From assembly GCF_026210795.1 (NCBI RefSeq), contig NC_089454.1:1364001-1428000 (forward strand): DNA of 64,000 nucleotides, read 5' to 3'. The notes under the pieces were generated by a model. The model was not told the DNA's origin and made no database searches. It worked only from the letters and a program-made list of their open reading frames with translations. A program made the translations under genes and the position numbers. This stretch comes from Rhizophagus irregularis (Eukaryota > Glomeromycota > Glomeromycetes > Glomerales > Glomeraceae). This document shows positions 1 through 64,000 of the stretch, piece by piece; the first letter of the stretch is position 1; every line of letters starts with the position of its first letter.

Positions 1-752
1 ATTTTACTTATAATTACGGCAGCCCAAAATAATTTGGATGGCATGTATAATTTGGTAAATATTTCTTTTAAATTAATATAATTCTTAGCAATTACTATAA
101 TTTATATCTCAACTTAAAACGTAAATATCTCCAGATCCAGTAATCCAATCGGCAAGCTCTTTTTTCGTTTATATAGAACAGATCAAGGGCTTTCCAAAGA
201 GCCTAAATTTATACAAAATAGATCAGTAGATCCCAAGATATTTGCATTTAAGCATGTTAAAAAGTTCATACTTCAACTTTAAACATAAATATCTCCGGAT
301 CTAATGATTCAATCGGCGAGCTCTTTTTTCGCCTATAAAGTCCAGAACAAGGGCTTTCCAACGAGCCTAAAATTATAAAAAACGGATCAGTGAATCTTGA
401 TATATTTGCGTTTAAAGATGGTAATACAAACTCTAATATAAAATAATTATTTTTATTGTTTGAAAATATCTATTATGATACCATCTTTTATATAATATTT
501 TTATTATACTTTTATAAACATTTATAGCTACTAAGGCTATATAAATTTTTATTTTACTTTATATTTTATTAAAATATACTTACTTTTTAATAATATATGT
601 TAAAAATTCCATATATATGAAAAATGGGTTTTTTATTAGTAAAATATGTTTTTTTACAGCTTTTTTACATTTAATAATTTAAGTTTTGCAAATGTAAATT
701 TTTGTTCAACTTATTATTTAGTCAAGTGATCATCAATCAGATAATTTTTTGG
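1..752 (-). mobile_element. E1 family element, copy a, main body (reverse orientation)
   Basis: From about position 47 to 743 this is the reverse complement of the body of the elements at 21094-22276 and 29889-31658. It includes two tandem copies of a roughly 165-bp unit containing AGCTCTTTTTTCG and a ggctttccaa-gagcct core. No coding capacity is seen. The outer ~150 bp that should end in CATATGGGCTGATTTGTC is missing, so this end is truncated or diverged. The inner end is cut at 752 by the MULE, and the remaining terminus reappears at 26924-27017. Confidence 0.75.
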
Positions 753-899
753 GCAAATATATCATTTTTAATTAAGGAGGTGATGCTCTTTGATTATAGA
801 AGTTAGTTGTATAAACTGTTGTATCGTTTTTGATTATTAAAAAAATAAATGTATCATTTTTGATTATTGAAAAAAAAATTCTATCGTTTTTGATTATTT
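753..899 (+). repeat. MULE left terminal inverted repeat
   Basis: About 147 bp that recurs inverted at the right end of the MULE. It begins GCAAATATATC and contains three short direct sub-repeats of the form tatcgtttttgattatt separated by A-runs. Such subterminal repeats are often transposase binding sites; that role is inferred here. Confidence 0.75.
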
Positions 900-1450
900 G
901 TTAGTATCACATGGTCACATGCATAGATTTGACATACTGTATCTTGCATTTGCACATTGGAGACTTTATTTTTAATAACCCACTAAATAATTTCAAATTA
1001 TTAATCTTATTAATCGTTATTTTTGTTTCCTGCTTCTTGTATATTTTTATTAAGCCATTTAAAACAAAAAATTGCCAACATTCATATGTCATAAATTTAA
1101 TCTTTATTTTCTCAAAATTTGTCTTTATTACAACTAAAAGACAATAGTATTAATCAATCATCTACAGTCAACTCCCTCTATAGTCACTCCCGTTATAGTC
1201 ACATTCTACTATATAGTCACACCAGTTGAATGTTAAAAACACTTTATTATTAAAATCTATCCTATATAGTCACAATCTATCTATAGTCACTATCACACCT
1301 ATCCTCAAAAATCTTATCTGTTATATTAAAAAGAACCGTTTATAATCACAGTTATATAAAGAATATATTAAATAACTTGGCATCTAATAATCGTACAAAG
1401 ATGTATCATAGCTTGTTAGAATCGTCTCACTGAGACGAATCGAATGGTGG

Positions 1451-2768
1451 TAGTTTTATGCTTTTCCTTTGCAAGTGTTTACGGCCAGACCACCCATTGC
1501 CTCTTATGAGACTAATCTCGGGTCTGTGTCCTATCATCTTCAATGGGCAACCATTATACCGAGTACTTAATTCCTCAGGTAACAGCACCACTATAGAAGA
1601 CATCCCCCATCGGGCCATTTTAGGCTGATCTGAAGCTAGGTACACGTCGCCTACTCATCCTATACCCATTGCATGATACTGATACTCAATTTATTTAACG
1701 ACCTTTAGAGAGCATCTACTTTCATGGAGGACTTTCGACAGGTAACATCAACCATCTAAGCATTCCCTTCCATACTACCATTTTAGGTACTAAGTCTCAC
1801 TCAAAGGCCACTACAGCCCGCGATTACCTAGCACCGATAGTACAGTTGTTTACCCCAAGTGGTATACTTTGTAGTGACCACTCAGACAGGAAGTAGCAGG
1901 CATCTGTCCAGGATCACCCCTTATGGTGGGTATCAACCACCAGGGATCACTAACCAGGACCCAAGGAGTAGGGAATCGAACCCCATAGCCATGCTACCTG
2001 TTCTGTGCACAAACACCTTGGTTGGTCTAAGACCTAACAGAAGGTCTAACTACCACTAAGACATTGCACCCTCAGCTTTACCATCTGTGGACGACCATCT
2101 AGCCATTACTGACCCCAAGCGGTATCGTAGAGCGACCACCCGGACAGGAAGTCCCCCCCAAGGTATAGTAGTGACCTCAAGGACAGGACTGCGCACATGC
2201 CAATGGCCTCATAGGGAACGTTAGAAGGACACCATGACCCTTAGTTGAAATGTGCGGCCTAACCGTACACACTAATTCACCATGATGCAGTCCAACTACA
2301 CTAATCCCCGTACCTTCACGCTATTGGTTGTAGCGTCCGCAGTAAAATTCTTTTTATTTCCGTGGTCATGGGAATCGAACCTGCGACCTCACCATACTCA
2401 GGCTTAATGAGGGTCTCAGTGACTAACCACCAAGATAGGGTGACCAACCCTAGTTTTATGCTTTTCCTTTGCTATTGTTTACGGCCAGACCACCCATTGC
2501 CTCTTATGAGACTAATCTCGGATCTGTGTCCTATCATCTTCAATAGGCAACCATTAAACCGAGTACTTAATTCCTCAGGTAACAGCACCATGTAGAAGAC
2601 ATCCCCCATCGAGCCATTTTAGGCTGATCTAAGCTTTAGTATACGCCGCCTACTCATCTTTAATCCATTGCACGATACTGGTACTCAATTTATTTTACGA
2701 CCTTTAGAGAGCACCTACTTTCATGGAGGACTTTCGACAGGTAACATCAACCATCTAGTACCCTTCCA
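1451..2768 (-). repeat. Dispersed repeat with pol III promoter-like boxes, copy A (1000-bp unit plus partial second unit)
   Basis: The motif TAGTTTTATGCTTTTCC occurs at 1451, 2451 and 2769, giving a unit of exactly 1000 bp followed by a 318-bp partial second unit. A diverged copy lies in the opposite orientation at 27019-29705. On the minus strand the B-box consensus GGTTCGATTCC occurs twice, near 2370-2380 and near 1976-1986. The first is preceded by an A-box-like TGGTTAGTCACTGAG, so it resembles a tRNA-derived SINE head. The stretch is richer in GC than its surroundings. It interrupts the 147-bp satellite (1404-1450 matches 2895-2941). Confidence 0.6.
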
Positions 2769-2782
2769 TAGTTTTATGCTTT

Positions 2783-3290
2783 TCCGATCACTAGCTGACG
2801 AGTTATTCAACAAAATGTTAAACATCTTACGTTTACTGCGCCATTTAACATTTTGCTATATTTCTCGTTACCTAGTGATTGTAAAAAGACGATTTATAGC
2901 TCGTTGGAATCGCCTCATCGAGACGAATCGAATGGTGGTATGTTCATCTCTCTGTGATCAATATTGACGGAGTTATTACTTAAAAACCATTTAATATTTT
3001 TTAATTTCGGAAATTGATCTAGTGATTGGATTTTGATGTATCTTATACCATTAGATTCGTCTCATCAAGATGAATCGAATGGTAGTAAGATCGTCTTTCT
3101 AGGATCAATGTTGGCAGAGTTATTACACAAAAACCATTAATATTTTTTTAATTTCGGAAATTAATCTAGTGATTGGATTTCAACGTATTTTATACCATTA
3201 GAACCGTCTCATCAAGACGAATCGAATGGCGGTAAGATCATCTCTTTACGATTAATATTGGCGAAGTTACGATACAATAAAGTTTTAAGT
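2783..3290 (+). repeat. 147-bp tandem satellite
   Basis: About three and a half units. The core agacgaatcgaatgg recurs at 2921, 3068 and 3215, a spacing of 147 bp. Each unit contains the small palindrome cgtctca...tgagacg or a decayed form. A further partial unit at 1404-1450 lies on the other side of the inserted repeat. No gene is seen here. Confidence 0.8.
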
Positions 3291-3533
3291 ATAATTATGG
3301 CTAAAATTATGTTAATTTTTGGCCGGAATTATGATATACAAATATAAGAAATTTTTTATATAGTCACATCTCTTTATAATCACCAAATATGGAGGATCAT
3401 CGCAACTCTTTCCTGAAATTTTGAAAATACTAATAAAATTTTATTTTTGAAATTTTCGTTCGAAAATTTCTAAGTGCTCGTTCAAAATACTAATATTTCC
3501 ACAGTTGCTTTCCTCTTTACTGAGCTCTAAACT

Positions 3534-5266
3534 ATGACTACACCTCCAGCTCCTTCTGTTATTAACCCGGATATTTCGCCACCACTGCGTCCTGTTGTTT
3601 CTACTCCCTCTGGAGACCGACCTTTATCTCCCACTAGTACCGCTGGCGCACCCAATAAACGTACACGTACTGTCTCTGATGACGCGATGAACAAGCTCGA
3701 TATAACTTCGCCTTCAGCTCCTCGCTCCCACCTTTACTTCTACTGTTCCTTCAGGTCTTCCTGTCAACAAAGTCCAAGTGCTTACATCTCCTCAAAATAT
3801 TACCACTCCTGTTGAAACTGTTGACGCTTCTATCCATGCTCCCTTTAACACCAGTGGTAAAGGCAAAGCTGTCGTCTTTGATGTCCCAGAACGACGACCA
3901 TTTCCCGATGGTAATGCTGCTGCTATCAAATCTGCACCCTCTTGTTATCATGCTGCGGCCTATCTACGCGACGCGCCTGACGCGCTCAAAGCTAAATTCA
4001 CCACCAATCGCTCTATGTGTGATGAGGTGGATTGTTCACTCTCCCGTTATTCCTCTTATGGCGCTCGCGCACGATGCGATGGATCAGGCGATAACAAGAA
4101 AATCCTTGTCTTCTTTAATAATCATGATGATTATACCGATTGTATCATCTCTCCACGTGCTGATCTCCTCGATTTGGCCTTCAGTCATTACTCCCCTGCA
4201 GACGCCAAGCTTAGTGACGAGATGAAGTCCTTATTCGTCACTGATATCCCACTTTTCCTAACTGAGACTCAAGTCCGTCAGGCATTTTCCCGATATGGTA
4301 CTGTAATCAAGTGCAAACTTACTCCTAAGAAATATTACTATAATGGACATATCCAGTTTTCCTCCGCTGGATGCAGTTACCCAATTTAATGATATTTGGG
4401 CGATCATTTGCCTTGGTAATTCTTTACGTGTCTGCCCGGCATCTTTCTCGAAAACCCAACGCGACAGCCGTAGAGAACATGTCGCTATCCTTGCTGACAT
4501 CCCAAAGAATATTAAAGAAGCTGATCTGTTGGAAATTGCTACTCAAGTTAACGCTAAAGCCCTTAACGTTCCTCTATCTATCAGCTCCTACAAGCCTAAA
4601 CCCTATGTATATTTGAACTTCTCCTCGTTTGAATCTCTTGAAGCTGCCAAAGAGATGACCGTGGCTTTCCGCGGCAAAGGTTTAACTTGGCACCCTCCTA
4701 ATGAAGCTCACACTTCATGTCATATCTGTGGACGTTCGGGTTGCTCTCCTTCTGTATGTAGCCCTCGCCCCACACGAAAAGTGGACGATCGCCTTAACAA
4801 ACTTTACTCTCGCTTCAATGCTGGCCCTAGACGTGGCCGTCAGGATTCACGACAATCACGTGACAATTCTAATTCCCGTTCTAGATCGCGTTCCAATTCT
4901 CGATCTCGCAATAATAATTCCTCTTCATCCCGCTCTAACAACAGCAATAATAAGTCTAACACTTCTCGTCCCAATACTCCTCGAAGTAGTAACCGGACTA
5001 ACAATAATAATAATAATCCCAGGAACAATGGAAATTCTTCCGGACCTACTCAACCTCCGCACAGACCTCATCCTATTATTTCTACAACACCTACTTCTTT
5101 ATCTAACAATTCTGCCCCTACGCTTCCTCAACATATTATTGATGACCTAAAGGCGCAGATTAAAGAGATCGCTAACACCCTCCATACTCTCGAGGAAACT
5201 GTCTTTTGGATGAATGATACTATCACGACCCATGAATATAGGCTATCTGAAATTAATCAACGATGA
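3534..5266 (+). pseudogene. LINE ORF1 (nucleic-acid-binding protein), frameshifted
   Basis: Three overlapping reading frames cover this region (3534-3815, 3778-4389 and 4343-5266), which implies one frameshift near 3740-3780 and another near 4345-4385. The middle part (LFVTDIPLFLTETQVRQAF) looks like an RRM. The last frame has a second RRM-like stretch, then CHICGRSGCSPSVC, a cysteine-rich knuckle, followed by an Arg/Ser- and Asn-rich tail and a short predicted coiled coil. ORF1 proteins of non-LTR elements coat the element's RNA. It is followed 16 bp later by ORF2. Confidence 0.7.
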
Positions 5267-7367
5267 ATTACGATAACCCCTGGTGACTCGATTTGTATCC
5301 GCCTTCGATGACTACGAAAATCAAAATTATTCTTACGATAATGGATGGGACGATGCCCAACCCGCCCGACACGAATTCTGGTTTCAATCTTCCTCCCCAT
5401 ACTTCCTCTTCTTCATGGACGTTTCTCCTGACGCTTCCTTCTCAGCTTTGGATCCTAGCTCCATCCTATCAAAACGACATGTCCCCTTACCTGTTTCCCG
5501 ACCTACTAATATCACCCCCGACGCTAACACTTCCCGTTTGCAATCAGAAATTTTTAATGTTACTACTACACAAAAGAATCTTTCTGCCCAACTTGGTTCG
5601 ATTATGGAAAAATTGGACTCCTTCTCTCCTTCAAAACCCTCCCCTTCTAATGATTGAACACCAACTTGTATCGGGTGTTTCACAGGGATTTCACCCCCCT
5701 GATAGTGCGATACCTAATTTTAATAGTCCTAATAATCCCCCTTCTCCTCCTTTTTCTTCCCCTCTTATTAACTTTGGACAAGTCAATGTTAATGGATTAT
5801 GTTCCCCTGTACGACAACTGCATTTGTTAAATTATTTCCTTCATTCTTCTTTTGGCGTTTTATCTTTAAATGATACTCGTCTCACTTCTTCCCGTGCTAA
5901 ATTTCTTTATCAAAATGAACATTCCCAATATAATTTTAAATCTTATTGGGCTCCTTCCCCCTCTAATTCGCGACCACATGATGGTGTTGGTCTTTTACTT
6001 CGCCATCCTTTACACAAACATGTTCAGAAGATTGATCCCTAGAAAGGTCGTCTTTTAAAATTAGATCTTTTTTTTCATCAGACAAAAATTTCTATTATCT
6101 CTGTTTATATTCCTCCTTATCATTCTATTCATTATAAAGAACGTGATGCTATTCTTGTTCAACTTAATTTATGGCTTGATAAAGCCCGTTCCAATAACTA
6201 TCACGTAGTTATCCTTGGTGATTTTAATGCAGATGAAATTTCACATTCACATCTTCCTCAACATCATTTGAAAATTTTACGATCACTCTCTTCTCGATAT
6301 TTTACGGATCACCAATCCCATATTTCCTCAATTTCAGGTTCTAGTCCTACCTTTTATCATCAAAATGGTTCTTCAAGACTTGATTATATCTGGTCATCCC
6401 CTGGATTTCCTGCTCCCGGTCTTTTCTCTCAAGTTGCAACTTGTCCTAAGCTGAATGATAATCAATTTACTGATCATCGTGTACTTATAACGGCCTTTGA
6501 TTTTAGCTCATGTTTCGCTACTTTATCCAAAGCTCGATTAAAGCAGAAAAGCGAACAACGCACCATCTTTTTTTATAAAAATTTGAAAGATGACACTTGG
6601 GACAAATTTTCCAATGAAGTAAACTCACGTCTTGAGTTATACTTGACCACACACCACCCTTCAGTATCTTCACTTTCAGCTCTTTCATTGGACAAACTTT
6701 GGCACGCTCTTAAACGTTTTATTCTTGGTGGTGCCATTGATTCTCTACCATTCCAACATGTATCCAATACTCATCACCATAAATATCCTCCTGAACTTAC
6801 CATGCTTATTGCTGTCAACAAATTCTTGGATAGATTATTGTTTAAATTGACCACATCTAGGCCTGGTCGTCCTGCTCAAATTTTACAAATGATTAATTCT
6901 TTACCAACCCAATTAATCCTCCTTAAGTCTCTTTTAACAGATTATACTATACCTTCTTATAGTACAACACCGCTTCCTACTTTTGTCAAATTTTTACGTT
7001 CACAAAAAGCTTTGGTCTCAGCTTATCTTTCCACACAATTTCATCAGCATCGTGTAGATTCCATTGAATATTATACTGCTCTTAAAGATGAACATTTCTC
7101 TACATCCCCGGGCTCTTTTATTTCCTCAGCCCTATCGGTGGAACATCGTTCTATCGTCCTTGATAGAGTTTTGGTTGTTATTGACTCCAAACTCGCATTA
7201 CTTACTGATCCTTCAGATATCAAACAAGCTGCTATTAAACACTTCCAATCGGTTGTCACTCCTCCTTTGGTCCAGTATTCTTCTACGGATTCATTTCCTC
7301 CACGATGGCAACGAGCTTATACTCCTCTTCCAGATATTGATTCGTCCTTATATAACTTGGTTATGTC

Positions 7368-7611
7368 TAAGGTTGCTTGCCGAAACCTAAGGGTTTAGGC
7401 AAGATGGCGTTTCGCCGAAAAGCAAAATTCTGCTGAAACTATATTAAAGTTATATTAAAAAACTGGCGAAACTTTGGAGAATGGCGAAACTGCTGAAACT
7501 TATTATAAATGCCGAAACTGCCGAAACTCTGCCGAAACTATAATAAATCTATAGTAAAATTTTGACGAAACTAATCGTAGGATTTTGAAGAGGTTTAGAC
7601 AAGCAACTTTA
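7368..7611. mobile_element. 244-bp hAT-type MITE in LINE ORF2
   Basis: The ends are TAAGGTTGCTTG and CAAGCAACTTTA, with an 8-bp duplication GTTATGTC at 7360-7367 and 7612-7619. It lies between the codons for LVMS and PILADEW of the LINE RT region. The interior is built of short gccgaaact and ctgaaact motifs. It has the same length as the copy at 21182-21425, with about nine base differences. Confidence 0.9.
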
Positions 7612-9937
7612 GTTATGTCTCCTATTCTGGCCGATGAATGGAAAAACACTCTCAATTCTATGCCTAATAATAAAGCCTCTGGTCCTTCCAAGATCTCTTA
7701 TGAGATGCTCAAACATTTAACTGGAGAAACTTTCAATTTGTCCCTTGTACTAGCCAATGCTTGTCTCATTCATGGAGATATTCCTGCCGATTGGCGTGAA
7801 GCGCTTGTTTATCCCATTCCAAAGCCTCATGAATTTGACGCCCAATTGAAGAATACGCGACCTATTACTCTATTGGAAACAGTACGAAAATGTGTGGTTA
7901 AGGTCGTTACAACTCGACTATCAAAAATCCTAGCCGACAATCAAGTGCTCCAAGGTGGTAATTTTGCCGGATTACCAGGTGGCTCCACCGACATTCCTAT
8001 TAAGATGCTTGATGCTATTATTCATCAACGACGCTTTGATAAAAGCGATGACCAAGAACTATGGGTTGTTTCTCAGGACATTTCTAAGGCCTTTGACTCA
8101 ATTGATTTGAACATGCTTAGACTGGCTTTAATTCGCCCGCATATTCCGTCTTTATTGATCAAATTTATCATTAACCTTTTTAACTTTTACAAGGCGTAAT
8201 AATAAAATTATTACACATCATGGTGATACTTCTGGATATAGAGTTAGAATTGGTATTGACCAAGGTGAAATCATCTCTCCATTATTATGGGTTATATACT
8301 TGGATCCATTACTTACCACACTTAATCGAGAAGCTTGTGATCCCTTTATTTTGAAATCTTCTGCATTATTGGATTATTCTCCAATTGAATATGAACAACA
8401 TAATCTTCCTGTTTCACATATTACATTTATGGATGACTCTACTTTGATTGCTTCATCTAAACAAGGAATTGAAGATCGCCTTTCCATCACTGCTGAATTT
8501 TACACTTTAAATAATACTCAAGCAAATTCAGCAAAATATATCCTTCTTTCTTCTGAACTATTTTCTCAAACTATTGTATTTGATCTATTCCCATCTTCTT
8601 TAAATACGATTCATACCCTTACTTTAAAGGCGTTAGCCTTATCTACATCTTTTCGGTTTTTAGGTGTTTGGTTTAACCTTTCGGCTTTTTCTCGTTTCGT
8701 TCATAACCAAACTGTTTCCATGGTCAAAGACATGGCCGCTCTACTCAGTCCTAAAAAACTTTTAGCACAACATATAGCTTATCTTTATAATGTTGTCCTA
8801 CTTCCAAGGCTAGAATTTCGCCTACAAACCATATTATTTGCAGAATCCACCATTAATCGCATGGTTTCTCCAATGCTTTCTCTTATTCGTCAGAAGGCTG
8901 GTTTGGCCTCAGTCACTCCTCTTTCCACACTCTTCACACTGTTGCCTTTCTCTATTCAACAAGCGTTTGGTCGATTTCTATCATCTCATGTGGCTTCATG
9001 GCAGAAAATTTTCTCTCACCCTTCATATAAGCTCTTTGCTAATTATATGATTACTTATCTCCAAGGTTTTTTGGACTGTGATGCCTGCCCTTCTACTATT
9101 GACCTGGAACCATGGTCCCACACCCTTTCTTTGCGAACACATTCTTTATTTAATTCTTTATTGTTCTCTTCTCGTTTAAATATCACGTGGTCTTTACTGT
9201 TCCGACCTCCAAGGAAAGATTTACGTCCGGCGATTCCACTCTGGTCTATTTTACCAAAAGATTTATTTACTTCCATGAAAAATGTTCGAAAAAATTTCTG
9301 CACTCATTTTCTTGCTCAATTGATTACACCGTGTGGCTCTCGACTTCTCTCATGAAAAGATTTACGCTTTCTTAAACGAGTATCGAACAAAGGATCTGCG
9401 CCTGCTTGGTTTAATTATTTGTTCAATCTTATTGTTATTCCTAATTCACCTTCTTTTTTTATTTTACAACAATTTAGAATTCCTAGTTCTCATACCGTAG
9501 CTTCTATTTCTTTTATAGATATTAGTCGAAATTATTGGTTTAACCCTCAATGGGCTATTTCTTTTAATCGCAATACTAACTCTTTCCTCGTTGGCCGTGT
9601 GATTACTACCTATCCTGCTCCACGTAATGAAGCTCTTATTTCACATTGGATTGCGTCATCGGTTGATGATTTACTTTCTGAATTTACTGCATGCCAAGGT
9701 TGTGCCTCTGCTATTCCGCGATCCTCTACCTCTAAGACTTTGATTAAACGATGTCCCTCTGAAGGATGTTTCTCTTATGTTCCGTTATCAAGTTTGATCC
9801 GTTATCCTACGAAACCTCGTACTTATATACATGCGGATACTTGTTCGGTTTCACTTTCTGCCTCGTTAGGCTATGCCAAATCTCTTTTACTATTTCATCT
9901 TTTTGCTCCGGTCCGCTTACCTCCTACGAATGAACTA

Positions 9938-10354
9938 CAGTGCATACAACTTAGTCCTAGCAATTAAATTTGATGAAATTTAAATCACTACTATTCATTC
10001 AAAAAAAAAGATAAACATAAAGTATAAACGTACAATGATAAACCAGATTAAGCTTAATAAAACTATGTTTTTAAATTTCCTGTAAAGTATTTTTTAATAA
10101 AGTAGTAGCAATTCAAAGTTGAAATATTTTACTATTAAATTAAATATTTGGCCGTTTTATTCTGACCAGAATTACATGTAAGTCTGGCCAAAATTACTTT
10201 CGTTTAATTATTAACTATGTAAATTTGGCTAGAATTAAGAATTATAACTTAAATTAAATAAATTTGACCAATAAAATTACAGGATTAGTATTACATAATG
10301 TAAAAAATTTGGCCGCTTAAAAATTTTTTTGTTGGGACTAGGTTGTATGCACTG
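9938..10354. mobile_element. 417-bp Tc1/mariner-type MITE in LINE ORF2
   Basis: The TIRs start CAGTGCATACAACTTAGTCC at 9938 and end GGACTAGGTTGTATGCACTG at 10354, flanked by TA (9936-9937 and 10355-10356). The interior is AT-rich with several ggccaaaatt/tggccg motifs and no coding capacity. Excising it with one TA rejoins the LINE ORF2 frame just before RNase H. Confidence 0.9.
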
Positions 10355-12889
10355 TAGTGCTTAGGATTTCTGATATCCAACTTCCTTCTTCGGTGTTTAC
10401 CCTTTATATTGATGGTTCCTTTCTTTCTCCTCCTAGTCATCCGGCATCCTCGATGGCTTATGCATGGACTGCTATAGATCCTGATGGATTTATTTTGGAA
10501 TCCCATTATAATATCATCTCTTCCATTTTTCCTTCTGCTTTACGTTCAGAAGTTTTTGCTTTATTGCACGGATTAGACTCCTTTCCTCGGAATTCAAAGA
10601 TTACTGTCGCCACTGATTGTGCTCAATTACTTTCTTTATGGTCTTTATATGTGGATGCTCCTTTTATTCCCAGAATGCTTAAAGAATCCAACCACCTGTT
10701 GTGGTCCTCCATACGCACTATTATGTTGCAAAAGAATCTGGATGTTACCTTGATCAAGGTTCCTGCTCATGCTGACGACCCTTTGAATAATCATGTGGAT
10801 GCATTAGCCAAAGCCGCTCATACTGACTCACATCTTTCTTCTTGCCCACCATTGGAATTGATGGCTCCTTGTATTTTACAATTTAATTCCTTACCTGTGG
10901 ATATGAATATCCGGAAATTTATTAGAAATATTTTTGACGCCAAAAGTCTTTTAACTCTTGCTGTATTACCAAGATTTAATTCCTATTCTTCAACTTCTGA
11001 TATTGATTGGGCTTGCACCAAATTTTGTCTCAATAACAATAAGCATTTTGTCTCTCATCGGAATGGCCGTTCCGAGTTTTGTGGTTTCCGTATCAAGCTA
11101 CTTTTAGATATGCTTCCAACGCTTACAACTCTTCAGAGACGAAAGCCTCATCTTTATAATCCAAGTTGGCTTTGTCCTCAATGTAATTCCTTTCCTGAGA
11201 CTTTAGACCACTTGTGGACTTGTCCTTATATTTTACCGGAATTTAGTCCTTTACAAACTTTTAAAACATTACTATAGGCTCTTCGGACTACTTATCTTGA
11301 TAATTTCCTTTCCACGTCATCTTTAATCCCTTTACCGGACTCTTTTGCTGCTGAATTTATGGCTCTTAATTGTTGGGATTGTGACCCTCCTTCAATTTCC
11401 TGCCTGCGACTCACAAGAGGACTTATACCGATATCTTTGACAGAATTTCTTGGAATTTATTTTTCTTCACCTACCATATGGTCTATCTTAGATACACCTT
11501 TGCACGACTTTCATTTTGACCTTTATGTTCAAATCTGGTTGTGCCGATCCATTTTCTTTCATCATTGGGAATTAGCTCAGCGGCATTACAAAAAAAATGA
11601 AATCGTCAGCTCTTGGGCCTTCTTCTATTCTTCGACCTTCCTCTAACATTCCTCTTGACTCTTCGACACCTTCCTTGGCGACAGCTTCCTTGGATTCCTG
11701 GGTTTTTTGGGTTTCCTCTTCTATAATCCGTGGGGGATCTTGGATTTCGCATTTGGATTTTTGGCGCCGCTTAACAGTTCAGCCTCTACTTAGGATTTCT
11801 TTTTGGTAACGGATTGGATCTTAGGACATGCTGGATAGTTGACTCACACTGGCCTTCGGGTAAAGATGGGGTATGCGTTTCTGTAATAGTTTAGTTTTTC
11901 TTTACTTAATTTTATTTTGTTTAGATTTCTTTACTTGTATGAATCGTGAAGCTAGTTCTTTTTATTTTTTATGTTTAATTCTTATATTTGATATTTGTAA
12001 TATTGTTCGATCTGTTTATTGTACTTTTCGTTTTAATTTAATAATAAAAGATAAAGTCATAAGACTGTTTGCTCATAATCACCAAATATGGACTGTCCCA
12101 AATGTGTGACTATAAAGAGAGTTGACTGTATTTCGTTGCTATGCATATAAACTCCAAATTCAATATTATTATTTAAAATTTCTTTCGCATTTCAAATGTT
12201 ATACTATTATTACGGTCTTCTTCAATCAGACGTAATATTACTTCTGGTATTAGAATTTCGTAAATAAAATCCATAGGGTCTAATGGGTACATTTAGTCTT
12301 TTGTAAGATTATTAGAGTTAACAAATAAATCTATTAAAGTATTAACAATATTATATAACCCATTAAACCCATAATAACCTGACTGTAATAAATTAGTAAA
12401 ACTAATTAATAAAATATAAACAAAATTTATATTCAAACAGATAATTACCAACCTGAAAAACTTCAAATCGATTTATGAGCATCATTGGCACCTTGGCTTT
12501 ATTATATCCAACTTCTTTATATATTGAAAATGCAATATCCTAATAGTAACTTGAAATATTTCCGTTAATAATTTCAATGAGATCTTTTTCAAATTTGATT
12601 ATGCGTGATGGAAGTATAATCCATGTGGAATAATATTCAATTTACCATAATGCATTATACAAAAAGACCAACATTCTTTTTCTGTGATTGGCTTATTTTG
12701 TAGATTTTGTATATATATATATTAACTGGTTTTTTATTTTTTCTGGTAAAATATCTGGTAAGATATTATCACAATAGGGGTATAAATTGTGAGAATTAGG
12801 TACTAAATCCAATTTTAAATCCAAGTTTAAATCATCATTAGATGGCAGTTCTGAAAGATGTTGAAATACATTGCGGGGTGGACTTGGCA

Positions 12890-13164
12890 TAGTGTTCTGC
12901 ACAAATCAAATTTCTCCTCTAAAATTCAATTCGATTCAGATTTAATTCGGACTCGATTCGACCTCCAAAAATTATTATCTCAAGATCCAATGATCCAATT
13001 TTGATGATTTTTTTTTAATTGATAGGTCTCATTGCCCTGATCAAAATACAAAAAAGATCGTCAAAATCAGACTGCTAGATCAAAGTTATTCGCAAAATAC
13101 GTTTTTATTATTCAGAAATGATCATGGTCACATTATGTCATGAATCGATTCGTGCGGAACACTA
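12890..13164. mobile_element. 275-bp hAT-type MITE
   Basis: Termini TAGTGTTCTGCACAAATC and GATTCGTGCGGAACACTA. The flanking 8-mers acttggca (12882-12889) and gcttggca (13165-13172) differ at one base. It lies within the 3' coding part of the MULE gene, upstream of the RTC4-like module. Confidence 0.85.
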
Positions 13165-16100
13165 GCTTGGCATTATAAACAATGATGATGATGCAAATGA
13201 AGATGTACTTTCTTCTATCTATTAAATAAATATAGGTAAAGAAATTAATAATACAGATATTAATGTTATTACATTAAATCTATGTCTTTACCAGTACTAA
13301 TTGAAGATAAATTATCTTCTCATTTTTGTTTAAGATTTCAAATTTGTTTTGTTTTCCTTTATTGTATAGAAAACATATTACCATATTGTGATTGGTTTGA
13401 TAATAAATTTATTCTATGGGACGATTGAGGTTTAGCAGATAATTTAAAAAGTGCGCCTAAATTTGATTTTGTTCTTTCACTTAATTCTACTGGCCAAAAT
13501 GGATCTTTAATCTCCTAAGATGACTGTTTAAGTGGATAAAATATTTTATTACCTAATGAGCAAAAGTAAGATTAATATAATAAATAACAATAATAATTTT
13601 TTAAAAAATTATTTCAAACATCTTACCTTGCATATTATATAATTTAATAATTTCTTGATAAGAATCTTCTATATCACTTTGATATATTACATTATTTTTT
13701 ATAGACGCAAAAACTACTCGTTTCTTATTACGAAAATAGAGAACAAGATTTTTCTTTGCTTCGTTTACAACTTCTAGACGTCCTTTTTATTGTGTTTCTA
13801 TAAGCAAAGTAGCTGCATAATAGTGTCTACATTTATCACATAATGAACTATTTCATATGTATTCCTAGCACGTACATTCACTAGTAATAACATTACATAT
13901 ATGAAATTCTTGTTCTAATATTATATTTTCAGATAATAAAGATTTTATAAGAAAATTGACCATATCATTTAATTTTCATACAATTTCCTCATCTAGACGT
14001 AAAGGCTTATCATCATAAAAAGATACGAATAAATTATCAGATTTTTTTTTGACAAGAAAAGTATTTTGATCTGATGATATCTTAACCATATTAAAAAGAA
14101 AATCTAATTTTCCTTGATTTAATCTTTGAAGTTTATCACAACATATATCCTCTTTAGTTTTCTATAAATAATTTAAAATAAATTAATTTAATAATATTAA
14201 TTAAAAATGATAACGAAAAAATTCTTACCTGTTCAATCGTTTGAGTATTGAATAAAGTAATTAAACCAGATTTAAACTTATTTAAATCTTTATGACTTAC
14301 AATAGTTTTACTTTTGAAATTTTATTTCATACATTCGTTCAACAAATGTCAATGGTGTTTATTTACCACTATATACTGCTTCAATTGTCCTATTGATCCA
14401 TTCTGTGGAAATACGACCAGCATCAATAAAACTTAATCGCCACTCTGTGTATATCCAATTTTTAGATAAATCATCTATTAATTTATCTTTCTTAGTTTTT
14501 TCTAACAGAAGAGTGTTAATAAATTCAATATATTTCTTAGCCATTTCAATAGGACCCCGAACAATATATATATAGGTCAGATGAAATTTTTAAGATTTAT
14601 TAAGATCAATAAGCAAACTATTTTCAATGCTGCTAAGCAAACTCTTATTATAACTTTAAATTTTTTCATGCTACTAAGCAATTTATTTTGTGACTTACTA
14701 AAAAAAATTTTTAATTTTTCATTTATGATCATTAATTTATTACATCATATTAATAATACTATTTTTAACAGTATCACGATTAAAATAATTAAAAATATTT
14801 TGTGCTACTCCTGTTAATGTTAACGAACTATCACTAATTATTAACCCATTTGATTTAATATGATATATAATATTTTGAGGACAATGATGAGTAAATAGCG
14901 TATAACCTTTCACAGTTTGACTTGCAAAAATATTGAGATGAATTGGTAAATAAATTTGCAATAAAATATAGGATAAATCTTCAATTTGAGTAACTGCATT
15001 TTGGCTATAACAATGGTTATCATAACTTTCATAATACATTGCTATTACCTTGCCAATACAAATTTTTTTTCCATATAGCACAATTACATAATCATTTTGC
15101 TGCAATGGAAAATCTTGAGTAATATTTGCTGACTCAATACACATAATTATTAATAAATTATATAAATTTAATATATTATGTTTAAAATATATTATACTTA
15201 CTTTCACTTGCAACTTTATCAATGCGTTTCCGTTTTGATAATTCATTTTGTTGTAAATTTGCAAGATTAGCTGTCATTGTTTTCCAATTTTCTTTCTATC
15301 GCTTTTCACGTTGTTTTATAAATCGCATTTCAGAATTATCATTATTTGTAAAATGTGAAATTATATGACTAGCCTTATTTGGATTAATAGTGTTTGTTTG
15401 TTCGTGATTGATTGCATGTGTATGATTTTGTCTTTCAACTGGCCTTGAATTATATGCTTCATGATGTTTTTGTAATGCAATCATAGTTGAATAATCCAGT
15501 TTTCCTATTGGAAGAAGATATCTATTAATAGAAAAATCTTTTCAAAATTATTAATTATATTAATACTTAATAATAATATATTGTTAAAAGCTAATATAAT
15601 ACCATACCATGCGAAGTAAGTTGCTGAAAGATTCTTGTGGTATTATTTAAAGTTGAAATAATTTGTTGTTGATAATTTTGATCATTAATATTCTCATTCT
15701 CAATATTTGAAAAATTAAAAACATTATCAATCATGTTGGTAGTATGCTTGGAAGCTTGACTGATCACATTGGAAACTTCTTTATCGATTTTAAAAAATTC
15801 ATCTGGATTATCTGAACTTAATTCAATTCCAGTTGATACTTCTAAATTTTGCTCCTCTATTAGTATAAATGGTTGTAATGATTTCTCATTTGGAGTAGAG
15901 TTCATATCAAGTGCTTTGGCAAGATCTGATGCTAATTTATATGAAGTTTTAATAGTTGAAGTAATATCGGTATCTAATGGCCAAATACACAATGTCATTA
16001 ATTTGCTCACATTAATATTTCCTATATTATAATCAAAATGGTATCCTATTTTAAAAAAAAATATATCAAAATTAGATAAATAATTTAATAAATATATTCG

Positions 16101-18658
16101 TAATTAATAATTATACCCTTACCTTCATACACAGATTTTTCTTTTTCTAATATAATATTTTTTGTTCTTAATGCTTTGGCGCATTGAGAAATTTTTGGAA
16201 CTAATTGTAATAATTCAGAATAATTAAAATCTGAATTAATTTGACGCGCCATACCAAAAAAGCGTTCACAAGCCTCTGATCCATGCATCTATAGTAAAAA
16301 TGGATAATTTGGGTAATATTCCTGATGTACTTTTACCAATAAAACCATAGACTCCGCAAGAGAAGTAAAAATTGCAAAGCTTTAATCCGCTGAAAAATTC
16401 TTGCTCACAGAAACAAAATCAGAATACTTTTCACTCATATTCGTTATATATTCTTTTCAAATTCGTAGGAAAAAAAAGGATGTAATTGACATTTTAATTC
16501 TTTCTAATGGAGTTATTTCATGGTTTAAGTAACTATCAATAAGTTTACCTAATAACAAATTTAAAAGATATATTAAAAATAACGAAAAAATTTTATTATT
16601 TATAATAAAATTATTTTTATCCAACTTATTACCCATAATAAAAAGGTATACAAAAAGTCCTTGTGTGTCTTCAATATCACGGCAATTTTGTAGATTTCTT
16701 GAACAAAATACACGATATGCTGCACCATCGTCTTGGCGGTCAAGCTTTATTACATGAGAAGGTTTGACAATTTTAATAATTGTTCAAATCGTGCTGTTGA
16801 CTTTCCTAAAGTAAGAAGACATGCACCAGACATAATTGCATTCTGACTAATTTTTTTGGCGTGTTTGGGATCTTGTACACAGATAACAGGGCCTATATTT
16901 GGAAAAACTGGACAGCTAAAATCAACACCAAGTTTTTTATTTTGAAAAGTTAACTGCTCACTTGTTGAATATAATTGGATTGCAACTTGAGCTTTAAATT
17001 CAACAATAGCACCATCTGATCCAATTGATAGTATTGGAAGGTTAAGCTGTAGTGCTATTTGAGTTAATAATTCTTGATGAAAGCTGGTTATAGTTGATGC
17101 ATTATCGGATCTGTCATTTGCAATTAATGCAATAATTACTGGAGGGAAGTTTGGTAACGGTATCTAATAATTGGTAAAATAGAATAGTAAATTGTTATTA
17201 ATATAATTAAGGGATTTAGTCATTTAGATAAATAAATTACCTGCAATATATAAGCATGAACATCCTTCGCAATCGCTTTTTTTGTTTTAATATTATTAAT
17301 AATTGGTTGAATATCTTTATATGTATTAATTTTAGTTTGTTCAATTGGTAACGTTGATCTGATGATACAGCCTAAAATAGAACTATAATGAAGAGCAGGT
17401 TTCAACTTGGTATTATCTGACATAGCAACAATTAGTCCTGATAATTTAGTGTATCGATAAGCCTTTTAAATTTGGCAACATTCTCAAATGTAAGAGCAGT
17501 ATTTGTAAGTGTATTTTCATTGTTAGTCCAGAGTTTACTATTATTTTTTATAATAAAGATATTTTTTAGAAAAAATTTCAAATAATATTAATAAATAAAT
17601 AAAATAAATAAAATACCGTATATTTTGAATTGTACGTCCTTCCAAATTTTGACGAAAAAGATCAAGAGCTCGAGTATTAAAACTTTCCAATATAATAAGA
17701 AAATTTGTAAAATCTTCATTATATTGAATATTTTGTTTGCCTTTATTATTATCTTTACGAATTGCAGCTTGAACCATTATATCACAAAGTCCCGTAAATA
17801 CAGGTTTTTCTTTAAATGCACCATTATTTGCTTTATCTGCTAATGTAATCCATACATTTGTATTATAATCATCTTTAATAATAGTTCAAATTTCATGAAG
17901 ATCCTGATTTTGCAAATGTTTTTTTAAAGAATTATTCTCAAAATAGAATTTTGACGTAAATTTGAAATTTTCAGGTGCAGGTTTTGGTATAGTAATAAGA
18001 CAATGATTTAATATGAGATTATACTTTAGTGTTAAGCATTTGTCACAAATTGTTTTTTCAGATTCAGAATATCCTATGCATTCTTTAGCACGCATAGCAA
18101 CACCTATTAATAATATTTGGAAAAGATTTTTATTAATAATCGTTAAAGAAAAAATATATTAAATATACTGTAAATAAATACTTACAATCGTTATCGACAC
18201 GCCATTGAGATTCTGCATAAATTTTCTGATTTAATGCATGTTTTTGAAATAGTTTAAGTTTTTTTTTTGTAAATTTGTGAGGAAATTTCTTAGGATACAT
18301 TTCTTTAGCAATTACTTCAATACGACAAGCTCCACCATAACTTGCTGGTGTTCTATCAACATATTTTGCAATCAAATCTGAATGTAATCCTAAATATGGC
18401 TTTCTTTTTCTATCTGTTTGATTAGTTTCTGGACTAATAATAATCTCTATATTAACATTTCCTTCACCATTAATTTCTTCATCATTTTTGTCTACTGTAA
18501 TAATATCATCATCATCCATTGTGTTTTCTACTTCACTTTCCCAATCATTCCAATCATCATCTGAATTTATATTATCCTCATCATCAGCTTCTTTATCAGT
18601 CACTATTGGATTAAAAAAACACAAAATACTTTGTTGTTTTTTTCGGTTGCATCCTGGA

Positions 18659-19857
18659 AGGACCCCGAATAATACTGATATAACTCACAAACGGGTTTGC
18701 GTAGAGTTTATATGAAATTACTTTCAAACCCATAAATTGAGTTTGCGTAGATCGGTCAATTTTGGGATAACTCACATATCACGTTTGCGTAGAGTTTATA
18801 AATATATTGCATTATATGTTGATCAATTGTATAATATTGATAAAAATTAAGTTGCGCAAAACCATTAAGGATGGGTCCGTAATATATTTATGAAATTTGC
18901 AATATTACAGATTTTGGTAATTAATTGTATATAGTAACAAAAAGTAATGCATTTCGCATTATTTTAATATTTTTTAATAAAAAAAAAAGTGCGAAATGCA
19001 CTACTTTAACAAAAAATGGTGAATTTCGCACCATTTTATTAACATTTTAATAGAAAAAAGTGCGAAATGCACAATTTTAATAAATAATTGGTGAGTTTCG
19101 CACCATTTAATTAATATTTTAATATAAAAAAGTGCGAAACGTACCATTTTATTAATATTTTAATAGAAAAAGTGTGAAATGCGCCATTTTATTAATAATT
19201 TAATAGAAAAGTGCGAAACACAGCGTTTTAATAAAAAAATCGGGAGTTTCGCACATTTTATTAATATTTTAATATAAAAAAGTGCGAAACGCACCAATTT
19301 TAAGCTAAAAAATAGAGTTTCGCACTATTTTATTAATATTTTAATATAAAAAAGTGCGAAACGCACCATTTTAACAAATAAATGGAGAGTTTCGCACCAT
19401 TTTATTAATATTTTAATATAAAAAAGTGCGAAACACACCATTTTGACAAATAAATAGAGAGTTTCGCACTATTTTATTAATATTTTATTATAAAAAAGTG
19501 CGAAATGCACTATTTTAACAAATAAATGGTGAGTTTCGCATGATATTATTAATATTTTAATAGAAAAAGTGCGAAACGCACCATTTTAACAAATAAATGG
19601 TGATTTTCGCACCATTTTATTAATATTTTAATAGAAAAAAGTGCGAAACACACTATTTTAATATAAAATGGTGAGGTTTGCATGATTTTATTAATATTTT
19701 AATAGAAAAAATGTGAAATGAATTATATTAGTAACAAAAATTTTTTTGAACTAAGATTTGGATTTGCGTAGCGTTACTATGAAAAAAAAGTTGCGTAGAG
19801 TTAATAGTAAATGCATGCCGATCATTTGTGAGTTATATTAGTATTATTCGGGGTCCT
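18659..19857. mobile_element. 1.2-kb MITE related to its host element, with internal satellite
   Basis: Ends AGGACCCCGAATAATACTG at 18659 and AGTATTATTCGGGGTCCT at 19857. The 8-bp flanks atcctgga (18651-18658) and atcctgaa (19858-19865) differ at one base. The terminal AGGACCCCGAA is shared with the 14551-20330 element, so it is probably a non-autonomous relative. It interrupts that element's transposase between the codons for HANGSG and CNRKKQQ. Confidence 0.8.
18930..19720 (+). repeat. Tandem array of ~62-bp units inside the MITE
   Basis: About twelve units alternate aaagtgcgaaacgcaccatttt and the near-complement gagtttcgcaccattttattaatattttaat, so each unit can fold into a hairpin (gtgcgaaa / tttcgcac). 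Units differ by a few bases. No coding capacity. Confidence 0.85.
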
Positions 19858-21093
19858 ATCCTGAACCATTTGCATGCCAGTTAATATAATCCTCATCGTA
19901 TTTCCTATTAAGTTTTATTGCAGCTCCACATACACAAATTACCTTTTTAGCACGTGCAACTTTAGCAACAAATGGATTTTTTTGTAATCGTTGTTTTGAA
20001 TATTTTCAACCAGCCATAATGTAAGATAAGATAAATATGTAAAGATAACGATAATATTAATAATGAAGTGATAACGATATGTAAAGATAAAGATGAGTAA
20101 TCGAAATCTTTTTTTAAAATATATAAATATGATAATTGCCAGATTTGGTATTTGCTACGCAAACTCAATACTAAGTTTAGTTAAATTCATGCCTTGTTAC
20201 GCATTTATAAATCTGACTAGTTTAAAATTAAACTATTGGTTAAGCAAATAAAAATCTCACATGTGATAAAATTTCCTATGATCGTTAAGTAAACTCAAAT
20301 CTAACATATTTGTATATTGTTCAGGGTCCTATTTCAATTGCAGTTTCTTCAATTCGACTACGACCTACAATTTTAAACGCTAATGCTATTGGATATCTAA
20401 ACAATAAAATAATTAATTTGGTTATTAATTTTAATAAAAAAAAATTAATATAATATATAATTTACCTGAATTTTGCAGGTATCTGCCATTTATTTAAATT
20501 TTTACTAAAAGTTTTCATAATATGAAACCAACATAAAATTGGTTTATGTGAAGCATTTTGGATAGCAAGTTTAGATGGTCTATACTTATTAATTAAGATA
20601 TATGACTTCCAATTATTGTTTTGACATTCACGAACTTGTTGAAATCCATTTTTAGATAAAAGATTTTTATAGTACCACTTGTGTTCACAGAACTTGTTAT
20701 CACATGGGATATTTTTTTTTAATAGCGTCAATAACCAATTTTATAGTATGATGATTTTTCTTATTAAATAGCGCTAATATATATATTTTATTTACAATTT
20801 AATAAATTACAATAAATTATATACTAAATAATTTAATATATGTCAAATTTTATTTATCAAATGCAACAGGTAATCCACAACCAGCACTATTCTCAGTGAC
20901 AATTAATAATACCAGTGTACGATCCAAATTTAAATCATATTTACCATCTATTCCGATACAGATTTTACCGTAATCACAAGCATTTTTTAACTAAAACTCA
21001 TCAGAAATTGTAAGTTGATAATATCGGTTAGGTGAATCAGCTGGTTGATTAATGTCTGCTATTTGATAATATAATATAAAACCTTGAGATTTT

Positions 21094-22276
21094 CATATTG
21101 GCTGATTTGTCTACTCTGCATTAAAAAGAGTTATTGATTGATTTTCACAATTTTTGTTACTCAAAATTGTTTTGTAATACCTAAGGTTGCTTGCCGAAAC
21201 CTAGGGATTTAGGCAAGATGGCGTTTCGCCGAAAAGTGAAATTCTGCTGAAACTATATTAAAGTTATATTAAAAAACTGGCGAAACTTTGGAGAAAGGCG
21301 AAACTGCCAAAACTTATTATAAATGCCGAAACTGCCGAAACTCTGCTGAAACTATAATAAATCTATAGTAAAATTTTGACGAAACTAATCGTAGGATTTT
21401 GAAGAGGTTTAGACAAGCAACCTTAGTAATACCAAAAAATCATCTGATTGATAATCACTTAACTAAATAATAAGTTGAACAAAAATTTACATTTGCAAAA
21501 CTTAAATTATTAAATGTAAAAGAGCTGTAAAAAAACCCATTTCACTAATAAAAAACCCATTTCTCATATATATGGAATTTTTAACATATATTATTAAAAA
21601 GTAAGTATATTTTAATAAAATATAAAGTAAAATAAAAATTTATATAGCCTTAGTAGCTATAAATGTTTATAAAAGTATAATAAAAATATCATATAAAAGA
21701 TGGTATCATAATGAATATTTTCAAACAATAAAAATAATTATTTTATATCAGAGTTTGTATTACCATCTTTAAACGTAAATATATCAAGATTCACTGATCT
21801 GTTTTCTATAATTTTAGGCTCGTTGGAAAGCCTTTGTTCTGGACTTTATAGGCGAAAAAAGAGCTCGCCGATTGAATCATTAGATCCAGAGATATTTACA
21901 TTTAAAGTTAAGATATGAACTTTTTAACATGCTTAAATGCAAATATCTTGGGATTCACTGATCCATTTTTTATAAATTTAGGCTCTTTGGAAAGCCTTTG
22001 ATCTGATCTATATAAACGAAAAAAGAGCTTGCCAATTGGATCACTGGATTTGGAGATATTTACGATTTAAGTTGAGATACAAATTTTAACATATATAGTA
22101 AGTGCTAAGAATTATATTAATTTAAAAGAAATATTTACCAAATTATAGTATAATAACATTAAATAAAAATTTTTTAATACTCATTTCTAATTTACTGTAT
22201 ATTATATAGTATTTTGTATAATAAAAATGTAATAAAATTAATATTTTAATTAAAGGTAGACAAATTAGCCCATATG
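21094..22276 (+). mobile_element. E1 family element, copy b
   Basis: Starts CATATTGGCTGATTTGTCTAC and ends GTAGACAAATTAGCCCATATG. CATAT borders both ends in every copy, so it is either part of the TIR or the target. There is no coding capacity; the body holds two tandem ~165-bp units shared with copies a and c. It interrupts the MULE transposase upstream of the GIDGKYD motif and carries a hAT MITE at 21182. Confidence 0.8.
21182..21425. mobile_element. 244-bp hAT-type MITE in E1 copy b
   Basis: Termini TAAGGTTGCTTG / CAAGCAACCTTA with the 8-bp duplication GTAATACC at 21174-21181 and 21426-21433. The empty site is visible in E1 copy c near 29972 (tgtaatatcaaaaaatc). Same family as 7368-7611. 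Confidence 0.9.
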
Positions 22277-22765
22277 TAATATATTATTTACTAAACTATC
22301 AAATTGAGTCCAAAGACCAGTATCATCCTTTAATTTCTTATCATCTCTAGCAGCAAATTGGCGGAGTTTGTTATTATTACATATTATACGTTGGCTTGCT
22401 AATGCATTGTTAATTACTTCTTCTAATGCACCATTAAGTGATATTAATAATTTTGCTTTTATCCTTTTGGCTGTCCTGTGGTCTGCTTTTCTGTTTAATG
22501 CTATTGAATCTCTGACAAAATAAGTTAAATTTATTCTTGAAATTTTAGGAATATTATTATTGTGAAATGTATGATGAATTCCTTGAATAGTAATTTGCAA
22601 TGGATTTTCTAATGATAGCTAAGATAACTGACATTTAGAAATAACTCTGACACTACAATGATGCATATCATTTCCATTTTTCAAATTATTTCGTAAATTA
22701 TAATTTTTGCAATTTTCATTATATTTTCCAACACTACTGCATAATCTTTGACAGTTATCTCCATC

Positions 22766-23324
22766 TAGTGTTCCGAACGGGTTGGGTCGGGTCGGGTAAT
22801 CCGTCTTACCTGACCTAACCCAACCCGTTTGACCCGTTTGACCCGTTTGACCTGTGTATCAAAAATGATTAAAAAATAAAAAAAACCCAGGTTTTTTAAT
22901 TGAAAACGTCAACCTGACGTTTTTTAGTTAAAAAAAACAAAAAACACCAAACTTGACATTTTTCTGTTAAAAAGTAATGTTTCGGCATTTTTTTTTTAAT
23001 ATAATTTACATGAAAAAATGCCAAAACGTTTTTTCTTAATAATTAATATAAAAAAAACGTTTCAGCATTTTTTTTTAATAATTTTATATGAAAAAATGCT
23101 GAAATGTTTTTTCTTAATAATAATACAAAAAAAAAAACGTTTTGGTATTTTTTTTACATATTTGACCTATCTGACCAGAAATATTATGTCAGGTCAAACG
23201 GGTCAATGGGTCAGGTCAAACTGTGACCCAACCTGAGGTCGGGTCATGAATTTGATGACCTGACCTGAAATTTTTGGGTCAACCCGACGGGTCACTCAAA
23301 TTGCCCGACCCGTTCAGAACACTA
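22766..23324. mobile_element. 559-bp hAT-type MITE
   Basis: Termini TAGTGTTCCGAACGGG and CCCGTTCAGAACACTA. Flanks tctccatc (22758-22765) and tttccatc (23325-23332) differ at one base. Subterminal runs of gggtc / gacccg are followed by internal repeats built on aacgtttcggcattttt. It interrupts the MULE transposase N-terminal region between WVMYCSGD and DNCQRLC. Confidence 0.85.
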
Positions 23325-24091
23325 TTTCCATCACCCGAACAATACATAACCCAATACCAACATTGTTAGTTTTTGGCTAATTCTAATTCAATTTGAGAAA
23401 CCAAATCTCTTTCTAAACTGGTTAAAACTAAAATATTATCAATACAATTTGTTAATTTTACCGTTCCAGTTTTAGTTTTCCATGCTAAGTAATTTATTGC
23501 CCCTTGTACATGTTCTACCGTTAAGATTCCAGCTTTAACAAGTTTAGGAGTAACTTGTTTATTTTGATTTTTTAAGTAATGATTTTTTAAAAGATTTATA
23601 TTTGATATATACCATTCCGCAGCATAACAAAATGGTACATTTACTGAGCCTCATCGTTGTATTTGATTTGATTTTCATAAGTTTCTATATTATAATATAT
23701 AATAACATTACACAAATTTATAGAAAAAAAATTATTACAAATAATTATCACGTAAAAAATATAAACAAGGTTATAAAACGCAAAATATTTTATAAAAACT
23801 ATTATATAATAAAGAAAAAAATATCAAAAGAGAAATCAAAATTTTTGAAAAAGAAAAAGAATTAAACCATTTGTTATGTGAAGAAAAGTATTATGTGAAC
23901 GCATTAAATGTTATACAATGATACATTAACTTATTTAGTATAAATTAAATAAATAAAACGTAATACTATTGAATAATCAAAAACGATAGAATTTTTTTTT
24001 CAATAATCAAAAATGGCAGAATTTTTTTTCAATAATCAAAAACGATACAACAGTTTGTACAACTAACTTCTATAATCAAAAGGCATCACCT

Positions 24092-26890
24092 TAGGGATTG
24101 GAATCGATTATCATTATTAGAATCAATTTTAAAATCAATTAATCGCGATTAATTGTTTCGCAAAATTTTGATTCTATAATTTGATTTTTGATTTTTGATA
24201 ATTGGATTTATACTTCAAAAACAATACTGTTTTATGGTGCAGCATTTTGTTAAACGTTTTAATAAACTTTTTATTTTCTATAATTTGTAATTATAGAATT
24301 TTTTTATACTTAAAATAATGCATTTTTTATATTTTAAATTTTAATGAATTTATTCAAATAACTAATGTCAATTTAAAATAATAAATTTTTTTATTTTTTA
24401 AATTTTAACAAATTTATTCAAATAACTAATGTATAATAATATCACTATCTGCTAGAAAATTTGATACTTAGACATCTTCTACTCCATATATATCAATATA
24501 TTCTCTATTTCTTTTTAAAAACATGAGCTGGTTAATAACAGATGAACTCAAACGGGTTCTTAGAGAAGTAATTAAGTTTTTAGCATCAGAAAAAAGTCTT
24601 TCTGATGGCATTGAAGTAGCAGGTATAGAGAGATACTTCATTGCTAGTTTGTGTAATACTGGATATTGATTTTTGTTTGTTGACCACCATAAATAAGGAT
24701 CATATTCTTCAAGAACAGGCAATTCTACTAAATCAAAATAATGTTGGAATTCATCCTTTATTGGTGCAGCTTTAGCATTCTTTTTTTTCCAAAAACTACT
24801 CATTTCTGTCATTAAATCATTTGTATCCTTATCAGCAGATGTTATAGAAATATCAATTTGTTCATTTTGTTTAAAGATCATAAACTCCTCTCTTAACTGG
24901 CTAAAAATATCATCACATTCTTCTTGAGAATTAATAAAATCTAAGCTTTTGAAGCGAGGGTCAAAAAAAGATCCTTTCATGCATAATTCTTGGAAAATAT
25001 TCCATCTTGATGTTAAATCTTCTAATATTGCATTTTTGCAATATTTTGCATCACTAGTTTTCAATGAAGTAAAATCAATTTCAAGTCTTTCTCATAAATT
25101 ACATATGCATGGATATGTAAAACCAATGGTTGGATATTTTACATCACTTAAGAGACATGTTGCAGCTTCAAAAGGATTTAAAAGCTCTACTATTTCTTTG
25201 ATTACTTTCCATTCATGAATTGTTGGATACAGTTCTTCTAACTTTTCACCTTCTTTATGAATATTTAAACTTACATTACTTATTAGGGAAGCCTTTAACA
25301 TTGCAATTGCTGGTTTTAAAATAATGAGTTTTTGAAAAGCATACAGAGTTGAATTCCATCGTATATTGTTTACTTTTATAACATCAAGATAAATAAGATT
25401 TTCATCTTCTTTTTCCAACTCATTATTATCCTATAAAACTTCTTGCTGTCGATGTAAATACATTTGTGCTTCCTTTAACTGTTATTTTTTCTTATCTTCT
25501 GCCAAAAAAGTAATGAGATGCTTACATTTATCAACTAATTGTCTTATCTTATCTAACCCCTTTTCAATGCTCAGTTGGAATGTATGGGCAGCACAAGGAA
25601 TTCTTTCACCAATACCTATTTCATTACATGCTTTTTTTATATTTGAACCATTATCAGTTACTAGTGCAATTATCTTTGATTCAATCTCCCATTCATAAAA
25701 CAAATCAATCAAATGTTCCTGAATTTCAGTTGCACCATATGGATATGGTAACTCTTTTATACTGAGAAGTACTTCATTTGGCTCAAAATCAGATGTTATC
25801 CAATGGGCTGTAACACCTAGATAAGGCAAATGTGCTGGTGAACTCCAGGCATCTAATGTCAAGGAAATATGTTTCACTTGTACCAGTTGATTTTTAAGTG
25901 TAACTTTTCCTATTTCAAATGTTTTTGAAATCCTATTTTTAATGGTTTTAGTGCAAGGAACCTTATAATGCTTATCAAATCCATTTATCATTTTAATAAA
26001 ATCTGGATCTTCTACAACATTTAAGGGTTGTACTGTTCCAATAACAAATCCTATGACATTTTGAGTTAGAGATTCTTGTTTAGAATTTTTATATGACTTA
26101 ATAGAAGATTCAGAAGGATTTTTTAATTCTTCTTCATCATGTTTCATAGCAATCTCTTTGGTAATACCATGTGCACCTGACAAATGTGTTGCTAATAAGC
26201 TTGGAGAACCACACCATGTGAGCATTTTTTCACAACCACTAATTTGACATACAGCCTTGGTATTATCTTTATTGAGCTCAAAAAACTGCCATATCCAGCT
26301 TGTTTTTGATCTTCTAATTTTAGTTGATGCTTTTTGCTGTTTTGATTGTTTGCTAATTTCTAAATATTCTGCTTCAATATCATCAATAGTTATATTAGAA
26401 ATATCAGCAGATAGTGTAGTAATATCTTGCAGTAACACATGACTGTCTTTAGCTTCATAATCAGGATCATTTTCACTTTCTTCTATTGTTAAATGACTTG
26501 TTTCAACCTCATAGACTGAGTCATCTTCACGTTCTTTTATTACATCCTGTGCTAAATTTTCTTTCTCTACTACTGCTTCTTTGGCCATCTGTTCCATTTA
26601 TTTATGTTTACTTCGTGTAGTAGTTGCCATTTTTTAAAAAAAAGTTTTATGGTGTGGGAATTTTTACGGTATTGACAGAAATAAAAGATAAATGATCGGC
26701 ATTATAACCTGATTAAAACTTATTTTTTGGTGTAACAGAAAAATTTTATAATGATCATTTAATAAACTACTTTTATTATCAATACTGCGTTGCAATAAAT
26801 AATTTCGATTTTTGTTCGATAATTGATTTAAAATCGATTCTTATCAATTTTCAATAAATTCGATTATTATAAAATCGATTCCAATCTCTA
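24092..26890 (-). mobile_element. 2.8-kb hAT transposon with transposase gene
   Basis: Termini TAGGGATTGGAATCGATT at 24092 and AATCGATTCCAATCTCTA at 26890, with a perfect 8-bp duplication CATCACCT at 24084-24091 and 26891-26898. It holds one transposase gene on the minus strand. Confidence 0.9.
24468..26597 (-). pseudogene. hAT transposase (BED zinc finger, hATC dimerisation domain), three in-frame stops
   Basis: A single frame of about 700 codons runs from ATG at 26597. Near 26160-26280 is a BED finger (WIWQFFELNKD, C-x4-C, H-x4-H pattern). The catalytic core follows with ISLTLDAWSSP, VTDNGSNIKKAC and CAAHTFQLSI, as in hAT transposases. The C-terminus is the hATC region (YLSIPATSMPSERLFSDAKN, near 24560-24640). 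The frame is broken only by TAA at 25482-25484, TAG at 25431-25433 and TGA at 25089-25091, with no frameshift. It cuts and pastes its own element in the nucleus when intact; this copy should be inactive. Confidence 0.9.
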
Positions 26891-26923
26891 CATCACCTCC
26901 TTAATCAAAAATGATATATTTGC

Positions 26924-27017
26924 ATTTTTTGGTATTACAAAACAATTTTGAGTAACAAAAATTGTGAAAATCAATCAATAACTCTTTTTAATGCAGAATA
27001 AATAAATCAGCCCATAT
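26924..27017 (-). mobile_element. E1 copy a, remaining terminus beyond the MULE
   Basis: Begins with the right copy of the MULE TSD and continues as the inverted E1 end (tattacaaaacaattttgag to aaatcagcccatat). It completes the E1 copy whose body lies at 1-752. Confidence 0.8.
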
Positions 27018-27282
27018 ATAGGGTTGATCACCCTATCTCAGTAATTGGTTACTAAAACCTTCATTAAGCCTAAGTATGGTGAGGTCGCAGGTTCAATTTC
27101 TATGATCACGAAAATAAAAAAAAATTTTACTGCAGACGCTATTACCAATAGCGAGAAGATACAGGGATTAGGTAGTTGGATTGCACTATGATGAATTAGT
27201 GTGTATGGTTAGGCTGCACATTTTAACAAAGGGTCATGATGTCCTTCTAACGTTCCCTATGAGGTCATTAGAATGTTTGGAG

Positions 27283-28999
27283 TAGTGCTCCTAACAGATC
27301 GGTTCAGATCGGATTCAGCTTAAATCTGATCTGATCTGATTTTTATTTTAATAGATCTGATCTGATCCAAATCCGATCAGATCTGGTTCAATTTGATCTG
27401 AATCTGGTTCGGATACATTTGAATCCGATTTGAATCTGATCCGAATCTAGTTCAGATCTGGTCCTTGTCTTAAAAAAAGGAAGGGAACATTAATTACGTT
27501 CCTCAAGTAAAAGAAAAAAAACAAAAAAAAGAAATGAACTTACCATAGTTCATTTTTTTTTTGAATCCCGATCGTTCAGCTTCGTCTTACGTCCAGGTTC
27601 CCTAAAAAAAAGAAAGAAAACGTTAATTAGTACGTTCCCTTAAGTAAAAATACAAAAAAAACAAAAAAAAAATGAACTTACCATAGTTCGTTCTTTTTTT
27701 TAGATCTTTGTCGTTCAGCTTCGTCTCATGTCCAGGTTTTCTAAAAAAAGAAAGGGAACGTTAATTAGTACGTTCCCTTAAGTAAAAATAAAAAAAAATA
27801 AAAAAAAAGAAACGAACTTACCATAGTTCGTTCTTTTTTTTGAATCCTGGTCGTTCACCTTCGCCTCACATTCAGGTTTTCTAAAAAAAAGAAAGGGAAC
27901 GTTAATTAGTACGTTCCCTTAAGTAAAAATAAAAAAAAAATAAAAAAAAATGAACTTACCATAGTTTGTTCTTTTTTTTAAATCCTGGTCGTTCAGCTTC
28001 GCCTCACGTCCAGGTTTCCTAAAAAAAGAAAGGGAACATTAATTACGTTCCCTTAAGTAAAAATAAAAAAAAAATAAAAAAAAAATGAACCTACCATAGT
28101 TCGTTCTTTTTTTAAATCCTGGTCGTTCAGCTTCGTCTTACATCCAGATTTCCTAAAAAAAAGAAAGGGAATGTTAATTACATTCCCTTAAGTAAAAAAA
28201 AATAAAATAAAATAAAAGAAACGAACTTACCATAGTTCGTTCTTTTAAATTCTGGTCGTTCTTTCGTCTCACGTCCAGGTTTCCTAAAAAAAAGAAAGGG
28301 AACGTTAATTACGTTCCCTAAGTAAAAAAAATAAAATAAAATAAAAGAAACGTACTTACCATAGTTCATTCTCTTAAATCCTAGTCGTTCCTTCGTCTCA
28401 CGTCCAGGTTTCTTAAAAAAAAAAAAGAAAGGGAACGTTAATTACGTTCCCTTAAGTAAAAAAAAATAAAATAGAAATAAAAGAAACGAACTTACCATAG
28501 TTTGTTCTTTTTTTAAATCCTGGTCGTTCCTTTGTCTCACGTCCAGGTTTCTAAAAAAAAGAAAGGGAACGTTAATTACGTTCCCTTAAATAAAAAATAA
28601 AAAATAAAATAAAAAAAAGGAACAAACTTACCATAGTTCGTTCATTTTTTTTAAATCCTGGTCATATTGTTAGGCTTCGTTTGTCCAGGCTTCCTACTAA
28701 AAAAGAAGGGAACCGTTAATTACGTTCCCTCAAGTAAAAAAAACAAAAAAAAGAAACGAACTTACCTAGTTCGTTTTTTTAAATCTTGGTCGTCCGGCTT
28801 TGTCCGTTCGTCCAGGAAAAGTTTTTTAAAAAAAAAATTTTTTTTTTATTTAAAAAAAAATCTGATCCAAATGTTCAGATCGGATCAGATTTTTTTAAAT
28901 CTGATCTGATCTATGGATCAGAATTTTGAAAACCGAACTAGATCTGACTCAGATCAAATCTGCGGATCCAGATCAAATCAGATTTTTTTCAGAGTACTA
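27283..28999. mobile_element. 1.7-kb hAT-type non-autonomous element with internal satellite
   Basis: Termini TAGTGCTC and GAGTACTA with a perfect 8-bp duplication GTTTGGAG at 27275-27282 and 29000-29007. Both subterminal regions are runs of gatctgatc-type words. The centre is a tandem array. No coding capacity. Confidence 0.85.
27460..28800 (+). repeat. Tandem array of ~120-150-bp units
   Basis: About ten units, each with gggaacgttaattacgttccc (an inverted repeat), an A-rich stretch, acgaacttaccatagttcgt (another inverted repeat) and tcctggtcgttcagcttcg. Unit length varies with the A-runs. It forms the core of the hAT-type element around it. Confidence 0.85.
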
Positions 29000-30094
29000 G
29001 TTTGGAGTTCTATCTGTAAAGTCACTGCTTGCATACCTTGGGGGTAATTCCCTGTCCAGGTGGTCACTTAAATGATACCGCTTGGGGTCTAATGTGGTTA
29101 GATGGTTATTATAGATGGTAAAATCCTAAGTGCAATGACTTTGTGATAGTTTACCTTTTAATAGGTTTAGGCTAACTAGGATATTCCTAAACAGACAGGT
29201 GTACTAGGTGAGATATGGGGTTCAATTTCCCACTAGGCAGATACTGAGTGGCAACTTGGATGGTAAGGCACCACTGGGAATAATTCCAAACAAGCAAAGT
29301 CACAATACTATTTTATGTTCTCTCTGTCTCAGTGGTCACTACTATACCATTGGGAAATTCATAACTGTACCTTAGGACAAAGGAATCATGGGGCTGTAGT
29401 GGCCTTGAGTGAGCCTTAATTCAGTTCTGAAGTGTAAATGTTAGTACAGAAGGGTTTCTAGATGATTGCCATTACATTTGATACTGAAAGTCCTTCATTA
29501 CTAAGACATGCCAGGGTGACATATAAATTCGAGCTTGTCTTGCCTCTAGAATGGATAAAGGATGAGTAGGGGGTTATAGCTAGCCAGTTAGTATTTTGTT
29601 AATAAATAGGGACTATCCTGAAGTCAAATTAAAATGGCAGTTGTAGTGTTTTAAGGTTTGGCTGCTGACACCAGTTGGATGGTAGTCGTCAAGTCATCAT
29701 TACCTATGGACTACCAAGCTATAAATAAGTTTTTAAATGTAAACCTTTATCCTAAGTCAAATACAAAAACAAATCAGTCCATATGGAAAGCCTATTATTG
29801 TCAATTACTTAAAATTGCACGTATTAACAATACTTGAAATTTTAATGTGTTAACATAGGTTTTTAAGAATATAATACCAAATTTTATGCATATAGGCTGA
29901 TTTGTCTACTCTGTATTAAAAAGAGTTATTGATTGATTTTCACAATTTTTGTTACTTAAAATTGTTTTGTAATATCAAAAAATCATCTGATTGATGATCA
30001 CTTGACTAAATAATAAGTTGAACAAAAATTTACATTTGCGAAACTTAAATTATTAAATGTAAAAGTGCTGTGAAAAACCCATTTCTCATATATG

Positions 30095-30566
30095 TTGTGC
30101 CTCAGATCGATTCTTGCCTCAGATTGAAGCTCATGCACCTCACATTGAGATTGTCACCTGACGCATCTCATTTGAATCATTCAATAAAGTCTGTTTTAAG
30201 TAAACTTTTTTTCTCATTAATTAAACCACTTTTTGTAACATAAACAAAATTGTATGCCATAATGGGTTACATGTTTCCTGAAATTCCAATTTATATTGAA
30301 GTTTATACTTGTGTTTTATCTGAAAAATCATTAAATTTTAAGTCATTTTTCAAATGAAAAGATTTAATGAGTATGATTCCAATTAATCTGAAATTTTAGG
30401 ATTGTATACTTAAAATAATGATAAATAAGTTTACTTAGTACTTAATTAAAAATTGGAAATTTTGATGTTTAATTATAGCTCATTTTATTAGCAATTGAGG
30501 TTCGTCAGATGACAATCTCAATCTGAGATGCGTGAGCTTCAATCTGAGAGCGAATCGATCGAGGCG
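30095..30566. mobile_element. 472-bp non-autonomous element with ~80-bp TIRs
   Basis: Absent from E1 copy b at the matching site (ctcatatatatgg). The ends share GATCGATTC, a TCAGATTGAAGCTCA word and GAGATTGTCA in inverted order over about 80 bp. The flanking CATATAT is duplicated, but the exact TSD is unclear because the target is itself repetitive. Confidence 0.65.
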
Positions 30567-31071
30567 CATATATATGGAATTTTTAAGTTTTAACATATAT
30601 TATTAAAAAGTAAGTATATTTTAATAAAATATAAAGTAAAATAAAAATTTATATAGCCTTAGTAGCTATAAATGTTTATAAAAGTATAATAAAAATATCA
30701 TATAAAAGATGGTATCATAATAAATATTTTTAAACAATAAAAATAATTATTTTATGTCAGAGTTTGAATTACCATCTTTAAACGCAAATATATCAAGATT
30801 CACTGATCTGTTTTCTATAATTTTAGGCTCGTTGGAAAGCCCTTGTTCTGGATTTTATAGGCGAAAAAAAAGCTCACTGATTGAATCATTAGATCCTGAG
30901 ATATTTACATTTAAAGTTGAGGTATGAACTTTTTAACATGCTTAAATGCAAATATCTTGAGATCCACTGATCCATTTTTTATAAATTTAGGCTCTTTGGA
31001 AAGCCTTTGATCTGGTCTATATGAACGAAAAAAGAGCTTGCCAATTGGATCACTGGATCTGGAGATATTTA

Positions 31072-31366
31072 CACTAGTCAAAAACCAATATATCGGGTAG
31101 CAGATATATATCAGATATGTACCCGATATGTGTAGTATTAATGCAGAAAATCAGGTACCCGATATGTGTAAGATATGTGTAAATATATATATCGTCTACA
31201 TATCATTTACATATCATATACATATCAGTACCCGATATGTATATGATATATATATTTACACATATCTTACACATATCGGGTACCTGATTTTCTGCATTAA
31301 TACTACACATATCGGATACATATCTGATATATATCTGCTACCCGATATATTGGTTTTTGACCAGTG
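31072..31366. mobile_element. 295-bp foldback MITE
   Basis: Almost the whole insert is an inverted repeat, from CACTAGTCAAAAACCAATA to TATTGGTTTTTGACCAGTG, with words such as tacccgatatgtgta on both arms. The 3-bp duplication TTA flanks it at 31069-31071 and 31367-31369. TTA fits PIF/Harbinger, while CACTA-like ends and 3-bp TSDs also fit CACTA elements. Its position in E1 copy c is empty in copies a and b. Confidence 0.85.
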
Positions 31367-31658
31367 TTACGTTTTAAGTTGAGATACAAATTTTTAACAT
31401 ATATATATATATATATATATATTTTTTTTAAGGATTTATATATGCTTTATTGATATGTAGTTAATTTTTAACATATATAGTAAGTGCTAAAAATTATATT
31501 AATTTAAAAGAAATATTTACCAAATTATAGTATAATAACATTAAATAAAAATTTTTTAATACTCATTTCCAATTTACTGTATATTATATAGTATTTTGTA
31601 TAATAAAAATGTAATAAAATTAATATTTTAATTAAAGGTAGACAAATCAGCCCATATG

Positions 31659-32557
31659 GCTTCTAACTTACATACAACTGTATTAATTAAAAAAAGAATT
31701 TTGATAATTGTTATACTAGTTAGATAAAAGTAGTGGTCTCTTTATATTTGTTAATTGAAAATTGCACATATTAACAGTGCTTGAAATTTTAATATATATT
31801 AACATAGATTTTGAATGACATAATATCAAAATTTCATACTTCTAACTTTTATACAGTTGTATTGATGAAAAAAATTTAAAAATTTCTGATTGATCGTTAA
31901 ATTAAAAAAAATGGGGACTTTTAATGATATTGTTAATTTGTTATTATTTTTAGAAAAGACAAAAATATAAAAATTCATATATTTTTCTAAACTATATTCT
32001 TTATGATACAAAATAATTTTGAGAAAATGTGAAAGTACAGCACTGTTGTTTATAAAATTAATTTTCTTTTGATTTTTTCATAATTCATATAAAAATAAAA
32101 ACTAAAAAAAAGAAATTTTGTATATATACATTAGCCAGGACACTGTACTGCTACATATTAAAATTTTAGGTATCATTGCTATGTACAATTCTAAATAAAT
32201 TGACAGTATTGGACTATTTGCTCACTTTACTCACTTTTATATATAGTTAATTATCAAATTTTTGTTTTAAGTTTTTTCTAATTAAGAAAATTATATGAAG
32301 GCTAGAAATCTAAAATTTTGATATTATGTTCTTCAAAATCTATGTTATTATATATTAAAATTTCAAGCATTGTTATTATATGCAATTTTAAGAAATTAAT
32401 ATAATAGGATTCTGTTTACTTTTGTGCAAATAGTGTACTTTCTGTGTGTGCTTTTACACAATATTTTTTTTTTATCCTTTAGGAAGGAGAATTTTCAATT
32501 AAAAAAGTTTGAGAAAGAAAACTGGTGAATTATTATGGAAGTAAAAGCCAGACATAA
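31659..32557. other. AT-rich non-coding stretch
   Basis: No reading frame or RNA gene is supported. It contains words (aaattgcacatattaacagtgcttgaaattttaata) that also occur left of E1 copy c near 29810-29860 and again near 32340, so it is itself a low-complexity repeat background. The region next to 32558 may hold the former promoter of the pseudogene. Confidence 0.5.
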
Positions 32558-33700
32558 ATGGATTCTTCTAGTTCAGAATATCAAGAAAAGCCAAAAAGGG
32601 TGAGCAATACTACGCATATTATGTTACTTTGATACTTAATAATTGACTTTTTCTGATTCAGCCTAAAAGAAAATCTACCAATATTGATGATAACAGGATT
32701 TCAGATGAACAAATAGCCCATTTCAATCACATTTTCTGTAATCTAAACCCAGAAAAAATGTGGACCTTTAAATCTGGTCGTATTATTGAAAAAATAATTT
32801 ATGAATATGCAAGAACTTTGAAATACGAGTTCTGTTTACACTCCTTCATTATTAGCAATATTGATAAAAAAGCAAAGTCATTATTTCGAAATGAAGAATG
32901 GAAAGAGATATTTTTTTCAAATTGCAAAAAAATGCCAAAAATTGACAAACTAGTTATTGAGCTTCTGAAAAAATATTCAGTAACTAATCTATCTTTATTT
33001 CAAAAAATTATTTTTAAGTCTTTCTTACTTACTAATGCTTTATACTTCAACAGGGAACACTTTAACTTAAATTATGTGAACCTTGTATATTGTGCCATAC
33101 ATACACTCTGGAAGGATGATGACAATTTCACTCTGGATTTATCAAAATTAGAGGGATAGTTTCAGCATAACATATGGAGTTTTATTATTGATCCTGCATT
33201 CTGTATTAATTTAAGGATTAATTTAATACGTAAAAAAGGTATGAGCCTAGCATCTAGCAATAGAAAGAATGATACAAGTTGTGACACAGATCATAAAACT
33301 TCATTTAATGATAGTCGTGATGTAGATTGAAAAAAAATTGGTAGGAAAGGGATTTTTAGGTTGAAAGGTGATAGGTTAGAATTTGGAGCTATTGAAGCGG
33401 AAAGAAAATGGGAAGATAGAAATGGAAGAAAATATATTACTGATAGTCTAAAACTAAAGCAAAATGTTAAAAGATATGCTAGTAGAACTTATAGCAAAAT
33501 GTAAAGGCAATGAACAAATTGCTAAACAATTACAGACCGTTAGAATGTTAAATAGTAGCAATCGATTTTAACTTCTAACTATAGATGTTCTAATAGGATA
33601 TATCTGTCAGGCTTAATGCCTTGACTTTTACGAAGTAGCTGGTTGTATAAATGATTCACCATTAGTATTCGTGATAAAAGATGTATTAAGGGTAAAGGCA
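32558..33700 (+). pseudogene. Decayed gene of unknown function
   Basis: A start at 32558 (MDSSSSEYQEKPKR) is followed by a GTGAGC...CAG intron ending at 32661, then an open stretch with IAHFNHIFCNLNPEKMW and a helical region. TAG at 33157-33159 interrupts the context LEG/FQHNIWSF, TGA at 33328-33330 interrupts DVD/KKIGRKG, and a frameshift near 33460 moves the reading to MLKDMLVELIAKCKG. A further stop sits near 33570. The residue EFGAIEAERKW and a C-terminal KLK/LKDML segment recall a large dispersed gene family that I remember from Rhizophagus, but I cannot name a function. It is the only host-like gene at the edge of the transposon block. Confidence 0.6.
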
Positions 33701-36203
33701 ATTATTATGCAGACATTGAAATTATATTTTAAAAAATTTTTAATTATATTTTAAATATAAATACTTTTTATAGGGTATGATACAGTAATACATAACTATA
33801 ATAGACAAATATAGCTTGAACTTGAATTTTATTAATTAATGCCATAAGTCACTTTAGAGAATACAGAGTATTCTAAAAAGAATCACAACAAGTGCAGAAC
33901 TAATAGAAAACAAAGAACAAATAATTTTCTGAAATTACAAATAAAAGAAAAGCTAAGATTATAAACCCCACCCTCTTTATATAAATAACTACGGTTACTC
34001 CCTCCAAATCTATTTCAAAATAGGTAAAGTCGACTATGCTATACGTAACCCATCCAGCGCCGTACCCACTCCTAGAATCGGTAAAGAACCTCCAAGCTAC
34101 CATTAGCACTATCAGAAATGCATAAAATTCAATTTCCCCTATTTAACTACATATTATAGATAACAAACCTACTTCACAAAGGCCTCTGAGAACTTTTTAG
34201 TGTTATGCAATTCAGCTGATGAGAAACTTTTTAGTGTTATGCAATTCCCGAAAGGACATTCACCTCATTGCGAACAATCTTTTGGCCTAAGATCTACCTA
34301 GATAAGTCAATCCAATGATAGTCCAACATGTGACCACCATGATCAGTATACTACAAGAACTGCGGTACTCAATCTGTTACCCTTCTTATCACTCAAGTGA
34401 TCATCGATTTTAAAAATTAGTAACACCAAGCCACCATGATGATCAAATTTTCCAGTATCCCCCATCCCAAAGAAAATAAGGTTACACTGAAAAAAGCGAC
34501 CAAGAAAAACAAAAAGCAAAAAATAAAAACATAAATCTCAGGAAAACTCGAAGTGCAATGAGAAAAACCTGAGTAAAAAGTACCAAACATACATCTCAAC
34601 TCCGTCTCCTTATTTTAGAAGATAACTCCCCTGTTAACAACATCAACTAGTAAGAAATACGTTTGTTAAAAGCTCCTTCCAAGAAATAATAGTCCAGCCT
34701 GTGAACCACTTGGCCAGTTAGACTTTAAAGGTGTAGGAACTAAGACGCATTACTTTTCAACCTTTCAGAAAGTCCAGAGGAATATTCGTATGGAACTGCC
34801 ATCTTACGTCATTATTAGTAACTCCAAGACTTATGATAATGGTCCTAACTCAATATAAACCGTAAGGAGTTCAGGCAAAACTAAAGACCTCAGTAATAAC
34901 TTCATATAACGTCGAAAAGTCTTTTTACTATCACTCAAGGCAAAAAATCCTCATATTTTTCATCCATGTCTTCTTGGAAAAAAATGGGTAGAGCCCAACA
35001 GGAGAGAAAGTACAATGATCAATATTACATAACTATAATAAGATCCTGGACATTTCTTATATAGATTATAACTGACTTTTTGTTAAAAAAAGTCCAATTT
35101 GCTCTTTTTTTATTTTCAGTTTTTTGCAATTATTTTGATATCCAGTAATCTGATTCATACAGATTTTTTTTTATTTTGTAGAGTTTGATGAGAGCTACAA
35201 AACAGAAAAAAGTTCACATAAATTGGACCACTGGATGCCAAAATAATCACAAAAAACCCAATTTTTTTTTTGAAATTTAGGGTCAATTTGTGAAAAGCCA
35301 ACCTCTGAGTTGTATATGTAATGTTTGAGGTCCTACTATAACAGCAGAAATATCACGTGAAATTTAGGGATACAGGATAAATAGCATATACTTCCTGGAA
35401 TTCTTTAAGATTTCACAAATTTTTATAGAAGTAAAATTATTTGAATGAAATCACGTTAGATAATCTTTATTCAAAAAGAAAGTTAGCAACAGTCAAAAAT
35501 TTTTATTACTATGTACTGTTTTAAATTTATACTGCAAGTACTTTTATTTTATTATTTTGGCATCAAAAAATCTAAAAAAAATATATAAATTGAAAAAAAA
35601 AATGTATGAATTAAATTTATAAATAAATTATTAATTGATTCCACTTTATTTATTTATTTATTTTTTAAATTATTATATTTAAAGGAGAGTGGTACTAATC
35701 ATTACAAAGAAAAATAAATTTACATAACCTAAATAAACAAAAAAGTGATTTAGATTATGATAATTCAGGTTGGTATTATCACAATATGTAGAATTAATCT
35801 GAATTATTATAAGTTTTAGCCAACATATTTTATTACAAATTTGGGCCAATTATATAAAAATCATGTAATTTCAAATACTTATAACTAATTATTTTTCAAT
35901 TTAATAATATTTCTAATGATTTTAATAACAAATTCTTAAATTTTGAATACCTTATTAACCTACTAAAATTTGGATATTCTGGTGATATATATTTTAATAA
36001 TTCATTTTGTTAATTAATTAAACCTTAATCTTATACATAATATATAATACTATTTTTACCTATAGTATTTAATATAAAACATATTTAAGATCCTTAAGAT
36101 TTCTTGTGGGTAAAAAAATGAACCCATTTAATAAAACTTACTATCATTCTTACATAAAAAATATAAGGCCAAGAAAAATCATTTAATTTTTATTTTAATT
36201 ACC
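33701..36203. other. Gene-poor stretch, partly GC-richer unidentified repeat
   Basis: No coding region is supported. From about 33830 to 35020 the composition is less AT-rich. A ~26-bp direct repeat (actttttagtgttatgcaattc) occurs near 34191 and 34222. The words around 34300-34440 (gtgaccaccatgatcag, ccaccatgatgatc) resemble the style of the repeats at 1451 and 27019, but I could not align them. From 35040 to 36200 the DNA is AT-rich and featureless. The Rua1-like gene ends at 36204. Confidence 0.5.
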
Positions 36204-39036
36204 TTAAGAACCTGTGTGGTGGCACTTTTGTGCATGTTTATACCTTATTTAAATAGGAATGATCAATCAATCTAGGATTATAAATAATTTAAACCGAAAC
36301 TAAAACTTACCAATAAATTTCTGGGACCAAAACATCTTTATCACGTGGAGATTGGTTTAAAATCCATTTATTGCATTTATGACAAAGTGCTTCTTTCATA
36401 CCAGTTTTTTTATTAACTCTTTCTGCAGTAGGTTGTGCAAATGGCCTCCCAGTAATAGAAGAAACACCATGTTGATAATTAAGATGATACCTAAAAAAAC
36501 GTGAATTTTGAAAATAGTTTTATAAAAAAAAAGAGTATTAAATTGTACATCTTACCAGTAGGCTGAAATTTTTGTTTTAAGCCATCTCGCAGGTTCACAA
36601 TGAGGACAAAGTCCTTCCTTTGATTTACCAACTCCACGTACCCACCGAGGAGTGTACCTAACCAAAATAGCGTAAAAGATTACAAATTAAATTAAAGGTA
36701 CATAAATTTATAAATTCAAATAAAAAACTCACATATCTCCGTCAAATCGCGGCGGCTGTTTAGTCACTTCTGGACCATTATCTGGTGGGGGAGCTCGGTC
36801 TAAAGATCCAAATCTTAGTTCGTCTTGATTAGAACTGACATCAATTTCCATTCCTGAACTTTTGCTAGTAAAACTGCTATCATCGCTTTCATTGCTTTCA
36901 TTATCACCCGACATAGGAGTATTTGGAAGAGCTAAATCAGTAGAATTTTGTTTTTGACTAGTTATACTAACTTTATTTATTTCTACTTTGTGGGGAGTGA
37001 GTTGCGGTGACAAAACTCCTTCGTCACCACCATTATTAAGATTTTGAGTGCTAATACTATGTAATGGAGAACCATTTTTCGATTTATTTTCGTTTTCTTT
37101 AACTAGGTTACATACTTTAATGCGTTTATGACCACTAAGTAGGTTATATGCTGCAACTTTGGTATCTGCATTTTTATCTGAACAGTTCTTACGTTTTGAG
37201 TTAAAATTCTTGCAATTGATACACAACCACTGAATGTCCATTGTTTCTATGGAAGGTTTTTCTCCTTTGCTGCAACATGCAACATGTTGAATAACATGAC
37301 AATTTATGCAAGATACTAAATGTCCACCGATCTTTGAACATTTTTGACATTTCTCATATAGTGAAGAGTGAATTGTTGGTAAACTTGGAATATTAATATT
37401 TGGTGATGAGATTGATGGCGAAGTTATCGGCGTGGTACCAAATATACTTGAGATTGTCGATGAAGGAAGAAGTCTCAAGAATAATTGTAATACATTATCT
37501 TGATGGATATCTCGTACTTGCAAATCTTCATTCCGTGTCATTTTACGCAAAATTTGTAATACTGGTCGTTCTTGAGCCAATGGAATAAGTGCGAGTTTTA
37601 ACTTGTGTAATGCACAATTAAGTTTTTCGTTATCTTTTTCTAAAGATTCATATCTTTCTAATTGTTTATTATGTTCCCGTGTGAGTCTAGTAACCGATTC
37701 TTTAAGCGCATTAGTAACTTGGTTTTGGCGAGTACGCGTTCTTTCTAAATTACGAATAGTATTATTTCTTTCTACAAAAATAATAGTAAACCTATTTATT
37801 CCAACGATCAATTATTGAGTATTATATATGTTAGTCTAATTTTAACTAATTATTACCTTCTTCACATAAAGCATATTGACATTCAAACTTTGAAGGTAAA
37901 GCTTCAATTTCTTCCTTCTCATTATCATTAATAGCGGTAATACTCGTAAATTCTCCAGAAGTAATAAGTTTTGGTTGTGTTGAAATGCAGTTATTTTCGA
38001 TATGTGGCGCAGACGATCCGGCTAAACATGTGGTCATATTCATTTGAGGTCTGCAATTTGATTGCTTATAAAAATAATTTTCGTTAGTTTATTGAAAAAA
38101 AAAAGGATTGAAATGTTCATGAAACTTACTATTTGGTCCGATGCTTCCAATAGTAAATGCAAAGGATTCACTGGTGGAGTATGGTTAGTTTCGATATTGT
38201 TATTTAATGGTGTATGAGACTACAAAATAAATTTATTAATAAAAAAAATTAAATAGTAGAAAAATGCTTTAAATTTAATTACCGAATAGTTTTCACGTGG
38301 TGGCATACATTTTGAGCAGTACCATGGTCGATTGGGATCTTGAAATCCGCTTTTCATTAAGCACCCTGAAAGTATTAATTGAAAAAAACAATTACTTTAA
38401 AATTCATTATCTACTTGATAAGGAATTCCATAGAGTAACAACCTACCGGTATGGGAATAAACAATACAATTTGGTGAGGCGCAAGGTACCCAAGAATTGA
38501 TATCTTGCGGATTTAAAGCGGAACGGCAAAAATAACAAGAATAACCGATTGGCTCCTGATTCTTTAATTAATTCATAGCTGTATTAGTAATTGTATATTT
38601 CCTTTAACATAAAAACTTGTATTGAATCGTAGATCTGTAATGTAGATCATAAGATCTTAGATTGCTCGACAAAAAAAAAAAGATTGCAGATGTCAAATCT
38701 CAAATTTGGGAATTGAGCAAGCGTGAAAAAATGTGTTAAAAATGTCACCAAAGTTGACGATTAAATTGGCAGATGATCATATCATAGTTTAATAGTTTAA
38801 TATAAAAAAACAAAGAATTAAGAACTCTTTATTGGTAACACAACTCACCCAAAATGTTTGAGGATCTTTATAAATTTTCGTTACCGTTTCTCCGGAAGTG
38901 ACTTGACCAACAACTCTTGCATAAGACTGTTCATTATTAAATGAAGTTGTATATGGAGTTGTTTTATGATAAGAAAGTGCACTAGAACTGTGAATCTTGC
39001 TGTTTCCAGTATCATTTTTGAAGTGAAACTGTCCTC
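36204..39036 (-). CDS. Double PHD-finger protein with Rua1-type C-terminal domain
   Basis: Nine exons with GT-AG introns and consistent phases were read: 38849-39036, 38447-38561, 38283-38365, 38130-38219, 37857-38064, 36733-37771, 36556-36657, 36311-36490 and 36204-36243. They give about 680 residues; the 5' end is not resolved and coding may continue upstream of 39350. PHD finger 1 is CYFC...C-x4-C...HTGC...WYCSKC, built over two introns. A coiled coil follows (ERNNTIRNLERTRTRQ), then PHD-like finger 2 (CQKC...CINC...H-x2-C...WLCINC). The C-terminus has PRWVRGVGKSKEGLCPHC, SAYWYHLNYQHG and HAQKCH, matching the Rua1/DUF4451 domain of fungal transcription regulators. It is probably a nuclear, chromatin-reading regulator; its targets are unknown. 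Confidence 0.8.
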
Positions 39037-40508
39037 CTGAAGAAAACAAAATATTGTAACATTTAATTTAGTTTATAAATAGACCTTTTTTTTCGTTCTA
39101 CTTTTTTTTACCTCTCAAGCTTTCAGTAGAGTCTATGGGGTACATTTATTAAAACGAGAACTTTTGGAGATAGAGAAAAGTTTATATGCGTCGAAAAATT
39201 TTATCAAGATATGCGTAACACTTTTCAACGCGTTTACGTAAGTTTACGAAAATTTTAGAAAAAGGTAGATATTTAATAAGTTGCAAAGAAAGGATAAAGG
39301 AGTTAATAAACACAAATGGAAACCATCAAGTTTAATAAATACTGTTACCTGAACAATGGGCACGGCGCACATGCAACCAAGTAAGAAAAAAAGTATAATG
39401 ATTAATTGTTTTTACTATTTTTTGAGTAAAAAAATTTAGTGTGAAAAAAAATAAGGTATAGTCATAAGAGAGAACAAAATATTATTATTGAAAATCCGAA
39501 TATTCTATATAGACTATATATACAAAAATCAAACCAGTTTTTATTGATAAGATTACTTTTACGCTAATCGATGGGAAAAATTGGGAAATATAATGCGGTA
39601 ATTAAATCTATAAACATTTATTTTATGTATTTTGATATTTTTAACAAACTATTTTTTCGGAGGTTCAAATAAATCTCTTCATTGTGATTGATTGTGATAA
39701 TTGACGACTACATTTTTATTTTAATACCTCAGCGCATGATGCAACAATTTGATATTGATCCTTTATCATGCGCTTCTTATGCTAATCGTTATTGATGCAC
39801 ATCTCCTTGATAAATGATATGTACATTTGTTGAAAAAAAAACCAGCATTGATGCTCGAAATCTTTGATTGATGTATTATAAAACAATTATAGTTTTTTTT
39901 CTCTAACTAATGGTACCTGCGTTTTATTTAACAATCGCGTTAACAATGTAACTATTTAACGCAAATAATATGTTAAATATCACCTGACTTGTAAGATAGT
40001 TAGCAAAACAATTGATCGTTATTTTTGGTTAATTTCTTAAATATTTCAAACAAAAAAAAAAATTATTTTTATTTTTTTATATAATAAAATATTATTATAC
40101 AAAAAATTTCATTAACTTTGTTAAATTTTATATTGTTCAGAGTCCGTAAAATCAAACATATTAAATATATTCAAAGGTTTTGATACAAACAATAATAATT
40201 GTTTTTAAATCACTTTGATGCGAAAAAGAACTTCCATATCAATTCTTTATACATTATATCCTTAATACATTCTATTGAAAATATCTCTAGAATATTATAA
40301 GGTGAAAAGGAGATAAAAAGGAACGAAACAAAAATTATCAAACCCGAACTTTAAATAACAATGTGTTTAATTACCATCATATTGATGTTTTGTTCCACAA
40401 AATTGGATTTTCTCCTAATTTTTATTCCTGTTATCTTAACTTAAAGGTAGCTTGATGACTATTTAAACGTAGATGAATAATAGATAAATTGTATCATTTT
40501 TAATGTGA
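39037..40508. other. Intergenic region with unresolved 5' end of the PHD/Rua1 gene
   Basis: The segment near 39350-39385 (minus strand) can be read as LHVRRAHCSG, followed by a GTAACA donor at about 39350 that would join the exon at 39036 in frame. No start codon was found for it. The rest (39400-40508) is AT-rich, with no gene seen, and contains the 3' UTR of the downstream MAPKK gene. Confidence 0.5.
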
Positions 40509-42354
40509 CTATGATTGCCTTAACAGATCTTTTCGTGAAGCATATGCTTGTTTGGCCCATGCTTTCATATCGACATCGACATCTTCGTACTTTTTCAAAA
40601 AGGGATGTTCCTAAAATAATTAATAATGTTGAATAAATATGTTTGTCTGAAAATTCCTCACTTAAAAATTCTTACCAGTAGTTGTGCGTAAGTAAGCCGA
40701 TTTTGAGGATTTTTATTCAAGCTGATAATGAAATAAAAGAAAGAAAGAAAGAAGAAAAGAAAAAGAAAAAAAAGAAAGGAAAATGTACGATTTAATAGCT
40801 TATAAAATAATAATAATGGTAGAATATTTTTTTTATGCAAATTATTACCATTGTGCTACAAAATCGCGACATTCTGCAGAAAAATTATCTTCAGGTAAGG
40901 AAGGAGGATCTCCTTGAACAATGGCATTTAATTGAGCGAATAAACCAACTCTCTCGTTCTTATCCGGAACAGGATAAGGATATTTACCAGTACCAAGTTC
41001 AAGCATAGATAGCCCAAGTGACCAAACGTCAGATTGTACTGTATATGTACTTGCATCACCTTGAATTATTCTTTCTGGCTATAATATGTATTGAATTTTA
41101 ATAATCAATGTTAATATTACAATATAATTAATAATAATCATACCGCCATATAACTTTGGCACCCGATATTGGTTTTTGCGCGTGATTGTATTAATTGGCC
41201 GGAAACTCCAAAGTCACATAATTTCACTTCTCCTTCCATATTTACAAGAACATTTGTGGGTTTCACATCTAAAAACAAATGATGATGAGCAATATGATAC
41301 ATATTATAGTGAATCTCGATAAACCGGACTCATTATACCCGGTTTATTGAGATTGCTTGTGTTTATTTATCAATTGATTGCCTCCATAATGAGTATTAAA
41401 GTACTTAAATAACATACCACGGTGTATAATGTTTAATGAATCTTTTAGAAACTTTAACCCTTTTACCATCTATTAATACAAAAGAATTGTTATCAGATGA
41501 ATGCTTACTATTACTTTTTGGACATAAAAAAGATACCATACCGCAAATGTAATTTTGGCGAGAACGTCTTCAGGAATACCCCCTCCGTATAATTTATCCA
41601 ATGATCCTGCGTCCATATATTCCATACAATAATAAACACAAGACTCAATGAAGAAAGCACCATAAAATTCAACAATATAGGAACTTCGAGATTGATGAAG
41701 GATATCCAGCTCCATTAGTATTTGATTTAATTTAGCTTCATCAAGTTCAAGACGAATTTCCTAAAAAGAAAGATATAAACGTCTGTTTGGAAATTCCTTT
41801 GAATAAACCTATCGTATTATTAAACAAAAACTAACCTTCATTGCCATAGTTACGTTGGTAGGCTTGTGAAACACCTTTTGTACTGTACCATATTGTCCTT
41901 TCCCGAGTTCTTCCAATAATTCAAACTCTTCCATATTAATTTTATAACTGTTACCATTACTAAAATCCACTCCTTGAGCATGTAAAACTGCCTTTCCATC
42001 AAAATTAAGTTTTCCAGAAGGATCGCTAACGAAAAAAAACAGATAGAATAGTATGAATATATATTAAGAATTTACAATTAAGCTTTTATAATATAATACT
42101 AACACAAACGGCGAAAAGTTGGCAAACGGCGTTTTTGTTGGACCGCCCATGGCTTCTGGTAGTTTCATCACAGGCCCTTTTCTCGTTGTTCGCATTTTAG
42201 TTTCTTTCTTTAATTTGGACGCCGTTTGAATTCCACCTGGAGTAGTAAAAGGGGACTTGTTTGGGACAGGTCTAACCGGAGTAGAGACTTCGGCTTTGCT
42301 GTCAGTAACAGCCAAAGAACTTTGTTCGTTGAGATCCAAACCGGCAATATTAAT
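40509..42354 (-). CDS. pbs2: MAP kinase kinase of the Pbs2/Wis1 (HOG/stress) type
   Basis: Eight exons in consistent phase (40509-40610, 40676-40721, 40849-41078, 41144-41268, 41418-41469, 41542-41760, 41836-42025 and 42104 to about 42354). Kinase motifs in order are the Gly loop [25 protein letters not shown] with the ATP lysine, [16 protein letters not shown], the activation segment SRAKT (S-x3-T, the MAPKKK target), GCQSYMAPERI, and [29 protein letters not shown] with TYTVQSD is characteristic of Pbs2/Wis1 rather than Ste7 or Mkk1. In fungi this kinase phosphorylates the Hog1/Sty1 p38-type MAPK in osmotic and oxidative stress. The N-terminus is Thr/Pro-rich ([16 protein letters not shown]). 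The first exon has no in-frame ATG, so a short upstream exon is likely. Confidence 0.9.
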
Positions 42355-43161
42355 TGGTAAACTTTTTTAAAAAAGATCGAATATAATCGAAAAGTTGAAA
42401 TTTTTGAATAAATTAGAACGTCGAAAAACAAAATTGTAAAGTTGGTTGTAATATAATTAATTAATCATAAACTTTCTCGAACTATAATTTGCTATTTTTA
42501 TATGCACCGGATATTTTTACGGCAAATTTGAAACTTTAACTTATTATTGTTAGCCGCATATATGCATATAGATAGTATATAGTTAATATATTATATAAAC
42601 TTCTCAATCAGAAATAATAAATTGCTGGAAAAATTAGGTCTAAGTACATAAGTACATACACTACTACTAATTTATATCAACTATTTAAATCCTCTTCATA
42701 AGATACCAGTAACTACAGGTATTTTATGGTTTCTAAATCAGGTATTTTATACAAATTTCAAACCAATACCTAGGGGTATTATAGGTGAGTGCTAAATGAA
42801 TGTTCATTTAGTCAATTAATTATATCAATAAAAAAAAAGGTTTTATTTATTATAAACAAATGTAAATAATTAACAAATACGGAAGAAATAAAATTTAATA
42901 AACTATATTGATTGAAGTTGAGTGTTATATATATATTTGGCTATAACTATGCTAAACTATTTAAATCTGACTTTACTGTCCCGGTCTTAATTCTTGAAAT
43001 ATAGGGATCTAATCTCACATACCAATACAAAATATAAACTATATGAACTTATCCTTCGTTTCGATGACATTAAAAAAAAAATATAACAAGGAATAACTAA
43101 CAAATAAAATATAAAATTGCAAGATTGGGTCTGGTTGCTACAATTCCATGAATAAATAATT
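42355..43161. other. AT-rich intergenic region
   Basis: Upstream region of the MAPKK gene (42355 to about 42900) and 3' UTR of RAD23. No coding sequence or RNA gene is seen. A missing first exon of the MAPKK may lie within 42360-42560. Confidence 0.5.
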
Positions 43162-44927
43162 TTAATCATCCTCATGTGCATGATCAAAAAGATAGTTCGC
43201 TGCCATCTCTTCATTACGCTCACAAGCAAGGAAAGCTTCGATAGCGAGAGCGCGTTCAAATCCAAGGGCTTCCAGCTACCAATTATAATAACAATCATTA
43301 ATACAGTTGTCTATTTAAAAATTAATTATTAACTTCCAATTTTACCCTATCAATTGCTTCCTTTTCTTCCTGTGTAACAGAAACGTATTGTGGAGGTGGG
43401 AGATTTCCTTCACGTGTTTCTTCACCACCGCCGCCACCTTCTTGCAAAATCCGGAGAAAGTTTGCAGGATCATTATTAATAAGCTGATATTCGATGTTAA
43501 TGTAAAATAAGATTTAATTAATATGAAATGAATAGTTTATTGCAAATTAATAATACTATTAATTCACCTGCAACAATTGAGGATTTGAAGCTCCAATTTG
43601 TTGGACTAAATGTTGCAACAATGCCGGATTTTGTTGAACAAGTTGCCGCAATTGTTGAAGTTGTGGTTGATTTCTCAAACCAGCTAGTGCATCAACATTC
43701 CCACCTTGTTGCTGCTGTTGCTGCTGTTGCTGTTGTTGTGAAAATGCTTCAAACAGGTTTTGTGGTTGTGGTTGTGGTTGTGGTTGTGGTTGTGGTTGAG
43801 GTTGTGGTTGTGGTTGTGCTATGGAAATAATAAGTTTTTAATGTCAAATTCCTAAAAACTTTGGTATTTTAACTTCAAGATTAAAATTCTACCTGTTGTT
43901 GCACTAGTGTTGGTTGATACAGGTACTGGTTGGGTAGGTTGATTTGCTGTTTGTTCTGTGGCAGTAGGTTGCTGCTCATGTTGTGCAATGTCAGGAATAC
44001 CCTAGTTACAGCATAAAATGACATTAAACCTAAAATTATTTTCATTTTTATCACTACTTTACTCTACTAATTGACACATACATTTATAAGATATTCAACA
44101 GCTCTATCTGGATTATTAAAACTAGCACGCATAGCCCTCGCAACTTGATCCCGATCATACCCCATCTCCATAATATAGTTAACAGCATTTTCATAGTCGG
44201 ATCCAGTAACTTAACAGCATTAATATAAATTTAGAGATATAGATCATCTAATTCATTCATAATTTAAAAAATATTTGAATACCTAGAGTGCTAGCATTGC
44301 TGTTCCATTCTGGAGATTGTATAGATTGTGTAGTGGCTGGTACGGTTGTTGCCGTAATTGATGCAGGAGGGACTGAAGGACTTGTATCAGCGACCTCAGT
44401 ACTTGATTTCGAAGTAACTTCGGATCTGCTTGAACTTCCCGATGGTTTGATCGGTGTTTTTGGCTACAAGAAAATTATACATATACTTGTTAAGGTTCTC
44501 TGTGTCGAAGTGGAATTATATATTTATATTTATTTATTAAATTCTTAAATTACCTTGGGAACCTTAGAAACCATTAATACTAAAAACTCATTCTCTGAAA
44601 TGGGATATTCAGATATTTTCTTTTCATCATTCAAAACTTTTCCTGAACAAAGAAATTTACGTATTTCAATTAAGATGGATAGACCATATAACAAATCATA
44701 ATAAAAAACAATATCATACCTTTAGAGATGAGCTTTTGGAGAGACACAGCATGTCCTTGACTTTCTTCAATTTTTTGCTTTAACTGAAGAATCTAAAAAT
44801 ATATTTACACAAATGTTAATAAATTTGTTAATTATTAAACCTAAAACACTTTATCTACCGTTGTTTCATTAGGATCAACATCTAATTGAAACTGTGTCTG
44901 TTGCAAGGTTTTAAACGTGATCTTCAT
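43162..44927 (-). CDS. RAD23: Rad23, ubiquitin receptor (UBL-UBA-XPC binding-UBA)
   Basis: Nine exons (44859-44927, 44720-44792, 44554-44642, 44283-44463, 44082-44209, 43893-44001, 43568-43812, 43346-43483 and 43162-43275) give 381 residues with consistent phases. The N-terminal ubiquitin-like domain starts [22 protein letters not shown]1 contains [20 protein letters not shown], the STI1/XPC-binding domain [20 protein letters not shown], and UBA2 ends [13 protein letters not shown]. Rad23 shuttles ubiquitinated proteins to the proteasome and stabilises Rad4/XPC in nucleotide excision repair. A Gln-Pro repeat and a poly-Gln run (43690-43815) lie between UBA1 and the XPC-binding domain. It is transcribed divergently from the PARP-RING-DTC gene. 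Confidence 0.97.
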
Positions 44928-46039
44928 TTTAACGACAGTTAAGTCTTCTCACTTAGTCTTTCGATCAGTGCTGTCTTAAGATTTTCGACAAGGTATTTAT
45001 ATTACGAAATTTTCATACCTAGAATCTTACGTGTTCTGTGTATCGTAAGACCGCTGCGTCGTTGATAGAAAGCTTTTTATTAGTCATAGCTGCGCATAAA
45101 AGGAGAAAAAACTCTCACGTGCAGTATGAATATGCACAATCGATATTTACGCGAGTACTTTTCTCTCTCATTCTTAGTACAAGGAAAAAATTGCATAATC
45201 ATGAATGAAAGGTAAATTAGGACAATAAACCTATTCCACACCGTCATATACCTCGTCAAGGTGTATTTTGATTTATTTTACTTATTTTTAAGTATGTACC
45301 AAACCAGTGAAAATATCAGTGTTTGGATAGTAGGTGGGGAGCAATTAAAAAAAATATTCAGGTACGATCAAATTATATTTCGTGAAAATAATAACAAACA
45401 TTTCAATTCAAGGATGTGTATTATTTGATTGGAAAAAAAAATGCAAAATTTTTTTTTTGGCAGAATTTTGAGAATTTTGACAATTAACTTTCTGCTTATA
45501 TTCAAGAAACCTATTGCCACGTGAAGTGCCATCTAAAATGTTTTATAATGCATCTTTTGCTCCGAATTATAAATTTTTATCAAATATCAAATATATTTTA
45601 ACATTGCACAATTTACAATGTAATAAAAATTTAAAATATAATCATTTGCTAAATGAATAAATAGTGTTTCCTGAATCCTGATGTTTATAAATTAAAGAAC
45701 TAAATACATACAATAAGAAATACTATTGTAGTTTATCAGAATAAAATAAAAGAGCTTAAATCAGAATTTTTGTATTGTAAAAGCATATTAAAAAGATTTA
45801 GCGAGAAAGATTCTTGAAGAGAAGGCTTACCTATCAAATCATAAAAGCTTAGAATAAGATTTAAAACAAAAATCAGAATTTAAAGATATACTAAAATTTC
45901 ATGTTGCGGGGACCAATACTCGGCGCAGTATACGCAGTCAAAAAAATTACGGGTAAATCGGGCAGTGGCGAGATTAGTAACTCCGGAGCTAATTCGATAT
46001 AAAAGATTCCATTATTTCGTTTGGTCTCCTCTAAGCAAA
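44928..46039. promoter_or_regulatory. Shared upstream region between RAD23 and the PARP-RING-DTC gene
   Basis: 1.1 kb between two divergent start codons with no coding sequence. It includes CACGTG-type words (near 45116 and 45519) and pyrimidine/AT stretches. No individual promoter element can be assigned with confidence. Confidence 0.45.
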
Positions 46040-48141
46040 ATGAGTAGCGGCAAAAGAGAATATCAGCTCGAAGACGGAAAGTTGATTTTAGATCGAGTAC
46101 GCAACTATTTCTGCGTTCCGTATACGAAACCACCGACAAATATCGAACTTTCTAAGGATGATCAATTATATATAGACATTGCCGCTTATTTTGGAGATCA
46201 ACTAAAAGAAGTTTTTTGTAAAATTACTTCGATTTCAATCTTACAAAATCGAACTGTTTGGGAAAGGTAGATATGATGTAATAGCACACTGGAGTTTTTG
46301 GAATTGTCTTAAACCAGGCTTTTTTCTCCTTTCAAATAGGTATCAACAATATAAGGATTTACAACAAGCCATAGAAAAAGAGAGAGAAGCGCGGTTTCAA
46401 ACTAATTTTGAAACGGCGTTTAAGGATACAGTCTTATTTCATGGAACACAACCAGATAACGTTATATCTATATTGGAACACGGTTTAGTACGTGTAATTA
46501 TTTTTCCTTTGATAATTTAATAACAATTTATTAATTTTGTTAATTATCTTTGATTGGAAAAAAAGGAGCTAATTATTTTTTCTTGAACTAAAGGATGGTC
46601 GTTTCTCAAAGGAATATGGTAATTGCGGACCCGCAATATATTTATCTCCGAGTTTTGTAAAATGTGATATTTTTGCTAGTCGCTGTAACCCTACAAAAAG
46701 AGCATTAGTCGTTTGCGTAACTGCCCTTGGAAAAATATTCGATAACACGATAAGTAAGACTGTAAACCCAAATACCAAGTATCCCCCAAAGGGATTTCAC
46801 AGTGTCAAACATTATGTTTCCACGGCCGACGAATATGTAGTGTACGATAACGACCAAGTACTTCCGATTTTGGCAATATATTATGATAAATCTGAGGAAA
46901 ATAACCTTCACCCTTTCATACCAGCAATTAGTTCAATAGCGGGATTTAATTCATTTGCTGCATCAAATCAAAGTAATTTTAAAATGCCTATAAACACGTC
47001 ACCCCACTTTAATTCTGCCTTTGGTTTAAACTCTAATGGATTTAATTATACATCACATCACCCATCGACTACTTTCAATCTTCCTCCGCTTCCAACGAAT
47101 TTTAATCGAAATGTACCTCAATTACCATCTATTACACTGTTTACTCCATTTGCTAAGTCCTCTATTTCAAAATCTACGAATGTACAAACAGAGAGTCAAT
47201 GGACTATTCGTAAAGCACAAGGAATGGTACAACAATGGGAACGACAGGTTAATTTATCAGGAAAAATCTCCAACTTTTATGGTACAGCGATGGCTGATAA
47301 ACAATTCTGGCCAGTAAAACCAAATGGAATTTATCCACACCTAAAAACATATTTAGATCTTGTTATGTCAAAACAACCAAATATGTCTTCTTCGGAATTA
47401 GACCAGGGTTTCATTAATATGTTAAAAAATCTTAATAGCTATGAAGGAATTGTATATGCTAGAAGGAAAAATGTTGAAATGTCAAGATCTATTAATTTGA
47501 ATCAGGTCATTTCTTTGGCTACACAAGATCGACTTCAAGAAGCAGCTGCATCACAAGAAAGCTGTACTATATGTGCAGAATCGGTAGTAACTTTTAATCA
47601 ACCTTTAGATGTTGTAAAAATGAACAATTGCCCCCACATTTTTCACAGATCTTGTATAGAGACATGGTTGTATATGCCTTCATCACAAATGATATGTCCA
47701 AATTGTAAGACTCCTTGCCATGATCCTATGGCACCACCTCCAATAGGCCCGATGCCGGATGGAGAGATGGCATATTCCTTTAGTGAAAAATTTGGTGCTT
47801 GGTTCATATGTTATTCAATTCCCCATGGGGCACAACTTCCTTGTCATGCAGCACCAGGAAAACCTTTTAAAGGTGCTACTCGAACCGCTGTTTGTCCGAT
47901 TTATTTAAAATGGGGTCCACTTTTATTCATACGTATGGTCGCAGCTTTTTATTATCATCACACCTTTACAGTAGGCACTTCTCTTACAACTAACATGTCT
48001 GATGTTATAACTTGGAATGGTATACATCATAAGACATCAATCGATGGTGGTTTTGGTTTCCCTGATTCAACTTACGAAGACCGAGTTTCTTTGGAGTTGG
48101 ATGGGAAAGGAATTCTTTTGTTTTTAAGAGATCTGATATAG
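46040..48141 (+). CDS. PARP - RING - Deltex C-terminal (DTC) fusion protein
   Basis: Three exons (46040-46266, 46340-46487 and 46594-48141) encode 640 residues from MSSGKREYQ. The PARP catalytic domain (about 60-220) has LFHGT with His110, GPAIYLSPS with Tyr141 and DEYVVYDNDQVLP with Glu205, so the H-Y-E triad is complete. Residues 225-345 are Asn/Phe/Pro-rich and low-complexity, followed by a helical linker. A RING-H2 finger spans 449-496 (CTIC, CPHIFHRSC, CPNC). The DTC domain (about 505-640) has PDGEMAYSF, APGKPF, FTVGTSLTTNMSD and WNGIHHKTS (W599, H603, H604). In known families PARPs ADP-ribosylate, while RING-DTC E3 ligases bind ADP-ribose and join ubiquitin to ADP-ribosylated targets or to ADP-ribose itself. 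One chain could thus write and ubiquitinate the mark. The Glu of the animal WNEIHHKTE motif is Gly here. Domain calls are from motifs; the joint function is inferred. Confidence 0.9.
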
Positions 48142-48771
48142 TTATCAAAAAAAATAATTATTCAGATATTTATATATTTTATCCAATGCATGAACATTTG
48201 GTATATTGATTATTATGCAAAAGAGTGAAAGACAACCAAAATAAATGAATAAATTGTTTATGAATTTTGTATTCCTGTAATAAAATATTCTGATTGGAAA
48301 GACAAATAGGAAATACTTGTAATTTTCTCAATGATAGTTCTATTAAGTACTATTTCTATAATGATCAATTATTGAAATCATTTTTTACAAAAACAAATTA
48401 CCAATTTTCAACACATCAATAAATTGAATTAATTATCTTTCGATTTATAAGAGTAATATTATTGTTTTTATTGTTTTTGATCATAGAAAGTAGATTTAAT
48501 TCATCAAAATCAATGGCTCTGATTATAAATTGTATTTTTATATAAACTTATTTTATAAAGTTAGATTTATTTCTAATAATTATTTTTGTAAAAATTTTCT
48601 ATATATTATATATTTTTAATTCTCTCGCATAAATTGATGTATTATATGTTATTTGCATATTTTATGATTGTTAAAATAAATAGAAAAATTTATTTTGCTA
48701 CATATATTTTTATATATAAAATCACTATAAACTATCATTCAAATAAAATGTAGAAATATGCTTTTTTGCAT
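48142..48771. other. Convergent 3' intergenic region
   Basis: AT-rich spacer between the 3' ends of the PARP-RING-DTC gene and the CDC5 gene. No coding sequence or RNA gene is seen. Confidence 0.6.
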
Positions 48772-51791
<3,020 letters not shown>

Positions 51792-52075
51792 TTTGTGAAA
51801 TTTTATTTTGAGAACGGATTACTTCGTTATTTACTGTTACTCCTCCTTATGTAATATTTGAGTCATGTGATATTTACTAATTTTATCATTAAGGATCGAC
51901 AAATAATATATTTTTTTTTTTTCCTTTAAATTGCAAATGCCGGTTCAATGAAATATTTATAGAAATGTAGAAATAGAAATTTTATATTTGCAAAATTTGG
52001 TTTAAAATCACATTTGTGCTTGTTTTATTTTTATTCATAAATTATTGAAACTGCATAGAAACATGAATTATATTA

Positions 52076-54255
52076 TCAAACTGCTCTAGGTCTTTTTGCC
52101 ACTTGTCCTGTATACTCATAATTGCTAGCATTTATTTATAAAAAAAAAGAAAAAAAAGGATAAATGGATAAATAAAATAAAATAAACCAATCATAAATTG
52201 ATAATTAAAAATTGCAAATAAACGTAGCTAACTTACCCCGGTAGACTGCATATATTGTTGGATCTTTTGATTCCAGTTATTTGTCCGGTAGTTCCCAAAG
52301 TATTCGTACCTTGATTATTTTCGTTCCTAGCTCCATTGTAATTGAAATTATCCTTACCGTTATTCTTGGAACAATTCGGACTATCAACTTTTTGAGATAT
52401 TCTCGATGGTTCAATATTAACTGTATTGGTCCACGTAGAATTAGAATTGGACGAAAAACTGTAAGTATTATCTTTTAAAAAGGGTCGAATATGCTTATTT
52501 TTGTCATTAATAGGATTAAACTGTGAAGCCTCATTAGTCTTATCCAACGTAGGTTTAGATAACAACTTATTGTGTTCCATCTGCAAGGACTGATTCAATG
52601 ATGAGACTTGAAGACTTTGTGTAATACGTGTTGGATAAGGTGAATGACTCGATTGTTCAATCGAAGCATTATTAAAACTTAATTCGCAATAAAATTAATA
52701 ATTTTGTGAAATTATCTAGAAATTTATAAGTTAAATGAATATAAAAAACAAAATCAATGTTACCAATCCAGCCTATCTTCATTTGGTGAGTGCTCGACAA
52801 ATGAATCAATTTGCGGTGATAGATTGTCGAATTCAGAAAACAAATGCGCATATTGAGAGTCCAAGGCTAAAAAATAATTACACTATATAAATAAATTATT
52901 AATTTTGCTTATTCTCAAAGTAAACATAACTTACCATCATATTGCGCATTAATCGCAGACGGGCTTAAATTGTTTCCTATACCTATTGAAACCAATTTTA
53001 TTAGTATTTTCTAAAGAATTCTTTTCAAAAAAAAAAAAAAAAAAATTTTTAAACAAACCTTCCGTATTGGTTATCTTAGTTTGTATATTTGGCGTTAATA
53101 ATAAATTATCAGAAACCTTATTACTTGGATCATTAATTGTTAATCGTTCTGAATTTAAGGATGTTTCCGGATTTTCTATACTATTTATGAAATTTTGGGC
53201 TAGTTTTTGAGTAATCTCTTGATTTAAATATATATTTCCATCTGATTTTGTGTTATTTATTGTTATAGGAGGTTCGGGAATAGGTATTACTTTTGGAGCG
53301 AATTCTGCTTTCCTATATAACTCGTCAACAGCAAATTTTGACTTGAAAACAATTTGAATATAATTTTTAATTAATCTGATTAAATTCTCTTGAAGTTTAT
53401 TTACACCTACCGAAGGTACTTTCACTTTAGCTATTTCCTGTCCATATTTTTTATCATACATGCAATTACCCATCAAATTTCCGAACATTCTTAAAGCACG
53501 CTTTAGTGCATCCGTCGCCGCTTCTTTTTTTGCCTTTCAGGTCAAACATTTCTCATTATATGATTTGATCAAAATATCCAAAAAAAAAAATTTTTTTTTA
53601 ATCTACCTTTTCGAAAGCGCCTGCCTTGCTTTTCAAATTATCGCAAGAACCATATCCAATATCCTATGTATAAGTATATTCACTAGTATCCCAATTATCT
53701 AATAACGCGTTCCACAAACTATAATTTTTACCTCATGAAATGTCCCATCCTTGAGGGTTACTCTGCAGGTTACCGCTACGCCAATAGAAAACTTACCGGT
53801 ATCGTGATTGCAATCAACCTGAGATTGTGAAATTAGAAACTGGGAAATTGATCAAAGATTTTGAAAAATAAAACTAACGTACAAAATCGACCGTTATATC
53901 AACTATACTTGACGACCATCCATTAAAACCAAAGACATCATTAGCTAAATTCATTGCTTTCCATCCTTCTAAATAAATTACTTTGCCACCTTAAACGTAA
54001 TTTGTATTACTTTGTCACAAAAATAAACTCTCTCAAATTCACTATGCAACAAATATGAAGAATTAAATGTCGTTTTTCACCTCCGGGACCTGGACGACTG
54101 CTAACATACTCTGGTCCTAATTGTTTAGAGAGGTTAGCTTGAATGGTTTTGTATTCCTCTAAGGTGTAAGAGGTAGCTTCCCAAACTGGAGACGCGTTGC
54201 CTGTTTCTTTATCATTCTTAAATGGTCTTTGTTGGTGTCCCCCGTTAAGTCGCAT
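52076..54255 (-). CDS. RAD52: Rad52, recombination mediator and strand-annealing protein
   Basis: Start at 54255 ([12 protein letters not shown]). The conserved N-terminal annealing domain is spread over several exons: [14 protein letters not shown], then [84 protein letters not shown] and [25 protein letters not shown] follows, as in fungal Rad52. The C-terminal half is Asn/Ser/Thr-rich and poorly conserved, ending QVAKRPRAV with stop at 52076-52078 after a last small exon. Rad52 forms rings that anneal single strands and load Rad51 in homologous recombination. A run of A/T at 53020-53050 lies in an intron. Confidence 0.95.
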
Positions 54256-55490
54256 GATAAACCAAACTTTAAATTTTAAAATATATTAGTGCGCCAAAGT
54301 GTGTAACACTTATCGATTTAAAGTTTAGACTTTAGACTTACAGACCGAGATCAAATGTTTACTTTTTTTCACGAGGAACGTGGAGATGTGGCGCAGCATA
54401 TACAACGAACAATCTACCTAGTTGGATATTACTTAATATAGAAATCATTAATGCCGATTGGCGATCATATATGAATTTTCGCTTTCACGTGTTCTATATC
54501 AAATTTTTACAATTTATATTTAATATATAGCACAGTTATTGAATAGTGATATTGAAATATTATCCAAAATTCCAAATTAACTTTGCAGTTTAGTGATATT
54601 TTCAAAAGCATATTTGTATTTCCTATTAAATTAACATATTTTTATTCTTTTATAATTCTAAATTATTATTGCTGTTTTCTTTTTAAATATTAAAAAGAGA
54701 AATCATTTATATATTAAAAAGTTTTATTTATAATATTTTAGATTAAAGTACAAATTATTGGATTAAGTCTTTTAATAATAAAAATACTTTATAAAAGCTT
54801 ATTATTATTATTATTATTATTATTTTTAAAAAAAAATGAATTATAAAAATTATATATAGGTTTTAATTTGTATAATTTGTTATTCATTGCTAGTAATAAG
54901 AAAATATATCTTTAAAAATTAAAATGAAAAATTTTAACTGCTAAAACTTGTCAAATAATTTTGTTGTTTTAATTATACCCCTTTATCTTTTCAATCTTTT
55001 TATACAAGTTTTAATTCTGAAAAATTTTTATAGATGCATATTAGAAATAATTATACTAAAAAAATTTATGTAGTATGGATTTCTTCAGTATAAATCTTTT
55101 TCTTTTTGACTTCAAAAATCTGCCTTTTTGCATGGCAATAAAAAAATTATAAATCATATGCCAAATTAAAAATAATGTTGCAGCTCAATTCAGATATTAT
55201 AAACAACATATTTAATTGTACGATTTTCATTTAAGGAGTAATGGTTATGAGATATTCTAATGCGTACAAAAAAAAAAATGAAAAAATTTTTCTATTGTTG
55301 CTTTTTTTTTAAATTAAAAATAAAATCTTTATAAACTAAAATGATTTATACAAAACAATCAATGTCAAACAAAAAGATAGGTCTAACATAAAATAATGAT
55401 AATATTTTTTTTTTTTGCTACTCCTTTAATGATAACATTTAAACTGAATTTTTTGTTATAATGCTTATAGTGCTTTATACATAAAAATAT
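54256..55490. other. AT-rich intergenic region
   Basis: Upstream region of RAD52 and the 3' side of GET3. Nothing coding is seen. Simple repeats such as (tta)n occur near 54800. Confidence 0.6.
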
Positions 55491-57167
55491 TTATTGACTA
55501 ACATCCATTAATAAATCATCAGGCGGTACGTAAGGCTTAACCAACATTTCCGAAAATTCCTTAATATCTTGTGTGCCGCGTATTTCTTTTGTTAAAAGAG
55601 GCATTAGCACAATATGGAAATCTTCATAAAGATCATAGATTTGATCCAAGTATTTTCGTTGCATCTTATGTCGAACTAAACATTGTTCACAATTGGAATC
55701 TTTAAAAATAAAAATAACATTAGAATGAATAATAGAATAAGTAAATAATAATAATAAAAAAAAATCTATATTTGATAATTATACCTTTCCGCGGGAATAA
55801 TAGTTGATTTACAACGATATTGTGAGTATCAATTTGGTAAGTAGTCAATTCTTGAATCATACGTTCAGTCTCATAAAGAGACAAGAATTCGGAAATACAT
55901 ACACAGATAAATGTTGTCTTTTCCTGTATGTATAGAAAGTCATAAGTATCAGCCTCATTACAAAGACATAATATGTTTAGAACTTACTGGATCTTTAAAT
56001 TGATTATTAACTTCTGTAATAATGGCACGCATCCCTTCAAGTTTTCCAAACATATCTTCTTGATTGGCGTTCAATCCCATCATACCCGACATCTATTGTA
56101 ATAACATAATAATTATTAAATATATTTCTATCTTTTAAATAAAAAATTTTTTTTTTTTTCCTCTCTCATATAGTTCTTATTTCTAATTAATCAACCTTAC
56201 TTGTTGAAACATTGGCCCAAACCGTCCACTTAATTGCGAAATTTTTGCCAGTGCTTTTTCTAAAACACTGGGAAAGCTCAAAAACCGCAATGTGTGACCA
56301 GTGGGCGCAGTATCAAAGATGATTACTGAATATTCCATTGTTTTTACTTGCCTGGAAATCGAATCATGATTTAAATAGACTAATTAGAAACAAGAAAGAA
56401 AATGAAAATGATTTACGAAGAAATTTTTTTTTTTTACTGAAAATTGCAAAAATTAAATAAAATATTTACTTCATGACTTCAGCGAATCCCATAGCCTCAT
56501 CAACGCCAGGAATGGCAAATGCAAGGTCTTGCATCATAGCTCCCATAGCTCCACCACCTTGTTGTTCGGCTAAAAACATAAAACGAAAACCAAAATTAAA
56601 ATTGATATTTAAACGATGCTAAACTAACTCACTTGTCAAATAATAAATAATATATACATTGATCCAGCATCTCTTGAATCGACGATGTTGGATCAATTTC
56701 CTGTATTAAGTTAAAAATAATTTCAAATATTCACATTAAATTGATGCGCTTGTAATCTAAGACAATAAAATTTGTTTAAAAAGCTCATAATACCATAGCG
56801 TATAAATTTGTAAACCCTTCTACTAATGTTGCCTCTTTGCTAAACTTTTGTCCGAAGGCATCGCTAAGATTATGTGCCGGGTCAGTTGATATCAGTAATA
56901 CGGAATCTCTTACTTTACTTAATTGTACGGCGAGTGAACATGAGGTGGTCGTTTTACCTTATCAAAAGAACCAACATCTGGTGAGTATTATTTTATAGAA
57001 ATGAAACTAACAGGCAACAAAGACTTTAGTGTATAATTGATGAGAGAAGTTTTACCAACACCACCCTTTCCACCCACGAATATCCAGTGCAAAGATTTTT
57101 GGTCTAGCACATTTTGTAAGGTAGGTTCAAGCTTCTCGAATTCTTCGTCAGAGGATTCGTGCGACAT
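55491..57167 (-). CDS. GET3: Get3/ArsA-type ATPase for tail-anchored protein targeting
   Basis: Start at 57167 ([20 protein letters not shown]). The P-loop [20 protein letters not shown] has the deviant Walker A of this family, followed by [14 protein letters not shown] (switch I) and [16 protein letters not shown] (switch II). The methionine-rich client-binding helices contain [20 protein letters not shown] provides the zinc-binding CxxC pair of the dimer interface, and the end is [13 protein letters not shown]. Get3 binds tail-anchored membrane proteins in the cytosol and hands them to Get1/Get2 at the ER. An intron (about 56957-57054) splits the P-loop between GKGGV and GKTT. The gene is divergent from the BTB gene, with 211 bp between start codons. 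Confidence 0.97.
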
Positions 57168-57378
57168 GTTGATAGTAGTGCAAAGAGAAAGTTAAAACAA
57201 GATTTCTTCTATTTTAGTAAGTAAAATATACTATGGAATGATAGAATGACTGATTTGAACTTTTGAAGCTTTTTATCACGTTAATTTTACACTAACCAAA
57301 TTTGGCTAGATTAATTTACTATATATATGCTAATGGTACAAAAAATCAAAAAAAAATTTATGTTCGATTTTCTTTACG
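57168..57378. promoter_or_regulatory. Shared promoter region GET3/BTB gene
   Basis: 211 bp between divergent start codons; AT-rich with a TATATATA word near 57320. Any control of both genes by it is inferred from spacing only. Confidence 0.5.
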
Positions 57379-58998
57379 ATGTCGGATTTATCACTTAAGA
57401 CTACGCCTTCCACTGGCTTTTATAATATAATAGTTAGCGGAAAATCTTTTAATTTGTCAACTACAGCTCTTTACTCTGATAGTCCGAACTATTTCACTGA
57501 CGTGTTCTCTTCTCCCTTAGAAGAGTCGCGTACAAAGGTTATGTTCGTTGATAGGGATCCAGAAGTGTTTAAGGATATCGTGAGTGGTAGAACAAAGTCA
57601 AAATATTGCGGGTTTGAAGATTATCCTGATGAAGGTTGAAAAAGTTTTTCTTAGAAGAATTTATTTATATTTATTACCATTAGGTAAAACATTTGCAAGG
57701 TTATTATGTAACTCCTCGTGACGAGGTAATTTTTTTTTTTCTCTTTTATTTTTTTTTGAATAATCATTTTCCGAATTAATTTTGAATATACTATTATATT
57801 TGAATTATCTTTTAGAATCATTATGCGGATCTTATAGCCGATGCAACTTATTACAATTTAATGAAATTGAAAGCACAATTACGCGCAAACTATATTGTTA
57901 ACGTTGGAGGAAAAGTTTTTCGAGTTGATAAAGAAATTTTGGAAAAGCGTGATGCACCAAATTTCTTTACTTCCTTTGGTTATTATTATTATTATTATTA
58001 TTCAAATTATTAAAAAAAAAAGCTATATATACTTTTAAATAAATAATAACATTTAATAATTAATAGGATTTGGATATGGATGGGAACCATCGGGGATACC
58101 GCCTACCCCTTTGCCGTTAACAATACCACCACCTATACTTGATCGTGATCCGGAATTATTTTCTGATATTTTGCGATATCTTCAAGGATATGAAATTGGT
58201 ATTAAAGATGAAGTTCATAGACAAAATTTACTTAAGGATTCACGATTTTATCATTTAAAAGGATTAACTGAAAAATTATTGGCATCTAGTATGACAGTGA
58301 ATGGTTTTTCTAAAGAAGAAAGCGCGAGAAATGAGATATTATTTCGTTTAAAAGATATTAGGCCTGCAAGTGTTTTGTTACCAGAGAATAATAATAATTA
58401 TAACAATAATAATAATAATGACGATATATTGTCGGAAGAAATTTCCACGGGGTCCACCAGTCACATAATGTATAAAAATAAAGAAGGAACTGTTTACGTT
58501 TTGTTAGTTGAGATACATAATATTCATCTAATTTGTAGATATGGAGCACCATCATCTCCTATGACGGCTACAACCACTCCAACCACAAATCCCGCTACAC
58601 CCACCAATGCATCGAAGATTCAACCATTATTGCGACCAGTTTTGGAGCTAGTTTTATCCGATAAGGACATACAAAAACTTAAAAATATTGCTAAATCTAT
58701 CAAAGCTTCGGAGGAAATTGTTACAACAATTCATTCACCAGATACTTGCGCATTTGAAATAGATGGTAACAAGTGCACTTTAGAAGCGTTATCAAATACC
58801 GACAAGTTATCACATCTGATGAAAAATGATGATGGTAATCGATATTTAAAACTTTATGTCACGAGATCTATTTTAAGATTAATCACTAATAATGGTAAGG
58901 TAGAAATGGAAATGCTTAAATGTGAAGCCTTTAGCTCGGAAAGAGGATTTAATTGTAAAAGAGAATTCCTACCAGATGAAAAAAGGATTGCGCTATAG
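57379..58998 (+). CDS. Double BTB/T1-domain protein (yeast YLR108C/YDR132C-like)
   Basis: Four exons (57379-57579, 57684-57725, 57816-57978 and 58067-58998) give 445 residues. Two tandem T1-type BTB folds are visible. The first (residues about 15-80) has FYNIIVSGKSFNLSTTAL and YFTDVF, then DRDPEVFKDIV and HLQGYYV. The second (about 105-185) has IVNVGGKVFRVDKEIL, DAPNFF, DRDPELFSDILRYLQGYEI and SRFYHLKGL. Asn repeats (58388-58420) and a Thr/Pro stretch separate these from a C-terminal domain of unknown function. T1 domains tetramerise; related fungal proteins are not well characterised, and an adaptor role in a Cul3 ligase is only a guess. Confidence 0.85.
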
Positions 58999-59105
58999 AT
59001 TCAAGCGAATCAAGAGTTTAACTTGTAATAATATATATATATTTTTAAGTGATTTTGGGACAAAAATTATTAGATTAATAAAAATTATTAATATTATTCG
59101 ATCCA

Positions 59106-60735
59106 TTATATTGATAAATCATCATCAGGATCCTCATCATCAAAATCATCATTTTTATCAGGTTCATAAAATATGTTTCCGCCACTAGTTGTAGTATTCT
59201 CCCGATTTTTTTCTTCATATTGATCTAAAGAAAAGAATTTTAATATTAATTAATCCATAATTTCATGAGACTTAAAATAATTAAAGTATATATATTTTAC
59301 CTTGTATTTTAACATATGGAAGAACGAGTTCATTTTTCGCCTTTTTCTGTGATTCTGTTAATGATAAATTAAATAACAAATTCGCGGTAGTTGGGTCGGG
59401 CTAATAGATTTTAATATATGGAAATTCGTTTAAATTATCTAAATACATACATACATACAATACATACAATACATATACGTATATAAATTCATAAGTTCTT
59501 ACCGTATTACTTTCAGGGTCTAGATCTTCTTTTACATCTTTAACTAATTGGATTATCATATTACCATAAGATTCATCAATATGATATGAATTAGTCTATA
59601 AATATACAAAAAGCAAAACTTAATTAATTTATGTTATTATATTATACACGTGAATATTAAATGATTATACCTCATATAATACTTTTCCGGATTTTTTTCT
59701 ATGTTCTATAATACAAATAGAATTTTCAGGAAAATTCATATACGCATTAATAATCGCGTTATTCTCCGTTATGATGTAACCATGTGAAGTTGATTCTTTA
59801 CGAAATTGTTCGGTATTTTTAATTATTATTGTGGTAGATGCTATATGGTGTAATAAAGTATTTCTTACATTAAGATAACCTGATATTCCAGATGATGGAT
59901 AATTTGGTATATCAGAATGATAAACTGTTATTATAAGATTTGAATTCGTATTCGTATTTATATCTGGTATATAGAAAGTAAAAAAAAAAGTTAATATTTA
60001 AACGAATAATTAAATAATTTTTTATTAAAAGTGTTTTGTTTACCTGATAATGTCAAACATGATGAAATTCTTTTCAAAAAATTAAATGTTAATGAAGTAT
60101 CAATTAAAAGTAGGGGAGAAATCGAATCGATTATTAAAGTATAACTGGAATATGACACTAAATGTAAAATAAAAAATATGGTAATATGTTAAATATATTT
60201 TTTTTAAAAAAAAAAATAAATACAAAATTAAATTGATTATATACATTTTTTAATTGTGTCTTTAAGAATATTTATAATTTCGGATGTATCTTTGATATTT
60301 TTTATGAAATTATAATTAAGATCTGAGATTATATCATTCTCAAAATCATATGAATCCGATTTAGAATACGCATCAAATATTACTAAACTTAAAGGAAATA
60401 ATTTGATTAGTCACTTTTTTTCATTAAAATATTAAAAAAAAAAAAAAAATTATGTACTTTTTATTTGAATTGATATTTTCCAGAAACCACTCAGGTGAAA
60501 ATTCAAAACATAATAATAAAACACACCGATTTCTATCGGGGTTTAAAATAAAATAATTAAATTAGTTTCGTTGAAGTAAAGATAGGAAATAACTGATAAC
60601 ATACTGGTTCTTTGCAACTTTTTTGATAAATTCTTTCAATAACACATAACCCGACTGTAAAATTGTATCTTCTATAACAATGAAATTTGCTGATTCTTTA
60701 TGATTTAAAAGACGTTCTAACAAAGGTGTAGTCAT
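59106..60735 (-). CDS. ELP5: Elongator subunit Elp5/Iki1
   Basis: Start at 60735 (MTTPLLERLLNHKESANFIV, then IEDTILQSGYVLLKEFI). The next exons are 60457-60532 (QNRCVLLCFEFSPEWFLENI) and further short ones down to the stop at 59106-59108. The final residues, DFDDEDPDDDLSI, form the acidic Elp5 tail. The central RecA-like fold includes YTLIIDSISPLLL. With Elp4 and Elp6, Elp5 forms the hexameric part of Elongator needed for tRNA wobble-uridine modification. Conservation is low, as usual for this family; the N-terminal and C-terminal motifs carry the call. It is divergent from the PTPA gene. Confidence 0.85.
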
Positions 60736-60949
60736 TTTTTTTTTGATTAAAAAAAAGACGTTGATAATCAATCAATCAGCTTAAAACCGGTAATAAAAAG
60801 TTTAATGTCATAACGCGAGCCAAACTATTTATCACTACATCGTGATGAATACTATGGAAAAAGCTCCGGTTACAGATCGGTCACGTGCAATTTGTAATAC
60901 TTGCTTGTACTTTGTTAATCGAAACGAAAAAAAAATTCTTATCTAATTG
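60736..60949. promoter_or_regulatory. Shared promoter region ELP5/PTPA gene
   Basis: 214 bp between divergent start codons, containing cggtcacgtgcaatt near 60877-60891 with a CACGTG palindrome. A role as a bHLH-type site is inferred. Confidence 0.5.
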
Positions 60950-61981
60950 ATGGCAGATAATAATACTCTAAATATTACAAACTCATTAGAATATGAGTGT
61001 GTTGAACCAATTAAAAAAATAAATGATCAAGCTGATGTTAACGAATGGGTAAATACTGAAGCTTTTCGGAGGTTAATGAAGTTTATTGAACTTTCGAACG
61101 AAAGTGTCATAAATCGAAAGATTTCTGATCCATGTCTTGTCTCTGAGGTAAACGATAATAAAAATACAAAATAGAAGTTTAAGTAGTTTAAAGTGATAAT
61201 TTTTTTTTTTATTTCTAAATAAAATGATTACTTTATAGTTTGTACAAAGAATTATCAATATGTTGGACACTATGTTATCTTGGATTGACGAGATCCCACC
61301 ATTACCCACACCTCAAAGGTTTGGTAACAAGGCATTTCGTACATGGATTGCTCGATTAGAAGAGGTAATAATAACAATAATAACAATAATAATAATGATA
61401 ATAATAATAATATGTACTGTATATGCGCGCATATATACATATACATATATATTGACGCGTGTAATCTTTACTTATTATAGAATTCTGTCAAATTACATCA
61501 AGATATGTTACCCGAACATTTACATGGAACTATTGTTGAACTTGTCGCATATTTTAACGGTGGATTTGGAAATTCTACAAGAATTGATTATGGAAGTGGA
61601 CATGAATTAAGTTTTGTAGCATGGTTATGTTGTTTAAGCTTAATAGGAGTAATTAAACAGGAAGATTATACAGCTGTCATATTAAAGATATTCACAAAGT
61701 AATTTATTTTATAATGTACACATATATTAAAAAAAAAAAAATTATGAGTATCATCAATTCATTATAATTATATAGATATTTAGATTTGGTAAGACGATTA
61801 CAACGCGTGTATATGCTTGAACCAGCTGGCAGTCATGGCGTGTGGGGATTAGATGATCATCAATTTCTTTCTTACTATTGGGGAAGTGCACAGCTCAAAG
61901 GTATATATCATGTGTTCACGTTTCTTAATAAAAAAAAAACAATGTGTACATAAATAAATAATATATACATGTATACAACAA

Positions 61982-62015
<34 letters not shown>

Positions 62016-62485
62016 TTATAACACATACATTTTTTATTTTCATTTTAAAAAAAAAAATTACATAATTTAATACAATTTATATATTATTTATTATCCCAGA
62101 TCATCCCAATCTTAAACCAAAATCGATATTATCGGAAGATTTTGTCAATATGTATGCAGGAGAATATATTTACTTTGGATGTATTAAATATATACATGAG
62201 GTAAAAAAAAACAAAGGAGAAAAAATAAAAACAAACAAACAAAAAAAAAAAAAATCTTTTACAAATTAGTTAAACCGAATTTTTTTTTTAATTTAGGTCA
62301 AAAAAGGACCATTTCACGAACATTCACCTTTATTGCATGATATATCAGAAGTTCAATATTGGGCAAAAGTTAATTCAGGATTATTAAAAATGTATATAGC
62401 AGATGTATTAAAAAAATTTCCTATAGTTCAACATTTTTTGTTTGGTAGTTTATTACCTTTCAAGGCAGCAAATCAAGGGGGATAA
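60950..62485 (+). CDS. PTPA: PP2A activator PTPA (Rrd1/Rrd2), peptidyl-prolyl isomerase
   Basis: Six exons (60950-61147, 61239-61364, 61481-61698, 61776-61900, 62100-62200 and 62297-62485) give 318 residues in consistent phase. Family motifs include [83 protein letters not shown] and [16 protein letters not shown]/Rrd proteins activate the catalytic subunit of PP2A-type phosphatases and show proline isomerase activity. The start at 60950 is preceded by a TTG but no nearer ATG. Confidence 0.96.
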
Positions 62486-64000
62486 AATATAATATAATAC
62501 AATATAATATATATATATATATATATATTAGAGAAATTCGAAATTCTATAAATAATATTATTTACCCGAGATTTTAAAATTGAATCAGAATCTAAAAATA
62601 ATTTGATTATCCTAATAAAAAAAATATATATATATGGGGGGAAATCGAATGATTGATTAAAAGTAGAAGATTTTAAGATGATCCGCATTTGATGTAGTTA
62701 GAAGTATACACGTGTAAATAAGAAAAGGAAAAAGGCGTAGGTACAAAAAAGTAAGATGGCTTAAGGAAAAATATTTACGATATTAAACTTAATTTAAAAA
62801 ATTGTGGAGAATAAAAAAAAATAATTATTTTCTCAATGAATCAATGAATTTGTTTTAAATGATAAACAATTTGTTTGTTTTTTAAAATTTCGGAGACTGA
62901 TCCGTAAAAACATTCATAATTAAAAAGAAATCAAATAAAAGTTTGGTATACATTGTTTGTGAAAATTATTTGTCAGCATTTGGTAAGCAATTGTTTTTTA
63001 CATAATTATATTAATCGAAAAAAAATACGGTAAATTACTAATTTTGATCATCATAGAAGCATTTCATTGATTTGCGTAACTTTGCGAAAGATTTTTGTGG
63101 TTCAAAAATTAAGCAGCCGATGTGATGATAATATTATTGTGATAATATATTATTTTACTGTAACCAGTACCAGGGTATGCCCGAATTACGTGATATTAAG
63201 TTTCAAGTGATTGTATTTTTATAAAGGAAATAAGGGAAAAAAGAAAATTTTGCCATATTGCTTGTTCCAATCTTTTATTTATTATTATTATTTGGTAAAA
63301 TAAAATAAAATTCTTTTTTTTTTATTTTTTTCTTTTGTTTTGCTTTGTTGTTTGATTACGAGATTTCTTACATTAAAAAAAATAAAATGAGGGCGATACA
63401 TTTACAACCCCAAATTTAATTATTATTATTATTTAGATGGGGCTGTGTAGTTAAAATTACGCCAGGTGAATGATAATTGATGATCAATACAAGATGCATA
63501 TTTAGGGCTATATACACATGTTGGTAATACAAAATGTACAATCGAATTTTTGAATTTTTAATTCTATGATGATCATTTTTATTGTATTTTTGTTTTTTTT
63601 TATTATTATTATTTCAATTAATAGAAAATCAAAATTGATCATGAAATGATCTAATCCCCGAGGAGAATAAAAGAAATTTAGAAATGGTATGATATTTTTT
63701 TTTTTATGTAAAAATTTACAAATGATTACTAATATTTTTAATCACCGGCATCGAGCGAGAATATATCGCAAAAAAAATAAAAGGATAAACTTTTATCCGG
63801 TTGATTTTAAAAAAAAATACGATTATACGCAAAACGCCGTTTTATCTTTACTTGTAAAAGAGTAGAAATAATGACACGCTTTTACGAAATCGAATTCTCA
63901 TTTTACTCGGTAATTGGCGCGAAAATCACGATTTTTTGATTTATTTTCATGGGATAAATTTCGGTTATATACGCAAGTTACGAAAAATTATATCATTCTT
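62486..64000. other. AT-rich intergenic region
   Basis: 3' side of the PTPA gene, with (TA)n runs near 62505-62530 and several long A or T tracts. No gene, tRNA or repeat of the left half was recognised up to the end of the window. Confidence 0.6.

Follow-up and report, generated by a model that had tools for sequence, protein, structure and literature searches.

Whether a single fungal protein can both write ADP-ribose and ubiquitinate it is the question raised by a gene at positions 46040-48141 of a 64,000-nucleotide stretch of Rhizophagus irregularis DNA, which as a whole is called the window here. A reading made from the sequence only had proposed that this segment encodes one 640-residue protein with a PARP catalytic domain, a RING-H2 finger and a Deltex C-terminal (DTC) domain, and Pfam finds all three above their cut-offs. 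What the analysis shows is a single open frame, three domains recognised by profile, a PARP triad and a DTC His/Glu pair that align with those of known family members, and a predicted Deltex fold of the RING-DTC part. The explanation favoured here, with a probability of roughly 0.6, is that the gene encodes a native fungal enzyme coupling ADP-ribosylation and ubiquitination in cis, for which we infer the catalytic steps, the substrate and the biological role.

The protein is assembled from three spliced exons on the + strand (46040-46266, 46340-46487 and 46594-48141). Exon 1 (46040..46266), which opens with the first ATG of the stop-to-stop frame 45884-46270, supplies residues 1-75 plus two bases of codon 76, and with them the N-terminal region and the start of the PARP domain. 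It is followed by intron 1 (46267..46339; 73 bases with GT...AG ends), which contains one TGA and one TAG where the search of the organism's own genome with tblastn reads through it, by exon 2 (46340..46487), which holds the triad residue His110, and by intron 2 (46488..46593; 106 bases, again with GT...AG ends). Exon 3 (46594..48141, including the stop) is open throughout and encodes the remaining PARP segment, linker, RING and DTC. Since the stop-to-stop frame around exon 3 (46573-48141, 522 aa) contains PARP residues Y141 and E205 together with the linker, RING and DTC, the fusion is independent of the splicing calls, and H110 in exon 2 is the only triad residue that depends on them. That two genes have been misread as one is ruled out by this single 522-codon frame. 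A subtler annotation artefact is very improbable, whether the PARP were expressed apart from the RING-DTC or an unrecognised in-frame intron cut out part of the linker or a domain; a stop-free linker intron with a length that is a multiple of three is conceivable, but in this 30% G+C window the 522 codons covering PARP, linker, RING and DTC contain no stop, and G+C is lowest at the third codon position in all six coding segments, that of the linker included.

The PARP catalytic domain (46178..46896, +; residues 47-226, interrupted by the introns) matches the PARP/ARTD family profile PF00644 with 43 bits in the full protein (E 4.6e-11, cut-off 26.7) and with 47.1 bits when residues 1-226 are scanned alone. 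The triad residues H110 (46440-46442), Y141 (46639-46641) and E205 (46831-46833, within EYVVY), all on the + strand, lie where the sequence-only reading had placed them, and align with the corresponding H, Y and E in each of the four further PARPs compared from the same genome (those at C31, which is PARP1-like, C18, C9 and C14; the C14 row is partial and C2 was left out). The G-x-G ahead of the triad Tyr is G-P-A in this alignment. A search of solved structures with the PARP part alone gives PARP15 (E 0.0039), PARP4 (0.011) and PARP3 (0.11), all of them weak; NCBIfam has no match over cut-off, and a weak, sub-threshold resemblance to RNA 2'-phosphotransferase appears in NCBIfam and Pfam (E 0.11 and 0.23). 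Judged by its sequence, the PARP domain is diverged, with a 43-bit match and weak structural relatives, and its H-Y-E triad is intact. In Clade 1 (PARP1-type) PARPs, according to the available portion of PMC2964712, a WGR and a PARP regulatory domain accompany the catalytic domain; neither is among the 22 families that Pfam lists for the protein at E up to 1.

Behind the PARP domain lies a linker of about 220 residues (46897..47559, +; residues 227-447), rich in Asn, Ser, Pro and Phe up to about residue 330 and beyond that a helical stretch in a low-confidence model, in which Pfam finds nothing above cut-off. The RING-H2 finger (47560..47709, +; residues 448-497) is recognised as zf-RING_2, PF13639, with 31.9 bits against a cut-off of 27.3 and has CTIC at residue 449. 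In the alignment it is without the long insertion of the DTX1 RING. Right behind its last CxxC stands Lys497, which aligns with the same Lys of DTX2, probably the K473 tested in PMC7615817. With the RING ending at residue 497 and the DTC beginning at 523, the RING immediately precedes the DTC, as it does in the DELTEX ligases.

The DTC (47785..48114, +; residues 523-632) gives the strongest of the profile matches, PF18102 at 88.8 bits (E 4.4e-25, cut-off 25), and contains the previously noted FTVGTS and IHHKT motifs at residues 583 and 602. A search of solved structures with the whole protein has DTX2 (E 4.5e-24), DTX1 and DTX3L at its head; identity of the DTC to human DTX2, DTX1 and DTX3L is 43%, 38% and 43%, respectively. 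In an alignment with these three, H603 (48025-48027, +) and E626 (48094-48096, +) correspond to H582 and E608 of DTX2, and in the row of DTX3L the residues H707, Y719 and E733 are spaced as their published numbers require. For the two DTX2 residues, a catalytic role and strict conservation across DTX proteins have been described (PMC7615817; PMC10810221, in the portions available), and every substitution of the His/Glu pair tested by Zhu and colleagues impairs Ub-NAD formation (PMC7615817). In the alignment, the AR insertion that DTX1 and DTX2 have in their DTC is missing from this one; absence of that insertion and of a long RING insertion are traits of DTX3 and DTX3L, the two human members reported to ubiquitinate single-stranded DNA (PMC11460948).

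The kinship with Deltex extends to predicted structure, for which a model of the RING-DTC part (residues 435-640, built with nine bacterial rows) has a mean pLDDT of 78.4 and a pTM of 0.66. Foldseek finds nine matches in the PDB at E up to 0.001, every one a Deltex chain, 3pg6, 6y2x and 6y3j among them, so that the model resembles solved DTX2, DTX1 and DTX3L; it matches DTX2 6y2x with E 1.6e-12, and its DTC superposes on that of DTX3L at 2.1-2.2 A over 132-133 columns (3pg6: 2.1 A over 133). The RING-DTC is thus predicted to adopt the Deltex fold. The overall rmsd to the DTX2 and DTX1 RING-DTC is 10.5-11.9 A, meaning either that RING and DTC sit differently towards each other or that the model does not predict how they are arranged; the RING blocks themselves have a pLDDT of about 56 to 70. 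Ten-residue blocks of the DTC exceed 80 apart from 605-614, which has a mean of 68 and holds F612, so the pocket is not to be judged from this model. A model of exon 3 as a whole (mean pLDDT 36.8) is too poor to show the domain arrangement.

It is at F612 (48052-48054, +) that the comparison with the human enzymes becomes less straightforward. The pocket position occupied by His594 in DTX2 and Tyr719 in DTX3L is Phe in the fungal protein, a detail missing from the sequence-only reading; as the residue varies among human members, it is not strictly defining. H594 of DTX2 is reported to play an important part in ADP-ribose interaction, and the DTX3L variant Y719A to be defective on single-stranded DNA (PMC11460948, available portion). 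In 14 bacterial DTC matches, read by eye from translations and the alignment, the position is His in nine and Tyr, Phe, Asn and Asp in one each, with one unclear; it differs among them and therefore appears naturally variable. F612 is the main caution against presuming full activity. One alternative that takes this change seriously holds that the PARP is active, that the DTC with F612 has no more than weak affinity for ADP-ribose or a different ligand altogether, and that the protein works as a conventional RING E3 tethered to a PARP, acting on lysines of ADP-ribosylated substrates. The defect of DTX3L Y719A speaks for it, as do the intact RING and the intact Lys behind its last CxxC; the DTC has nonetheless kept the catalytic His and Glu, and the bacterial DTC with Phe at this position (locus L006) has the same pair. 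On balance this alternative is unlikely, but it carries appreciable weight.

The bacterial relatives come from a profile search of 37 genomes from the family to which G001 (the Endozoicomonas cretensis record) belongs, which gave 14 DTC matches in 12 of them. The frames reach 1614 aa, one lies at L006:2226-5348 (+), and the loci include L014-L031. A DTC occurs together with a macrodomain at L006, L020, L021 (the gene of L030), L022 and L031, and together with a RING at L016 (the gene of L028) and L026 (the gene of L029); by reading, the catalytic His is lost in four of the 14 (L016, L017, L019 and L026). These DTC proteins may be derived from hosts and secreted by the animal-associated bacteria that carry them; a literature search combining Endozoicomonas with deltex returned no paper. 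No PARP-DTC fusion was found in the ten frames from the 14 matches that were first scanned with Pfam, six of which are truncated by the end of their locus (L017, L023, L024 and L027 were left out of this pass), or in four full frames, three of which extend earlier frames and one L024. Scanning genome contigs with patterns from the DTC alignment gave 169 pattern matches and two confirmed loci, both in Endozoicomonas, and two pattern scans for viral relatives (21 and 3 pattern matches) confirmed none. Because such scans are insensitive, recovering two loci against the 12 of 37 genomes of the profile search, a miss in them is weak evidence.

If the favoured explanation of coupling in cis is correct, the PARP domain, through its H-Y-E triad, would use NAD+ to place ADP-ribose on a substrate or on its own chain, and the RING would recruit E2~ubiquitin. 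From its place beyond the long linker of the same chain, the DTC would then take the ADP-ribose made by the PARP, and H603 and E626 would activate its 3'-OH for ubiquitin transfer, yielding an ADP-ribosyl-ubiquitin ester. The earlier picture of a self-contained system that writes, reads and ubiquitinates ADP-ribose holds as regards the single chain, the triad-bearing PARP and the DTC His/Glu pair; the reading and ubiquitinating steps stay putative, with Phe612 aligned at the pocket position. Supporting the cis-coupling explanation are ADP-ribose erasers in the same genome (PARG at two places, and ARH matched by three adjoining pieces) and the precedent in trans of PARP7 with DTX2, while F612, the diverged PARP, G-P-A and the 2'-phosphotransferase resemblance weaken it. 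A variant is that the PARP mainly modifies itself and that the RING-DTC ubiquitinates this ADP-ribose in cis, which would make the protein an NAD+-dependent self-destruct switch that curbs how long it lasts or how active it is. PARPs commonly modify themselves, and here about 220 linker residues separate the two predicted activities of a single chain; the variant is compatible with the favoured explanation and not exclusive of it, and as a separate account it is rather improbable. A bolder form of the cis-coupling explanation is that one fungal polypeptide is a complete writer of the ADP-ribosyl-ubiquitin mark outside animals, producing ADP-ribose, retaining it and linking ubiquitin to it as an ester. 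With the short RING and missing AR insertion of the DTX3/DTX3L type, it may also accept single-stranded nucleic acids, whether ADP-ribosylated or free, in addition to proteins. The bolder form as a whole is offered tentatively, its chances falling somewhat short of even.

The gene belongs to this genome by several indications. It sits within a contig of 3.46 Mb, and among ten other window frames scanned with Pfam (the window has 34 frames of at least 110 residues), Myb and Rad52 domains occur within a few kilobases of it. Contaminating or recently transferred DNA, a thought encouraged by the description of Deltex as holozoan-specific in PMC2770060, is scarcely credible given this setting inside a long contig next to Myb and Rad52 frames, the two short GT-AG introns, and a DTC no closer to the human DTX2, DTX1 and DTX3L domains than the identities given above. 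The frame at window 52952-53536 (-), about 5 kb downstream of the gene, holds the end of a Rad52/Rad22 domain, and the neighbourhood may be one of chance. Farther away the scanned frames hold BTB, a PHD match that is weak and below cut-off, and transposon domains, and three of the ten matched nothing. LINE-type retrotransposon frames at 6043-8196 (+) contain endonuclease (PF14529, PF03372) and a reverse transcriptase match (PF00078) that, at 26.3 bits, is just under the cut-off of 29.6. A hAT transposase at 24471-26597 (-) has its C-terminal dimerisation domain at 24471-25091, and the frame 25485-26597 in this region matched no family.

Across the 146.7-Mb genome (32 contigs) the DTC profile finds one place, the window gene. 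PF00644 finds five other PARP places (C31, C18, C9, C2 and C14) and misses the window gene, probably because introns split its PARP domain. A tblastn search of the genome with the whole protein gives four matches, three of them the exons of this gene and the fourth, on C15, covering just the RING (39% over residues 432-509, E 3.2e-4). By eye, no RING-DTC was recognisable in frames of at least 70 residues within the 4-4.5 kb around C18, C9, C2 and C14, and with none recognised there and C31 being of the PARP1 kind, the other PARPs were set aside as carriers of the fusion. Those at C18, C9 and C14 (L008, L009, L011) are related PARP-type genes with Cys-rich, zinc-binding-like stretches and the H-Y-E triad. 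An exon-by-exon search did not find a macrodomain in the genome, a kind of search in which a miss does not show absence. In the window protein itself, Pfam lists no macrodomain, KH, WWE, RRM or UBCc among its 22 families at E up to 1.

Comparison with known systems places the protein nearest to the DTX3/DTX3L type of DELTEX ligase, with which it shares a RING directly followed by the DTC, the catalytic His and Glu, and the absence of AR and long RING insertions; unlike these it adds a PARP of its own, is without WWE, RRM and KH, and has Phe at the H594/Y719 position. Members of the DTX1/2/4 subgroup have WWE domains, and the fungal protein differs from them in having none. In the 2009 survey, WWE with RING was the diagnostic domain set for Deltex (PMC2770060, available portion). 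The parallel with PARP9-DTX3L drawn in the sequence-only reading stands as a functional likeness, in that a PARP-type domain and a RING-DTC act together, and fails in domain content: PARP9 and DTX3L are two chains, with macrodomains on PARP9, whereas here there is one chain with neither macrodomain nor KH. PARP9 is moreover said to miss several essential catalytic residues (PMC10499325, in part), in contrast to the H-Y-E of the fungal PARP. PARP7 generates an ADP-ribosyl degron for DTX2 to read and ubiquitinate (PMC12402299, available portion); there too a mono-ADP-ribosyltransferase writes and a RING-DTC E3 reads and ubiquitinates, but as two proteins in trans.

That PARPs have been tied to ubiquitin machinery before is clear from fungal PARPs fused to an E2-like UBCc (PMC2964712; PMC4245714, available portions). 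These Clade 6A proteins likewise join a fungal PARP to ubiquitin conjugation, but their partner is the E2-like UBCc rather than a RING-DTC E3, and the absence of UBCc from the Pfam families at E up to 1 rules the window protein out of this group. Dictyostelium DDB0232928, which joins U-box, Macro and PARP, also has an E3-type domain and a PARP on one chain; it has a U-box in place of a RING and a macrodomain, and the available portion of PMC2964712 mentions no DTC. The architecture is accordingly a new combination of known parts. The suggestion of novelty made from the sequence is upheld to the extent that no PARP-RING-DTC protein is described among the full-text literature matches listed, a body of text that mostly leaves subscription papers outside its scope, and is tempered by the known PARP-UBCc and U-box/Macro/PARP fusions; the architecture may already be present, unremarked, in automatic annotation. 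As far as the portions available show, the fungal PARPs recorded in the 2010 survey all fell into Clade 1 or Clade 6, with basal fungi poorly represented (PMC2964712), the 2009 survey listed Deltex as holozoan-specific (PMC2770060), and a 2024 study traced DTX orthologues back to sponges at the earliest (PMC11594159).

The animal systems cited above divide the writing of ADP-ribose and its ubiquitination between different proteins. An intact PARP naturally fused to a RING-DTC is evidence from evolution for a link between the two reactions, and would offer a one-protein system for synthesis of the hybrid ADP-ribosyl-ubiquitin mark. It puts Deltex chemistry in a fungus, and if the bolder form of the proposal holds true, coupled ADP-ribose-ubiquitin chemistry would be placed outside Holozoa.
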